Positions 1-51,855 of a DNA stretch of 51,855 bases are shown piece by piece. The notes below the pieces were generated by a model. The model was not told where the DNA came from, did not search any database, and was given only the letters and a program-made list of their open reading frames with translations. The stretch covers positions 1-51,855 of the forward strand of contig NZ_JAGEVG010000026.1 of assembly GCF_017581925.1 (NCBI RefSeq), read 5' to 3'. This stretch comes from Gelidibacter pelagius. Lineage in GTDB: Bacteria; Bacteroidota; Bacteroidia; Flavobacteriales; Flavobacteriaceae. The number at the start of each line of letters is the position of its first letter. Position 1 is the stretch's first letter. A program made the position numbers and the translations under genes.

Positions 1-13
1 GTTCTGTTTTCAG

Positions 14-380
14 TCTGTTCATATTTCATGATTCGTGCTTTAAAAACTTACAACCTTTTCCAATTGATGAGATTGCCGGGTCATTCGTTATTCATGACCA
101 CCTATCGTCGGGCAGGCTTGCAATGACACTTACAATGGGATTCGACTGTTTTTATGTCATTCAATGGGTTCACTTCAACAGGCTCAGTGGTCGGAGCCAT
201 AGATAGTGTTCAGTATTCGGTCTGTTCATATTTCATGATTCGTGCTTTAAAAACTTACAACCTTTTCCAATTGATGAGATTGCCGCGTCATTCGTTCCTC
301 ATGACTCGCAATGACGCTTATATTGGGATTCGACTATTCAACGGGTTCACTATGACAAGCTCAGTGACCGGTGTTTGTTG
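14..380. repeat. Two imperfect direct copies of a ~180-207 bp intergenic repeat
   Basis: The block beginning TCTGTTCATATTTCATGATT at 14 recurs at 221 and stays nearly identical for about 75 bases. The similarity then continues more loosely to about 190 (copy 1) and 370 (copy 2). The second copy is about 29 bases shorter in its middle. It contains a GATTGCCGCGTCATTCGT...CTCGCAATGACG stretch and a GACAAGCTCAGTGACCGG stretch, both of which resemble short dispersed repeats that I remember from many bacterial genomes. An open frame at 154-381 lies inside the repeat and has no protein-like features, so I do not call it a gene. The stretch 1-428 holds nothing else that I recognise. Confidence 0.8.
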
Positions 381-428
381 ATTGGTATTTGTAAATAATA
401 GGTCGTTGCTAGGATAGTATTAACCACT

Positions 429-1091
429 TTATGAATTGGCCAATTCCCGCAAGATTTTTATCGTTGCTGTTGGATTGTCGCTTCCAAAGACATGACTTCC
501 GGCCACAAAAGTATCTGCGCCTGCTTCAACCAATTTCTGGATGTTTTTGTCCGTGACACCACCATCAATTTCAATCCGCGTGTCCAAGCCTTGCGCATCG
601 ATCATCTTGCGAAGGTTTTTTATGCGTTTGTAAGTGACGTCTTCAAATTTCTGACCGCCAAATCCGGGGTTAATGGACATTAACAAGACCATATAGCATT
701 CTGGTAGGATATCTTCCAAAACAACAAGAGGGGTCGTTATATTAAGCACCACGCCCGCTTTACAGCCTGCATCTTTGATTTGTCTTAATGTTCTATGCAA
801 ATGAACTGTTGATTCATAATGCACCGTTATGATATCTGCTCCAACTTTCGCGAATTCTTCAATATAGCGCTCTGGTTTTTCAATCATTAAATGCACATCC
901 AACGGTTTGGTGGCATGTTTCTTAATGGCTGAAATTACAGGCATTCCGTACGATATATTGGGTACAAAGTGACCGTCCATCACGTCAATATGAAACCAAT
1001 CGGCGTCACTATTATTGACCATTTCGATATCTCGTTGAAGGTTGGCAAAATCTGCTGCTAAAATTGAAGGGGCGATAAGTTTTGAAGACAT
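429..1091 (-). CDS. rpe: Ribulose-phosphate 3-epimerase
   Basis: This 220-residue protein is the full usual length for the family. It interconverts D-ribulose 5-phosphate and D-xylulose 5-phosphate in the cytosolic pentose phosphate pathway. It is a TIM barrel whose family signatures are all visible: HIDVMDG at 34-40, VHLMI at 66-70, SINPGFGGQKF at 139-149 and EIDGGV at 174-179. The expected metal ligands are H34, D36, H67 and D176, so the enzyme should be active. The ATG at 1091 is preceded by a good -7 promoter element (TATCTTTG, 1115-1122). It stands alone, with repeat-rich DNA on both sides. The identification is very secure. Confidence 0.97.
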   Translation of the reverse strand: MSSKLIAPSILAADFANLQRDIEMVNNSDADWFHIDVMDGHFVPNISYGMPVISAIKKHATKPLDVHLMIEKPERYIEEFAKVGADIITVHYESTVHLHRTLRQIKDAGCKAGVVLNITTPLVVLEDILPECYMVLLMSINPGFGGQKFEDVTYKRIKNLRKMIDAQGLDTRIEIDGGVTDKNIQKLVEAGADTFVAGSHVFGSDNPTATIKILRELANS

Positions 1092-1114
1092 AGAATGTTG
1101 TTGTAAAGTTTTTG

Positions 1115-1122
1115 CAAAGATA
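1115..1122 (-). promoter_or_regulatory. Candidate -7 element of the rpe promoter
   Basis: Read on the minus strand the sequence is TATCTTTG, a perfect match to the Bacteroidota sigma-A -7 consensus TAnnTTTG, 23 bases before the rpe ATG. No clear TTG -33 element is seen at the usual distance; that DNA is occupied by a GGCAGT-type repeat. Confidence 0.5.
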
Positions 1123-1135
1123 GAGAAAATAAGTT

Positions 1136-1190
1136 GTCAGTTGGCAGTATTTAGTTGGCAGTCGTCAGTCGGCAGTTTGCAGTTTCCCGC
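1136..1190. repeat. Degenerate heptanucleotide array (CAGTTGG/CAGTCGG)
   Basis: Several seven-base units beginning CAGT (CAGTTGG, CAGTCGT, CAGTCGG, CAGTTTG) follow each other with small interruptions. The unit is the same as in the cleaner array at 3251-3344, so the two arrays look related. Confidence 0.6.
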
Positions 1191-1511
1191 CTCCTTGAAA
1201 TACTTCAGAGGGGCAAGCTGGCAAGCGGACGGCAAGCAGGTTTTTGGATTCAACTGCAATTTCCCGCCTCCACTAAAGCTACGGACGGGCAAGCAACTTC
1301 AATTTCGATTTTGATTTCAACTTCAATTATCCTCCTCCGATTAATCTGCCCACGGACAGGATAGCAATTTCTTATCAGCGAAAATCTGCATGATTTGACG
1401 AAAGTTCATGAAAGCTAAATAGACCTCAGATCTAAAATGTTTCTCAATAAATTATAATAATTAGATGGGGCTGGTCCCTTCCCCTCGGGAAGGGATTTAG
1501 GGATGGGCCCC

Positions 1512-1546
1512 AAAAAACAAACCCCCGGTAATCAGCCGAGGGTTCT
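1512..1546 (-). terminator. Rho-independent-type terminator downstream of rpoD
   Basis: On the minus strand AACCCTCGG, a 7-base loop and CCGGGGGTT form a GC-rich stem, followed by TTGTTTTTTGG. It lies about 170 bases past the rpoD stop codon, with a second small hairpin in between. Confidence 0.6.
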
Positions 1547-1715
1547 TTCATCAATCAAAAAACGAACAGCTTTAGTACCTGCGAAGGCAGGTATCTCATT
1601 TAAGAGAATATGCCGTTTGTTGCTGTTTAACCACAATTGTTAAGCGCTAAATTCCAAAACGTTTAGTTGCAATTTGGCTCTTTTCAATTGAAATTTTAAT
1701 AATGGGAATTTAAAC

Positions 1716-2579
1716 CTATCCTAGATAAGTTTTCAATATTTTGCTTCGCGAGGTGTGTTTCAACCTACGAATTGCTTTCTCTTTAATCTGACGGACACGT
1801 TCACGTGTTAAATCGAATGTTTCACCAATCTCTTCCAAGGTCATAGGGTGTTGATCTCCCAGGCCAAAGTACAAACGGATCACATCGGCTTCACGAGGCG
1901 TCAATGTTTCCAGCGCACGTTCGATTTCTGTACGCAAAGATTCGTGCAACAAATCCTTATCCGGATTTGGAGATTCCCCAGAGCGTAAAACGTCATAAAG
2001 GTTTGAATCTTCCCCTTCTACCAAAGGTGCATCCATGGATACGTGACGGCCAGAGTTTTTCATGGACTCTTTCACATCATTGATGGTCATGTCCAATTCT
2101 TTGGCAATCTCTTCTGCACTTGGTGGACGCTCATGACTTTGCTCTAAAAAAGCAAAAGTCTTGTTGATTTTGTTGATGGAGCCAATTTTATTCAGTGGCA
2201 ATCGTACGATACGGGATTGCTCAGCTAAGGCTTGTAAAATGGATTGACGAATCCACCATACAGCATAGGAAATGAATTTGAACCCACGCGTTTCATCAAA
2301 ACGTTGTGCCGCTTTAATAAGTCCTAAGTTACCTTCATTGATCAAATCTGGTAAGGTCAAGCCTTGATTTTGATATTGTTTTGCTACCGAAACAACAAAA
2401 CGTAAATTGGCCTTGGTCAATTTCTCTAAAGCCAGTTGATCTCCAGCTTTGATACGTTGTGCCAACTCTACTTCTTCGTCTGCGGTAATTAAGTCAACTT
2501 TTCCAATTTCTTGGAGATACTTGTCTAGCGAAGCCGTTTCCCTATTGGTAACTTGCTTCGTAATTTTGAGTTGTCTCAT
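1716..2579 (-). CDS. rpoD: Primary RNA polymerase sigma factor (RpoD/SigA, Bacteroidota type)
   Basis: The 287-residue product is the compact housekeeping sigma factor of this phylum. It lacks the large non-conserved and 1.1 regions of the E. coli protein. Region 1.2 covers about 17-50 ([10 protein letters not shown]), region 2 about 55-125 (including the promoter-melting YAVWWIRQ at 105-112), region 3 about 135-200 and region 4 about 218-280, with the helix-turn-helix [18 protein letters not shown] at 257-274. It is expected to recognise the TTG / TAnnTTTG promoters seen elsewhere in this window. The ATG start is unambiguous. It is probably a single-gene transcript ending at the 1512-1546 hairpin. 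Confidence 0.95.
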
Positions 2580-2774
2580 TTAAATGTGCCTCTCTTATTA
2601 ATAATAGTGAATAATCCTTTCGTAAGTAGTTATACGTAAAAGATACTCAAAATGTTACAAGAAAGTCGAAATATATTTTAATCTAAAGAATTTTCCGCTG
2701 GATTTAGTCGGTTGTGAGGATGCGATGGACCTCTATATCAGCCAAATTTGTATCCCTTTTGGCTGGGACAAAAT

Positions 2775-2812
2775 AAAAATGGTTTTTAGCTGAGAAGCCA
2801 AAAACCATTTTT
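2775..2812 (-). terminator. Strong hairpin terminator right after the small minus-strand gene
   Basis: AAAAATGGTTTTT and its complement AAAAACCATTTTT flank a GC-containing inner stem and a 6-base loop, three bases beyond the stop codon of the 2816-3190 gene. The T-rich ends would work in either direction. Confidence 0.75.
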
Positions 2813-2815
2813 CGA

Positions 2816-3190
2816 TTAAAGTTTAATCAATTTTTTATCTGTCAAATTGATGTCTTCAAGCATCTCATTTGTAAACTTGTAATGTCCGCGTGTTGTAATA
2901 ATTTTAAAACGGGAAGCACTCATTGCACTTAGAGTGTTTAAGAACAACCATTTTGATTTTAATAATCGTGTTTTATCCGATTTTAAACTCAGTTCAAAAT
3001 AGTGCTTTCTCCCTTCCTTTTCAGCTACAATATCAGGTGTAATGTTAATATCACTACCTCTTTTGAGATATGATTTTGGGGTTTCGTAACCCTCTGCGTC
3101 TGCTTTGATATTCTCAAAACCAATGTTCTCTAAGTACTCTAATGATGTACTTAAAACTTCCGAATATTTTTCTTTATCTGTATGAACCAT
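2816..3190 (-). CDS. Small uncharacterised protein, possible PD-(D/E)xK-fold nuclease relative
   Basis: The product is 124 residues from the ATG at 3190; an upstream in-frame TTG would add two residues. I do not recognise a named family. A helical N-terminus is followed by TPDIVAEKEG...YFELSLKSDK, which resembles the core of PD-(D/E)xK restriction-endonuclease-like folds: a strand carrying the first Asp, then a strand with Glu and Lys. The spacing E-L-S-L-K is not the textbook E-x-K, so activity is doubtful. No signal peptide or membrane segment is present. It is a single gene with its own strong terminator, and a heptanucleotide array begins about 60 bases upstream of it. It could equally be a small house-keeping protein with a similar alpha/beta fold. 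Confidence 0.7.
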   Translation of the reverse strand: MVHTDKEKYSEVLSTSLEYLENIGFENIKADAEGYETPKSYLKRGSDINITPDIVAEKEGRKHYFELSLKSDKTRLLKSKWLFLNTLSAMSASRFKIITTRGHYKFTNEMLEDINLTDKKLIKL

Positions 3191-3250
3191 AGGCAATAAG
3201 ATAGTTTAATTTTTGACAAATACAAGTTTTTAGGACTCTTTAACTTTTTT

Positions 3251-3344
3251 AGTCGGCAGTCGGCAGTCGGCAGTCGGCAGTCGGCAGTCAGCAGTCAGCA
3301 GTCAGCAGTCGGCAGTCGGCAGTCAGCAGTCGGCAGTCGGCAGT
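3251..3344. repeat. Heptanucleotide tandem array (AGTCGGC)x13
   Basis: Thirteen uninterrupted seven-base units run from 3251 to 3341, followed by AGT. Nine units are AGTCGGC and four are AGTCAGC, arranged in blocks (5 G-type, 3 A-type, 2 G, 1 A, 2 G). It lies between the start of the small gene at 3190 and the end of proA at 3392. A second seven-base pattern (ATCCCTA/ATACCTC/ATCCCTC) follows directly at about 3348-3386. Confidence 0.95.
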
Positions 3345-3347
3345 TAC

Positions 3348-3386
3348 TAATCCCTAATGCCTCATCCCTAATACCTCATCCCTCAA
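3348..3386. repeat. Second heptanucleotide array (ATCCCTA / ATACCTC)
   Basis: Seven-base units ATGCCTC, ATCCCTA, ATACCTC and ATCCCTC follow each other just before the proA stop codon. The unit is unrelated in sequence to the neighbouring AGTCGGC array but has the same period. Confidence 0.75.
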
Positions 3387-3391
3387 ACCGT

Positions 3392-4591
3392 CTACACCCT
3401 CACATGTCCATCACCAAACACATAATACTTATTGGTGACCAATTGCTTTAATCCCAATGGGCCTCTGTGGTGCAATTTATCGGTGCTGATGGCCAGCTCT
3501 GCGCCAACACCCATTTGTCCACCGTCCGTAAAACGTGTGGATGCGTTATGGTAAACGGCCGCACTATCTACTTGCTCCATGAATTTCTTTGCCAGTTGAT
3601 GGTCTTCGGTTAGAATGGAAGATGAATGTCCACCAGAATAGGTATTGATCATCTCAATAGCAATATCTTCATTCTCAGCTTCTGCAATTAGAAGCTTCAT
3701 GGCCAAAAATTCTTCGTACCAAGTGTCCTCGTTTTCGATTTTGGCTTCGTCGGTTAGAATTTCCCCAACCTTGTCATCAACAAGCAGTTCGACGTCCAAA
3801 TTGTGTAAAATGGCTTGAAGATCTTTCAGCTTCGTTTCGTAATTTGGAATGTTTTTGTCAATTAAGACTTTATCCAAAGCGTTACATCCTGAGATTTTAT
3901 CAGTTTTCGCATTGACAATCACTTTGACAGTTTTTTCCCAATCCGCATCTTTGGCAACATATAGGAAGTTATTCCCTCTGCCGCTGATCAACACAGCACA
4001 AGTGGCATGGTCTTTTACGAATTTAATCAAACGTTCGCCACCTCTTGGGACGATCAAGTCAATCTTTTCTGTAGGATTCTTTAAAAACTCCTGTGTTTCT
4101 TCACGTTGAAGATGCAATAGCTTGATCCAATCTTTGGAAAGACCATTTTCCTCTAAAGCTTGGTGCCAGCATTTTTCGAGAATAAGATTACTGTTCAATG
4201 CCTCTTTCCCGCCTTTTAAAAGGATTTTATTGTTCGCTTTAAAGGCTAATACCGCAGCTTCAATAGTCACATCCGGTCGTGATTCATAAATGATCATGAT
4301 GGTGCCAAAAGGAGCGGTCTTGTTAGTGATCTGCAATCCGCTATCTAAGGTTAGATCTGAGATCACCTGACCTACAGGATCTTCTTGAGCTTCTACTTCT
4401 GATATGGCAGTAATCATTCCGTCAATTTTGGAATCATCGACAACCAATCGGTCGTAAAGTGCTCGATCGCTTTTGCCAAAGGCATCCAAATCTTTTTGGT
4501 TTGCTTTTAAAATGTTGTTTCGCTCTTTATCAATAATTGTCATCATTGATTGTAGCACTTTATTTTTTATATCTGTTTTTAATAGTTTCAT
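3392..4591 (-). CDS. proA: Glutamate-5-semialdehyde dehydrogenase (gamma-glutamyl phosphate reductase)
   Basis: The 399-residue enzyme reduces gamma-glutamyl phosphate to glutamate 5-semialdehyde with NADPH, the second step of proline synthesis. It is an aldehyde-dehydrogenase-fold protein. Visible motifs include YESRPDVT at 102-109, KGGKEA at 126-131 and VPRGGERLI at 181-189. The catalytic cysteine is C236 within SGCNALDKVLID. It follows proC and proB on the same strand, but a 295-base repeat-rich spacer separates proB from proA, so proA may be expressed partly independently. The ATG start at 4591 agrees with the family N-terminus. Confidence 0.96.
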   Translation of the reverse strand: MKLLKTDIKNKVLQSMMTIIDKERNNILKANQKDLDAFGKSDRALYDRLVVDDSKIDGMITAISEVEAQEDPVGQVISDLTLDSGLQITNKTAPFGTIMIIYESRPDVTIEAAVLAFKANNKILLKGGKEALNSNLILEKCWHQALEENGLSKDWIKLLHLQREETQEFLKNPTEKIDLIVPRGGERLIKFVKDHATCAVLISGRGNNFLYVAKDADWEKTVKVIVNAKTDKISGCNALDKVLIDKNIPNYETKLKDLQAILHNLDVELLVDDKVGEILTDEAKIENEDTWYEEFLAMKLLIAEAENEDIAIEMINTYSGGHSSSILTEDHQLAKKFMEQVDSAAVYHNASTRFTDGGQMGVGAELAISTDKLHHRGPLGLKQLVTNKYYVFGDGHVRV

Positions 4592-4702
4592 AATTTGTGT
4601 TTAATTTAAATAATATTACCTGTTTAAGGTTTGTTGCCAATCCATTTTCTTGGCTATTTAAAAGATTGCCAAAATTGGAAATCTTCCTGGGGTTAAAACT
4701 TG

Positions 4703-4766
4703 TAACCCTTCCGTCTTCATCCCGTTTCCGCGGGTAACCCTTCCGTCTTCATCCCGTCTCCGCGGG
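4703..4766. repeat. Exact head-to-tail duplication of a 32-base unit
   Basis: Two adjacent 32-base copies (4703-4734 and 4735-4766) differ at one position. The unit starts TAACCCTTCCGTC and ends TCCGCGGG. It sits in the proB-proA spacer. Confidence 0.9.
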
Positions 4767-4775
4767 ATGAAGCCA

Positions 4776-4798
4776 CCTTCCCTTGAAAAAAGGGAAGG
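4776..4798. repeat. CCTTCCCTT / AAGGGAAGG palindrome
   Basis: A nine-base perfect stem with a five-base loop lies between proB and proA. It resembles the palindrome at 1475-1495. It could act as a transcript-stabilising or weak terminator hairpin between proB and proA, but there is no long T-run. Confidence 0.6.
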
Positions 4799-4841
4799 AA
4801 TTTTTAATTTAGGCGTGTTTAATTTTTTTTTGAATTTTAAA

Positions 4842-4883
4842 CTTCCCGCTTCCCGCTTCCCGCTTCAAGCTTCAAGCTTTCCG
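4842..4883. repeat. Heptanucleotide array (CTTCCCG)x3 (CTTCAAG)x2 CTTTCCG
   Basis: Six consecutive seven-base units end three bases before the proB stop codon. This is another array with period 7 and its own unit sequence. Confidence 0.9.
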
Positions 4884-4886
4884 CAT

Positions 4887-5657
4887 TTAATGAATAAATT
4901 TTGTACCCACCTCTTTATTGTCAATGATATCGACAATCACATTTTCCCGTTTTCCGTTCGCGATGTATGTTGGAATATCCTTTTCGGCTGTGCCCTTGGC
5001 AATCTTTAATTTAGAAGCCATGCCGCCGCGACCTTCGCCTTCTTTTTTTCCGGAAGCCATGACATATTGTTCTACGGCTTGATTCACTGAAACTTCCTTC
5101 AATTGTCTGGAATTTTCATCATCGGGATGACCAGTATATAAACCATTGGTGTCCGAGAGAATGATCAATCGGTCAACATCCAATAATTCTGCTACCAGAC
5201 TTGCCAGTTCATCATTATCAGAGAACATGGACATCGTCAGTGATGTAGCATCATCCTCATTAGCGATAGGTGTAATTCCTTCTGACAGAAGACCTTCATA
5301 GCAGTTGATCATGTTTTCACGGTGTTTGCCAGGATCAAAATCACGTTTGGTGGCCAAAACCTGTGCGCATCGCATCCCGTAATCATGAAACAGACTATAA
5401 TAATGGCGCATCATCCGTGGTTGTCCTACCGAAGAATACACTTGTCTTCTGATGGACGGGTCTTGGATACTTGTCTCGCCAAGGATTTCCTTGCCGGCAA
5501 TGGCCGATCCGGAAGACACTAAAATCACCTCAATGTCTCTTTCGTTCAATACAGATATTTGTCTTACCAATTCCCTTAAAACGGGACCTAAAATTCTATT
5601 ATCTTTATTGGTCAGTACGTTGGTACCAACTTTTACTACTATTCGTTTTGTTTTCAT
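4887..5657 (-). CDS. proB: Glutamate 5-kinase, short form without PUA domain
   Basis: The enzyme phosphorylates L-glutamate with ATP, the first step of proline synthesis and normally its feedback-controlled point. The 256-residue chain is only the amino-acid-kinase domain; the C-terminal PUA domain of the E. coli enzyme (367 residues) is absent, a form common in this phylum. Motifs seen are KVGTNVLT at 9-16, VSSGSAIAGK at 47-56, NEDDA at 133-137, SDTNGLYTG at 168-176 and GGMASKLKIA at 211-220. It lies two bases downstream of the proC stop codon, or overlapping its control region, so the two genes are co-transcribed. The ATG at 5657 is the natural start. Confidence 0.95.
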   Translation of the reverse strand: MKTKRIVVKVGTNVLTNKDNRILGPVLRELVRQISVLNERDIEVILVSSGSAIAGKEILGETSIQDPSIRRQVYSSVGQPRMMRHYYSLFHDYGMRCAQVLATKRDFDPGKHRENMINCYEGLLSEGITPIANEDDATSLTMSMFSDNDELASLVAELLDVDRLIILSDTNGLYTGHPDDENSRQLKEVSVNQAVEQYVMASGKKEGEGRGGMASKLKIAKGTAEKDIPTYIANGKRENVIVDIIDNKEVGTKFIH

Positions 5658-5659
5658 TA

Positions 5660-6463
5660 TTATTTTTTTCCCAATTCAACGGCTCTGTCAAATGCTGCGT
5701 AGGCCGCGTCCTGAATGAGTTGTTTTACATTATTATCGTCCATGCAATCAATAGCTGCTTGCGTTGTACCTCCTTTTGAAGCTACTTTCTCAATCCATGA
5801 TTTTGGTGATATATCATTCTGATTAAAGAGTTCAATAGCCCCTTCAAAGGTGTTGCTGACCAGAACCTTGGAATCATATTGTGAGAAACCCATTTTTAAG
5901 GCGGCGTCCAACATCGATTGCATAAAGTAGAACACATAAGCCGGTCCACTTCCAGAAATTCCTGTAGAGGCGTCAATAAAATTCTCAGTACTGACATGTA
6001 TAGATGTTCCCGTGGTGTCCAATAGATTTCTCACCATGAGTAATTCTACCCTTGAAACCGATTTTGATGCTGTGTAAGAGGTGACACCTTTTCCAACTTG
6101 AGCTGGAAGATTCGGCATGGTTCTTACCACTTTACTTTTGTCCAATTGTTGCTGGATGGTTTCTATAGTCACACCCGCCATTAACGATACAAAAATCTGA
6201 CCGTCGTTGAGCATAGGTTTCATGATCTTAAATAAATCCTCACTATGATAAGGTTTCACGGCTATAAATACGAGGTCTGATTTTGGCAGACAATCGTCAA
6301 GCGTGTCGTAAACATCAAACTGAGGTTGTTGTCTTAATGTTTCGATCTTTTTTGGATCCGTGTCAAAAATCCGGAGTTTATGTTTACTGAGCAAGGGTGA
6401 GTTGGCCATGCCTTCTGCATAGGTCAATCCCATATTTCCTGCTCCAATGACTAATACTTTCAT
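5660..6463 (-). CDS. proC: Pyrroline-5-carboxylate reductase
   Basis: This 267-residue cytosolic enzyme carries out the last step of proline synthesis, reducing pyrroline-5-carboxylate with NAD(P)H. The N-terminal Rossmann motif is GAGNMG at 7-12. The family signatures MPNLPAQVGKG (116-126) and GSGPAYVFYF (171-180) and the C-terminal KGGTTQAAID segment are intact. It is the first gene of a proC-proB(-proA) minus-strand group. The product of the nearby pruA (36.3 kb) catalyses the opposing catabolic direction. Confidence 0.96.
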   Translation of the reverse strand: MKVLVIGAGNMGLTYAEGMANSPLLSKHKLRIFDTDPKKIETLRQQPQFDVYDTLDDCLPKSDLVFIAVKPYHSEDLFKIMKPMLNDGQIFVSLMAGVTIETIQQQLDKSKVVRTMPNLPAQVGKGVTSYTASKSVSRVELLMVRNLLDTTGTSIHVSTENFIDASTGISGSGPAYVFYFMQSMLDAALKMGFSQYDSKVLVSNTFEGAIELFNQNDISPKSWIEKVASKGGTTQAAIDCMDDNNVKQLIQDAAYAAFDRAVELGKK

Positions 6464-6766
6464 TCTTTAAGTTATTGATTATCAATATTAATTTCAACTA
6501 TAACTGCAAGGATTGTACGGAAGACCGGTTTTATTTGATCAATTTGGGAGATTCATCAATTTCATAATTTTCAATGGCGAGCGTCACGTTTTTCTGAATT
6601 AGAGAGGTTGAAGCTTGTCATATTCTCAATTGTTAAAATTTGGGAGGGTGACAGGTTGTCGGGATTTTGCAAGTTTGTCGGGTTTTAACTAAAATTAGGG
6701 CATAAAAAAACCTCACAGGTTTTGAAAACCTGTGAGGTTTGGTGTATCAAGAATATAAATCAGAAA
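6464..6766. other. Spacer between proC and pnp
   Basis: About 300 bases with no gene. The right end carries the pnp terminator hairpin at 6705-6740. The rest is AT-rich and would contain the proC promoter, which I cannot place confidently. Confidence 0.6.
6705..6740 (-). terminator. pnp terminator
   Basis: On the minus strand AAACCTCACAGGTTTT and AAAACCTGTGAGGTTT form a perfect long stem with a one-base loop region, followed by a run of T. It lies 27 bases past the pnp stop codon. Confidence 0.85.
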
Positions 6767-9031
6767 TTAATCCTCTTTTTTATTTTCTCTTGGTTTACGG
6801 TCATCACGACGATCATCACGACCTCTATTGTCGCGAGATCCACGATTATCGCGTCCTCCGCTTCTATTATCTCTATTATTATCTCTTGGTGGTCTTGCTA
6901 CATAACCTTCTGGTTTATCCAACAATGCCTTACGAGATACTTTTTCCTTACGCGTCTTAGGATCGACTCCGAAGTATTTCACTTCAAAAACATCACCCAT
7001 ATTAACGACGTCCGAAACATTTTCTGTACGTTCCCAAGCCAATTCACTAACGTGCAATAACACTTCGTTTCCTGGAGCATCTTCATATTCTACAACCGCA
7101 CCAAAATCAAGCATCTTAATGACTTTTACCAAGTAAGAGCCACCAACGCTTGGTTTGAACAATATCGAATCGATTTTTGCCAATACCGCATCAATCCCTT
7201 CTTGGTTGGTACCTAAAATCTCCACAATACCTTCTTCAGTAACAGGATCTTCGTTGATAACAATCGTAGTCTTGGTCTCTTTTTGCAACTCTTGAATGAC
7301 TTTTCCACCAGGTCCAATCAACGCACCAATGAATTCGTTAGGAATCACACGGGTAACCATTTTTGGAGCATGAGCTTTAACATCAGCATTTGGTTCAGCA
7401 ATAGTTTCTACCAATTTGTCAAGGATGTGCAAACGACCATCTCGTGCTTGCTTTAAGGCATTCACTAAAATTTCGTAAGATAAACCTTTAACCTTGATGT
7501 CCATTTGACAAGCAGTAATACCATCAGCAGTACCAGTCACTTTAAAGTCCATATCACCTAAGTGATCTTCATCACCAAGAATATCAGACAATACAGCATA
7601 TTTTCCAGAATCTGAATCAGAAATCAAGCCCATAGCAATTCCAGATACAGGTTTCTTTAACTGAACCCCAGCATCCATCAAAGCCATAGTACCAGCACAA
7701 ACCGTTGCCATAGAAGACGAACCGTTAGATTCCAATACTTCTGAAACAACACGTACTGTGTATGGACACTCATCAGGTACCATTCCTTTTAAGGCACGTT
7801 GTGCCAAGTTTCCGTGTCCTACTTCACGACGAGACGTTCCACGGATTGGACGTGCTTCACCAGTTGAAAAAGGAGGGAAGTTATAATGTAAATAGAAACG
7901 CTCTTCACCTTCAAAAGATGGCATGTCAATTTGGTTGGCTTCTCTTGAAGTTCCCAAAGTAACCGTTGCCAACGCTTGAGTTTCCCCACGCGTAAAAAGT
8001 GCAGAACCGTGTGTAGATGGTAGATAATCGATTTCACACCAAATTGGTCTGATCTCATCTGTTTTTCTTCCATCCAAACGCAAACCTTCATTTAAGGTGA
8101 GGTCACGGATAGCATCCTTTTCTGCTTTATAATAATAAGTAGATACCATGCCGCCATAATCTTCTAATTCTTCTTCAGAAAAACTAGCTTTTATGTCTTC
8201 TTTAATGGCATCAAATGCAGCACTTCTTTCATGTTTAGCCGATCCAGCTTTTGCTATTGCATACACTTTGTCGTATGCCATATCGTGAATTTTCTTCGCT
8301 AAATCTTCATCAGTTCTTTCTGGCTCATATTCACGAACCGCTTTCTTTCCAACGGCCTCGGCCAATCTTACCTGAGCAGCACATTGAACTTTAATCGCTT
8401 CGTGGGCAAATTTAATGGCTTCTGCCATTTCCTCTTCAGAAATTTCATCCATTTCACCTTCCACCATCATCACTGAATCCGCTGAAGCACCAATCATCAT
8501 ATCGATGTCAGATTCTTCTAATTGCGCGCGTGTAGGATTGATGATAAACTCACCATTGATACGACCGACTCTGGCTTCAGAGATGGCACATTCAAAAGGG
8601 AAATCAGATAATTGGATAGCAGCAGATGCGGCTAATCCAGCCATAGCATCAGGCATCACGTCTTCGTCATGAGACATCAATTGAATCATCACTTGAGTTT
8701 CAGCGTGGTAATCACTTGGGAATAATGGACGCAATACACGATCCACCAAACGCATGGTCAATACTTCGCCGTCACTTGGTCTTGCTTCTCTTTTGAAGAA
8801 ACCACCAGGATAACGTCCTGCAGCAGCAAATTTCTCTCTATAGTCTACTGTTAACGGTAAAAAGTCAACATCACTTTGTTTGTAATTGGAAACAACCGTA
8901 CATAATAACATACATTTTCCTGATTGCACAACAACCGAACCATGAGCTTGTTTAGCCAATTTTCCGGTTTCGATGGAGATTGTACGTCCATCACCAAGGT
9001 CAATGACCTCTTTAAAAACTTTTGGAATCAT
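6767..9031 (-). CDS. pnp: Polyribonucleotide nucleotidyltransferase (PNPase)
   Basis: The 754-residue enzyme degrades RNA 3'-to-5' phosphorolytically and is part of RNA turnover. Two RNase PH domains fill residues 1 to about 550 and include the [10 protein letters not shown] segment and the conserved [13 protein letters not shown] segment. A KH domain (about 555-628, with IGPGGKVIQ) and an S1 domain (about 629-706, with GAVVEY and LLHVSEL) follow. Residues 707-754 form a basic, low-complexity RDNRG-rich tail that is longer than in many relatives and likely binds RNA or partners. It lies downstream of rpsO in the same direction, the classic rpsO-pnp order, with structured spacer RNA between them. 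Confidence 0.97.
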
Positions 9032-9129
9032 AAATTTTTTAATTCTAATTAAACAATGGTCTCCGCCTTACTGGACGGACAGTTGTGTTGTTGTGTAGTG
9101 TTGTGTGTTGACCAATGAAAAACTTTTTA

Positions 9130-9270
9130 TCCCGTCCCGAGCTATCGGGATGATTTGGGATTTCGCTTCTTTTAATTTGAGCCTAAAAGGCTTTTTAATA
9201 TTACAAGGTCGTTCAGACCTTGTAGGTAATATTGATTTAACAAAAAACCACGCTGAAAGGCGTGGTCTTT
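9130..9270 (-). promoter_or_regulatory. Structured rpsO-pnp intergenic RNA (series of hairpins)
   Basis: Read in the direction of transcription, rpsO is followed by a terminator-like hairpin (9270-9242). A long imperfect stem comes next, pairing AATATTAC-AAGGTC (9197-9210) with GACCTTGTAGGTAATATT (9216-9233) with a four-base bulge, and then ATCCCG/CGGGAT inverted repeats near 9130-9152 before pnp. In enterobacteria this spacer contains a terminator and an RNase III site used by PNPase to control itself (established). Whether the same happens here is inference from layout only. Confidence 0.45.
9242..9270 (-). terminator. Terminator/attenuator after rpsO
   Basis: On the minus strand AAAGACCACGCC-TTTCA-GCGTGGTTTTTTG makes a stable stem directly followed by T residues, eight bases after the rpsO stop codon. 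Some read-through into pnp would be needed if no separate pnp promoter exists. Confidence 0.8.
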
Positions 9271-9277
9271 ATAGTGA

Positions 9278-9547
9278 TTATTTTCTTAATCCTAATTCTT
9301 TTACGATGGCACGATATCTTAAGACATCTTTTTTGGTTAGGTAATCGAGCAGTGCTCGACGCTTACCAACTAATTTTACCAAAGAACGCTCTGTGTTAAA
9401 ATCTTTACGATTTTGTTTTAAGTGTCCTGTCAAATGATTGATTCTGTAAGTAAACAAAGCAATTTGCCCTTCTGCAGAACCTGTGTCTTTTGCACCTTTA
9501 CCGTGTTTTGTAAAGATGGCTTCTTTTTCTTTTTGATCTAAATACAT
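9278..9547 (-). CDS. rpsO: 30S ribosomal protein S15
   Basis: The 89-residue product is the expected size. It binds the central domain of 16S rRNA early in small-subunit assembly. The conserved HxKDTGSAEGQIALFT-like start (here KDTGSAEGQIALFTYRI), LTGHLKQNRKDF and LVGKRRALLDYL segments are all present. The start ATG at 9547 is preceded by a perfect -7 element at 9604-9611. It is followed by a terminator-like hairpin and then pnp. Confidence 0.97.
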   Translation of the reverse strand: MYLDQKEKEAIFTKHGKGAKDTGSAEGQIALFTYRINHLTGHLKQNRKDFNTERSLVKLVGKRRALLDYLTKKDVLRYRAIVKELGLRK

Positions 9548-9603
9548 GCTAATATTATTGTAAATGATTGTTATGTACGAGACTCGATTTTCGAATCACG
9601 GTG

Positions 9604-9611
9604 CAAAGATA
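9604..9611 (-). promoter_or_regulatory. Candidate -7 element of the rpsO promoter
   Basis: The minus-strand sequence is TATCTTTG, identical to the one in front of rpe and of the desaturase gene, followed by CACCG as a plausible start region. The mRNA leader would be about 55 bases. A TTG -33 element is not obvious. Confidence 0.55.
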
Positions 9612-9662
9612 GTGATTAATATAACATGAATAATGCCGCAGATGAAAATTTCTTTAATTTCC

Positions 9663-9778
9663 ACCACTGGGTTTTAATGCCGAGTCTTGTCTCGGTAAAT
9701 AAGATGATTTTTTATTCATACCTCGTGGGCCCGCCTGCCCGTATTGGTCGGACGAGCCCCGAGATTATTGATTGATGT
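9663..9778 (+). repeat. Dispersed hairpin element, copy 1
   Basis: The element begins with GGGTTTTAATGCC, then has a small hairpin CCGAG-TCTTGT-CTCGG. A second, larger stem CTCGTGGGC ... GCCCCGAG encloses CCTGCCCGTATTGGTCGGACG, and the element ends near ATTATTGATT. Related copies lie at 11007, 19110, 48481 and 50682, all in the same orientation. It occupies most of the 338-base gene-free stretch before the histidine kinase (9548-9885), which otherwise shows only the rpsO promoter on the opposite strand. Confidence 0.8.
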
Positions 9779-9885
9779 TTCGTTGTGATTAGGGTATAAA
9801 TATTTGTTAATAGGTCAGCTTTTTGAACTGTTAACAGTTATTTTTGATATTCATTATTAGTTCAGTCAATCATTTAATTAATAGG

Positions 9886-10980
9886 ATGCCAACACATTTA
9901 GTAAATATAAAAGATAAGCTTTTTGAAAATATATTCGAAAATGCTCCAAACGGAATTGCCATTGTAGGTTTAGATTACAGATGGGTTTTGGTCAATCATA
10001 GTATGACTGAGCTTTTAGGGTTTTCCGAGACCGAGTTTTCTGCGATGAAATTTTCTGATATCACCCACAAAGATGATTTAGATGAGGATATTGAGCAGCT
10101 CAACAAATTGTTGAATGGAGACATAGAAAGTTATCAAATTGAAAAACGCTATTTTCATAAAAATGGAAATGTTGTGTGGACCTTGTTATCGGTTTCCATG
10201 GAACGCCACCTCGATGGAAGTCCACTTTATTTCATCTCTCAAGTGGTGGACATCACCAAGCAAAAGGAGATGATTTGGGAAATGAATTCTATTAAAGAAA
10301 TTGCAAAGAATCAAAATGACAAGTTGGTGAATTTCGCACATATTGCAACTCATGATATCAGAAGCCACATTGGTAATCTAGGCATGATCATAGATTTTAT
10401 GGAAGAAGAGACTGAAGGGATCAAAGATGACGAGAATTTTAAGATGCTCAAAGAGTCATTGTCCCAGCTGGAAGTCACTATTTCCAATCTTAATGAGGTT
10501 AGGAGGGATGATTTTTATCAACATGGAAATCTGACTCCAAAAAAATTAAGTGCTTTTGTAGAGAATGCTATCTATAATATGAATGCCATAGCTAAAAACG
10601 AACAATGCAAGATCATCAATGAGGTTGATGATATCAATGTGATGGGAGTTTCTGTTTATTTAGACAGTATTATTCTCAACTTCCTGACCAATGCCATCAA
10701 ATACAGTTCAAAAGATCGAGACTCCTATGTGCGGTTACGATCAGTAATTGAAGGTGATTTTGTTGTGTTGGAAATTAAAGACAATGGTTTGGGCATTGAT
10801 TTGGCGGCGCATGAGAAAGATTTGTTTCAATTTAGAAAAACTTTCCACCAATTAAAAGATTCAAAAGGTGTGGGATTATTCATCACTAAAAACCATGTTG
10901 AAAGTATGGGAGGACGAATAGAGGTTGAAAGCGAAGTTGATGTTGGCTCCACCTTTAAGGTGTATTTTCAGAAAGCTTAA
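9886..10980 (+). CDS. Soluble PAS-domain sensor histidine kinase
   Basis: I place the start at the ATG at 9886 (364 residues), because the longer frame opens with a TTG at 9844 that gives a non-conserved extension. A PAS domain with a PAC-like end covers about 12-127. A dimerisation/phospho-acceptor helix follows, with H156 in THDIRSHIGNL. The ATPase domain has an N box (NFLTNAIKY, 265-273), G1 box DNGLGID (299-305) and G2 box GVGLFI (328-333). No membrane segment or signal peptide is present, so it senses something in the cytoplasm. No response regulator is encoded nearby, which makes it an orphan kinase. Its ligand cannot be read from sequence. It converges on accD. Confidence 0.88.
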   Translation: MPTHLVNIKDKLFENIFENAPNGIAIVGLDYRWVLVNHSMTELLGFSETEFSAMKFSDITHKDDLDEDIEQLNKLLNGDIESYQIEKRYFHKNGNVVWTLLSVSMERHLDGSPLYFISQVVDITKQKEMIWEMNSIKEIAKNQNDKLVNFAHIATHDIRSHIGNLGMIIDFMEEETEGIKDDENFKMLKESLSQLEVTISNLNEVRRDDFYQHGNLTPKKLSAFVENAIYNMNAIAKNEQCKIINEVDDINVMGVSVYLDSIILNFLTNAIKYSSKDRDSYVRLRSVIEGDFVVLEIKDNGLGIDLAAHEKDLFQFRKTFHQLKDSKGVGLFITKNHVESMGGRIEVESEVDVGSTFKVYFQKA

Positions 10981-11006
10981 TTCCTACCAGTAAGTTTTTT
11001 TAATAC

Positions 11007-11050
11007 TTCGTTGGCTTGCCCGCCCGTGCCCCGAGGTTCTTGATTAGCTT
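11007..11050 (+). repeat. Dispersed hairpin element, partial copy
   Basis: Only the 3' part of the element is present: GGCTTGCCCGCCCGTGCC followed by CCGAGGTTCTTGATT. Orientation is the same as in the other copies. Confidence 0.65.
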
Positions 11051-11067
11051 CTTATCTTAATGTAAAA

Positions 11068-11114
11068 TGCCACGAATGCACAGATATTTAATAAAATATC
11101 ATGAATTCGTGGCA
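11068..11114. terminator. Hairpin between the convergent kinase and accD genes
   Basis: TGCCACGAAT (11068-11077) pairs perfectly with ATTCGTGGCA (11105-11114), and ATATTT/AAATAT adds an inner stem. It sits between the stop codons of two convergent genes, so it probably serves as a bidirectional terminator, though the T-runs are modest. Confidence 0.5.
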
Positions 11115-11127
11115 AGTTTATTTTTGA

Positions 11128-11985
11128 TTATACTCTTAACGGTTGATTGGTAATCAAATCGATATAAAGATTGATCTTATTCTTTAAATCCTTGCGTTCT
11201 GTAATAAAATCCAAGAATCCGTGCTCCAATAAAAACTCGGCAGTTTGGAAATTTTCAGGTAATTCCTGTCCTGTGGTATCTCTAACGACGCGTGGTCCTG
11301 CAAACCCAATTAATGCGCCAGGTTCACTAATGTTGATATCGCCCAACATGGCAAAAGAGGCGGTTGTGCCTCCGGTTGTTGGATCTGTGCTTAGAGAAAT
11401 ATAAGGAATGCCTGCATCGGCCAACTGCGCTAATTTGGCAGCAGTTTTTGCCAATTGCATCAACGATAATGCAGCTTCCTGCATCCGTGCGCCTCCTGAT
11501 TTAGAAATGATTACGAACGGCAGTTTTTTCTTTAAGGCATATTCTCCTGCCCGTGCAATCTTTTCGCCTACAACGCTACCCATGGAGCCACCAATAAAAG
11601 CAAAGTCCATACAGGCCACAACAATGTTCTTGCCTTTTGATTTTCCTACGGCACAGCGTACGGCATCTTTAAGTTTGGTTTTTTCTTCGGCAGCCTTCAA
11701 ACGATCGGGATAGGTTTTGGTATCCACAAATTTTAAGGGGTCTTTTGAGGACAAATTCGCATCCAATTCCTTGAATTTGTTATCATCAAATAGAATCTGA
11801 AAATACTCCTTGCTGCCAATTCTTACGTGGTATCCGTCTTCGGGGCTGACAAAAAAGTTCTTCTCAAGTTCATCTGTATCAATAATTTTACCCGTTGGAG
11901 ATTTATACCACAAACCTTTTGGCGTGTCTTTCTTCTCCTCTGTAGTAGTGGTGATACCTTTTGTTTTTCTTTTAAACCAAGACAT
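11128..11985 (-). CDS. accD: Acetyl-CoA carboxylase carboxyltransferase subunit beta, without zinc-ribbon cysteines
   Basis: With AccA, this 285-residue subunit transfers CO2 from carboxybiotin to acetyl-CoA to make malonyl-CoA for fatty acid synthesis. The crotonase-fold core is intact, with [11 protein letters not shown] (160-170), [14 protein letters not shown] (197-210) and the [11 protein letters not shown] segment (223-233). The N-terminus aligns with the E. coli zinc ribbon, but all four cysteines are replaced: S29, G32, S47 and D50 stand where C27, C30, C46 and C49 are in E. coli. Zinc binding there is therefore not expected, although the fold may be kept. It is downstream of fbaA in the same direction, separated by a repeat-bearing 212-base spacer. 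Confidence 0.94.
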
Positions 11986-12002
11986 ATTGATTTTAGATTT
12001 AT

Positions 12003-12160
12003 ATTCCTGCGAAGGCAGGAATCTTGTGATTAAAAATTATCTTTTATTTATTTCGAATGATTATGAGAAATACATCCCAACCACATCCTCCGCAACCATA
12101 TTCCTGCGATAGCTATCGGGAAGGAATCTTATGATTAAAATTATCTTATAATTATTTCGA
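12003..12160. repeat. Two copies of an ATTCCTGC hairpin repeat in the fbaA-accD spacer
   Basis: Copy 1 (from 12003) is the hairpin ATTCCTGC-GAAG-GCAGGAAT followed by CTTGTGATTAAAAATTATC. Copy 2 (from 12100) begins ATTCCTGCGATAGCTATCGG and continues with the same CTTATGATTAAAATTATC tail and TTATTTCGA end. A shorter hairpin of the same kind, with a swapped outer base pair (TACCTGC/GCAGGTA), is at 1576-1593. Confidence 0.8.
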
Positions 12161-12197
12161 GTTATCGGATAAAATAGCCCAACAACCGTCCGCAAAG

Positions 12198-13265
12198 TTA
12201 TAAAGTATTTACATTATTTAAATCTTCAAACGCCTTTTTCAATCGTTCAACAAAGGTTTCCTCACCTTTTCTCAGCCACACACGTGGATCATAGTACTTT
12301 TTGTTAGGGGAATCCGCTCCGTCAGGACTTCCAATCTGAGATTGTAAATAAGCCTCTTTCTCTTTGAAATAATCACGAATACCACCCATAAAAGCATATT
12401 GCATATCGGTGTCAATATTCATTTTTATCACGCCATAACCAATAGCTTCTCTTATTTCTTCAACGCTTGATCCCGATCCGCCATGGAATACAAAATCGAT
12501 ATGGTTGTGTGGTAAATTATGTTTTTTGGATAAAAATTCTTGAGAGTTCTTAAGGATTTTTGGCGTTAATTTTACGTTTCCAGGCTTGTAAACCCCGTGC
12601 ACGTTTCCGAAAGCTGCGGCGATTGTAAATTGATCGCTCACCTTGCTCAATTCCTCATAGGCATACGCTACTTCATCAGGCTGTGTATACAATTTAGAAA
12701 CATCAACATCAGTGTTGTCAACACCATCTTCCTCACCACCGGTAATGCCCAACTCAATTTCTAAGGTCATTCCCATTTTGCTCATGCGCTCTAAGTAAGT
12801 CTTACAGATTTCGATATTTTCTTCAAGAGGCTCTTCAGAAAGATCAATCATGTGAGAGCTGTACAATGGCTTTCCAGTTTCTTTGAAATGCTGTTCACTA
12901 GCATCTAAAAGTCCGTCGATCCAAGGCAAAAGCTTTTTTGCAGCATGATCTGTATGTAAAATTACCGGTACACCGTAAGCTTCAGCCATTAGATGTACGT
13001 GTTTTGCACCAGCAATGGCACCTGCAATAGCTGCTTTCTGTCCATCATTACTCAATCCTTTCCCTGCATTAAAAACAGCACCACCATTAGAAAACTGGAT
13101 GATTACTGGTGCGTTTAGTGCAGCTGCAGTTTCCAATACCCCATTGATGGTATTAGATCCAATAACATTGACTGCTGGTAATGCGAAGTTTTTTTCTTTT
13201 GCGAGTTTAAAAATAGCTTGCACCTCTTTGCCGGTAGCAACACCTGGTTTTATGTTGTGACTCAT
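12198..13265 (-). CDS. fbaA: Fructose-bisphosphate aldolase, class II (zinc type)
   Basis: The 355-residue enzyme cleaves fructose 1,6-bisphosphate to dihydroxyacetone phosphate and glyceraldehyde 3-phosphate in glycolysis, and runs in reverse in gluconeogenesis. Length and motifs match the class IIA (E. coli FbaA) branch. LHTDHAA at 103-109 holds the catalytic Asp106 and zinc ligand His107. FHGGSGSS provides the phosphate loop, and NIDTDMQYA lies near the C-terminus. The ATG at 13265 is preceded by a TATTTTTG -7 element at 13292-13299. It is followed by accD on the same strand. Confidence 0.97.
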   Translation of the reverse strand: MSHNIKPGVATGKEVQAIFKLAKEKNFALPAVNVIGSNTINGVLETAAALNAPVIIQFSNGGAVFNAGKGLSNDGQKAAIAGAIAGAKHVHLMAEAYGVPVILHTDHAAKKLLPWIDGLLDASEQHFKETGKPLYSSHMIDLSEEPLEENIEICKTYLERMSKMGMTLEIELGITGGEEDGVDNTDVDVSKLYTQPDEVAYAYEELSKVSDQFTIAAAFGNVHGVYKPGNVKLTPKILKNSQEFLSKKHNLPHNHIDFVFHGGSGSSVEEIREAIGYGVIKMNIDTDMQYAFMGGIRDYFKEKEAYLQSQIGSPDGADSPNKKYYDPRVWLRKGEETFVERLKKAFEDLNNVNTL

Positions 13266-13291
13266 AATGATTTTATTGTTATAATTAGTTT

Positions 13292-13299
13292 CAAAAATA
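13292..13299 (-). promoter_or_regulatory. Candidate -7 element of the fbaA promoter
   Basis: The minus-strand sequence TATTTTTG fits TAnnTTTG, 26 bases before the fbaA start. No clear -33 TTG is visible. Confidence 0.4.
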
Positions 13300-13468
13300 A
13301 TGAAATTAAAGTAAAATTAAGGATTTGGCCATATTGTTTTTTGTGAACAGAGAATGTGCTTCCAACGATAACCTTGTAGTGTGGTGGCTTATTACAAATA
13401 TCACCGAGAAACGAGATTAGCCTTTCAGTATAAAGAGTGATTCTTAAAAAGAATACCTAAACTTAGCC

Positions 13469-16015
13469 CTAAAAAGGGTAGTTAATACCAATATTGTAAA
13501 CGGCATTTCCAAAGTTATAATCCTTAAACCATCGATTTCCTAAGTTGTAGGAGGGATCATAGGTTTTAAAGCCGACATCTAAACGAAGAACAAAAAAGCT
13601 AAAATCATATCGCAAACCAAACCCTGAACCCACCGCTATATCCTTTAGAGAGCTGAAGTTGTCAAAGGTTTGTTCGGGATCTGTAACATCATCAAACACG
13701 TTCCAAATATTTCCAGCATCCACAAAAAAGGCACCGTAAACCGATCCGAAAAGGTTAAAGCGTTGTTCTGCGCTAAAATGGAGCTTAAAGTTGGCTTCAT
13801 TGAACTCATTGGTTGATTTGGTCCGTCCTGGGCCGAGATTGTACGCCGTCCAAGCACGATTGTCATTAGGTCCGCCACCAAAGAAACTTTTTGAAAATGG
13901 GATGTTGTCTGAATTACCGTAAGGCACGGCAATCCCGACATAGCTTCGAACCGCGAAAACACTCTTTTTTCCTAAATCCCAATATTTAACATAATCAACT
14001 TCTGCTTTGGAATATTGTGAATAAGCGACCCCGAAAATATCATAACGACCATTCGCATTTTTTTCTACCCCAGCTAATTTTGAAATACTGGCGAGAATAT
14101 TTCCGGCGAATTCCACTCTAAATCGTATCGTTGAGAAATCATTATCAAAAATATTTTCCCTTCTTGTTTTGACATAGTTGAAACTTGAAGAAATGATGAG
14201 GTTGTTCTCTGTGAGTCGATCTTGACGTTGGGAGATGTTTCTAACGGTAGAAAGTTCGTTTTTAGAAAGGTTTAAACCAGAACCGGGATTTAGGGCATCG
14301 TCAATAAAAGCATCGGCACCACTTGGAATTATGAGGTTTCCGTTTTCGTCAAAGAAATCTTGATTTGTATTGTGGTCTTTAGCAATAGAATTCAGACTTT
14401 TATATGAATTTTGATACACCCCAAAATAATTATCCGAATTAAGGTTTTTTACGTATTGTGCGTTAAAGAGATCAAGTGTATTGGTCACTTTATTATTTGG
14501 GTACCAATTGTAGCTTAAGTTTCCCGTAAAGGTTTGCTTGTCCAAACCAATATTGCGCTGGCTTGTGGCGGCAGCACTAATCCTGGTACTTGGCGACATG
14601 TATTTTGGAATCACCTTGTCAGTGTTTAATGGGAAAAACAAACGTGGAATGGTAAGTTTGACCGTAGAGCCCACTTCAGTAATATCAAAAAATACATCAT
14701 TCTTTCTTCCGGACTCTCTTGAAGAGCCAATAGCCGCAAGTCCCGAGACCTCCAATGTTTCGGCGCCCCTAAAAACATTCCTGATCAGTAGTCCACCACT
14801 AAATCCAAGCCCAATGGTTTGAATGTTGCTTTGTGAGACTTCAGTATTGAAATTCAGTCCGAATTTCTTCTTGGGAATTAAATAGATATTAGTGGTTAAC
14901 GTGCTGTCTTGTTCGTTTTCCACATATTCAATATTTGGATATTTAAAAGTCTGTAATTCACTTAAATAACGATAGGTCCGGGTGCGATTGATATCTTTGA
15001 AGATATCCCCTTTCGTAATGAAAATAGCATCGGTTAAGGCTTTTGCCCTGTATTTGGATTTTCCGTAGCTATAAATATTAAAACCTTTATAATTTATGGT
15101 GTCTGTAGGCGTAAGGTTTATGTTTTGATAGGCGTCATCCGTAAAGATATTGACATCCTTGATGGTGTAGATCTTAAATGGTCTTACCTGAGTGGAATCG
15201 TCATATCTGATCATCCGATTTTGGATAATAAGATCGGTATTTACTTTTTTGTTGGTGCCAATGGTATCAATTTCAAAAGTAATATAATCTTGAGCGAAAT
15301 GATATAGCCCTGAATTTCGCAATTCTGTTGTTAAACGCTCTCGCTCATTGGTTAGATTGGCTTCCTTGAATTGCTCTCCTTTGACGAGCAAGGAGTTCCT
15401 TTTTAAGGATTTGTAAAGCGTGTCTATAACCGGAGACGCTATTCTGGTCCTAATGGAATCCATGAAATAAGGGCTCCCAGTGGTTATATAATAGCTCATT
15501 TTTGCCCGTTGTGTGTCTATTGTGTCAATTTTGTAGGACGCATCAGCGTTAAACCAACCGTTTTTATAATAGTAAGTTTTAAGATTGGTTGCTGATTTTT
15601 GAGTCTTTAACGTATTGATAGTGACAGGCGGTTCCCCTGTCTTTTTTAGCCAAGTATTAAAGTTTTTTCTTGAGTTAATGAGTGCTTCATATTGTTTTAG
15701 GGAAATGAAATTTTTGAGACCGGTTTTCGGGTCTTCAGGATTTCTATATTTGGCGTTTAGGATAGAATCTATATTTGGTCTTGCCAGATTATAAATATGA
15801 AGTCTTATGGGTATTCCGAATAATGGAAACCTGCCATTTGGTTTTTGAAACAGTAAACTGTTGAGGGCGTCTGTGTTGTTCTTTTTATCGTTGACATAAA
15901 CGGTATTGTCCATGAGCAAATGTTCATCTTTGCTAACACGTTTTACGGCATTACAAGACGCTAGCAATACGAATATTGCCATAATAAGTGATATTTTTGC
16001 TACCTTAACTTTCAA
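13469..16015 (-). CDS. tamL: TamL: TamA/BamA-like outer-membrane barrel lipoprotein
   Basis: The 848-residue protein has a lipoprotein signal peptide ending in the lipobox LLAS-C21. A long periplasmic part with POTRA-like repeats follows (about 60-400), and then a C-terminal Omp85-type beta-barrel that ends in Phe (NIGINYPF). A lipidated TamA-like barrel is the form found in Bacteroidota, where it is called TamL and acts in outer-membrane protein or lipid assembly together with TamB. No tamB gene lies on either side here, because the downstream neighbour is fbaA and the upstream neighbour is divergent. A strong promoter candidate is seen at 16046-16077. The exact client proteins are unknown. 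Confidence 0.85.
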   Translation of the reverse strand: MKVKVAKISLIMAIFVLLASCNAVKRVSKDEHLLMDNTVYVNDKKNNTDALNSLLFQKPNGRFPLFGIPIRLHIYNLARPNIDSILNAKYRNPEDPKTGLKNFISLKQYEALINSRKNFNTWLKKTGEPPVTINTLKTQKSATNLKTYYYKNGWFNADASYKIDTIDTQRAKMSYYITTGSPYFMDSIRTRIASPVIDTLYKSLKRNSLLVKGEQFKEANLTNERERLTTELRNSGLYHFAQDYITFEIDTIGTNKKVNTDLIIQNRMIRYDDSTQVRPFKIYTIKDVNIFTDDAYQNINLTPTDTINYKGFNIYSYGKSKYRAKALTDAIFITKGDIFKDINRTRTYRYLSELQTFKYPNIEYVENEQDSTLTTNIYLIPKKKFGLNFNTEVSQSNIQTIGLGFSGGLLIRNVFRGAETLEVSGLAAIGSSRESGRKNDVFFDITEVGSTVKLTIPRLFFPLNTDKVIPKYMSPSTRISAAATSQRNIGLDKQTFTGNLSYNWYPNNKVTNTLDLFNAQYVKNLNSDNYFGVYQNSYKSLNSIAKDHNTNQDFFDENGNLIIPSGADAFIDDALNPGSGLNLSKNELSTVRNISQRQDRLTENNLIISSSFNYVKTRRENIFDNDFSTIRFRVEFAGNILASISKLAGVEKNANGRYDIFGVAYSQYSKAEVDYVKYWDLGKKSVFAVRSYVGIAVPYGNSDNIPFSKSFFGGGPNDNRAWTAYNLGPGRTKSTNEFNEANFKLHFSAEQRFNLFGSVYGAFFVDAGNIWNVFDDVTDPEQTFDNFSSLKDIAVGSGFGLRYDFSFFVLRLDVGFKTYDPSYNLGNRWFKDYNFGNAVYNIGINYPF

Positions 16016-16045
16016 GAGGAAATTGACATAAGTATTGATGGGCTC

Positions 16046-16077
16046 AAATTTACTGTTTTTATGGGTGGTAAAACAAA
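16046..16077 (-). promoter_or_regulatory. Candidate tamL promoter (TTG-N21-TAAATTTG)
   Basis: On the minus strand TTG (16077-16075) is followed by 21 bases and TAAATTTG (16053-16046), an excellent fit to the Bacteroidota consensus. It is 31 bases before the tamL ATG and in the divergent spacer shared with the RNA methyltransferase gene. Confidence 0.65.
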
Positions 16078-16132
16078 CATTACAAAAATCGTTGATAGGA
16101 ATCCGTAACGTAACAAAAGTAAATAGATTTTG

Positions 16133-16858
16133 ATGTTGACAAAGAATGAAATAAAATTAATTACAAGTTTAGGACAAAAGAAACAGCGATTAAAACATCG
16201 GCTATTTATCGTCGAAGGAAAAAAAACTGTGGATGAGTTTTTAAAGTCCCAGTTTAAGCTCCACCATATCTACGGCCTTAGTGACGATTATGATGGTGCT
16301 CCCGAAAAATTTAGTCGGATAACTGAAGCTGAACTCAAAAAAATTAGTGCTTTGACGACGCCCCAACAAGTTGTAGCTGTTTTTGAAATTCCGAATGCAG
16401 AAAAAGTAGCTACGGATAAATTGGTTCTCGCCTTGGATGCCGTACGTGATCCAGGAAATTTGGGGACTATAATCAGACTGTGCGACTGGTTTGGAATCGA
16501 GCATTTGGTATGTAGCGAGACCACGGTAGATTGCTACAACCCAAAGGTAGTTCAAGCTACCATGGGATCTTTGACACGGGTCAATGTCAGTTACCTGAAC
16601 TTGGAAGCGTTTTTAAAAACATCAAAGGTTCAAAAGTTTGGAGCTTTTATGGACGGCAACAACATTTATGAAACTGCATTGCCAAAACAAGGTGTATTGA
16701 TTATGGGCAATGAGGCTAACGGAATTTCTTCAGAAATTGAAGTTCTTATTGAGAATAGACTTGGCATTCCGCACTTTAGTAAACATCAAGAGACGGAAAG
16801 TTTGAACGTCGCAACAGCTACGGCTATTTTATTGAGTGAGTTTAAGAGGCGGACGTAG
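16133..16858 (+). CDS. SpoU/TrmH-family RNA 2'-O-methyltransferase
   Basis: The product is 241 residues from the ATG at 16133; a TTG one codon earlier is less likely. It should methylate a ribose 2'-OH in tRNA or rRNA using S-adenosylmethionine. An N-terminal substrate-binding part (about 5-85, with FIVEGKKTVDEF) precedes the SPOUT knot domain. That domain has DAVRDPGNLGTIIR, IMGNEANGIS and SLNVATATAILLSEF, the three family motifs. The exact RNA target cannot be told from sequence. It is divergent from tamL, a pairing I believe is common in flavobacteria. Confidence 0.92.
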   Translation: MLTKNEIKLITSLGQKKQRLKHRLFIVEGKKTVDEFLKSQFKLHHIYGLSDDYDGAPEKFSRITEAELKKISALTTPQQVVAVFEIPNAEKVATDKLVLALDAVRDPGNLGTIIRLCDWFGIEHLVCSETTVDCYNPKVVQATMGSLTRVNVSYLNLEAFLKTSKVQKFGAFMDGNNIYETALPKQGVLIMGNEANGISSEIEVLIENRLGIPHFSKHQETESLNVATATAILLSEFKRRT

Positions 16859-16860
16859 CG

Positions 16861-16916
16861 TAGGTATTAGGTATTAGGCATTAGGTATTAGGTATTAGGT
16901 ATTAGGTATTAGGTGT
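16861..16916. repeat. Heptanucleotide array (TAGGTAT)x8
   Basis: Eight consecutive seven-base units, six of them TAGGTAT, one TAGGCAT and one TAGGTGT, start three bases after the methyltransferase stop codon. Confidence 0.95.
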
Positions 16917-16933
16917 TAGGTGAGTACAGAGTG

Positions 16934-17064
16934 GTGAGAGGTGAGTGGTGAGACGTGAGTTGGTGAGGCGTGAGAGGTGAGAGGTGAGTGGTGAGGCGTT
17001 GGTGAGGCGTGAGTGGTGAGTGGTGAGTGGTGAGAGGTGAGTGGTGAGACGTGAGTGGTGAGAA
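16934..17064. repeat. Heptanucleotide array (GTGAGNN)x18-19
   Basis: Eighteen or nineteen units of the form GTGAGTG, GTGAGAG, GTGAGGC or GTGAGAC run with two small phase slips. It abuts the TAGGTAT array but has a different unit. Confidence 0.9.
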
Positions 17065-17457
17065 TTAAGGAAATCCATTAATCTATATCAATTATTATTC
17101 TGCAAAATTCGCGAAATCTGTGGGAAACCATAAATCAGAAGTCTGGTCGAGTCAGTTGGTGACCTAAATAAAAGCTATTAAACAAAGGTAACACAAAGGG
17201 AGGCACACAGTTTCGCAAAGGTGATTATAAAAAGAGTTTTATCAATAATTCTCCGTGGATCTCCGTGTTAGCTCTGCGCAACTCTGAGTAATTGTTTCTC
17301 GCAGAGGCATAGGAGGCGCAGAGAGCAGGTGGGCCAGTGGCGTTTTAAGATAAAAGCTATTACCCAAAGGGTTGCGAAGTAGATGTGAAGTTGCTTGAAG
17401 AAGATTAATATAATTCATAATTCTGCGAAAATCTGCGAAATCTGCGAAATCTGCGGG

Positions 17458-17529
17458 GAAACTCGAAACAAGAAACTCGAAACCAGCCTGCCCGTCCGTT
17501 GCAAAGCGAAGGCGGGAAACTCGAAACCG
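17458..17529. repeat. Heptanucleotide units GAAACTC/GAAACAA/GAAACCA
   Basis: Four seven-base units (17458-17485) are followed by a GCCTGCCCGTCC...GGCGG insertion, then two more GAAACTC/GAAACCG units. It lies just before the end of the porT gene. Confidence 0.75.
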
Positions 17530-17533
17530 GAAT

Positions 17534-18229
17534 CTACTGAAACGTGAAATTTATAAAAACGCCACGTGTTTTCATGGATGCAATATTATCTGTCCATGGA
17601 CTATTCGGTTCTCGATCTCTAACCAATTCATCATTAATGGCAAAAACACCTCTTATGGACGGCGTAAACTTAAACCACTCCAAGTAAAAGTCGATCCCAA
17701 AACCAACTTCATAAAAGAGCATGCTTTTTTTGGTTCGGAACTTTCCTGCGCTGTTGTCATCACCATCTTGGTTGCTGGACAAATTTAAGGCGGTTGAAAG
17801 ACCTCCTACAATAAAAGGTTTAAAATTATTGATGCGTTTAGTGCTTGCTTTTAATAATAATGGAAAATGGATATAGGTGGAATTCACTTCTCGAAATAAA
17901 TCAGAGGGATTAGTGGTGGCAAAATCATATTGTAGGTTTCTTTTGGAAATGTATAAACCCGGTTCAAGACGTAAATTGAAATAGTCGTTGATGCGTAAAT
18001 CCCCAATTAGTCCAACGTTAAATCCGAGAGTTGTTTGCACCATGACATCTTTTAAATCCTCTTCGTATTCAAACTTAAAATCATAACTGTTAAAACCTAA
18101 AAAATAGCCCCAGGTCAAAAGGTCCTTATCAAAATTCTCTTGATTTTTAACTCTTTCTTTAGTGAATAATTGTGCTGATGCAGAATTGCAGATCAGTAAA
18201 AGTAGAATGATGATACCAGTTCTTTTCAT
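17534..18229 (-). CDS. porT: PorT/SprT-like outer-membrane barrel (type IX secretion)
   Basis: The 231-residue protein has a signal peptide (about 1-19, ending SASAQ) and then a series of amphipathic strands typical of a small eight-stranded barrel ending in Phe-Gln. The pattern of FxFEYEEDLKDVMVQTTLGFNVG-like start, LRLEPGLYIS, FPLLLKASTKR and KPFIVGGLS fits the PorT family, known in T9SS of Porphyromonas and as SprT in gliding flavobacteria. The position directly downstream of ubiE on the same strand (35 bases apart) is also what I expect for porT in this family. A generic porin-like protein of unknown role remains possible. Loss of this gene should affect secretion of the sorting-domain proteins in this window (inference). 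Confidence 0.78.
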   Translation of the reverse strand: MKRTGIIILLLLICNSASAQLFTKERVKNQENFDKDLLTWGYFLGFNSYDFKFEYEEDLKDVMVQTTLGFNVGLIGDLRINDYFNLRLEPGLYISKRNLQYDFATTNPSDLFREVNSTYIHFPLLLKASTKRINNFKPFIVGGLSTALNLSSNQDGDDNSAGKFRTKKSMLFYEVGFGIDFYLEWFKFTPSIRGVFAINDELVRDREPNSPWTDNIASMKTRGVFINFTFQ

Positions 18230-18264
18230 TGTATTGAGGTTCTAGGTCAATTAATTTGGGATTA

Positions 18265-18993
18265 TTACTTGGTTGCCGTATAAATGGTAGCCACGCCAAA
18301 GGTTTGAGGCAAATCCTTAACATTGTTAAACCCAATTTGTCTTAAAATATTGTTTAAGGCTTCACCATAAGGAAAAACAGATGCCGATTCGCTTAAATAA
18401 GAATAGGCTACTCGATCTTTTGAAAACACCTTTCCAATGGTTGGTAAAATATACTTTGAATAGAATTTGTAACCTTGCTTAAACGGTGTTTTGATTGGGA
18501 CAGATGTTTCCAAAATCACAAAAGTTCCGTTGGGTTTTAAGACACGAAAAATCTCGGAAAGGCCTTTCTCTAAATCCTCAAAGTTCCGAACGCCGAAAGC
18601 GACGGTAATCGCATCAAAACTGTTGTCGTCAAAAGGGAGGTTTTCAGAATCGCCAAGCGTCATCTTTATCTTGTCGTTCAGTTTTTTCTCTGCAATTTTT
18701 TTCCGGCCTACTTCAAGCATGCCATCGCTTATGTCCAACCCGATAATTTCTTGTGCATCAGTTTGTGCGAGGTTTATGGCTAAGTCACCAGTTCCAGTGG
18801 CAATATCAAGAATGCGTTTGGGGTGGGTTTTTGCAATGATGTCCACTACTTTTTTACGCCATTTTATATCGATCCCAAAGGAAATCACGCGGTTTAGGCC
18901 ATCATATTCCTTTGAGATAGTATCGAACATTTTGGTCACTTGTTCCTTCTTGTTCTCTTGACTATCCTTGTATGGTTTTACTTTTTCTGACAT
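18265..18993 (-). CDS. ubiE: Demethylmenaquinone methyltransferase
   Basis: The 242-residue class I methyltransferase adds the last methyl group in menaquinone synthesis (MenG role) and could also act in ubiquinone synthesis where present. The SAM-binding motif [12 protein letters not shown] and the UbiE signatures [17 protein letters not shown] near the start and [15 protein letters not shown] in the middle are intact. Menaquinone is the likely quinone reduced by the Nqr complex encoded at 40-46 kb. The ATG at 18993 is preceded by a candidate promoter at 19008-19034. Confidence 0.95.
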
Positions 18994-19007
18994 TGCAATA
19001 TTTTTGG

Positions 19008-19034
19008 CAAAACTACATATTTTTTCATTGCCAA
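19008..19034 (-). promoter_or_regulatory. Candidate ubiE-porT promoter
   Basis: On the minus strand TAGTTTTG (19015-19008) matches TAnnTTTG. TTG triplets occur 16 and 24 bases upstream (at 19034 and 19042), bracketing the preferred spacing of about 19-21. Confidence 0.45.
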
Positions 19035-19109
19035 TTTGTCAATATGAGTTGAAAAGCTGAAAAATGTTAATGATTCTGAATGATGTAAGGTGGTGCTAAA
19101 TAGATTATT

Positions 19110-19203
19110 CCCACCCGTGGGTTTTAATAGCCAAGACATGTCTCGATTGAAAAGATAAAATCTTATATCTCTCGAGGGCCTGCCCCGAGATTCTTGATTT
19201 TTT
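19110..19203 (+). repeat. Dispersed hairpin element, copy 2
   Basis: It begins CCCGTGGGTTTTAATA, keeps a short stem AGAC-AT-GTCT, then has the outer stem CTCGAGGGC/GCCCCGAG with the inner part deleted, and ends GATTCTTGATTTTTTAATTC. It lies in the 301-base gap (18994-19294) between divergent ubiE and trkA, which otherwise holds only their promoters. Confidence 0.8.
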
Positions 19204-19260
19204 AATTCATCGAATACCATTATATACTTTCTAAATTAAATAGGAAACTTTTAAATATCT

Positions 19261-19268
19261 TATATTTG
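19261..19268 (+). promoter_or_regulatory. Candidate -7 element of the trkA promoter
   Basis: TATATTTG is a full match to TAnnTTTG, 26 bases before the trkA ATG at 19295. The -33 region is AT-rich with no clear TTG. Confidence 0.5.
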
Positions 19269-19294
19269 TAGCTCTTTTTGAACAGATGTATTAA

Positions 19295-20644
19295 ATGAAA
19301 ATAATCATTTCAGGTGCTGGTGAAGTCGGATTTCATTTGGCAAAATTATTATCCTATGAATCCCAAGAAATCACTTTAATCGACACAAAAAAGGAAAGTT
19401 TGGTCTATGCCATTGACCATTTGGATATTCGAGTGATTAAAGGTGACGCCACTTCCATTGCCGTCTTAAAAGATGCCCGAGTTGAAAACTCAGACTTGTT
19501 TATCGCAGTAACTTCTTCAGAAACTACCAATATTACCGCATGTGTGCTGGCGAAACAACTTGGAGCCAGACGAACCATTGCAAGAATTTCTAATACAGAA
19601 TTTATTGATCAGAAAGATGAGGTTGGTTTTTCAAAATTTGGGATTGACGAGCTAATTTCGCCGGAGTCTTTAGCTGCCGCGGAGATAGAACTGCTTTTAA
19701 ATCAATATGGTTTTGATGACGGCTATGAATTTGAGCAAGGGGCTTTGACCATGTTGAGCTTAAGATTGTCCAAAACTGCAGCCTTTGTGGGGAAAACGGT
19801 TCAGCAAGCAGCAGAGGTATTTCCTCAGCTTCATTTTGTACCTATCGCCATTCAACGTTTTGGAACGCAATACACGATTATTCCTCGTGGAGATACTGAG
19901 TTTAAGGAAGGTGATAAGGTGATTTTTGTAACCTCAAAAGGAGGGAGCGAGGAATTGTTCAAGCTTTCAGGAAAAATGCGGTTGGATGTTAAGAATGTGA
20001 TGATTCTTGGCGGTAGTAAGATTGGTCATAAAACGGCCAAAGATTTATGTATGGCCAACTTCAACGTCAAGTTGGTTGAAAGTGATAAGGATGTTGCTTT
20101 TGAATTGGCTGACGATATGCCTAAGGTGTTAATCATAAATGGTGATGGGCGGAACGCGGACCTTTTGGAGGAGGAAAACATTGGTAATATGGATGCTTTT
20201 ATTGCAGTCACGGGGAATTCGGAAACCAACATCATGTCCTGTTTGGTGGCCAAATCAAAAGGCGTTAAAAAAACCATTGCTTTAGTAGAAAATATGGATT
20301 ATTATCAGATTTCTGAATCTATTGGAATTGATACTTTAATTAATAAAAAGCTCTTAGCTGCCAATAATATTTTCAGATATATCCGTAAAGGTGAGGTGGT
20401 GGCAATGACCAAACTCAATAATATGAATGCTGAATTATTAGAGTTTGTAGTTAAAAACCGATCTAAGGTCACAGAGAAAATTATAAAAGATATAGAATTT
20501 CCCCGTTCAGCCATTATTGGCGGCGTCATAAGACATGGCAAAGGGATTATCCCGTTGGGAGATTTTAGAGTACAGGGCGGAGATAGAGTGGTGGTTTGCT
20601 GTCTGCCAAAGGCGATCACCGAAGTTGAGAAACTATTCTTTTAA
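19295..20644 (+). CDS. trkA: Trk system K+ transport regulator TrkA
   Basis: This 449-residue cytoplasmic protein forms the NAD(H)/nucleotide-gated ring that controls the TrkH channel. It contains two RCK modules. The first Rossmann motif is SGAGEVGFHLA (6-16), followed by an RCK-C domain around 140-220. The second module starts at about 232 with ILGGSKIGHKTA and has its own RCK-C domain to the end. That duplicated layout is the standard full-length form. trkH follows 88 bases downstream on the same strand, so the two are almost certainly an operon. Confidence 0.95.
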   Translation: MKIIISGAGEVGFHLAKLLSYESQEITLIDTKKESLVYAIDHLDIRVIKGDATSIAVLKDARVENSDLFIAVTSSETTNITACVLAKQLGARRTIARISNTEFIDQKDEVGFSKFGIDELISPESLAAAEIELLLNQYGFDDGYEFEQGALTMLSLRLSKTAAFVGKTVQQAAEVFPQLHFVPIAIQRFGTQYTIIPRGDTEFKEGDKVIFVTSKGGSEELFKLSGKMRLDVKNVMILGGSKIGHKTAKDLCMANFNVKLVESDKDVAFELADDMPKVLIINGDGRNADLLEEENIGNMDAFIAVTGNSETNIMSCLVAKSKGVKKTIALVENMDYYQISESIGIDTLINKKLLAANNIFRYIRKGEVVAMTKLNNMNAELLEFVVKNRSKVTEKIIKDIEFPRSAIIGGVIRHGKGIIPLGDFRVQGGDRVVVCCLPKAITEVEKLFF

Positions 20645-20732
20645 TAAGATTTAATGTTCTAAAATAACGATGAATGATCAGAAGCAGCGGAGAAAACAGC
20701 TTTTGAATCTTCATGAGTTGGCGTGAAAAGAT

Positions 20733-22226
20733 ATGAAAATCAACTACGAAATCATCTTTTATTTTTTTGGATTGTTATTGTTATTCAATGGCGGGTTTAT
20801 GCTATTGGCAACTTTAATCAGTCTTATTTATGATGATGGCGTTACTTTAAATCTTTTTCTTTCTGGAATTGCGGTCGTATTGTTTGGAATTATTTTGATG
20901 GTGTCTACCAAAAAGCACAGCAAGGAAATGAACAAGCGAGAAGGCTATATGGTGGTCACCTTCGGATGGGTTGTCATGGCTATTTCTGGTGCCTTGCCTT
21001 ATATGGTCACGGAGGTCATTCCGAGTTTTACAAGTGCTTTTTTTGAGACCATGTCCGGATATACCACTACTGGTGCTACTATCATAAATGATATTGAGGC
21101 GGTGCCAAAAGGGATTTTGTTTTGGAGAAGTACAACCCATTGGATCGGGGGGATGGGTATTATTGTTTTGGCTATAGCCATCCTGCCCTTGTTGGGCATT
21201 GGCGGAATGCAGTTGTTTGCCGCAGAAGCTCCAGGGCCAAGTGCAGATAAATTGCACCCGCGCATCACGGATACAGCAAAGCGTTTATGGTTAATTTACT
21301 TTGGCTACACCGTTGCAGAAACGGTGTTGTTAAAAGCCGCTGGAATGTCCTTTTTTGATGCTATAAATCACGCCATGAGTACGTTGTCCACAGGGGGTTT
21401 TTCTACAAAAAATGCGAGTGTTGCCTATTGGAATGATAAGCCTCTTATTCAATATATAATCATCACCTTTATGTTCTTGGCAGGAACAAATTTTGTGTTG
21501 AGCTATTATGCCTTCAAAGGAAAGATTCAAAAAGCTTTGAGAGATGAAGAGTTGCATTGGTATTTCAGATTTATTGCGTCTTTTACGATTATCGCAGCAT
21601 TGATCATCTATTTTAGAGCAGATTTGTCGTTATCTACACTTGACCATCCTATGGTTTGGGGTGAGGCTGAAAGTGCTTTCAGACATGCATTATTTCAGGT
21701 AGTGACCGTCATTACCACCACAGGATTTATTACTGCCGATTATACCTTATGGACACCATTCTTGATGGTCTTGTTTTTTGGGATTATGTTTCTGGGGGGT
21801 TCGGCTGGAAGTACATCAGGAGGTGTAAAAGTGATGCGTCATCTGATATTGATTAAAAATGGATTTTTAGAATTCAAGCGGGCTATACATCCGAATGCTG
21901 TTTTGCCAGTACGCTATAATACAAAAGCCATAACAGGGGTTGTCGTTTATAATATTTTAGGATTTTTTATTTTATATATGATTTCCTTCATAGTGGGCGC
22001 TTTGGTGTTTTCAATGTTTGAGATTGACTTTAAATCGGCTATTGGATTATCGGCCTCTAGTTTAGGTAATATTGGTCCAGCCTTAGGGGCTTTTGGTCCA
22101 GTAAACAACTATGCCGCACTACCACCATTAGCGCAGTGGTGGGCTTCTTTTTTAATGCTCATTGGTCGTTTGGAGCTGTTTACTGTATTGATTTTATTGA
22201 CGCCTTTCTTTTGGAGAAATAGATAA
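20733..22226 (+). CDS. trkH: Trk-family potassium uptake protein TrkH
   Basis: The 497-residue integral membrane protein is the K+-conducting subunit driven by TrkA. Hydrophobic segments run through the whole chain. The selectivity-filter loops of the TrkH/KtrB family are visible, including MSGYTTTGAT, STLSTGGFSTKN, VTTTGFITADY and SASSLGNIGPALG, each with a filter glycine. The GGSAGSTSGGVKVMRHL segment, typical of the intramembrane gating loop, is present. The ATG at 20733 follows trkA. Its stop codon abuts the stop codon of the convergent 909-residue gene with no spacer, so the two transcripts overlap at their 3' ends. Confidence 0.95.
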   Translation: MKINYEIIFYFFGLLLLFNGGFMLLATLISLIYDDGVTLNLFLSGIAVVLFGIILMVSTKKHSKEMNKREGYMVVTFGWVVMAISGALPYMVTEVIPSFTSAFFETMSGYTTTGATIINDIEAVPKGILFWRSTTHWIGGMGIIVLAIAILPLLGIGGMQLFAAEAPGPSADKLHPRITDTAKRLWLIYFGYTVAETVLLKAAGMSFFDAINHAMSTLSTGGFSTKNASVAYWNDKPLIQYIIITFMFLAGTNFVLSYYAFKGKIQKALRDEELHWYFRFIASFTIIAALIIYFRADLSLSTLDHPMVWGEAESAFRHALFQVVTVITTTGFITADYTLWTPFLMVLFFGIMFLGGSAGSTSGGVKVMRHLILIKNGFLEFKRAIHPNAVLPVRYNTKAITGVVVYNILGFFILYMISFIVGALVFSMFEIDFKSAIGLSASSLGNIGPALGAFGPVNNYAALPPLAQWWASFLMLIGRLELFTVLILLTPFFWRNR

Positions 22227-24956
22227 TTATAAGATAAGACTGAAATGACCACTTTGTGTGGTGGCTTTGTTTTCGAGATCGACTAAAGTCGCTGTAAACC
22301 AATAATCTGTGGACCTTAAAACTTCACCTTTGAAGGTCCCATCCCATCCCAAATCATTGTTTTTCAAATCCATGGAGTGCAAAAGTTTGCCGTACCTGTC
22401 ATAAATTTCAATGTGGGCTGAACTATAATAATCAGATGAAATGCCATGAATCTTCCATATATCATTATAACCATCATTATTAGGGGTAAAATACTTTGGG
22501 AATCCTATAAACGAAACTTCAGTTTTAATTGGGGGTTCACAATTATTCACGTCCCTAACATATATGGTATGAATTCCTGGTTGGATATTAAAAAAGGTAT
22601 AAGAGGTGCTTTGCCCATAAAAATAGGTGTTATCCAATGAAAATTCATAGAGACTATCGCCAATAATTGAGGCTGAAATTTCATAATCTCCGGCAGTTAC
22701 TTCATCAAAAACTGGAGGGGTGATATCATTAACGACGAACTCCTCTGTTCGCGAGCAAATCATCCCATTTTGCCTTTTGTAAACCGTTACCGAGTAATTT
22801 CCAATTTCTGTAAGTTGGAATATCCGATTCGTGGAGATGATGTTCCCAGTGGCGTCCTTCCATTCCCATCGATCGTTCGAGGTGTTCCCATCCAAACTGA
22901 TAACAGATTGTAAGCATGGATCACAAATAGTATAAGTTTTTATAATATCTAAAGATAATTCTGGATTTACGAACAAGTCTATGCTCCCAATTCCATTGCA
23001 CCCTAATTCTGGATTATCAATCCTTACCCAAATGGTCGTAGTTGCAGTGCTATGATAAAGTTGAAGTGGATCAGTTTTGGTTTCAGCATCTAAAAACGTG
23101 GCATAGAATGTTAGAATTGATGTTTTGTCAATACTAAATTGAGTTCTAATTTCATTTTCTTTTGTATCCAAATCAAAAGTGGCCTCGCCATTATCAGGAA
23201 TTTTGTCTGAATCTTCGCAAGCGTAAATAGGGCTAATGTTTGGCAATTCAATATGGATGGTCTCGATAAAGAAATTACTAATAGTTTCACATCCTTCTGG
23301 ACTAATGATTTTTACGAAGAGCTCCTGTGGATTGCTGAGGTTTTCATAGACTTCAGGGTTTTCTATGGTCAGATCATTTTCTAAATCAGTAGCAGTTTCG
23401 TAAAAAATTAGTTCATAATCAGGATTTGGGTTGTTTGTCTTTTCGTTAATGGTGTTCAGGTTAAAAAAAGAAAAGCCGTCATTGTCCAAATCACATTGCA
23501 GCAATCTTTCATTGGCATTTATGGAAGGTAGTTCATAGGCTTCAACCGTTTTGTAAAGATCTGTTTGAGCATTGTTTATAGTGATGGTGGCTTTCACCAC
23601 GTACTCTCCAGCCGTATTGTATTGATGGGTTGGCTCCAAGAGTGTGGAGGTGTTGCCGTCACCAAAGTCCCATAAAACAGCCTCAACAGGCGCGTACGTG
23701 TCCATTGAAAACTCGAATGGTATGTTGACGCATACATTCTCAGTGATAATCCTATTTCTGAAATACGATTGTATGAAATTTGGCAAACCTTTGTTCGATT
23801 GACCAGTCTCCAGCCCTAATGCTAAGGGTTGAAATCCACTGTCACCTTCAAAGTTTTCAGCTTCCGTAATGACTCCAATTCGGTTTGAGGAGGTTAAGGG
23901 ATTGTCTTGCTCAAAATTTGCCACGTAAATATTTCCGTTTCTGGCCAATTGCAAGCTTCCAAATTCATAAGTTCTGGAATAAGCAACTGTTAATGTTTGA
24001 TTGACTCCTGTAGTACTCTCTATGATATGTTTCCTTAAAAAACTAGTGTTATAAAGATCTTTGACCGTAAAATATATAACTTTTGAATCTTGTGAAAATT
24101 CTATGCCATAGGGCATATAATCTCCGAAACCTGGAATAGAATTTATAATAGAGTGGTGATTTAATGTGACATTGTCATTGTCAAAATTGTATATCTGGAT
24201 ATAATTGGAACCATAATCAGCAATGGCAAGGTATTGTCCATTCGGTGAAATTTTCATTGCGCCAGCTGCAGAGATCGTCCGTCTTTGTGTGGAAACAATA
24301 GGTCGTCTGGACACGCCATTCTCTGTAACGTTAAATATTATAAAGTCTTGATTTGGAGCACTAGTGATACCTGAAAGGTTGCCAAAAGCTATAACTCTTA
24401 TGGTATTGCTTTCTGAATGGTGTATTGCCGTTAAACGTTCCGTTACAGAAATTGCAATCCTGAAGTTTTTTACAACAACAGTGCCTAATGGGTGTTGGGC
24501 TGAGAATTGGACCTCTGAATAAAATAATCCATTGAGTAGTGTTGGTGATGTTGTTGTTCTGTTTTGCCGTGTTGCAAAGATGTAATAGGTATTTGGGTCA
24601 TTTGGTTTTGGGATAATAATTGAAGATTGGGTGCTGCTAATTTCGCCGGCCAAGTCAGTGCCATTGTCCATGACCTCATGATTCTGATTCCAAACAGTTT
24701 GACCATTGGTATAAAATCGTAATTGTCCGTTGCTGTCTGATATGGTTGCGCAACCAGCTGGTGTTGCCATGGCGCCATCCGTTAAGACAGCTAAGGAGCT
24801 ATTGCTAAAATTAAGTCCAGCGTGATCCCCAAAATACCAATTATTGGTTTCGTTTTGGCTCATGGACATTGTGCCACATAACAATAGAAGAATTAAGCTA
24901 ACAAGTTTGCTAATCGGAGTATGCTTAATGTGATTTGGCAACGAGTTGTACAACAA
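22227..24956 (-). CDS. Secreted PKD protein with gliding-type (T9SS type B) C-terminal domain
   Basis: The 909-residue product has an N-terminal signal peptide (a hydrophobic run ending MSMSQ, about residues 18-34). No ATG precedes it, so translation probably starts at a TTG (24956 or the next codon), and the start is uncertain. Residues about 35-400 look like a beta-propeller of WYFGDHAGLNF-type repeats seen in gliding-associated proteins. A PKD domain follows (DFGDGNTSTLLEPTHQY, about 430-480), then Ig-like segments. Residues 819-909 form the type B sorting domain, starting FPKYFTPNNDGYNDIW and containing IYDRYGKLL and WDGTFKGE. It should be exported by T9SS and kept at or released from the cell surface. 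The ligand is unknown. It is a single gene. Confidence 0.9.
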   Translation of the reverse strand: MLYNSLPNHIKHTPISKLVSLILLLLCGTMSMSQNETNNWYFGDHAGLNFSNSSLAVLTDGAMATPAGCATISDSNGQLRFYTNGQTVWNQNHEVMDNGTDLAGEISSTQSSIIIPKPNDPNTYYIFATRQNRTTTSPTLLNGLFYSEVQFSAQHPLGTVVVKNFRIAISVTERLTAIHHSESNTIRVIAFGNLSGITSAPNQDFIIFNVTENGVSRRPIVSTQRRTISAAGAMKISPNGQYLAIADYGSNYIQIYNFDNDNVTLNHHSIINSIPGFGDYMPYGIEFSQDSKVIYFTVKDLYNTSFLRKHIIESTTGVNQTLTVAYSRTYEFGSLQLARNGNIYVANFEQDNPLTSSNRIGVITEAENFEGDSGFQPLALGLETGQSNKGLPNFIQSYFRNRIITENVCVNIPFEFSMDTYAPVEAVLWDFGDGNTSTLLEPTHQYNTAGEYVVKATITINNAQTDLYKTVEAYELPSINANERLLQCDLDNDGFSFFNLNTINEKTNNPNPDYELIFYETATDLENDLTIENPEVYENLSNPQELFVKIISPEGCETISNFFIETIHIELPNISPIYACEDSDKIPDNGEATFDLDTKENEIRTQFSIDKTSILTFYATFLDAETKTDPLQLYHSTATTTIWVRIDNPELGCNGIGSIDLFVNPELSLDIIKTYTICDPCLQSVISLDGNTSNDRWEWKDATGNIISTNRIFQLTEIGNYSVTVYKRQNGMICSRTEEFVVNDITPPVFDEVTAGDYEISASIIGDSLYEFSLDNTYFYGQSTSYTFFNIQPGIHTIYVRDVNNCEPPIKTEVSFIGFPKYFTPNNDGYNDIWKIHGISSDYYSSAHIEIYDRYGKLLHSMDLKNNDLGWDGTFKGEVLRSTDYWFTATLVDLENKATTQSGHFSLIL

Positions 24957-25214
24957 AATGCGACTTAAATATTTTAAAGTTAAAGATGCTAAAGTTAGGT
25001 AAAATTAAAGAATGTTTTAGGGTGATTATGGAGTGAGTCACTTTACAAGAATGTCCTTGAAAGTTCTTTCTCTTTCTTTGGTATTAGAAAATCTACATGA
25101 CAGAATGAACTACAACAAAAAAGCTCGTGGTAGCAGACATTCAGGGAAAGCAATGTTTCAAAGCTCTATGATTGGGAGATTTTCATTGTGCATGCTGCAT
25201 TATTGGTAGTTTCG

Positions 25215-25334
25215 ATGAAGGGTCAAATAAAAGTCGAGTTGAATTTGACCATTGCCCGATGGATATTAGGCTATGGTTCTTTAGTCAAGGACTTTACGAG
25301 CCTGTGCAAATTCCCTGAGGAGAGAAGGAGCTGA
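25215..25334 (+). pseudogene. Possible relic of the C-terminus of a WYL-domain transcription regulator
   Basis: A 39-codon frame reads VELNLTIARWILGYGSLVKD and continues to PEERRS before a stop. It resembles the last part of WYL-domain regulators, where a strand-forming segment is followed by WILGFG-x-VxVLxPxxLRxE. The typical VLxP is altered to DFTS. Upstream sequence in the same frame contains a stop, and downstream DNA has no continuing frame. The match is from memory of the family and is short, so it is only a suggestion. Confidence 0.3.
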
Positions 25335-25544
25335 TTTTTCCGAACTTTATCGTGTCATAAGGATCCTCAAAGGCTGGCTCCTGGAGATGCATCATCACAT
25401 TCGGGGTTGTGGATCCGTATGGCTATAGGTTCAATTGCAGCTTCATAAACAAGGGCATATTTGACAACCTTATGTTTCGAATGGTAAAGGTCTCGGCATG
25501 TTTAAAACAAAAAAATTAGCAAAGAAACCCCTAAGGCAATAATT

Positions 25545-25584
25545 AAAAAAGGAGTTAAGAAAATGATTTCTTAACTCCTTTTTA
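25545..25584 (-). terminator. Terminator of the susC-susD operon
   Basis: AAAAAGGAGTTAAGAAA pairs with TTTCTTAACTCCTTTTT around a three-to-four-base loop, a perfect 17-base stem with T-rich flanks on both strands. It is about 60 bases past the susD stop codon. Confidence 0.85.
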
Positions 25585-25644
25585 AAATTGTTATTCTTGA
25601 TTGTGAATAACTGTAACGTTACTTAGAACTTAACGGATTATGGA

Positions 25645-27180
25645 TTAATCAATCAAATCATTATTGTCAGTTTCTCTTTGTGGCGTTTTCCAGGTCCATT
25701 TATTTTTTTCGCTCGGGCCAATTGTTACTGCTAGAGATGGCAAGTAGTTCCCTCCATCCGCTACACCATTTCTTTCTATAGGATCATTCCAGCGTTTATA
25801 GTCAAACCAGTCAAAACCTTCGCCCCATAATTCTATAGCACGGTATTTTTTTATCTCTGCTAACAAATCATTTCCTGTAGCAGTAACCGTATAGTTTGGA
25901 TCTCTACCAGAGCCCGCAGTCAATTCTTCTAGCAGCTCAGCAATTTTTGGATCTTGAGAATTTATAAAATATCGTGCTTCTGCTTCTATTAAGTACATCT
26001 CTGATGAGCGGAAGTGATTTAGATTTCCTACCCCTGGCATATCATTTGCATCAACTTTAAATTGCATATGTGCAAATACAGTGGCGTTACTTTGAAGTGC
26101 TGGATAGCGCGTGCGAGCATTGCTAATTAAGTCAGCACCAGCGGCTCCAGTTGCAGTGTTATAGGAAAAGCCTTCTGGGTTAAGAAATAAGTCTTTACGA
26201 ATATCCGTATCTGGTATTTGATCATATAATTCTTTGCTTATACGTTTTGGGTAAGTTCTAACTGCGCTCGCTGAAGAGTTATAGGCGATATATGCAAAAT
26301 AAGAATAGAAATATAATGTTTCATCCAAAGCACCATAGCTACTCCAAATCCATTCCCTGTTTGGATTAGAAAAGCCAGCTTTATAATCTGACACACTCAT
26401 TAATGCATGATTAGCTCTAGCAGCTTCGGCATGAGACATGGCATTTGGATAATCTGCTCTCGTTATTGCTGCACGGGCATAAACTGCATGAGCAACACTC
26501 TTGTCGATTTCAAAATTGGTGCCTGCAGGTCGGGTATAACCTGAAGTGTCAAATAATGAGATTGCACTATTTAAATCTTCATAAATCTGAGTATATACAT
26601 CTCCTAAGGAAGCAAGAGGCATAGGGTCATTTGTAGGTTCTAAACGAAGAACAAGAGCTTTAGTTGAGCCATTATTTGAATCGCTCCAACGATTACCGTA
26701 GATCTGAGATAACATTGTATAGCTGTAAGCTCTATAGGTAAGTGCTTGTGCTTTTATATAATCTCTCTCACTTTGAGGGCCAGCAGCACCATCTATATTG
26801 TGAATTATTTCATTGGCATTCGCAATTAACTTATAGTAATAATGCCATGGATAGTAGTTGTATATGCTCGTAACATTCTCATGAAAATCACTATTGATTA
26901 TTGAAGCCCAACCTGGAAGTGCCACAACAAAATGATTGCCAGGGTAATTGCCATAGTACATTTTTATTGTTCCTTCCCCATTAAAACCTTGAGAGCCTAA
27001 ATGTTGGTTTGTCATGATTCTCGCTATCCCGTTGATGGCGAGTTTTGCATTTGCTGTCGATTCGAAGACCGTTTCAACTCCAGTGGAGTCAGTTGGTGCA
27101 GTCTCAAGGTAATCACTACTACATGATGTTAATAGCAATACTCCTGATAAGGTGATATATTTTAATATATTAAGTTTCAT
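25645..27180 (-). CDS. SusD/RagB-family nutrient-binding outer-membrane lipoprotein
   Basis: The 511-residue protein has a lipoprotein signal (LLLTS-C20), then an N-terminal SusD-like segment with TPR helices (for example YYKLIANANEIIHNID and RDYIKAQALTYRAYSYTMLSQIYG). The C-terminal SusD/RagB domain ends with ELWGEGFDWFDYKRWNDPI. It acts as the surface lid that hands oligosaccharide or peptide to the SusC channel. It lies 11 bases downstream of susC. No glycosidase, lyase, protease or sensor gene is adjacent, so the substrate cannot be inferred from context. Confidence 0.95.
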   Translation of the reverse strand: MKLNILKYITLSGVLLLTSCSSDYLETAPTDSTGVETVFESTANAKLAINGIARIMTNQHLGSQGFNGEGTIKMYYGNYPGNHFVVALPGWASIINSDFHENVTSIYNYYPWHYYYKLIANANEIIHNIDGAAGPQSERDYIKAQALTYRAYSYTMLSQIYGNRWSDSNNGSTKALVLRLEPTNDPMPLASLGDVYTQIYEDLNSAISLFDTSGYTRPAGTNFEIDKSVAHAVYARAAITRADYPNAMSHAEAARANHALMSVSDYKAGFSNPNREWIWSSYGALDETLYFYSYFAYIAYNSSASAVRTYPKRISKELYDQIPDTDIRKDLFLNPEGFSYNTATGAAGADLISNARTRYPALQSNATVFAHMQFKVDANDMPGVGNLNHFRSSEMYLIEAEARYFINSQDPKIAELLEELTAGSGRDPNYTVTATGNDLLAEIKKYRAIELWGEGFDWFDYKRWNDPIERNGVADGGNYLPSLAVTIGPSEKNKWTWKTPQRETDNNDLID

Positions 27181-27191
27181 AAATGTATATT

Positions 27192-30100
27192 TTATAGTCC
27201 AACATTAACTCCAAAAGTGAATATTCTCGGGGTAACAAAAGCGTTCACGCTACTTCCTGCGAAGGATTGTTGAGGGTTCATGCCTTTGAGTTTTGTAAAG
27301 GTTGCTAAATTTTCTACTCCTAAAGAAAAATTCATTGATTTCAAACTCATTCTATCTACAATTTGTCTTGATAGTTTATAGTTCAAATTGATGTTTTTGA
27401 CAACTAAATAAGAACCATCTTGTAAAAATCTATCAGAAGTAGCATTATTATATGAGCTTCTTGAAAAGTCAACTACTGGTGTCCCATTAGGGTTAATTCT
27501 ATTTGGAGAGGTGTTTGTCATACCTTCTGGTACACCATCCCATGATTTAAGAATATCAGCATGCAACGCACTTGGTGCGCCAGATATAGCCATTAAAGAG
27601 GAATAGGAACTATCATAAGTCTTGCCTCCTAAGCTATATGTAAACACTCCACTTAATGTAAAGTTATTCCATCCTATTTCAGTATTGAAACTTCCATACA
27701 CCTTCGGTATAGCACTACCAGACCAATCTCTCTTACCATAGGTTGTGTTAGTGGTATAGTATTGTCCATTAATCTCTGTTAAAAAGGCAGCAGGAATTAA
27801 TTCGGCATCTGGATTAGATCCATTTACGTTGTAAGTCTCTGAATCAGGTTCGTAAAGTGCGTTTCCTGTCATTTGGTCTACCCCGACAAACTGATACGTA
27901 TAGAAATCATAGATACTACGACCTTCCATGCGTTTGTAATTGCCACTAATCAATCCATTCTCACGATTCTCCTCTGGTAATCTCACAATTTTATTTTTCA
28001 TGAAAGTTGCATTTGCACCTACTTTCCAACGCCAATCTTGGTTACGGATTACATCTACATCTAAGGTAAGTTCCAAACCACTATTAGAGATTGTTCCAAT
28101 ATTTTTGGTAATGGTAGATGTTGCTGATCCCGTGGACGTAGAGCCTGAAGAGAGCGGCAGGTTAATATCAAACAATAAGTTGTCTGAGCGTTTGTCAAAA
28201 TACTCAATTGTAAAGTTTAATCTATCAAATGCACGACCTTCTAATGCAGCGCCAATTGAGGAAGAAGTTTCCCACATTAAATCTTCCGCTCCATTTTGTT
28301 CTTTGTAAAGTGCGGCTAAATTTGAGTTTTGTGCGATGGTATATAGTGCATGATAAGCATAATTTCCTGCGCCCATATCGCTACCAACCTGACCATAGGA
28401 AGCTCTGAATTTAAGATTATCAATAGACTCTACGTTAAAGAAATCTTCTTTAGATATAATCCAGCTACCACCAACAGACCAAAAGTTACCCCAGCGCTTT
28501 TGCTTAGAGAATTTTGAAGAACCATCACGTCTAAATGAAGCTTCTCCGAAATACTTATGTTTAAAGTTATATTTAGCCCTACTAAAATAACCTTCTGTAG
28601 TATAGGTTACTCCGTAATCATATAAGTTGGTAATTTCTGTGAAGTTTATTAAATCCTCTTTTCCAGCAAAAGTCTCGGTAGTTTTATAACCATATAAATA
28701 GTTATAGTTGTCATAGAAATTTTCATGGCCAAAGATTGCTTCAACATTATGATCGCCAAAACTTCGGTTCCAATTCAATATTTGCTGTGCGGTGTAGTTT
28801 TTATATCTATAAATAGATCTTGAGGCTCTACCGCCATTTCCGGCACCGTCGCCAATAATAGCATTATTGTAGCTTTGATTCTCAGAGTTTCGTACGTTTA
28901 AGTCGCCACGAATTGTAAAAGTAAAGTCATTTAAAAAATTAAAATCAGCAAATACCTGTCCATGGAGTGTGTTTCTAAAAGAACGTTGACTGTTCAATTC
29001 ATTCTCCCAAACCGTATGTCTACCAACATATTGACCTCTTGTTGTTTCTCCACCATCATATCGTCTGTTTCCTTCATCATCTAAAACATACTCGCCTGTC
29101 AGTGGATCGTGCAAATGCACAGGGTATATTGGTGCAATGTTTCTAGCGTACATAAATGGGTTTACAAATGATGCTGAGCTGCCAGTCGTAGCGGAAAGAG
29201 AGCTTGACTTTTGATGAGATCCATCTATGCTTAAACCATAGCGCAACCAATCATTTGCTCTATAATCAGCATTCATTCTCGCAGTAAAACGATTGAAGTC
29301 CGATTTTTTTATGTAGCCATTTTCACTTAAGTATCCCGCAGAATAATATACACCGCCTTTATCGTTAGAATTTCTTGCGTTAACATTATATTCTTGACGA
29401 TATCCAACGCGTTCAATGCCATCATACCAATTTAGGTCATCGGCATAGCCCGGAAGTATTTGAGCGTTTGGATTTAATTTCCCATCAGCAGTATAGAGCT
29501 GATTATTAGGGACATTGTAGATGTTTAGCTTTAAGCTTTCATCAAAAAGATTGCCCGAAGCTAAAGCATTAGCTTCTGCGATTGTTAAGGTTGGTCTATC
29601 TGTCAAAAGTGCATTTCTATAGCCTTTCCACATTGTTTCCATAAAATCATTTGGGCCTATTCGATCATACTCAGCGATTCCACGATTAAAGAAACCTTGC
29701 TTTACAGATAAATTCATGCTCCCTTCTCCTTTTCCGCTTTTGGTTTGGATCATTACCACCCCGTTGGAGGCACGGTTACCATAAAGTGTTGAAGCAGAAG
29801 CATCTTTTAAAACAGAGATACTTTCGATATCGGATGGGTTTATGTCCGATAAATTGCCTCCAAAAGGTACACCATCAACAACGATTAGAGGGGAATTACT
29901 TCCATTGATTGTTGTAAAACCACGGATACGAATGGATACGCCATCGCCTGGCTGTCCAGAAGTGTTGTTAACTTGTATCCCTGCTGCCGAGCCTTCTAAA
30001 GCGGCTGCGGCGTTACTAACAGGTCTTATTGCTATTGCATCAGAATTAACCGATGTAATAGAGCCAGTAATAGATTCTTTACTAGCTGTTCCATAAGCAA

Positions 30101-30422
30101 CCACCACTACTTCATCTAAAATTGAAGCATCTTCCGCCATGGTCACATCTATAGTGTTTGATGCTCCCACGGTCATTTCTTGAGATGTTAATCCTAGATA
30201 AGTGAATGAAATAATATCACCCGCTTTTGCATTAATAGAATACTTACCGTCAAAATCGGTTTGTGTTCCCGTGGTTGTTCCTTTGACCAAAACGTTAACT
30301 CCGGCCAATGGTACACCAGATTCATCAGAAACTGTTCCTGATATGGATTTTTGTTGCGCAAATGTTATCTGCGCAACCAACACTAAACAGAGTGTTAGAA
30401 TTAAACTGAATTTTGTTTTCAT
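27192..30422 (-). CDS. SusC/RagA-family TonB-linked outer-membrane transporter
   Basis: The 1076-residue protein has a signal peptide (1-22), a carboxypeptidase-regulatory-like domain (about 26-105, with SGTVSDESGVPLAGVNV) and a TonB-box-like segment DEVVVVAYGT. The plug follows (about 115-235, with IRGFTTINGSNSPLIVVDG and SVLKDASASTLYGNRASNGV), and then a 22-strand barrel. It imports large substrates across the outer membrane with energy from TonB. With susD it forms a two-gene operon with a 930-base non-coding leader region. Everything needed for function is present. The substrate is not predictable. Confidence 0.95.
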   Translation of the reverse strand: MKTKFSLILTLCLVLVAQITFAQQKSISGTVSDESGVPLAGVNVLVKGTTTGTQTDFDGKYSINAKAGDIISFTYLGLTSQEMTVGASNTIDVTMAEDASILDEVVVVAYGTASKESITGSITSVNSDAIAIRPVSNAAAALEGSAAGIQVNNTSGQPGDGVSIRIRGFTTINGSNSPLIVVDGVPFGGNLSDINPSDIESISVLKDASASTLYGNRASNGVVMIQTKSGKGEGSMNLSVKQGFFNRGIAEYDRIGPNDFMETMWKGYRNALLTDRPTLTIAEANALASGNLFDESLKLNIYNVPNNQLYTADGKLNPNAQILPGYADDLNWYDGIERVGYRQEYNVNARNSNDKGGVYYSAGYLSENGYIKKSDFNRFTARMNADYRANDWLRYGLSIDGSHQKSSSLSATTGSSASFVNPFMYARNIAPIYPVHLHDPLTGEYVLDDEGNRRYDGGETTRGQYVGRHTVWENELNSQRSFRNTLHGQVFADFNFLNDFTFTIRGDLNVRNSENQSYNNAIIGDGAGNGGRASRSIYRYKNYTAQQILNWNRSFGDHNVEAIFGHENFYDNYNYLYGYKTTETFAGKEDLINFTEITNLYDYGVTYTTEGYFSRAKYNFKHKYFGEASFRRDGSSKFSKQKRWGNFWSVGGSWIISKEDFFNVESIDNLKFRASYGQVGSDMGAGNYAYHALYTIAQNSNLAALYKEQNGAEDLMWETSSSIGAALEGRAFDRLNFTIEYFDKRSDNLLFDINLPLSSGSTSTGSATSTITKNIGTISNSGLELTLDVDVIRNQDWRWKVGANATFMKNKIVRLPEENRENGLISGNYKRMEGRSIYDFYTYQFVGVDQMTGNALYEPDSETYNVNGSNPDAELIPAAFLTEINGQYYTTNTTYGKRDWSGSAIPKVYGSFNTEIGWNNFTLSGVFTYSLGGKTYDSSYSSLMAISGAPSALHADILKSWDGVPEGMTNTSPNRINPNGTPVVDFSRSSYNNATSDRFLQDGSYLVVKNINLNYKLSRQIVDRMSLKSMNFSLGVENLATFTKLKGMNPQQSFAGSSVNAFVTPRIFTFGVNVGL

Positions 30423-30448
30423 TTATAGAATAGTTAGAATTAAGCCGA

Positions 30449-30479
30449 CAAATGAAATGAATTATTATATATAAAACAA
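30449..30479 (-). promoter_or_regulatory. Candidate susC promoter (TTG-N20-TTCATTTG)
   Basis: On the minus strand TTG (30479-30477) is followed by 20 bases and TTCATTTG (30456-30449), one mismatch from TAnnTTTG. It is 27 bases before the susC ATG. Confidence 0.4.
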
Positions 30480-31295
30480 TAGTGAATGTTAAATATTTAT
30501 AAATATGATAATAAAAGCGTTAATTATTCTTAACATCCGCAATTTTATGCATCTATAATGATATGTAAAATATTGACAATAAGGCACTTGTCATTATTTA
30601 TGAATTAAAATTTAACATAATTTTGAAAATGTTAATTGTTCTATACTTGGTATGTTGAAGGGGTCCAATTGTATGTAAATAAGGTATGTGAGTTGAATTT
30701 TGAAAGTTCTTGCTTTTTGGATTGCTTTACGTTTTTTAGTTAATTAGTAGTTATATCTCATTATTCGCAATTGTGTTATTTCTATGTTTTTATAATAATT
30801 TTCATGGATAATAGATTAAGAATGTACGATTGTATAGGTAGGAAACGTGATATTGAAGATTAGGTTTTTTATATATTGAGGATAATTGTTTGCAAATAAT
30901 ATCACAATAATATTAAGTTTTGGTCTTGATTTTCAATAATCATCATTCATTATCATTGACTGGAAGTGGTGGATGTTCTTAAACGGAATTTGAAAGTGCT
31001 CCATAAACAAAATGGTCCTGAGAATATTGGGAGATTAGGGTCAAGGTAAAAAAGGGGGAGTAGATCCTTTTCGAGGCTTATGGATTTGGGTTTTAAGGTT
31101 TAATCCCTTGAGTTTCTGCTTTGATATAAAAATTTCATCATGAATACATCGGCAAAGGATATTTGCTTAAATCTTAAAACGAGGCTCGAAATAAGTATGG
31201 CGTGGTATCTTGTTTTTGAATGAAGAAGTTGTTTGGGTTGTTGGCAAGGACAATTTGGTGATCTAAAACGACCTATTTGATACTTATGATATAAC

Positions 31296-31326
31296 AAAAA
31301 AAAGCCACTAACTAAAGTGGCCTTTT
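31296..31326 (-). terminator. Terminator of the aminotransferase gene
   Basis: On the minus strand AAGGCCACTTTAGTTAGTGGCTTTTTTTTG makes a stem with GGCCACT/AGTGGCT and a T-run, 27 bases after the stop codon. Confidence 0.8.
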
Positions 31327-31352
31327 ATGATTTATGATATTTGTAGAGCGTG

Positions 31353-32537
31353 CTAACTAACTGCCGCTTTAATCCTGGCCATAGCTTCTTTAATCTGTTC
31401 TTGCGAAGCGGCATAAGAAAGCCTGATGCATTCTGGATTACCAAAAGCACCACCGTCAACCGTGGCTACAAGTGCTTCTTCAAGTAAATATAATGAGAAA
31501 TCAGCAGCGTCATTAATAGTTTTTCCTCTTAATGTCTTCCCGAAATAATAAGATATATTTGGGAACACGTAAAATGCACCTTCAGGGATATTGGTTTGAA
31601 AGCCTTCAATGTCTTTGAGCAGATCGAGAACCAAATCACGACGAATTTTAAATTCGTCAATCATGAATTGAACTCTTGATGGCGATTCTTCCAAGGCGGT
31701 AATAACAGCACGTTGGGCAATACAATTAGCGCCACTGGTTATTTGTCCTTGCATTTTGTTGCAGGCACGTGCGATTTTTTCAGGGCCTCCAATATAGCCA
31801 ATACGCCATCCGGTCATGGCAAACGCTTTTGAAACGCCGTTAATGGTCACTGTTCGGTCGTACATGTCTTCGAACTGCGCCATACTCGCATGTTTGCCTT
31901 CAAAATTGATGTGCTCATAAATTTCGTCAGAAACAACAATGATGTTTGGATGTTTTTGGAGTACATCTGCAAGTCCGCGCAGTTCTTCTTGACTATATAC
32001 AGAGCCGCTCGGGTTGCACGGAGAACTGTACCAAAGCATTTTTGTCTTAGGTGTAATGGCAGCCTCCAATTGCTCGGGTGTCATTTTGAAGTCAGTCGCA
32101 ATTGTTGTTGGCACTTCAACAGGAATCCCGTCATTAAGTTTTACCAAATCGGCGTAGCTCACCCAATATGGACAAGGTATGATCACCTCGTCACCTTTGT
32201 TGATGATGACCGCCGCAAGATTGGCAAGCGATTGTTTGGCGCCAGTGGACACTACAATTTGACTTCGATTATAGGTTAAGCCATTATCACGTTTAAACTT
32301 TTTGATGATGGCATCTTTGAGCTCTACATAGCCGTCCACGGGAGTGTAAGAGCTGTAGTTGTCATTGATGGCTTGTATGGCAGCCTCTTTAATATAGTCT
32401 GGTGTGTTGAAATCTGGTTCGCCTAAGCTTAAACCAATGATGTCTTTTCCTTCTGCTCTTAATTCTCTGGCTTTAGCGGCCATTTCTAAAGTGGCAGAGG
32501 TAGACATGTTTAAAATTCTATCTGAAAGTAAGTTCAT
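31353..32537 (-). CDS. Class I/II PLP-dependent aminotransferase (aspartate aminotransferase-like)
   Basis: The 394-residue cytosolic enzyme belongs to fold-type I, subgroup I-gamma/beta aminotransferases near AspB. LSLGEPDFNTP (37-47) is the substrate-binding start. NPSG (175-178), D204 in SDEIYEH and the PLP lysine K237 in NGVSKAFAMTGWRIGY are all present. It likely moves amino groups between aspartate (or an aromatic amino acid) and 2-oxoglutarate. The exact donor cannot be fixed from sequence, which is why no symbol is given. It follows the desaturase on the same strand with a 14-base gap, so the two may share a transcript. Confidence 0.92.
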   Translation of the reverse strand: MNLLSDRILNMSTSATLEMAAKARELRAEGKDIIGLSLGEPDFNTPDYIKEAAIQAINDNYSSYTPVDGYVELKDAIIKKFKRDNGLTYNRSQIVVSTGAKQSLANLAAVIINKGDEVIIPCPYWVSYADLVKLNDGIPVEVPTTIATDFKMTPEQLEAAITPKTKMLWYSSPCNPSGSVYSQEELRGLADVLQKHPNIIVVSDEIYEHINFEGKHASMAQFEDMYDRTVTINGVSKAFAMTGWRIGYIGGPEKIARACNKMQGQITSGANCIAQRAVITALEESPSRVQFMIDEFKIRRDLVLDLLKDIEGFQTNIPEGAFYVFPNISYYFGKTLRGKTINDAADFSLYLLEEALVATVDGGAFGNPECIRLSYAASQEQIKEAMARIKAAVS

Positions 32538-32551
32538 TTAAAAATAATAGA

Positions 32552-33652
32552 TTAAGCTTGTAATGCTGGTTTTAAGCCCATTTCTTTTAAATGTCTGAAA
32601 TGTGCTATAATTGCTTTGCGCGTAGTTTCGTACTCTTTGTACGGAAGATTAAATTCTAATGCAGTCTCTTTGACTATTTTGGAAATTTTAGAATAGTGAA
32701 CGTGACTGATGTGCGGAAAAATATGGTGTTCTACTTGATGGTTTAATCCACCAGTAAACCAGTTTACAATTTTATTGTTGGTTCCAAAATTGACCGTAGT
32801 CAATAATTGATGGATGGCCCAAGTGTTTTTCATAGTGCCATTTTCTGCTGGCAGTGGCATTTCAGCATCTTCCATGACGTGCGCAAGTTGAAACACAACA
32901 CTTAAAATAAGCCCAGCCACATAGTGCATGACAAAAAATCCAAGCAATACTTTCCACCAAGCAATGTCCGTTAATACCAAAGGCAGAACAATCCAAATGG
33001 AAACATAAATTATTTTTGAAATTACCAATTTGCTCCATTCCGTTGCTGGATTAGGGAATTTACCATAAGATAATTTACGCTTCATATAGCGTTTCATCTG
33101 AAGGAAATCAGTGGTAATGGCCCAGTTTATAGTCAATAAACCATAAAGCAATACGGAGTAATAATGTTGAAATTTATGATGTTTATGCCATTTGGCATGC
33201 TTTGAAAAACGTAAGATTCTCCCAGCTTCCAAATCTTCATCATGTCCGTGAATGTTGGTGTAGGTATGATGGAGTACATTATGTTGTACCTTCCAATTGT
33301 AAACGTTTCCAGCCAAAATGTAAATACTACTTCCCATTAAACGGTTGATCCATTCTTTGTTTGAAAACGCACCGTGATTGCCATCATGCATCACATTCAT
33401 GCCAACTCCAGCCATTCCAATACCCATAACTATGGTTAACAGTAACATTGACCAACCTGGTAAGTCAAGAGTAAGGATTAAAAAATATGGGGTTAAAAAC
33501 AAGGTAAACATCACCACCGTTTTCACCCAGATCTTCCAGTTTCCAGTTCTCCTTATATTGTTGTCCTTGAAGTAATCATTGACGCGTTTATTGAGTGTTC
33601 TGAAAAATTTTGTGGAGTCATTTCTAGAAAAGGATAGGGTTTGTTGTGTCAT
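32552..33652 (-). CDS. Membrane fatty-acid (acyl-lipid/acyl-CoA) desaturase
   Basis: The product is 366 residues from the ATG at 33652; a GTG 36 bases upstream would give a non-conserved extension and would overlap the promoter. It belongs to the di-iron membrane desaturase family. The three histidine boxes are HDGNH (89-93), HNVLHH (124-129) and QVEHH (306-310). The QxxHH form of the third box is typical of front-end (delta-5/delta-6-like) enzymes. Hydrophobic pairs at about 44-95 and 212-260 anchor it in the membrane. It should add a cis double bond to membrane acyl chains, probably for cold adaptation (inference). The regiospecificity is unknown. Confidence 0.92.
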   Translation of the reverse strand: MTQQTLSFSRNDSTKFFRTLNKRVNDYFKDNNIRRTGNWKIWVKTVVMFTLFLTPYFLILTLDLPGWSMLLLTIVMGIGMAGVGMNVMHDGNHGAFSNKEWINRLMGSSIYILAGNVYNWKVQHNVLHHTYTNIHGHDEDLEAGRILRFSKHAKWHKHHKFQHYYSVLLYGLLTINWAITTDFLQMKRYMKRKLSYGKFPNPATEWSKLVISKIIYVSIWIVLPLVLTDIAWWKVLLGFFVMHYVAGLILSVVFQLAHVMEDAEMPLPAENGTMKNTWAIHQLLTTVNFGTNNKIVNWFTGGLNHQVEHHIFPHISHVHYSKISKIVKETALEFNLPYKEYETTRKAIIAHFRHLKEMGLKPALQA

Positions 33653-33706
33653 GGCATTATATTTTACTATGATAACGTCAAAAATCACGCCACCATATTA
33701 ATTGTG

Positions 33707-33714
33707 CAAAGATA
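33707..33714 (-). promoter_or_regulatory. Candidate -7 element of the desaturase promoter
   Basis: The minus-strand TATCTTTG, followed by CAC, is identical to the rpsO and rpe elements and lies 55 bases before the ATG chosen for the desaturase. It supports the shorter start, because the longer GTG start at 33688 would leave only an 18-base leader. Confidence 0.55.
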
Positions 33715-33797
33715 ATCAATTAATGTTTTGTTCGTGATACGAATTTGGTAAATATATCTGTGTAAAAATGATTAATTTTGCTGGAAATTTAAAAATA

Positions 33798-34427
33798 ATG
33801 CAACTTATACAAAATTATTTTCCAGATTTATCTGAAATTCAACTCCAGCAGTTTGAGCAGTTGGAAGCGCTTTATAAAGATTGGAACCTTAAAATAAACG
33901 TGGTGTCACGTAGGGATATTGACGAATTATATTTACGCCATGTACTTCATTCTTTGGCTATTGCAAAGTTGATTTCATTTAAGCCGGGATCTCAAGTGAT
34001 GGACGTTGGTACAGGTGGTGGTTTCCCTGGGATACCTTTGGCCATTATGTTTCCAGAAACTAATTTTCATTTGGTAGATAGTATTGCCAAAAAACTAAAA
34101 GTTGTCAATGAGGTTGTTGATGGCTTGGAATTGACCAATGTAAAAACCTCCCACAGCAGAGTGGAAGATGTAAGTGGTACTTATGATTTTATTGTGAGTA
34201 GAGCTGTGGCTGCAATGCCAACTTTTGTACATTGGGTAAAAGGAAAAGTGGCCAAAAAGCAAAAACATGAGCTTAAAAATGGCATCATTTATTTAAAAGG
34301 TGGCGATTTAGCAGAAGAACTGCAGGACTTTCCAAAGGCTACGGTGTATGAGCTTTCTGATTTTTACAAGGAAGCGTTTTTTGAAACAAAGAAATTGGTG
34401 CATTTGCCCCTAAAATATAAAGGCTGA
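33798..34427 (+). CDS. rsmG: 16S rRNA (guanine-527 N7)-methyltransferase
   Basis: The product is 209 residues from the ATG at 33798, the start that fits homologues beginning M-x-LIxxYFPDL. An ATG 30 bases earlier is less likely. It methylates G527 in the 530 loop of 16S rRNA using SAM. The Rossmann motif is VMDVGTGGGFPGIPL (67-81). VDSIAKKLKVV and the FIVSRAVAAM segment complete the family pattern. It is divergent from the desaturase and ends in a terminator that overlaps its stop codon. Confidence 0.95.
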   Translation: MQLIQNYFPDLSEIQLQQFEQLEALYKDWNLKINVVSRRDIDELYLRHVLHSLAIAKLISFKPGSQVMDVGTGGGFPGIPLAIMFPETNFHLVDSIAKKLKVVNEVVDGLELTNVKTSHSRVEDVSGTYDFIVSRAVAAMPTFVHWVKGKVAKKQKHELKNGIIYLKGGDLAEELQDFPKATVYELSDFYKEAFFETKKLVHLPLKYKG

Positions 34428-34450
34428 ATTAAAATTCAGCCTTTGGTTTT
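34419..34450. terminator. Bidirectional terminator between rsmG and the secreted hydrolase
   Basis: AAAGGCTGAAT-TAAA-ATTCAGCCTTT is a perfect stem followed by GGTTTTT. Its left arm includes the last codons and the TGA stop of rsmG. It serves both convergent genes. Confidence 0.85.
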
Positions 34451-34468
34451 TAATAAGTGATTAAGGAA

Positions 34469-36133
34469 TTATTTTACAAGAAGCTTTGTGTTGAAAATAA
34501 AGCCATTCTCGGTTTGAATATTCAGTAAATATAAACCCGACTCCAAGTTGAAAGGAATTGTTGTGCTTTTAGAAAGTGAAGTACGTGTATTCAAAACCAA
34601 TTTACCGGTCAGGTCAATAATTGAAATTCTTGCATTTGCAATATCGGTACTACTCAGTAAAGTCATAGAATTATAAACTGGGTTTTGTTGCAGTTTGATT
34701 TTATGAGTATTTAAGAAATCTGTGGTTCCAAGCGTGCCTTGAAGGATTTCGGTCACTACAAACGCTACGTTGCCATCAGTTAAGGTGACGTGGGGTTCAT
34801 TATCTGTTGGGATATAGGTATTGGCGAAAGGCGAATCGTTGATGTCTGGATTTGCATACCAATTGGGCTGGTTGACTATTGCCAGTCCGCTTAAGGTTGG
34901 AATAAAACTAAAATACTGAGCGTTCAAATTGCTGAAAAAATCTGTAATTAAAGGGTTTGACCCATCATCAAAAGAAAATAAATCAAATTGACCTCCGGGT
35001 GCGCTGTCCAAGCCATCTGAAGTTGCAGGTGATTGCGCGGATGCGTCAAATTGAAGTAAGCTTGTCCATGGGCCAAAAGGGAGTAATCTTATCTGTCCTG
35101 TAAAATTTGAGACGTCAATTGTTTCATTGGCAACTGGTGCAAAATTTGAAACTATCTGGGCTTGTGAATAAAATGTTATTCCTGCAATTTGTACTGTTCC
35201 AGTATTAAAGGTGTGGTTGATGAGCTCCATCCCTGGAGTGCCTGTCATTTGTCCAACACCGCTACCGTTGGTAATGGCGACATTTCTTGCGTTCTGAGGA
35301 AAGCCCATAGCGTCGAGTTCAGTTTGAAATGCATCTCTAAAATCTGGAGCGCCTTTAGGTGTATGGACGGAAGCATCTTGATTGACGCCATTGGCATTTA
35401 CATGGCCTAAATAATGATCAATCAGCATTTGTTTAGCTGCAGGACTATTCAATAGGCCGTTTACCAATGGTTCGGCTTCGGTTATCCCGGGTGCACCATT
35501 GACCATATAGTTAAAGAGGTACTGCATGCCAATTGGCACGTTGGCGCCTCTGTGTGGAACGTCAAAAGAGATGTGCAATCGTGTGTCATGATCCATGGTG
35601 TTTTGTTCCATATATCGCAGAGCATATCTGGAGATGAGTCCACCCATACTTGGGCCGATCACTACGTTTTGTTCAGAACCCACTTTCATACTGTTAACGG
35701 TATTTATAAGTTCTATCAATGTAAAGGCGTTGCGTTGTATGTAATCGGCACCTCCCATAAGCATCGTGCCATCTGTAGGACTTTGGTAGCTGGCTTCAAA
35801 ATTAAGAACCACTAAGTCATATCCTTCGTCTCTAATTAAATCACCCAAATTCAATCCGGAATTACCGTAATTTAATAGGGCGTACACCGCTGGGATGTCT
35901 CTCGAATCGTTGGGGTCAAAACCATCAATCAGGAAAATGGGTTTGTCCAGCACACCATCAACATTGTCATAATAGATTTTATACTGGGCAGAACCCAATA
36001 GAGGAGTAGTTTCATCATGTCCTTGATAAGGAATGGTCGCGTCAACAGTCATAACAGCGCTTTCACTGCCGGGAGTTTGGGCAAATAAGAAAGCACTGGA
36101 CAATAATAGTAGTAGTAAGTAGTTTTTTTTCAT
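34469..36133 (-). CDS. Secreted alpha/beta hydrolase with T9SS type A sorting domain
   Basis: The 554-residue protein has a signal peptide (about 1-19). A lipase/esterase-like alpha/beta-hydrolase domain follows, in which S162 of IGPSMGG is the likely nucleophile and FLIDGFDPND (67-76) lies near the oxyanion hole. DVPHRGANVPIG (191-202) resembles the DxPHRGxN segment of PGAP1-like esterases. The last ~76 residues form the type A C-terminal sorting domain, with YNSMTLLSS, ISIIDLTGKLV and SGLYLLNI motifs. It should be exported by T9SS and attached to or released from the surface. The substrate (lipid, polyester or peptide ester) is unknown. Confidence 0.88.
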   Translation of the reverse strand: MKKNYLLLLLLSSAFLFAQTPGSESAVMTVDATIPYQGHDETTPLLGSAQYKIYYDNVDGVLDKPIFLIDGFDPNDSRDIPAVYALLNYGNSGLNLGDLIRDEGYDLVVLNFEASYQSPTDGTMLMGGADYIQRNAFTLIELINTVNSMKVGSEQNVVIGPSMGGLISRYALRYMEQNTMDHDTRLHISFDVPHRGANVPIGMQYLFNYMVNGAPGITEAEPLVNGLLNSPAAKQMLIDHYLGHVNANGVNQDASVHTPKGAPDFRDAFQTELDAMGFPQNARNVAITNGSGVGQMTGTPGMELINHTFNTGTVQIAGITFYSQAQIVSNFAPVANETIDVSNFTGQIRLLPFGPWTSLLQFDASAQSPATSDGLDSAPGGQFDLFSFDDGSNPLITDFFSNLNAQYFSFIPTLSGLAIVNQPNWYANPDINDSPFANTYIPTDNEPHVTLTDGNVAFVVTEILQGTLGTTDFLNTHKIKLQQNPVYNSMTLLSSTDIANARISIIDLTGKLVLNTRTSLSKSTTIPFNLESGLYLLNIQTENGFIFNTKLLVK

Positions 36134-36218
36134 TTGAGATTTGTTTTATAGTTGACTTAAAGATACAAAGTTTTGACTTTCTGGGCTTAAGTAGAAGAAC
36201 TTTTATCCAAACGAAAAA

Positions 36219-36247
36219 AAAATCCCCAAACGATTGTTTGAGGATTT
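36219..36247 (-). terminator. Terminator of pruA
   Basis: On the minus strand AAATCCTCAAAC-AAT-CGTTTGGGGATTT is followed by a run of T, 19 bases after the stop codon. Confidence 0.8.
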
Positions 36248-36265
36248 AAGTTGAATATAAAATGA

Positions 36266-37891
36266 TTATCCTAAAAATGGATAGCGGTAATCTGTTGGTG
36301 TGACAAACGTTTCTTTAACCAATCTCGGAGAGATCCAACGTAAAAGGTTTTGTAAACTACCAGCTTTGTCATTGGTTCCGGATGCTCTTGCACCACCAAA
36401 AGGTTGTTGGCCAACTACGGCGCCCGTTGGTTTGTCATTGATATAGAAGTTTCCGGCCGAATTTTGAAGGGCTTTGGTTGCTTCATCTATCGCGTATCTA
36501 TCCGTTGCAATAATAGCGCCCGTTAAAGCGTATTCACTGGTCTCATCCACTAATTTTAAGGTTTTGCTGAAATCTTTGTCCTCGTAAACATAAATAGTCA
36601 TCACAGGGCCAAATAGTTCTGTGCACATCGTTGAATATTTCGGATCGGTGGTTTCTATAACTGTTGGTTCAATAAAATAACCTTTGCTCTTATCGTAATT
36701 TCCACCTGCAATAATTGTAGCGTTCTTGTCTTTTTTGGCTTGGTCAATATAGCTTGCCAATTTATCAAAGGAACCTTCATGGATTACTGCGGTAACAAAA
36801 TTGCTCATGTCTTCAGGAGATCCCATTTTTACCGTTTTTAGATCTTCAATAACATACTTCTTGACATCGCTCCAAATGCTTTTTGCAATATAGCCTCTGG
36901 AAGCTGCGCTACATTTTTGACCTTGGAATTCAAATGCACCCCTAACAATTGCTGTGGCTACTTGTCTGGCATCGGCAGTTTTATGGGCAACGATAAAGTC
37001 TTTCCCTCCAGTTTCTCCTACGATTCGTGGATAGGTTTTATAATTTGCAATATTGTTTCCAATTTTTTTCCATAAGCTCTGAAAAACGGGGGTTGATCCT
37101 GTATAGTGTAATCCAGAAAAATCAGGACTGGCCATAAGCGTGTCGGTGATCATAGCAGCATCACCAAAAACAACATTGATAACCCCAGCAGGAACTCCAG
37201 CTTCTTCAAAGACATCCATGATTACTTTTGCAGAATATACTTGATGGTTACTTGGTTTCCAAATGACCACATTCCCCATTAAAGCCATACATGATGGCAA
37301 GTTGCCTGCAATAGCGGTGAAGTTAAACGGCGTTACGGCGTAAGTAAAGCCTTCTAAAGGTCTGTATTCAACCCTGTTCCATGCATCACTTGTACTTTGT
37401 GGTTGATCATGGTATATTTCAGTCATAAACTGAACGTTAAATCTCAAGAAATCAATCAGCTCACACGCCGAATCAATTTCAGCTTGATGGATTGTTTTTG
37501 ACTGCGCAATCATGGTTGCTGCATTGATTTTGGCTCTGTATGGTCCAGCAAGCAATTCGGCAGCTTTTAGAAAAATGCCTGCGCGATGTTCCCATGGCAT
37601 TTGAGACCATGACTTTCTCGCTTCAAGTGCTGTCGCAATGGCATCCTCAACATGATTTTTATCGGCCAAATGATAGGTTCCAACCACATGCTTATGATCA
37701 TGGGGCGGGGACATGGTTTTGGTGTTTTTAGTTGTGACATATTTACCATTGATATAAAGAGGCACATCAACTTTACTTCTGTACATTTTCGAATATTCCG
37801 CTATCACTGCCTCACGTTCTGGAGATCCTGGAGCGTAAGTTTTGACAGGTTCATTGACGGCAACCGGTACCTTGAAAAATCCTTTTCCCAT
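36266..37891 (-). CDS. pruA: L-glutamate gamma-semialdehyde dehydrogenase (pyrroline-5-carboxylate dehydrogenase)
   Basis: The 541-residue stand-alone enzyme oxidises glutamate semialdehyde to glutamate with NAD+, the second step of proline catabolism. It is of the group-2 type common in Bacteroidota. Catalytic Glu293 lies in VGETGGKDF, and the nucleophile Cys327 lies in FQGQKCSAASR. The NAD-binding WKPSNHQVYSA and C-terminal PFGGARASGTNDKAG segments are present. No proline dehydrogenase gene is adjacent. A candidate -7 element TATCTTCG (37936-37929) precedes the ATG. Confidence 0.95.
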   Translation of the reverse strand: MGKGFFKVPVAVNEPVKTYAPGSPEREAVIAEYSKMYRSKVDVPLYINGKYVTTKNTKTMSPPHDHKHVVGTYHLADKNHVEDAIATALEARKSWSQMPWEHRAGIFLKAAELLAGPYRAKINAATMIAQSKTIHQAEIDSACELIDFLRFNVQFMTEIYHDQPQSTSDAWNRVEYRPLEGFTYAVTPFNFTAIAGNLPSCMALMGNVVIWKPSNHQVYSAKVIMDVFEEAGVPAGVINVVFGDAAMITDTLMASPDFSGLHYTGSTPVFQSLWKKIGNNIANYKTYPRIVGETGGKDFIVAHKTADARQVATAIVRGAFEFQGQKCSAASRGYIAKSIWSDVKKYVIEDLKTVKMGSPEDMSNFVTAVIHEGSFDKLASYIDQAKKDKNATIIAGGNYDKSKGYFIEPTVIETTDPKYSTMCTELFGPVMTIYVYEDKDFSKTLKLVDETSEYALTGAIIATDRYAIDEATKALQNSAGNFYINDKPTGAVVGQQPFGGARASGTNDKAGSLQNLLRWISPRLVKETFVTPTDYRYPFLG

Positions 37892-38307
37892 GATTATTTT
37901 AATTTTGAATGTTTAAAAATTTAAGATGCGAAGATACGAAATTTTGAATCCTTTTTCATGTGATTATGTCCTAAAACCACGTTAAATGTCAGGTCTTTTT
38001 TTTGTAAAACCTTATCGGTCAATCGTAGTTGAGTGGCAGAGGAAGTAGATGTTGGGTTTTTAGAAGCATTTTGACTGTCTGAGGATCAAGAATCCAATTT
38101 TAATTCTTGGTTGAATTAAATAGAGAATTTTTGGGAAAAGGGAAGCATATTGATTTAAAGAACAGCTTTTGATGCTTCTAGTAAACTGATTAAAGAATAT
38201 GATATGGAAGTAAATCTGCTCAGGAGGTCCTGGGCCATTATAATTTTATAGGTATAAGTAAAATGAAAACACGAGCGATGGTGATGATAAATAGATCCTG
38301 ATCTGGT
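37892..38307. other. Gene-free spacer between apaG and pruA
   Basis: This 416-base stretch shows only the pruA promoter region near 37929. No repeat array, palindrome or credible open frame was found. Confidence 0.6.
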
Positions 38308-38694
38308 TTAATTCAATGCAAAAGGAGCACTCAATTTAAACGACGGAATGTACACCTTGAATTTATTGGTGTTTGTAAAATTGACCATATTGTAATGTCC
38401 TTGCATCGCGCCAAATGGTGATGACAGCAAACATCCTGAAGTATATGTATGCGACTCTCCTGGTTTTAAGACAGGCTTTTTGCCGATGACACCTTCACCT
38501 TCAATGATTTCAATATTATTTAGAGCATCATAAATTTTCCAATGGCGAGAGTTTAATTGCACAGCACCTTTGCTCTGGTTTTCGATGGTTATTTTATATC
38601 CGAAAGCGAAATGGACTTTATAGTTTTTATAAAAAGTACCCTCAAAAGTGGTCTGTACGCTTATCTTAATGCCACTTGTAACTTGCTGGACCAT
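38308..38694 (-). CDS. apaG: ApaG-family protein
   Basis: The 128-residue protein is a single fibronectin-III-like domain of the ApaG family. FAFGYKITIENQSKGAVQL near 29-48, RHWKIYDALN, GVIGKKPVLKPGESHTYTSG and FGAMQGHYNMV are characteristic. The biochemical role is not settled; links to Co2+/Mg2+ resistance and dinucleotide polyphosphate hydrolysis in enterobacteria are genetic. It is complete and cytoplasmic. It lies downstream of the plug protein gene on the same strand, separated by 192 bases. Confidence 0.93.
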   Translation of the reverse strand: MVQQVTSGIKISVQTTFEGTFYKNYKVHFAFGYKITIENQSKGAVQLNSRHWKIYDALNNIEIIEGEGVIGKKPVLKPGESHTYTSGCLLSSPFGAMQGHYNMVNFTNTNKFKVYIPSFKLSAPFALN

Positions 38695-38886
38695 AATATT
38701 AGAATGTTTAGATTAATGCTAAAATAGCACAATTTAAAAGACTTTAATAATTTATTTGATTCAAGATTTGACGCAATCCCTATTTTGGCTATGATTTAGT
38801 CGTAAAAAATAGGTTATAACTTTGAATATTAGTTGGGCAGAGGCTCTTTGAATAACCTTAAGTTGCCCATTTTAATGAACAGAAAC

Positions 38887-40137
38887 TTAATTCGAAATAT
38901 TGACAGAAGACCCTTCGCCCATGCCAATTAATCTGTCATAACGCGCACCCAAATCCCTATAATATACCAATACCTTGTAATTGTTTTCGGTTTGGTAGAA
39001 GTCACCGCTAATTGCACCTTCGTTTAATATGCCGTTTTTATCCGTGATCACATACTTGTAATTGTAAAACCCTTGTTTTAAACGAAAAGCACATTCATAT
39101 AGCCCAGTTTCTGCATTAAATCGAAGTTCGTTATCTGGTTCAAGAGCGTAATTGTTGAAATTTCCATAGACATAAATTGAGCTGCCATCTGTCAGTTCTG
39201 GATATTGTAATGCAAAATGGATCATGGTGTAATCGGCTTCAATGGAAACGTCATTCGCATCTATAGCGGTGATCAAAAAATTACCATTGATGTCTGGGTT
39301 GTAGGTATAAAGTTGATTCGCTCTTGCGGTATTGACAAAAAGATAATTGTGATAAATCTCTTTTAAATCAATAAACTGCACCCCAACATTGGCAGCTCGA
39401 ACATCTTTGTTTTCGAAATAGAGATATTCGTTGCCACCAAAAAAACTGGTTTCTGAAGTGTATTTGTAGATCAACTGATTCCCTAATGTGTATTGTGGCT
39501 TTACGTTTGAAATTGCCGTATTGAGGTTGTTGTTTTGGATGATCAAGCTTTTGACATTTTCCAAGGGGTTGTTGAAGTTTATATTTCTGCTATTGATAAC
39601 AATGTCCACCGATTGTTTTTTATCGATATCCTTGACATCTCTTGAGCGCTTGATGGCCACGCCAACATTGACAAGGTCTTCATATATCATGAATTTCCTT
39701 GAGAACACCAATTCATCATCGTCATTGAATATGCTCATGAGGTAATTGCCCGTTACCAATAAACCTCTGGTCTGTTCATTGGGAATTCGAAGCATATAAT
39801 GCGAATAAATTTGATAGGTATTGAATGAATTTTTATAGTCCTGGATGCGTTGGTTGTCAAAGCCTCTCAAGTACTCCGATTTCACTAAATTGGATGGGGT
39901 CCAGTCATAATTAAAATGCTCAATCACATAATAAAAATCTGGTTCAGTTCCGGTAAGCGCATCAAACTCCAGGAGCAACGGTTCCCCTAATTTCAAGATG
40001 GGCAATTGGCTTTCATTGGTATTGCCTTTAAATCCGATTGTTTTAATATAGCTGGGCGGACTGACTTCTTCAATTTGCGAAAATGCAAAAGCCGTAAATA
40101 AAAATAGTAGGAGAAAATGTTTAAAGTGTGAAGTCAT
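38887..40137 (-). CDS. Type IX secretion system plug protein (DUF5103)
   Basis: The 416-residue product has a signal peptide (about 1-20, ending AFSQ) followed by the beta-rich DUF5103 architecture. PPSYIKTIGFKG opens the mature chain, VIEHFNYDWTPSNL and SEYLRGFDNQRIQDYKNSFN sit in the first domain, and IYVYGNFNNYALEPDNEL begins the last beta domain. In Flavobacterium such a protein closes the periplasmic side of the SprA translocon (established family knowledge). It is divergent from nqrA, with a 178-base shared promoter region. sprA itself is not in the window. Confidence 0.88.
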   Translation of the reverse strand: MTSHFKHFLLLFLFTAFAFSQIEEVSPPSYIKTIGFKGNTNESQLPILKLGEPLLLEFDALTGTEPDFYYVIEHFNYDWTPSNLVKSEYLRGFDNQRIQDYKNSFNTYQIYSHYMLRIPNEQTRGLLVTGNYLMSIFNDDDELVFSRKFMIYEDLVNVGVAIKRSRDVKDIDKKQSVDIVINSRNINFNNPLENVKSLIIQNNNLNTAISNVKPQYTLGNQLIYKYTSETSFFGGNEYLYFENKDVRAANVGVQFIDLKEIYHNYLFVNTARANQLYTYNPDINGNFLITAIDANDVSIEADYTMIHFALQYPELTDGSSIYVYGNFNNYALEPDNELRFNAETGLYECAFRLKQGFYNYKYVITDKNGILNEGAISGDFYQTENNYKVLVYYRDLGARYDRLIGMGEGSSVNISN

Positions 40138-40248
40138 CTACATGCAGTTTGAAGGGTAAAGATAAACAAAAATTATACCGCATGATTTACGCAATCGTTA
40201 ACGTATAAATTTTATAACAATAATTATGTAATCTGCATAAATAATTCG

Positions 40249-40256
40249 TAAATTTG
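40249..40256 (+). promoter_or_regulatory. Candidate -7 element of the nqr operon promoter
   Basis: TAAATTTG is a full consensus match, followed by CACCG. It lies 60 bases before the nqrA ATG. A clear TTG at -33 is absent, but the DNA upstream is strongly AT-rich. Confidence 0.5.
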
Positions 40257-40315
40257 CACCGATTTTTACTGTGTAAAATCACATCATTGTAACTATTAAC
40301 CAATAGACTTATAAT

Positions 40316-41671
40316 ATGTCAAACGACATTAAGATTAAAAAAGGTCTCGACATCAAACTTAAGGGTGAAGCTGAAAAAACTACCGAAAAGGCGGTTGTAA
40401 GCAACTTTTATACGTTAAGACCAGACGACTTCCACGCTGTTACTCCAAGGTTGATTTATAAAGAAGGTGCAAAGGTGAAAGCTGGAGAGCCTATCTTTCA
40501 TGACAAAACCAATGAGGCGGTGAAATTTGTATCCCCAGTTTCAGGAGAGATCATTGAGATTGAACGAGGGGCGAAAAGACGCATTGTTGGTATTAAAATT
40601 CAAGCAGATAAAGAACAGACCTACCAAGATTATGGAAAGTTGGATGTTAATGCTGTAGATGCTGACATTATAAAAGCGCATTTGATGGCCTCTGGCTGTT
40701 GGACGTTTATCAAACAACGTCCTTATGACATTATCGCAAAAGCTGACCAATCGCCTAAAGCAATTTTTATTTCTGGATATGACAGTGCGCCTTTGGCTGC
40801 TGATCTTGACTATGTGCTTCAGGGCAAAGAAGCCGAATTGCAAGCTGCTATTACTGCATTAGGTAAATTAACTGACGGCAAAGTGCACGTGAGTGTTGGT
40901 GCAAAATCAAATTCGCCTTTAGCTGGACTTTCCGGAGTCACCTTACATAAAGTATCAGGACCACACCCTTGTGGCAACGTAGGTACACAAATCAATAAAA
41001 TCGATCCAGTCAATAAAGGAGAAACCGTTTGGACCATTAATCCACAAGATTTAGTGATCATTGGAGAGCTATTGCTTACCGGTAAGTTCAATGCTGAGCG
41101 CATTGTTGCGCTTGTTGGATCTTCAGTTAAAAAGCCACGTTACTTTAAGACTAAAATAGCAAGCGAAGTAGCTACCATGGTTTATGACAATGGCGTTGAC
41201 CAAAACGGAAACGATCGTATCATTTCCGGCAATGTGTTAAGTGGAAAACAGATTGGCCCTGATGGCTATTTGGGTTATTACAGTAACCTCATCACAATTA
41301 TTCCTGAAGGTGATGATTATGAGTTTTTTGGTTGGAACAAGCCCATTTTTGATAAAATCTCTAATTCTAGAGCTTTAACTTTTTCGTGGCTGACTCCAAA
41401 TAAAACTTATGACTTAGATACCAATATGAATGGTGAACACCGAAACTTTGTGCTTACTGGCAATTACGAGGAGGTTTTTCCATTAGATATATATCCAATG
41501 CAAATCCTGAAATCATGTTTGTATGAAGATTTGGACGAAATGGAGGCTTTGGGAATGTATGAAGTAGCTCCAGAAGATTTTGCCTTAACAGAATTTATTT
41601 GTGTGTCTAAACAACCACATCAGCAAATTATTAGAGCAGGCTTGGATTTAATGATAGAAGAAATCGGTTAA
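40316..41671 (+). CDS. nqrA: Na+-translocating NADH:quinone oxidoreductase subunit A
   Basis: The 451-residue subunit faces the cytoplasm and helps form the quinone site of the Nqr complex, which couples NADH oxidation to Na+ export. It starts with KKGLDIKLKGEAE and has the barrel-sandwich-like AGEPIFHDKTNEAVKFVSPVSGEI segment. ASGCWTFIKQRPYD, GPHPCGNVGTQI and SALYEDLDEME-like (here SCLYEDLDEMEALGMYE) motifs are also present. It is the first gene of a six-gene operon in canonical order nqrABCDEF with spacers of 3-84 bases. Confidence 0.96.
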   Translation: MSNDIKIKKGLDIKLKGEAEKTTEKAVVSNFYTLRPDDFHAVTPRLIYKEGAKVKAGEPIFHDKTNEAVKFVSPVSGEIIEIERGAKRRIVGIKIQADKEQTYQDYGKLDVNAVDADIIKAHLMASGCWTFIKQRPYDIIAKADQSPKAIFISGYDSAPLAADLDYVLQGKEAELQAAITALGKLTDGKVHVSVGAKSNSPLAGLSGVTLHKVSGPHPCGNVGTQINKIDPVNKGETVWTINPQDLVIIGELLLTGKFNAERIVALVGSSVKKPRYFKTKIASEVATMVYDNGVDQNGNDRIISGNVLSGKQIGPDGYLGYYSNLITIIPEGDDYEFFGWNKPIFDKISNSRALTFSWLTPNKTYDLDTNMNGEHRNFVLTGNYEEVFPLDIYPMQILKSCLYEDLDEMEALGMYEVAPEDFALTEFICVSKQPHQQIIRAGLDLMIEEIG

Positions 41672-41681
41672 TATAGAGACA

Positions 41682-42908
41682 ATGGGTTTAAAACAGAACT
41701 TACATAATTTAAGAGAAAAATATAAAGGGACTAAAATGGCACCTGCCTTTAATGCCTTGCATACTTTTCTATATACACCTAACTATACCGCACAAGGTGG
41801 AACGCACATTAAAGTAGCAGACGATTTAAAGCGTACCATGAATACGGTCATTATGGCTTTAATTCCGTGTTTGATTTTCGGAATGTTTAATGCTGGGTAT
41901 CAGCATTATTTAGCTGTAGGAGAAATTCAAGCAGTAACAAACGGATTTTTCAGCAGTGAATTTTGGAACTTGCAAAACTTTATATTGGGCTTTTGGAAAA
42001 TTCTACCTTTAGTAATCATCTCTTATGGTGTTGGATTAGGGATTGAATTTTTATTTGCCGTTATAAAAGGTCATGAAGTTGAAGAAGGTTATTTGGTGAC
42101 GGGAATGCTCGTTCCTTTAATTGTACCAATTGATATTCCTTGGTGGATGTTAATTGTTGCTGTAGCTTTTGGTGTCGTTATCGGTAAAGAAGTATTTGGT
42201 GGTACAGGAATGAATATTCTTAACCCCGCTTTGACCATTAGGGCTTTTTTATTCTTTGCTTATCCTACATGGATGAGTGGTGATAAAGTATGGGTCCACG
42301 GCGCAGTGGAAAGGACTAAGGAAATTGCAAACGGCTCAACTGCCGATGCCATTTCTGGTGAAACCATTTTGGGGAGTTTGGCGCAATCGCATCCTGTTGA
42401 TTATTCCGTAATGGATATGTTTTATGGATTTATCCCAGGTTCGGTTGGTGAAACATCAACCCTTTTAATTCTCTTGGGCGGTTTATTCCTCATCTTTACT
42501 AAGATAGGTAGCTGGAGAATTATGGTAAGTGCCGTTCTTGGTGCTTTGGTCATGGGATATATTTTTAACGTGGTTGTTGATGCAGGATGGATTACCGAAA
42601 CCAGTAAGTTTTATGGATTAATGAGTACGGAGTTCTGGCATCATTTGATCATTGGTGGAATGGCATTCGGTATTGTATATATGGCAACGGACCCAGTCAC
42701 GGGTTCTCAAACCAATAAAGGAAAGTGGATTTACGGTTTCTTAATTGGGTTTATATCCATTATGATTCGCGTATTTAACCCAGCTTATCCGGAAGGAGTG
42801 ATGTTAGCTATATTGTTAATGAATGTATTTGCACCAACTATAGATCACTATGTAGTTCAGGGCAATGTGAAGAAGAGATTAAAACGAGGAAAATTAAAAA
42901 CAGCTTAA
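41682..42908 (+). CDS. nqrB: Na+-translocating NADH:quinone oxidoreductase subunit B
   Basis: The 408-residue membrane subunit carries a covalently bound FMN and riboflavin. It has about ten hydrophobic segments. The flavinylation motif here is DAISGETIL (222-230), with T228 as the expected FMN attachment site; Glu replaces the usual Ala before Thr. GTGMNILNPALTIRAFLFF (174-192) is a highly conserved membrane stretch. It lies 10 bases after nqrA. An ApbE flavin transferase, needed to attach FMN, is not encoded in this window. Confidence 0.96.
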   Translation: MGLKQNLHNLREKYKGTKMAPAFNALHTFLYTPNYTAQGGTHIKVADDLKRTMNTVIMALIPCLIFGMFNAGYQHYLAVGEIQAVTNGFFSSEFWNLQNFILGFWKILPLVIISYGVGLGIEFLFAVIKGHEVEEGYLVTGMLVPLIVPIDIPWWMLIVAVAFGVVIGKEVFGGTGMNILNPALTIRAFLFFAYPTWMSGDKVWVHGAVERTKEIANGSTADAISGETILGSLAQSHPVDYSVMDMFYGFIPGSVGETSTLLILLGGLFLIFTKIGSWRIMVSAVLGALVMGYIFNVVVDAGWITETSKFYGLMSTEFWHHLIIGGMAFGIVYMATDPVTGSQTNKGKWIYGFLIGFISIMIRVFNPAYPEGVMLAILLMNVFAPTIDHYVVQGNVKKRLKRGKLKTA

Positions 42909-42911
42909 ATT

Positions 42912-43661
42912 ATGGCGATCGATACAGATAAAAATAGTTATACCGTTATTTTCGCAATTGTGATGGTTTTGGTAGTCGGTTCTATTCTTGCAGGACTTGC
43001 TCAAGGCTTAAAACCATTGGTAAAAGCGAATGAGCGTTTTGAAAAGCAGCAAAACATATTGTACGCCATGGGCATTAATGCCAATGAAGGACCAAGTGAT
43101 GTTGAGTTTATTTCTACAGATAAAGTAGAGGATGTGTTTAATAGCACCATTACAAAGCAATATATAATTGAAGGAGATAAAGTTACCGAGGATTCTGAAG
43201 CCTATTTGCTTGATGTGAAAAAGGAAGAAGCTCTGGCCAAAGACCCAAATTATGTGCGTAAATTACCCCTGTTTGAAGGAGTGAAAGATGGTAACCCTAT
43301 TTATGTTATTCCTATTAGAGGAAAGGGATTATGGGATGCTATCTGGGGATTTGTAGCTGTAGATAAAGAGATGGTTGTTCAAGGTGTGTTTTTTGATCAT
43401 GCTGGGGAAACACCTGGTTTAGGTAGTGAAATTAAACAACGTTATTTTATGGATGATTTTGAAGGAGAACATCTCTTCAATGAATCCGGTGCTTTTGAGG
43501 GAATAACTGTTGCCAAAGGTAATGCAGATCCTAAAAATGAAAGAAAAACTGACAATGCTGTAGATGCAATTGCAGGAGCCACCATTACAGGAGACGGAGT
43601 TACCGCGATGATTAAAAAGGATTTGAGAATGTACGTGCCTTATTTCAAGACATTAAAATAA
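42912..43661 (+). CDS. nqrC: Na+-translocating NADH:quinone oxidoreductase subunit C
   Basis: The 249-residue subunit has one N-terminal membrane helix (about 10-32) and an extracytoplasmic FMN-binding domain. The flavinylation motif is DAIAGATITGDGV (218-230), with T224 as the likely FMN acceptor. The HAGETPGLGSEI segment (163-174) is also diagnostic. It follows nqrB by three bases. Confidence 0.96.
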   Translation: MAIDTDKNSYTVIFAIVMVLVVGSILAGLAQGLKPLVKANERFEKQQNILYAMGINANEGPSDVEFISTDKVEDVFNSTITKQYIIEGDKVTEDSEAYLLDVKKEEALAKDPNYVRKLPLFEGVKDGNPIYVIPIRGKGLWDAIWGFVAVDKEMVVQGVFFDHAGETPGLGSEIKQRYFMDDFEGEHLFNESGAFEGITVAKGNADPKNERKTDNAVDAIAGATITGDGVTAMIKKDLRMYVPYFKTLK

Positions 43662-43667
43662 AATTGT

Positions 43668-44312
43668 ATGAGACTTTTATCAAAAAAAGATAGTAAACTA
43701 ATCATGGATCCCTTGGCGGATAACAATCCAATTACCATTCAGGTTTTGGGAATTTGTTCTGCCTTGGCAATTACAGCACAGCTAAAACCATCTATAGTAA
43801 TGGCTGTTTCTGTGATATTTGTTATGGGAGCAGGTAACGTGGTCATTTCATTGATGCGAAATATCATTCCTTCAAAAATTAGAATTATAGTACAACTGGT
43901 TGTCGTTGCAACCTTGGTAATTATTGTTGACCAGGTGTTAAAAGCTTATGCTTATAGTTTAAGTAAAGAGCTCTCCGTTTTCATCGGATTAATTATTACC
44001 AACTGTATCATTATGGGACGTTTTGAAGCCTTTGCTTTGGCAAACGGTCCTTGGAGATCCTTTTTAGATGGTATTGGAAACGCTTTAGGTTATGGAGTTA
44101 TCCTTATTATTGTCGGCTTTTTTAGAGAGCTCTTGGGATCAGGGACATTGTTTGGCTTTAAAGTACTTGGAGACTCGGTAGAGAAAACGGGATTGTACGC
44201 TATTGGATACGAAAACAACGGTTTTATGGTATTGCCTCCAATGGCATTGATTGTGGTAGGAATTATCATTTGGGTACAACGTAGTAGAAACAAAGAATTA
44301 ATAGAAGACTAA
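43668..44312 (+). CDS. nqrD: Na+-translocating NADH:quinone oxidoreductase subunit D
   Basis: The 214-residue hydrophobic subunit pairs with NqrE in the membrane. C30 (in VLGICSALA) and C113 (in IITNCIIMGR) correspond to the two cysteines that, with two from NqrE, hold an intramembrane 2Fe-2S cluster in structures of the complex. It is the normal length. A heptanucleotide repeat array separates it from nqrE. Confidence 0.95.
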   Translation: MRLLSKKDSKLIMDPLADNNPITIQVLGICSALAITAQLKPSIVMAVSVIFVMGAGNVVISLMRNIIPSKIRIIVQLVVVATLVIIVDQVLKAYAYSLSKELSVFIGLIITNCIIMGRFEAFALANGPWRSFLDGIGNALGYGVILIIVGFFRELLGSGTLFGFKVLGDSVEKTGLYAIGYENNGFMVLPPMALIVVGIIIWVQRSRNKELIED

Positions 44313-44325
44313 TTTAAATAGTCTG

Positions 44326-44392
44326 CAGTAAGCAGTCATCAGTAAGCAGTCAAGTGCTACTGAAGACTGTGGACTGAGGACTGAAGACTATA
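44326..44392. repeat. Heptanucleotide array inside the nqr operon
   Basis: The units CAGTAAG, CAGTCAT, CAGTAAG, CAGTCAA are followed by an 11-base break and GACTGTG, GACTGAG, GACTGAA, GACTATA. The array ends four bases before the nqrE ATG, so it replaces the sequence where a ribosome would bind. All other nqr spacers are 3-10 bases and carry no repeat. Confidence 0.9.
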
Positions 44393-44396
44393 AAAA

Positions 44397-45128
44397 ATGG
44401 AACATTTAGAGTTATTTTTTAAATCGATATTTGTAGACAACATGGTTTTTGCATACTTCTTGGGTATGTGTTCTTACTTGGCGGTGTCTAAAAAAGTAGC
44501 GACTGCCGTTGGACTTGGTGCAGCGGTAATATTTGTATTGGCAATTACGGTGCCTTTAAACTGGTTGTTGGATCAGTACCTACTACAAGAAGGCGCTTTG
44601 AGTTGGTTGGGGCCAGAATATGCTGATTATGACTTAAGCTTCTTATCCTTTATTATGTTTATTGCGACCATCGCAACAATGGTGCAACTCGTTGAAATTA
44701 TTGTAGAGAAGTTTTCACCGGGATTGTATAATTCATTAGGTATCTTTTTACCATTGATTGCTGTAAACTGTGCAATTTTGGGAGGTTCGTTATTTATGCA
44801 ATCTCGTGAAATTGAAACTTTAGGTTTAGCACTTAATTACGGAATAGGCTCAGGAATAGGTTGGTTTTTAGCTATTATTGCCATTGCTGCCATTAGAGAA
44901 AAAATAAGATATAGTAATGTACCTGCACCGCTGAGAGGTTTAGGGATTACATTTATAATTACAGGTTTAATGGCAATTGGCTTTATGAGTTTTGGTGGTA
45001 TGCTTACTGGGGGTGATGAAGTGGCAGAGGATAATGTACAAACCGTAGATGGCATGGTTACAGCCCAAAAGGAACATAAGATTACTGATCTTGTGATAGA
45101 AGAAATAAACGATACGGATAATAAATAA
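44397..45128 (+). CDS. nqrE: Na+-translocating NADH:quinone oxidoreductase subunit E
   Basis: The 243-residue membrane subunit is related to NqrD. C25 (GMCSYLAV) and C125 (VNCAILGG) are the expected ligands of the shared 2Fe-2S cluster. The core ends near residue 203 at SFGGMLTGG. About 40 further residues, rich in Asp/Glu (DEVAEDNVQTVDGM to the end), form a hydrophilic tail that enterobacterial and Vibrio NqrE (about 198 residues) lack. The start follows a heptanucleotide array. Confidence 0.95.
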   Translation: MEHLELFFKSIFVDNMVFAYFLGMCSYLAVSKKVATAVGLGAAVIFVLAITVPLNWLLDQYLLQEGALSWLGPEYADYDLSFLSFIMFIATIATMVQLVEIIVEKFSPGLYNSLGIFLPLIAVNCAILGGSLFMQSREIETLGLALNYGIGSGIGWFLAIIAIAAIREKIRYSNVPAPLRGLGITFIITGLMAIGFMSFGGMLTGGDEVAEDNVQTVDGMVTAQKEHKITDLVIEEINDTDNK

Positions 45129-45136
45129 TTAAGATT

Positions 45137-46444
45137 ATGATATTAGCAGCAAGCACATTAGGAACAGTCATTGCTACGGTTGTCGCGTTTTTAGTGGTTA
45201 CCTTATTATTGGTAACACTTTTACTTGTAGTGAAGCAAAAACTGTCTCCATCAGGTCCGGTAACGCTCACCATTAATGGTGAACGAAAGATAGAAGTAAG
45301 TTCAGGAAGCACCTTGTTAAATACGTTATCAGCTCAGAAAATATTCTTACCATCCGCTTGTGGTGGTGGTGGAACGTGTATTCAGTGTGAGTGCCACGTG
45401 CTTTCAGGCGGAGGCGAAGCCTTACCTACCGAGACACCTCACTTCAGTAGAAGAGAGATTCAAGAAGGCATACGCTTATCTTGTCAGGTAAGGGTAAAAC
45501 AGGATATGGAAATTACCATTCCTGAAGAAATATTTGGTGTCAAGAAATGGGAAGCTACAGTTGTTAGAAATTATAACGTGGCGTCATTTATTAAGGAGTT
45601 TGTTGTTGAAGTTCCAGAAGATATGGGCTATAAGGCCGGTGGTTATATTCAAATTGAAATTCCAGAGTGTGAAATTAAGTTTGAGGATATGGATATCACT
45701 GCGCATCCGGAAGAGCATGAAACACCAGATAAATTTCAGGCAGAATGGGACAAATTTAAGCTTTGGCCTTTAGTGATGAAAAATGACGAAATTGTAGAGC
45801 GTGCTTATTCCATGGCTTCTTATCCTGCAGAAGGACGAGAAATTATGCTGAACGTTCGTATTGCAACACCGCCATTTGATCGTGCTAAAAACGGTTGGAT
45901 GGATGTCAATCCAGGTATTGCATCATCTTATATATTTGCTCAGAAACCTGGTGATAAAGTTATTATTTCTGGACCTTTCGGAGAATTCTTCATCAATGAG
46001 TCGGACAGTGAAATGTTGTATGTTGGAGGTGGAGCTGGAATGGCGCCAATGCGTTCTCACTTGTATCAACTCTTCAAAACTTTAAAAACAGGCCGTAAAG
46101 TATCATATTGGTATGGTGGTCGTTCTAAGCGTGAATTATTCTATATTGAACACTTCCGTGCTTTAGAGCGTGATTTCCCTAACTTTAAGTTCTATATGGC
46201 ATTATCAGAACCAATGGAAGAGGATAATTGGAAAGTAAAGGAAAATATTGACGCTCCAGGAGATGGTTTCGTCGGATTTATCCATAATTGTGTGATTGAT
46301 CACTATTTGAATCATCATGACGCTCCAGAAGATATCGAATTGTATTTCTGTGGTCCACCATTGATGAACCAAGCGGTTCAAAAGATGGGCGAGGATTTCG
46401 GAATTCCTGATGAGAGTATCAGATTTGACGACTTTGGCGGATAA
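45137..46444 (+). CDS. nqrF: Na+-translocating NADH:quinone oxidoreductase subunit F
   Basis: The 435-residue subunit is where NADH enters the complex. One N-terminal helix (about 4-32) anchors it. A plant-type ferredoxin domain follows, with cluster ligands C75, C81, C84 and C116 (ACGGGGTCIQC ... LSCQV). A ferredoxin-reductase-like FAD/NADH part has RAYSMASYP for FAD and VGGGAGMAPMRSH for NADH. The C-terminus IRFDDFGG is typical of the family. It lies 8 bases after nqrE and closes the operon. Confidence 0.97.
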   Translation: MILAASTLGTVIATVVAFLVVTLLLVTLLLVVKQKLSPSGPVTLTINGERKIEVSSGSTLLNTLSAQKIFLPSACGGGGTCIQCECHVLSGGGEALPTETPHFSRREIQEGIRLSCQVRVKQDMEITIPEEIFGVKKWEATVVRNYNVASFIKEFVVEVPEDMGYKAGGYIQIEIPECEIKFEDMDITAHPEEHETPDKFQAEWDKFKLWPLVMKNDEIVERAYSMASYPAEGREIMLNVRIATPPFDRAKNGWMDVNPGIASSYIFAQKPGDKVIISGPFGEFFINESDSEMLYVGGGAGMAPMRSHLYQLFKTLKTGRKVSYWYGGRSKRELFYIEHFRALERDFPNFKFYMALSEPMEEDNWKVKENIDAPGDGFVGFIHNCVIDHYLNHHDAPEDIELYFCGPPLMNQAVQKMGEDFGIPDESIRFDDFGG

Positions 46445-46507
46445 CCAATCCCTGAGAAATCAGGAATCTTAAATCGTAAAATAAATTTCTGCCCCGGTAG
46501 AAAACTA

Positions 46508-46538
46508 AAAACCCAGTACTTTTGTATTGGGTTTTTTT
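46508..46538 (+). terminator. Terminator of the nqr operon
   Basis: AAAACCCAGTAC-TTTT-GTATTGGGTTTT followed by a T-run lies 64 bases after the nqrF stop codon. It may also limit the convergent yggS transcript. Confidence 0.85.
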
Positions 46539-46624
46539 CGTTCTAAAAACATTTATATAAATTCATTCCAACTTTTGATTCTTTATTCTAAAAGCGAAGC
46601 GGTCTTGGTTCTAAATTATAAAAC

Positions 46625-47347
46625 CTATTTACCTTCATTCCAGTAATAACTATCCGGATGTTCACGTTTCCCAAATACAGCGGTGCCAACCCTGACCATC
46701 GTTGCACCTTCTTCAATGGCAATTTCCAAGTCTCCACTCATTCCCATCGATAATTCATTCACGGAAATATCTTTATCAAGGAGTTGTTTTTGTATGTTTT
46801 TTAATAGTTTGAAGCACTTCCGAACCTGCTCATCTTCTGCAGAAAATAGACCAATCGTCATCAGTCCTTTGATGTTGATCCGGTCAAACTGCTGGACTTC
46901 CAAAGCGAATTTCACGGCATTTTCAGGAACCATTCCAAATTTGCTATCTTCATAAGACGTATTGAATTGTAAATAGGCATCCATCGTTCTATCTTCATAT
47001 TCCAACCTGTTTTGTAATTTCTCTGCCAATCTGAGCCGATCTAAGGACTGAATACAGTCGACATCATATCTTATCAATTCCTTGACTTTATTGGTTTGGA
47101 GATGGCCTATAAAGTGTTTTTGGTGGACGAAGGGCTTTAGGCTTTCATACTTTTCTTTAATCTCTTGAATCTTGTTTTCACCAATTAAGGTTTGATGTTT
47201 GCTAAAAGCAATTTTAATATTTTCTGCTGAGACGGTTTTTGTGGCCAATAGCAATTTTACGTCATCAGGATTTCGGTTGGCGTTTTTACAAGCGTTTTCA
47301 ATTCTACCAAGGATAGTTGCGATATTGTTCTGAATCGTGGTTTCCAT
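46625..47347 (-). CDS. yggS: YggS/PROSC-family pyridoxal-phosphate homeostasis protein
   Basis: The product is 240 residues from the ATG at 47347; longer frames to 47371 would overlap the AAA+ gene and are not conserved. It is a single-domain PLP-binding barrel (alanine racemase N-terminal type) with the PLP lysine K37 in LLATKTV. IGENKIQEIKEKY, HFIGHLQTNKVKEL, LMTIGLFSAED, LSMGMSGDLEIAIEEGATMVRVG and the final FGKR are the family signatures. It keeps free PLP low and has no known catalytic role. Only one base separates its ATG from the stop codon of the upstream AAA+ gene, so the two are translationally coupled. Confidence 0.95.
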   Translation of the reverse strand: METTIQNNIATILGRIENACKNANRNPDDVKLLLATKTVSAENIKIAFSKHQTLIGENKIQEIKEKYESLKPFVHQKHFIGHLQTNKVKELIRYDVDCIQSLDRLRLAEKLQNRLEYEDRTMDAYLQFNTSYEDSKFGMVPENAVKFALEVQQFDRINIKGLMTIGLFSAEDEQVRKCFKLLKNIQKQLLDKDISVNELSMGMSGDLEIAIEEGATMVRVGTAVFGKREHPDSYYWNEGK

Positions 47348-47348
47348 A

Positions 47349-48395
47349 TTAAAATGCATTACTTTCAACATAAACCCAGACTTCTACACCAGCGTCGGTG
47401 GTTGCCAAAATTCTGTTGGAATTTGGAGCTGCCATTTTATCTGTCTCTACAAGTTCTTCACCAGTGATTTCAAACACCATTCCTTTTAATGTATCGCTCT
47501 TTTCTTTAGATTTTATGGCAATTTGAGGCGTGGTTGTATGACTATGCTCAGTCATAGAAACATCATTAATTGTTGAATCTTTTAATGTATATCCAGATAA
47601 AGCGCCATCTATTCCTTCGAGCTTTCTGCCATAATGTTGAATCTGTAAATCTGGCGACCTTAATGTGTCATAAGAAAATAACAAGTGTTTTTTCTGCTTT
47701 TCAAATCGGATGACATTGGCTTTAATTTGTTGGTGGATGCTATCTTTTGCCTCTGCGTAAGATATGCCGTAGCTTCTTTTTATGGTATTGAGATTTTTAG
47801 GAAAACCTGATAATATACTATCGTAATATTTGTTGAGATCTTCTTTAGTAGGTAATGTGTACCCTAATCTGATCTGAAACCGTCTTAATAAGGCAGTATC
47901 GATAATTCCTAAATGGTTCGTAGCACAAATCAATAAGGCGTTATCTGGCAAATTATCTATGAGCTGAAGTAGGGTATTCACCAAACGCTTCATTTCCCCA
48001 GAATCTTTTTCATCATAATCTCTTAGTTTACCGATAAAATCGAATTCATCTATAAATAAAATTGCATCATCATTCGATGCTTTTTTGAAGAGCTCAGATA
48101 AATTTTTTGCTGTTTCTCCTAATTTTGACGATACAAATCCGCTTAAATTAATGGCAATCACCTTTTTGTTTAAGGCCTGTCCTATGGCGTAGGCAGTAGC
48201 AGTTTTTCCACATCCGGTATGGCCATATAGTAAGATTTTATTGTCAACAGGAATATTCAGGCTGTTGAGCGCATTGATATAGGTGAATTCTTCCAATAAC
48301 TGATTGATGCGCGCCCTGATGTCTTCATTGAGATGAAGCTGGTCAAGTGGGATGACCTTGTGTTTTGGGTTCAAATAGGTGCTGTGATGTGCCAT
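47349..48395 (-). CDS. AAA+ ATPase fused to a degenerate gamma-glutamylcyclotransferase (AIG2-like) domain
   Basis: The 348-residue protein has two parts. Residues about 15-200 are a small AAA+ ATPase with Walker A GHTGCGKT (58-65), Walker B ILFIDEFDF (112-120), sensor-1 ATN (158-160) and arginine-finger candidates R171/R172. Residues about 238-348 resemble a GGCT/AIG2-like domain: LLFSYDTLRSPDLQ corresponds to the usual LFxYGTLxxPxVQ. YGRKLEGIDGALSGY follows, then GMVFEITGEELVETDK and VEVWVYV. The glycine of the YGTL loop is Asp (D243), and the usual Tyr-Glu after AAAD is Met-Ala (321-322), so GGCT catalysis is unlikely. No signal peptide is present, so the protein is cytosolic. It is the first gene of a two-gene unit with yggS. 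The ATPase part is certain. The second domain is recognised from memory of the family and should be confirmed. Confidence 0.85.
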   Translation of the reverse strand: MAHHSTYLNPKHKVIPLDQLHLNEDIRARINQLLEEFTYINALNSLNIPVDNKILLYGHTGCGKTATAYAIGQALNKKVIAINLSGFVSSKLGETAKNLSELFKKASNDDAILFIDEFDFIGKLRDYDEKDSGEMKRLVNTLLQLIDNLPDNALLICATNHLGIIDTALLRRFQIRLGYTLPTKEDLNKYYDSILSGFPKNLNTIKRSYGISYAEAKDSIHQQIKANVIRFEKQKKHLLFSYDTLRSPDLQIQHYGRKLEGIDGALSGYTLKDSTINDVSMTEHSHTTTPQIAIKSKEKSDTLKGMVFEITGEELVETDKMAAPNSNRILATTDAGVEVWVYVESNAF

Positions 48396-48830
48396 AGGAT
48401 AGATCTTCTGAGGATTATAATTTCTGTTTTAAGTGAACAAATGGGATTAATAGCGCCAAATAATAAAACCATATATGCATTTTATTCCCACCAGCGGTTT
48501 AATACCATAGGTTCTTGATTAAAACGCTCAAATTTACTCAAATAGCACGACTTTCCTTATTGAAAACTCTTGCATTTTACATCTATTCAGTCGGACTTCA
48601 TATCATGTCGATATAATGAGATGTTTAAAATGGTTCATTACAATTGGCCTTTATGGCACACTCCATCTTAGCAGATCTAGAGTCGTTTATATCAAAAATT
48701 TAGTTCCATATACTCTATGAACTACAAGGGGGCTTGACATAAATACACAAAATTTTTCCAAATATGGGGTAACAAATTTGAGGCAGTCTTTATATAAGTG
48801 TAAGTAACATAATTAAAAACACTTTTTAAG
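48396..48830. other. Spacer between the AAA+ gene and the OmpA-family gene
   Basis: This 435-base divergent spacer holds a shortened copy of the dispersed hairpin element at 48481-48524. The rest is AT-rich and should contain both promoters. TTGACA at 48734 is noted, but no TAnnTTTG is correctly spaced from it. No gene is seen. Confidence 0.6.
48481..48524 (+). repeat. Dispersed hairpin element, internally deleted copy
   Basis: Only the ends remain: CCCACCAGCGGTTTAATACC joined directly to ATAGGTTCTTGATTAAAACG. Orientation matches the other copies, and the deleted part corresponds to both hairpins. Confidence 0.7.
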
Positions 48831-50606
48831 ATGAAGAATTTAATAAAATTATTAGGAATGTTAGTTGTGTTTGCGAGCACATTCTCAACTATGGCCCAAG
48901 AAGAGCCTTTAGATCGAAATTATTTTCAGCTGAGCCCAAGAGTTGGTTATGATTTTCCTACTTATAACAACAATACGCCCCATATAGATTATAAAGGCGG
49001 GATGGACTTAGGTCTATCTTTAGATTATTACTGGAATTGGTTTGGAGTAGGTGCAGATGTGGACTACATAAAAAACAAACCGAAAAGCACCTATCCAACT
49101 GCTGATCTTTATGAAGCCGATTGGATGACACCGATCGATTCCTTTGATTTAACTGAAGATAAGATTACACGTTTTTTCTATGGAATTGGTCCAAACTTCC
49201 AATTTAGAAATAAAATGGGAACGTTTACAGCTGAGCTTAATACGCGTTTTGGACTCGCTTCAATAAAAGGAGGTCGGACCTATCTGGAAGGCAGTTCAGC
49301 CACTCCCAATACCTATCCATTAAATTTCCACGCAGGCTATGACGATTCACAAGTGCTCACGGCTAAGGGACAGTTACGCTTTACCTATCTCTTGAATAAA
49401 AATTGGGGCATCAATGCCGGAGCCTACTATATGAGGCACTTCAATGTTGAAGAATTGAGTGAATCTGGAGTATCGGCAATGTACCAGCCTTTTACCTCTT
49501 ACTCGGAAAATGTTGACAGGCCAATGATTTTGTTGGATGGAGAACCAACGTTCCGTGAAGAGCCATGCGATTGTGATATATCTTCAGTGGGATTATTTGC
49601 TGGCATCACCTATAAGTTCACAAAAAGCAAAAAAGAAAATACCTGTCCTGTTTGTGAAGAAGATCATTTTCCACATTGCTGTGCAACTTGCGGGTGTGGT
49701 GTGACCGTGACGGCTAAAGACAAGTTTACGGGAGAAATACTTCCAGATACTGACGTTGTTCTAACCGATCTTAACGGAAACATTGTACAAAGTGGAACGA
49801 CAAACTCCTATGGTGTCGTGGTTTTTAATGAGGTGGTTGAAGGTGACTATATCATTAAAGGTAAACTCTATAATGTCAGTTTAGAAGAAGAGAGCATCAC
49901 AAAAGATGAGTTCAAAAACTGTCAGAAGGAAAGCTCAGGAATTCAAAAAGTTATTCTTTATGGTGATAAAAACTTTATACTAAAAGGAAATGTAGTCGAG
50001 TGTAATAGTGATGAAGGCATACAGAGTGTTGATATTTTGCTTAAAGACAACATCAACCCAGGAGAGAAGCACACCTTGTCCGATGTTGACGGCAATTTTA
50101 TGTTCCATCTCAAACAAGCTTCCAATTACACATTAAACGGTAAAAAGCAAGGTTACTATTCTAATGATGTCGAGATTTTAACAAGCTCATATAATAGAGA
50201 TAACACTCTGTTTATAGATTTTGAAATGTGTGTGGATCCTTGTGGAAAAGCAATAAAGTTAGACAATATTAATTTTAATTTGGACAAAGCTGACATCTTG
50301 CCTGAAGCCATTGCAGATCTCCAACGCATAGTAAAACTCATGCAGGATAATCCAAATATTCAAGTAGAAATGTCATCTCATACCGACAGCCAAGGTTCGG
50401 ATGAGTATAACAGAAAACTATCACAACGTCGTGCAGATGCAACCGTTGACTATATCGTCAATCAAGGGATTTCTAAAAGTCGCTTAATTGCAAGAGGTGC
50501 AGGTGAAAGTGAACTCAAGAATACCAAGTGTGGCAATAATGTCCCGTGTTCAGATGATGAGCATCGCATCAACCGCAGAACAGAATTTAAAGTCGTATGC
50601 TTTTAA
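48831..50606 (+). CDS. OmpA-family outer-membrane protein with cysteine-rich linker
   Basis: The 591-residue protein has a signal peptide (1-22) and an outer-membrane beta-barrel of about 30-265. A short cysteine cluster follows (C272, C275, C283, C284, C287, C289), then two beta-sandwich repeats of the carboxypeptidase-regulatory/CNA-B kind (about 290-365 and 380-465). A C-terminal OmpA peptidoglycan-binding domain lies at about 475-591 (NFNLDKADILPEA, SSHTDSQGSDEYN and INRRTEFKV). It would tie the outer membrane to the cell wall. The cysteine cluster is unusual for a periplasmic linker and could bind metal or form disulfides. The function of the barrel is unknown. Confidence 0.88.
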   Translation: MKNLIKLLGMLVVFASTFSTMAQEEPLDRNYFQLSPRVGYDFPTYNNNTPHIDYKGGMDLGLSLDYYWNWFGVGADVDYIKNKPKSTYPTADLYEADWMTPIDSFDLTEDKITRFFYGIGPNFQFRNKMGTFTAELNTRFGLASIKGGRTYLEGSSATPNTYPLNFHAGYDDSQVLTAKGQLRFTYLLNKNWGINAGAYYMRHFNVEELSESGVSAMYQPFTSYSENVDRPMILLDGEPTFREEPCDCDISSVGLFAGITYKFTKSKKENTCPVCEEDHFPHCCATCGCGVTVTAKDKFTGEILPDTDVVLTDLNGNIVQSGTTNSYGVVVFNEVVEGDYIIKGKLYNVSLEEESITKDEFKNCQKESSGIQKVILYGDKNFILKGNVVECNSDEGIQSVDILLKDNINPGEKHTLSDVDGNFMFHLKQASNYTLNGKKQGYYSNDVEILTSSYNRDNTLFIDFEMCVDPCGKAIKLDNINFNLDKADILPEAIADLQRIVKLMQDNPNIQVEMSSHTDSQGSDEYNRKLSQRRADATVDYIVNQGISKSRLIARGAGESELKNTKCGNNVPCSDDEHRINRRTEFKVVCF

Positions 50607-50642
50607 TACCATTTGATTTAGTCTGCTATTAATCAATTACCC

Positions 50643-50680
50643 AATCAAGGCAGTCGTTAGTTGCTGCCTTGATTTATTTT
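50643..50680 (+). terminator. Terminator of the OmpA-family gene
   Basis: AATCAAGGCAG and CTGCCTTGATT pair around a 10-base loop and are followed by TATTTT, 37 bases past the stop codon. Confidence 0.8.
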
Positions 50681-50681
50681 C

Positions 50682-50797
50682 CAACAGTAGGTTTTAATAC
50701 CCCGAGGTTTGCCTCGATCGAAAAGACAATTCATTATTCATACCTCATGGGCTTGCCTGCCCGTGCCAGTCGGACGGGTTCTGAGGTTCTTGATTTC
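50682..50797 (+). repeat. Dispersed hairpin element, copy 3
   Basis: It begins AGTAGGTTTTAATACC, has a first stem CGAGG-TTTG-CCTCG, then CTCATGGGC pairing outwards with the TGAG of GTTCTGAG around the CCCGTGCCAGTCGGACGGG hairpin, and ends GGTTCTTGATTT. It lies just upstream of the last gene. Confidence 0.85.
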
Positions 50798-50809
50798 AAA
50801 ACGAAAAAC

Positions 50810-51733
50810 ATGAAAACAATATATAAAACAAACCAAACCCAAACACATAAGATGAGTTCTAACCTTTTAAAGCTGATGTTCTTAGTCTTTGTTTTCCTAC
50901 AATTTTCTTGTAGTAATGATGATTTATGCGAATACAACCAAATTCTGGATTGCCAAGACCTACAATTTAACATTGGCGATGCCTGCGATTCCAATGGCGA
51001 TGGTGATGCTGATGGCACTGTAAATGATGTGTGTGAGTGCATCCCAAAATACCCAATCATCAGCTCTTGTCCTGGATTTATACAAAATGGAGATTTTGAA
51101 ATTGTAACCGGAGATCCCAATGCTGTTGTAGATCAGGATATAGATTTGGCCACGCATTGGAAACCGTTATGGCAATCGGGTAGCCTTGCCGATTTGTTCA
51201 ACGACACAACAACTAATTACGGAGCCGGTTGTTTTGTAGGCCCGACACCAACGTCTGGCGTTTTTGCCGGCATGTGGATTGAAAACACAACCAATCCTGC
51301 AGGTAATGCCACCTATAGAGAAGGGATGTTTAATGAACTGACCACCTCAATACATCAAAATACAGGAGTATATAATTTGTCTTTTGATTACGCCAATATG
51401 AGCGAAAATTGCGCAAGTTCTCGAGATGTGAAGATTGGGATTTATGGGGTCTATCACCCGACTTCAGACCCTTTGCCAGCAAATCCAACAGGAATTGCCA
51501 CACCTTCCAACATCGATTTGTTTGGTGTTTCAAATACGGTGTTTTTAGGAGAAATAGTCGTTACGTCAAGTACAACAAATGCTTGGATGACTACAAGTAT
51601 TTCTATTGACACAAGCACATTGACATTTCCTGCTAATGGAATCAATCATATCATGGTGACAAACTCGCACCTTCCATTTGCCGATTATGGGAAAATGTTT
51701 TTAGGCTTTGATAATTTTTGTTTAATTAATTAG
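50810..51733 (+). CDS. Uncharacterised secreted lipoprotein
   Basis: The 307-residue product starts at the ATG at 50810. A frame extended upstream to 50669 only reads through the hairpin element and is rejected; an internal ATG at 50852 giving a more typical short signal is also possible. A lipoprotein signal ends LQFS-C. Next comes a short segment with GDACDSNGDGDADGTVNDVC, of the kind found repeated in other secreted Bacteroidota proteins. The remaining ~220 residues are a predicted beta-rich, jelly-roll-like domain (NGDFEIVTGDPN start, FDNFCLIN end) that resembles carbohydrate-binding modules, though no family is certain. The frame is complete and ends 122 bases before the window edge. Confidence 0.7.
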   Translation: MKTIYKTNQTQTHKMSSNLLKLMFLVFVFLQFSCSNDDLCEYNQILDCQDLQFNIGDACDSNGDGDADGTVNDVCECIPKYPIISSCPGFIQNGDFEIVTGDPNAVVDQDIDLATHWKPLWQSGSLADLFNDTTTNYGAGCFVGPTPTSGVFAGMWIENTTNPAGNATYREGMFNELTTSIHQNTGVYNLSFDYANMSENCASSRDVKIGIYGVYHPTSDPLPANPTGIATPSNIDLFGVSNTVFLGEIVVTSSTTNAWMTTSISIDTSTLTFPANGINHIMVTNSHLPFADYGKMFLGFDNFCLIN

Positions 51734-51855
51734 TTATCAAACCTTTCAGTCCCGATAGCTATCGCATGAGCGTCAACCTAATTTTTAAAAAAGAGCACTA
51801 ATTATATTTTAAAATACTGATTGTCAGAAGAGTATTTATCTTTACATAAATTAAT

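Follow-up and report, generated by a model that had tools for sequence, protein, structure and literature searches.

A gene of Gelidibacter pelagius appears to join a AAA+ ATPase to a gamma-glutamylcyclotransferase (GGCT)-like domain, directly beside a gene of the yggS family of PLP-homeostasis genes, and this raises the question of what an ATPase of this kind does there and which of its neighbors it works with. The window, meaning the whole stretch of DNA that we analyzed, is a contig of 51,855 nucleotides (contig C22 of the genome). On its minus strand, positions 47349-48395 form a single open frame that runs from an ATG at 48395 to a stop codon at 47349, whereas frame 1 of the plus strand over the same interval contains many stops. 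The one continuous frame described in the first-pass annotation is thus open over all 348 codons. The features of the locus are collected in the table.

Features of the AAA-GGCT locus in the window (positions on the contig; residues numbered in the encoded protein)
Feature	Positions	Strand	Characteristics
yggS2	46625..47347	-	240 aa + stop from METT start; TIGR00044; separate clade; PLP contacts kept
Whole AAA-GGCT gene	47349..48395	-	348 aa + stop; at least 11 further fusions
Classic-clade AAA domain, residues 1-235	47691..48395	-	PF00004; PADLOC IetA; invariant columns; AlphaFold model
GGCT/AIG2-fold domain (predicted), residues 236-348	47352..47690	-	apparently catalytically degenerate; model pLDDT 81; Foldseek; alignment
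AAA motifs of the window protein			Walker A 58-65; Walker B ~112-117; sensor 1 N160; Arg171/172

The N-terminal part of the protein matched PF00004 over residues 54-178 (E 1.2e-29), and a P-loop AAA core with Walker A, Walker B, sensor 1 and arginine fingers is present. When 23 sequences including the window protein were aligned, G58, T60-T65, D116-E117, N160 and R171-R172 proved invariant or nearly so, and A66, which adjoins Walker A, was nearly invariant; we take these columns to be the motifs that bear the names Walker A, Walker B and sensor 1. The profile match and the conserved columns bear out the earlier description of a canonical AAA domain. Its structural neighbors in Foldseek were p97, FtsH and Vps4. 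AAA proteins that thread their substrates are expected to have an aromatic residue in the pore loop. Since this position reads K/R-L-G or K/R-I-G in the present family instead, a ClpX-like mode of action is not assured.

Among named AAA families, IetA was the best match both in NCBIfam (NF042959) and in PADLOC (E 9.9e-60), and it is the closest named AAA sequence, aligned over window residues 18-238. In the IetAS system, IetA has an adjacent subtilase, IetS. The window protein scored 177.4 bits against NF042959, whose equivalog cut-off is 510, and its match begins only at position 92 of the 367 in the profile, so that the N-terminal ~90 residues of IetA are absent, as they are from the whole ~237-aa AAA family. 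No IetS-like subtilase lies beside the window gene or elsewhere on its contig, the two subtilase matches in the genome being on contigs C15 and C37; the partner is YggS2 instead. Because it has neither the N-terminal region nor the subtilase, the window gene was filed as IetA-related and membership in IetA was rejected. Two IetA-length relatives in genomes G634 and G574 (loci L208 and L209) were found beside a gene for a subtilase of 815-828 aa on the opposite strand, and are probably IetAS loci in Bacteroidota.

An anti-phage system derived from IetAS, in which YggS2 has taken the place of the subtilase, could be imagined from the top rank of IetA in two libraries and from the subtilase genes that adjoin the longer IetA-like genes L208 and L209. 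We regard this origin as very improbable. The score of the window protein is far from the cut-off, although the IetA-length L208 itself reaches only 191.1 bits, and the missing N-terminal region and the location of both subtilases on other contigs also speak against it. Moreover, the gene occupies the same chromosomal place in the fusion-bearing Gelidibacter, Bizionia and Winogradskyella, and the AAA gene is present in all four g55 genomes of a kin sample of 98 genomes, unlike a patchy defense gene. When eight neighbors of the window gene were searched with PADLOC, the sole match was that of an OmpA-family protein to the MotB-like ZorB, via the OmpA region.

The C-terminal part had no match in Pfam, PF06094 included, over residues 236-348, and its family was approached through relatives. 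Against PF06094 (cut-off 22.8), the ortholog L037 scored 24.3 and L035 scored 14.4, L036 and L038 gave no match, and three intact fusions reached 31.5-35.0; alignments of seven, and later eighteen, sequences bridge residues 236-348 to free and fused PF06094-matching proteins. AlphaFold returned a mean pLDDT of 84 for a model built from 23 sequences and 81 for a model of the GGCT domain built from 12. With the domain model, Foldseek retrieved human GGCT, GGACT, ChaC2, PH0828 and AIG2-like proteins from the PDB (best E 2.1e-5, TM 0.74). Ranks 1-31 were GGCT/AIG2 proteins or proteins of that fold, and the matches listed from rank 32 on had a probability of 0.13 or less. The comparison of a predicted structure with AIG2/GGCT structures, which had been suggested as a check, thus agrees with the family first proposed: the predicted fold of residues 236-348 is that of GGCT/AIG2, and a different fold was ruled out by the Foldseek matches of the model. 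When the PDB was searched by sequence, neither the domain by itself nor a 7-row profile produced a convincing match (best E 1.1 and 0.64). Within its own genome, the domain as query found the fused copy alone (E up to 1e-4), and the PF06094 profile matched nothing, missing even the fused copy.

The YG(S/T)L loop and a Glu are the catalytic features of the GGCT family. Aligning the window domain with intact GGCTs, both fused and free, confirmed that it has Asp243 at the glycine of YGTL and Ala322 at the catalytic Glu, and the domain appears to be catalytically degenerate. It shares the fold of gamma-glutamyl cyclotransferases and AIG2-like proteins (PF06094; GGCT, GGACT) and, by way of its intact relatives, their sequence, but differs from them in its fusion to a AAA ATPase and in the loss of the loop Gly and the Glu. 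A GGCT-like fold is also fused to another enzyme in allophanate hydrolase and urea amidolyase (Foldseek 4iss and 5i8i), where the partner protein is a different one; the GGCT-like domains of these enzymes are not known to have GGCT activity.

A scan of genome contigs, in which 80 of 349 confirmed relatives were listed, contained at least 11 full-length fusions besides the window among the matches listed (L101-L111). They come from four Gelidibacter, Bizionia, Xanthomarina, Winogradskyella, Lacinutrix, Tenacibaculum holothuriorum and two Weeksellaceae. With the window, the same fusion is found in at least 12 sequences from several genera of Flavobacteriaceae and Weeksellaceae, and it is therefore neither a product of chance nor an assembly error; a frameshift was ruled out on the same grounds. 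Another 55 of the 80 listed relatives (L126-L180) match in the AAA part only, no further than residue 259, and are nearly all archaeal, with 31-40% identity; two of them served as the outgroup of the AAA tree. In viral contigs, a scan found eight weak relatives, 28-36% identical, none of which extends past residue 230.

Three of the 12 listed fusions (L108, L109 and L111) keep both YGTL and the Glu, and with L105 and L107 the number that retain the Glu rises to five of 12. The loss is accordingly lineage-specific: it stands for Gelidibacter, but not as a universal property of the fused family. An HP motif is present in the three intact fusions and gone in the nine others; it is no family-wide mark, because the free relatives L033 and L034 also lack it. 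All listed fusions fall within one 25-row clade of the AAA tree (support 100/96), and domain-less AAA genes occur in at least three places inside this clade, some of the forks being weakly supported. Three Gelidibacter congeners have an AAA-only gene (L113, L115 and L117), and in a fourth, G002, no member of this AAA family was found, the sole match covering residues 53-186 (E 1.9e-16). On the simplest reading of the tree, a single fusion would have been followed by decay and repeated deletion of the domain; several independent fusions are also conceivable. Outside the fusion clade, at L097, a free intact GGCT gene ends ~40 nt before the AAA gene, which links AAA and GGCT beyond the fusion itself. 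A separate peculiarity was seen at L109 (same place as L081), where the fusion stop and yggS2 are separated by ~0.5 kb containing a small ORF (~7018-7568) and a near-copy (~45 nt) of the 3' end of the fusion gene directly precedes yggS2, as if something had been inserted at the end of the fusion gene. The yggS2 of this locus holds an internal stop.

Among the intact fusions, three pairs had a dN of the GGCT part that was 0.92-1.08 times that of the AAA part, as against 3.3-9.6 times in ten Gelidibacter pairs. The dN/dS was 0.15-0.27 for the GGCT part in these ten pairs and 0.02-0.04 for the AAA part in the nine that could be computed, and these ratios are rough because dS was saturated in several pairs. 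The accelerated change, together with the nine of 12 listed fusions that lack YGTL plus Glu and the domain-less genes inside the fusion clade, would be expected if GGCT were a vestigial passenger that lost its activity after the fusion and is decaying toward deletion, leaving the AAA part as the sole functional partner of YggS2. This view, which we consider somewhat unlikely, concerns GGCT only and is compatible with an AAA-YggS2 partnership as proposed below. It sits less well with the dN/dS of the domain, which indicates constraint even with saturated dS, with a model that is well ordered save one loop, and with 12 domain residues (L3, F5, Y7, G70, E74, L80, D84, R93, T97, G101, W105 and Y107) that are invariant in all 12 listed fusions. 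The GGCT domain of Gelidibacter thus seems to be under purifying selection despite changing faster than the AAA part, and the fused family offers a graded series of GGCT domains from intact to degenerate.

We then turned to the neighboring gene. From its METT start at 47347, it begins one base after the AAA-GGCT stop, and the one-base gap to yggS in the first-pass annotation is correct given this start; an alternative in-frame ATG upstream, at 47371, would overlap the AAA-GGCT stop. The product scored 187.3 bits against TIGR00044 (cut-off 106.25), the YggS/PLPHP/PLPBP family. However, the canonical yggS of this genome sits on contig C5, and a canonical YggS with 34-42% identity to the window protein was found in all 73 + 5 genomes searched. 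A second copy, 49-91% identical to the window protein (whose own value is 100%) and here named YggS2, occurs in 38 of 74 AAA genomes. This tally comprises the 73 searched genomes minus G002, plus G446 and G460, and excludes G362, where the AAA match is partial, covering 161 positions and beginning at base 134 of the contig. In a tree, 27 YggS2 and 11 canonical YggS rows separate with support of 100/99. An ordinary yggS as the neighbor is ruled out by the canonical copy elsewhere and by the separate clade, so that the claimed link to a PLP gene stood while the neighbor itself had to be reassigned to a separate YggS2 family.

YggS2 keeps the PLP contacts of the family: K37, K136, S204, R219 and T222 match K36, K137, S205, R220 and T223 of E. 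coli YggS, the contact positions being those given in the available text of PMC9601805. The PLP lysine and the phosphate-site residues are kept in the 27 YggS2 proteins, save for one Ser at T222 and one shortened row. Conserved differences from canonical YggS are Cys98 and, in the tail, Trp236/Glu238. Judged by these residues, YggS2 would be a second PLP-binding protein.

Of the 38 genomes with both genes, 36 have them on the same strand and no more than 1 kb apart, with yggS2 downstream in 29 and upstream in seven; the exceptions are G037 and G321, where the two genes are on different contigs. The two genes overlap by 4 nt at L047, L050, L098 and L099. Part of the neighborhood signal is shared synteny within genera, and the two gene orders and the 4-nt overlaps favor function over frozen synteny. 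In the kin sample, AAA was found in 17 genomes (E 3.6e-66 or better), YggS2 in 11 and both in nine; counted by genus, the numbers were seven, six and four of 75. The hypergeometric p for co-occurrence was 7e-7 over genomes and 4e-4 over genera, values uncorrected for kinship beyond the genus. Only six of the 36 genomes with an adjoining YggS2 carry the fusion. The AAA frames in the other 30 are open for 310 codons at most, too short for a fusion, and the linkage therefore belongs to the AAA part and not to the fusion as such. A recurrent AAA-YggS2 gene pairing is thus well supported. Since 36 of the 74 AAA genomes have no YggS2, the ATPase also has a role without it, and G029 and G030 have YggS2 without this AAA. 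Copies of yggS2 with no AAA neighbor were seen at L088, near MocR and GNAT genes, at L090, near a gene for a PLP-dependent decarboxylase, and at L211 and L212; the surroundings at L088 and L090 are likewise related to PLP. These results go beyond what had first been claimed, because the recurrent pair consists of the AAA protein and a dedicated YggS paralog; GGCT is a lineage-specific addition, degenerate in Gelidibacter.

Over 52 loci labeled as 24 genera, genes up to 6 kb away from the AAA gene were clustered into families. YggS2 was present in 11 of these genera, a MarR-type regulator in seven, a CPVC redoxin-like protein in six and DUF2024 in five. In T. holothuriorum, the genes for the redoxin-like protein, MarR, AAA-GGCT and YggS2 follow one another with small gaps. 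A gene for a class I glutamine amidotransferase adjoins those for YggS2 and AAA in G060 and, in a different arrangement, in G460, a genome from another taxonomic order; at L049 and L207, in two distant lineages that differ in gene order, the amidotransferase gene stands between or beside yggS2 and AAA. Regulators of the MocR type bind PLP. One accompanies the AAA-yggS2 set, along with a GNAT gene, at L084 and L207 (MocR was assigned by Pfam in L091 and L207 and GNAT in L207 and L088, the rest by sequence likeness). The gene for GcvP, a PLP enzyme, is found upstream and in the same orientation at three loci of Tenacibaculum, and no more than several kb away at four loci of g55, its identity being confirmed by Pfam in two of the seven. 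The window gene has genes for Nqr subunits and an OmpA-family protein on its flanks, and none of MarR, CPVC redoxin-like protein, DUF2024, glutamine amidotransferase, MocR, GNAT or GcvP was found near it. At Lacinutrix L108, a DUF2024 gene (4316-4576) and a gene (3589-4308) for an exported-looking protein of 240 aa that has no Pfam match lie upstream, and by eye both recur upstream in Aquimarina (L125). The MarR-type regulators beside the AAA genes at L111 (5395-5994) and L097 (5243-5827) have C-terminal tails rich in Cys (MCxTCxxY...HxCxL...DC), which hints at a sensor of metal or redox state.

The recurrence of MarR, the redoxin-like protein and DUF2024, the gene order in T. holothuriorum, the YggS2-amidotransferase-AAA clusters arranged differently in two lineages and the Cys-rich MarR tail would all suit a thiol or electrophile stress module. 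The AAA protein would then be a stress remodeler, YggS2 would buffer PLP or reactive aldehydes, GGCT or the amidotransferase would work on gamma-glutamyl compounds, and MarR, the redoxin-like protein and DUF2024 would provide control or support. We think this unlikely, given that none of these neighbors turned up at distances of up to 6 kb from the window gene and that 17 of the 28 YggS2-bearing loci (of 52) have none of MarR, redoxin-like protein and DUF2024; the 28 leave out the yggS2 of L104, which was removed by the ORF-overlap filter and found there otherwise. Furthermore, the redoxin-like protein has no Pfam or NCBIfam match, and DUF2024 is hardly mentioned in open-licence PMC text.

Our best explanation, offered tentatively, is that the gene encodes an ATP-driven, IetA-related remodeler partnered with YggS2 in PLP handling, with GGCT as a formerly enzymatic accessory. 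The protein, which has one AAA domain, would act as the partner of the PLP-binding YggS2, and its ring would use ATP to open YggS2 or a PLP-dependent client enzyme, letting PLP load or release, much as mitochondrial ClpX acts on ALA synthase. The GGCT domain may have been a gamma-glutamyl cyclotransferase that still had its catalytic residues when it became fused to the AAA gene. Gelidibacter and its relatives would have kept it only as a non-catalytic accessory for docking or ligand binding, and it appears to have been deleted in sister lineages. The explanation is favored by the recurrent gene pairing and co-occurrence, by the PLP contacts that YggS2 keeps and by the PLP-related MocR and GcvP genes near several of the loci; the dN/dS of GGCT and the free GGCT gene at L097 speak for it as well. 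We infer the physical partnership, the ATP-driven loading or release of PLP and the role of GGCT from genome context.

Such a partner would fit several published findings, as far as the available text of each source goes. E. coli YggS binds PLP with an affinity of ~1 nM and releases it very slowly, a behavior that its authors see as speaking against a role as supplier (PMC9601805). With a release factor driven by ATP, this difficulty would be resolved. Mitochondrial ClpX partially unfolds ALAS and thereby promotes the incorporation of PLP (PMC7077987). Mice that lack CLPP accumulate CLPX-VWA8 as well as PLPBP, and in their testis PLPBP is reported to co-migrate with CLPX; this precedent is indirect, because in CLPP-null fibroblasts the rise in PLPBP was not significant and PLPBP mRNA was also up (PMC10743472). 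The likeness to the mitochondrial system thus lies in a AAA+ protein that promotes PLP incorporation and in the co-accumulation and co-migration of CLPX and PLPBP (PMC7077987 and PMC10743472). The AAA family and the client are different, however, and the available text of these papers contains no gene pairing or dedicated PLPBP paralog.

The AAA genomes without YggS2, the YggS2 genomes without AAA and the non-aromatic pore loop count against the PLP model, which also leaves unexplained the gamma-glutamyl chemistry implied by the GGCT and amidotransferase partners. A broader version, which we hold to be rather doubtful, is an undescribed bacterial PLP machine in which a AAA+ ring with a dedicated PLP-homeostasis paralog would strip or insert PLP by hydrolyzing ATP, and a gamma-glutamyl-acting third part, either the fused GGCT or the neighboring glutamine amidotransferase, is recurrent. 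We found no description of an AAA-GGCT fusion or of a bacterial AAA-YggS2 pair in open-licence PMC text, which is weak evidence of novelty.

The pairing of AAA and YggS2 parallels the link between CLPX and PLPBP in mouse mitochondria, as described in the available text of PMC10743472. An ATPase partner tied by its genes to a YggS paralog would make it testable in vitro how PLP leaves or reaches such proteins. Taken together, the AAA-YggS2 pair points to an undescribed vitamin-B6-handling module in Bacteroidota.
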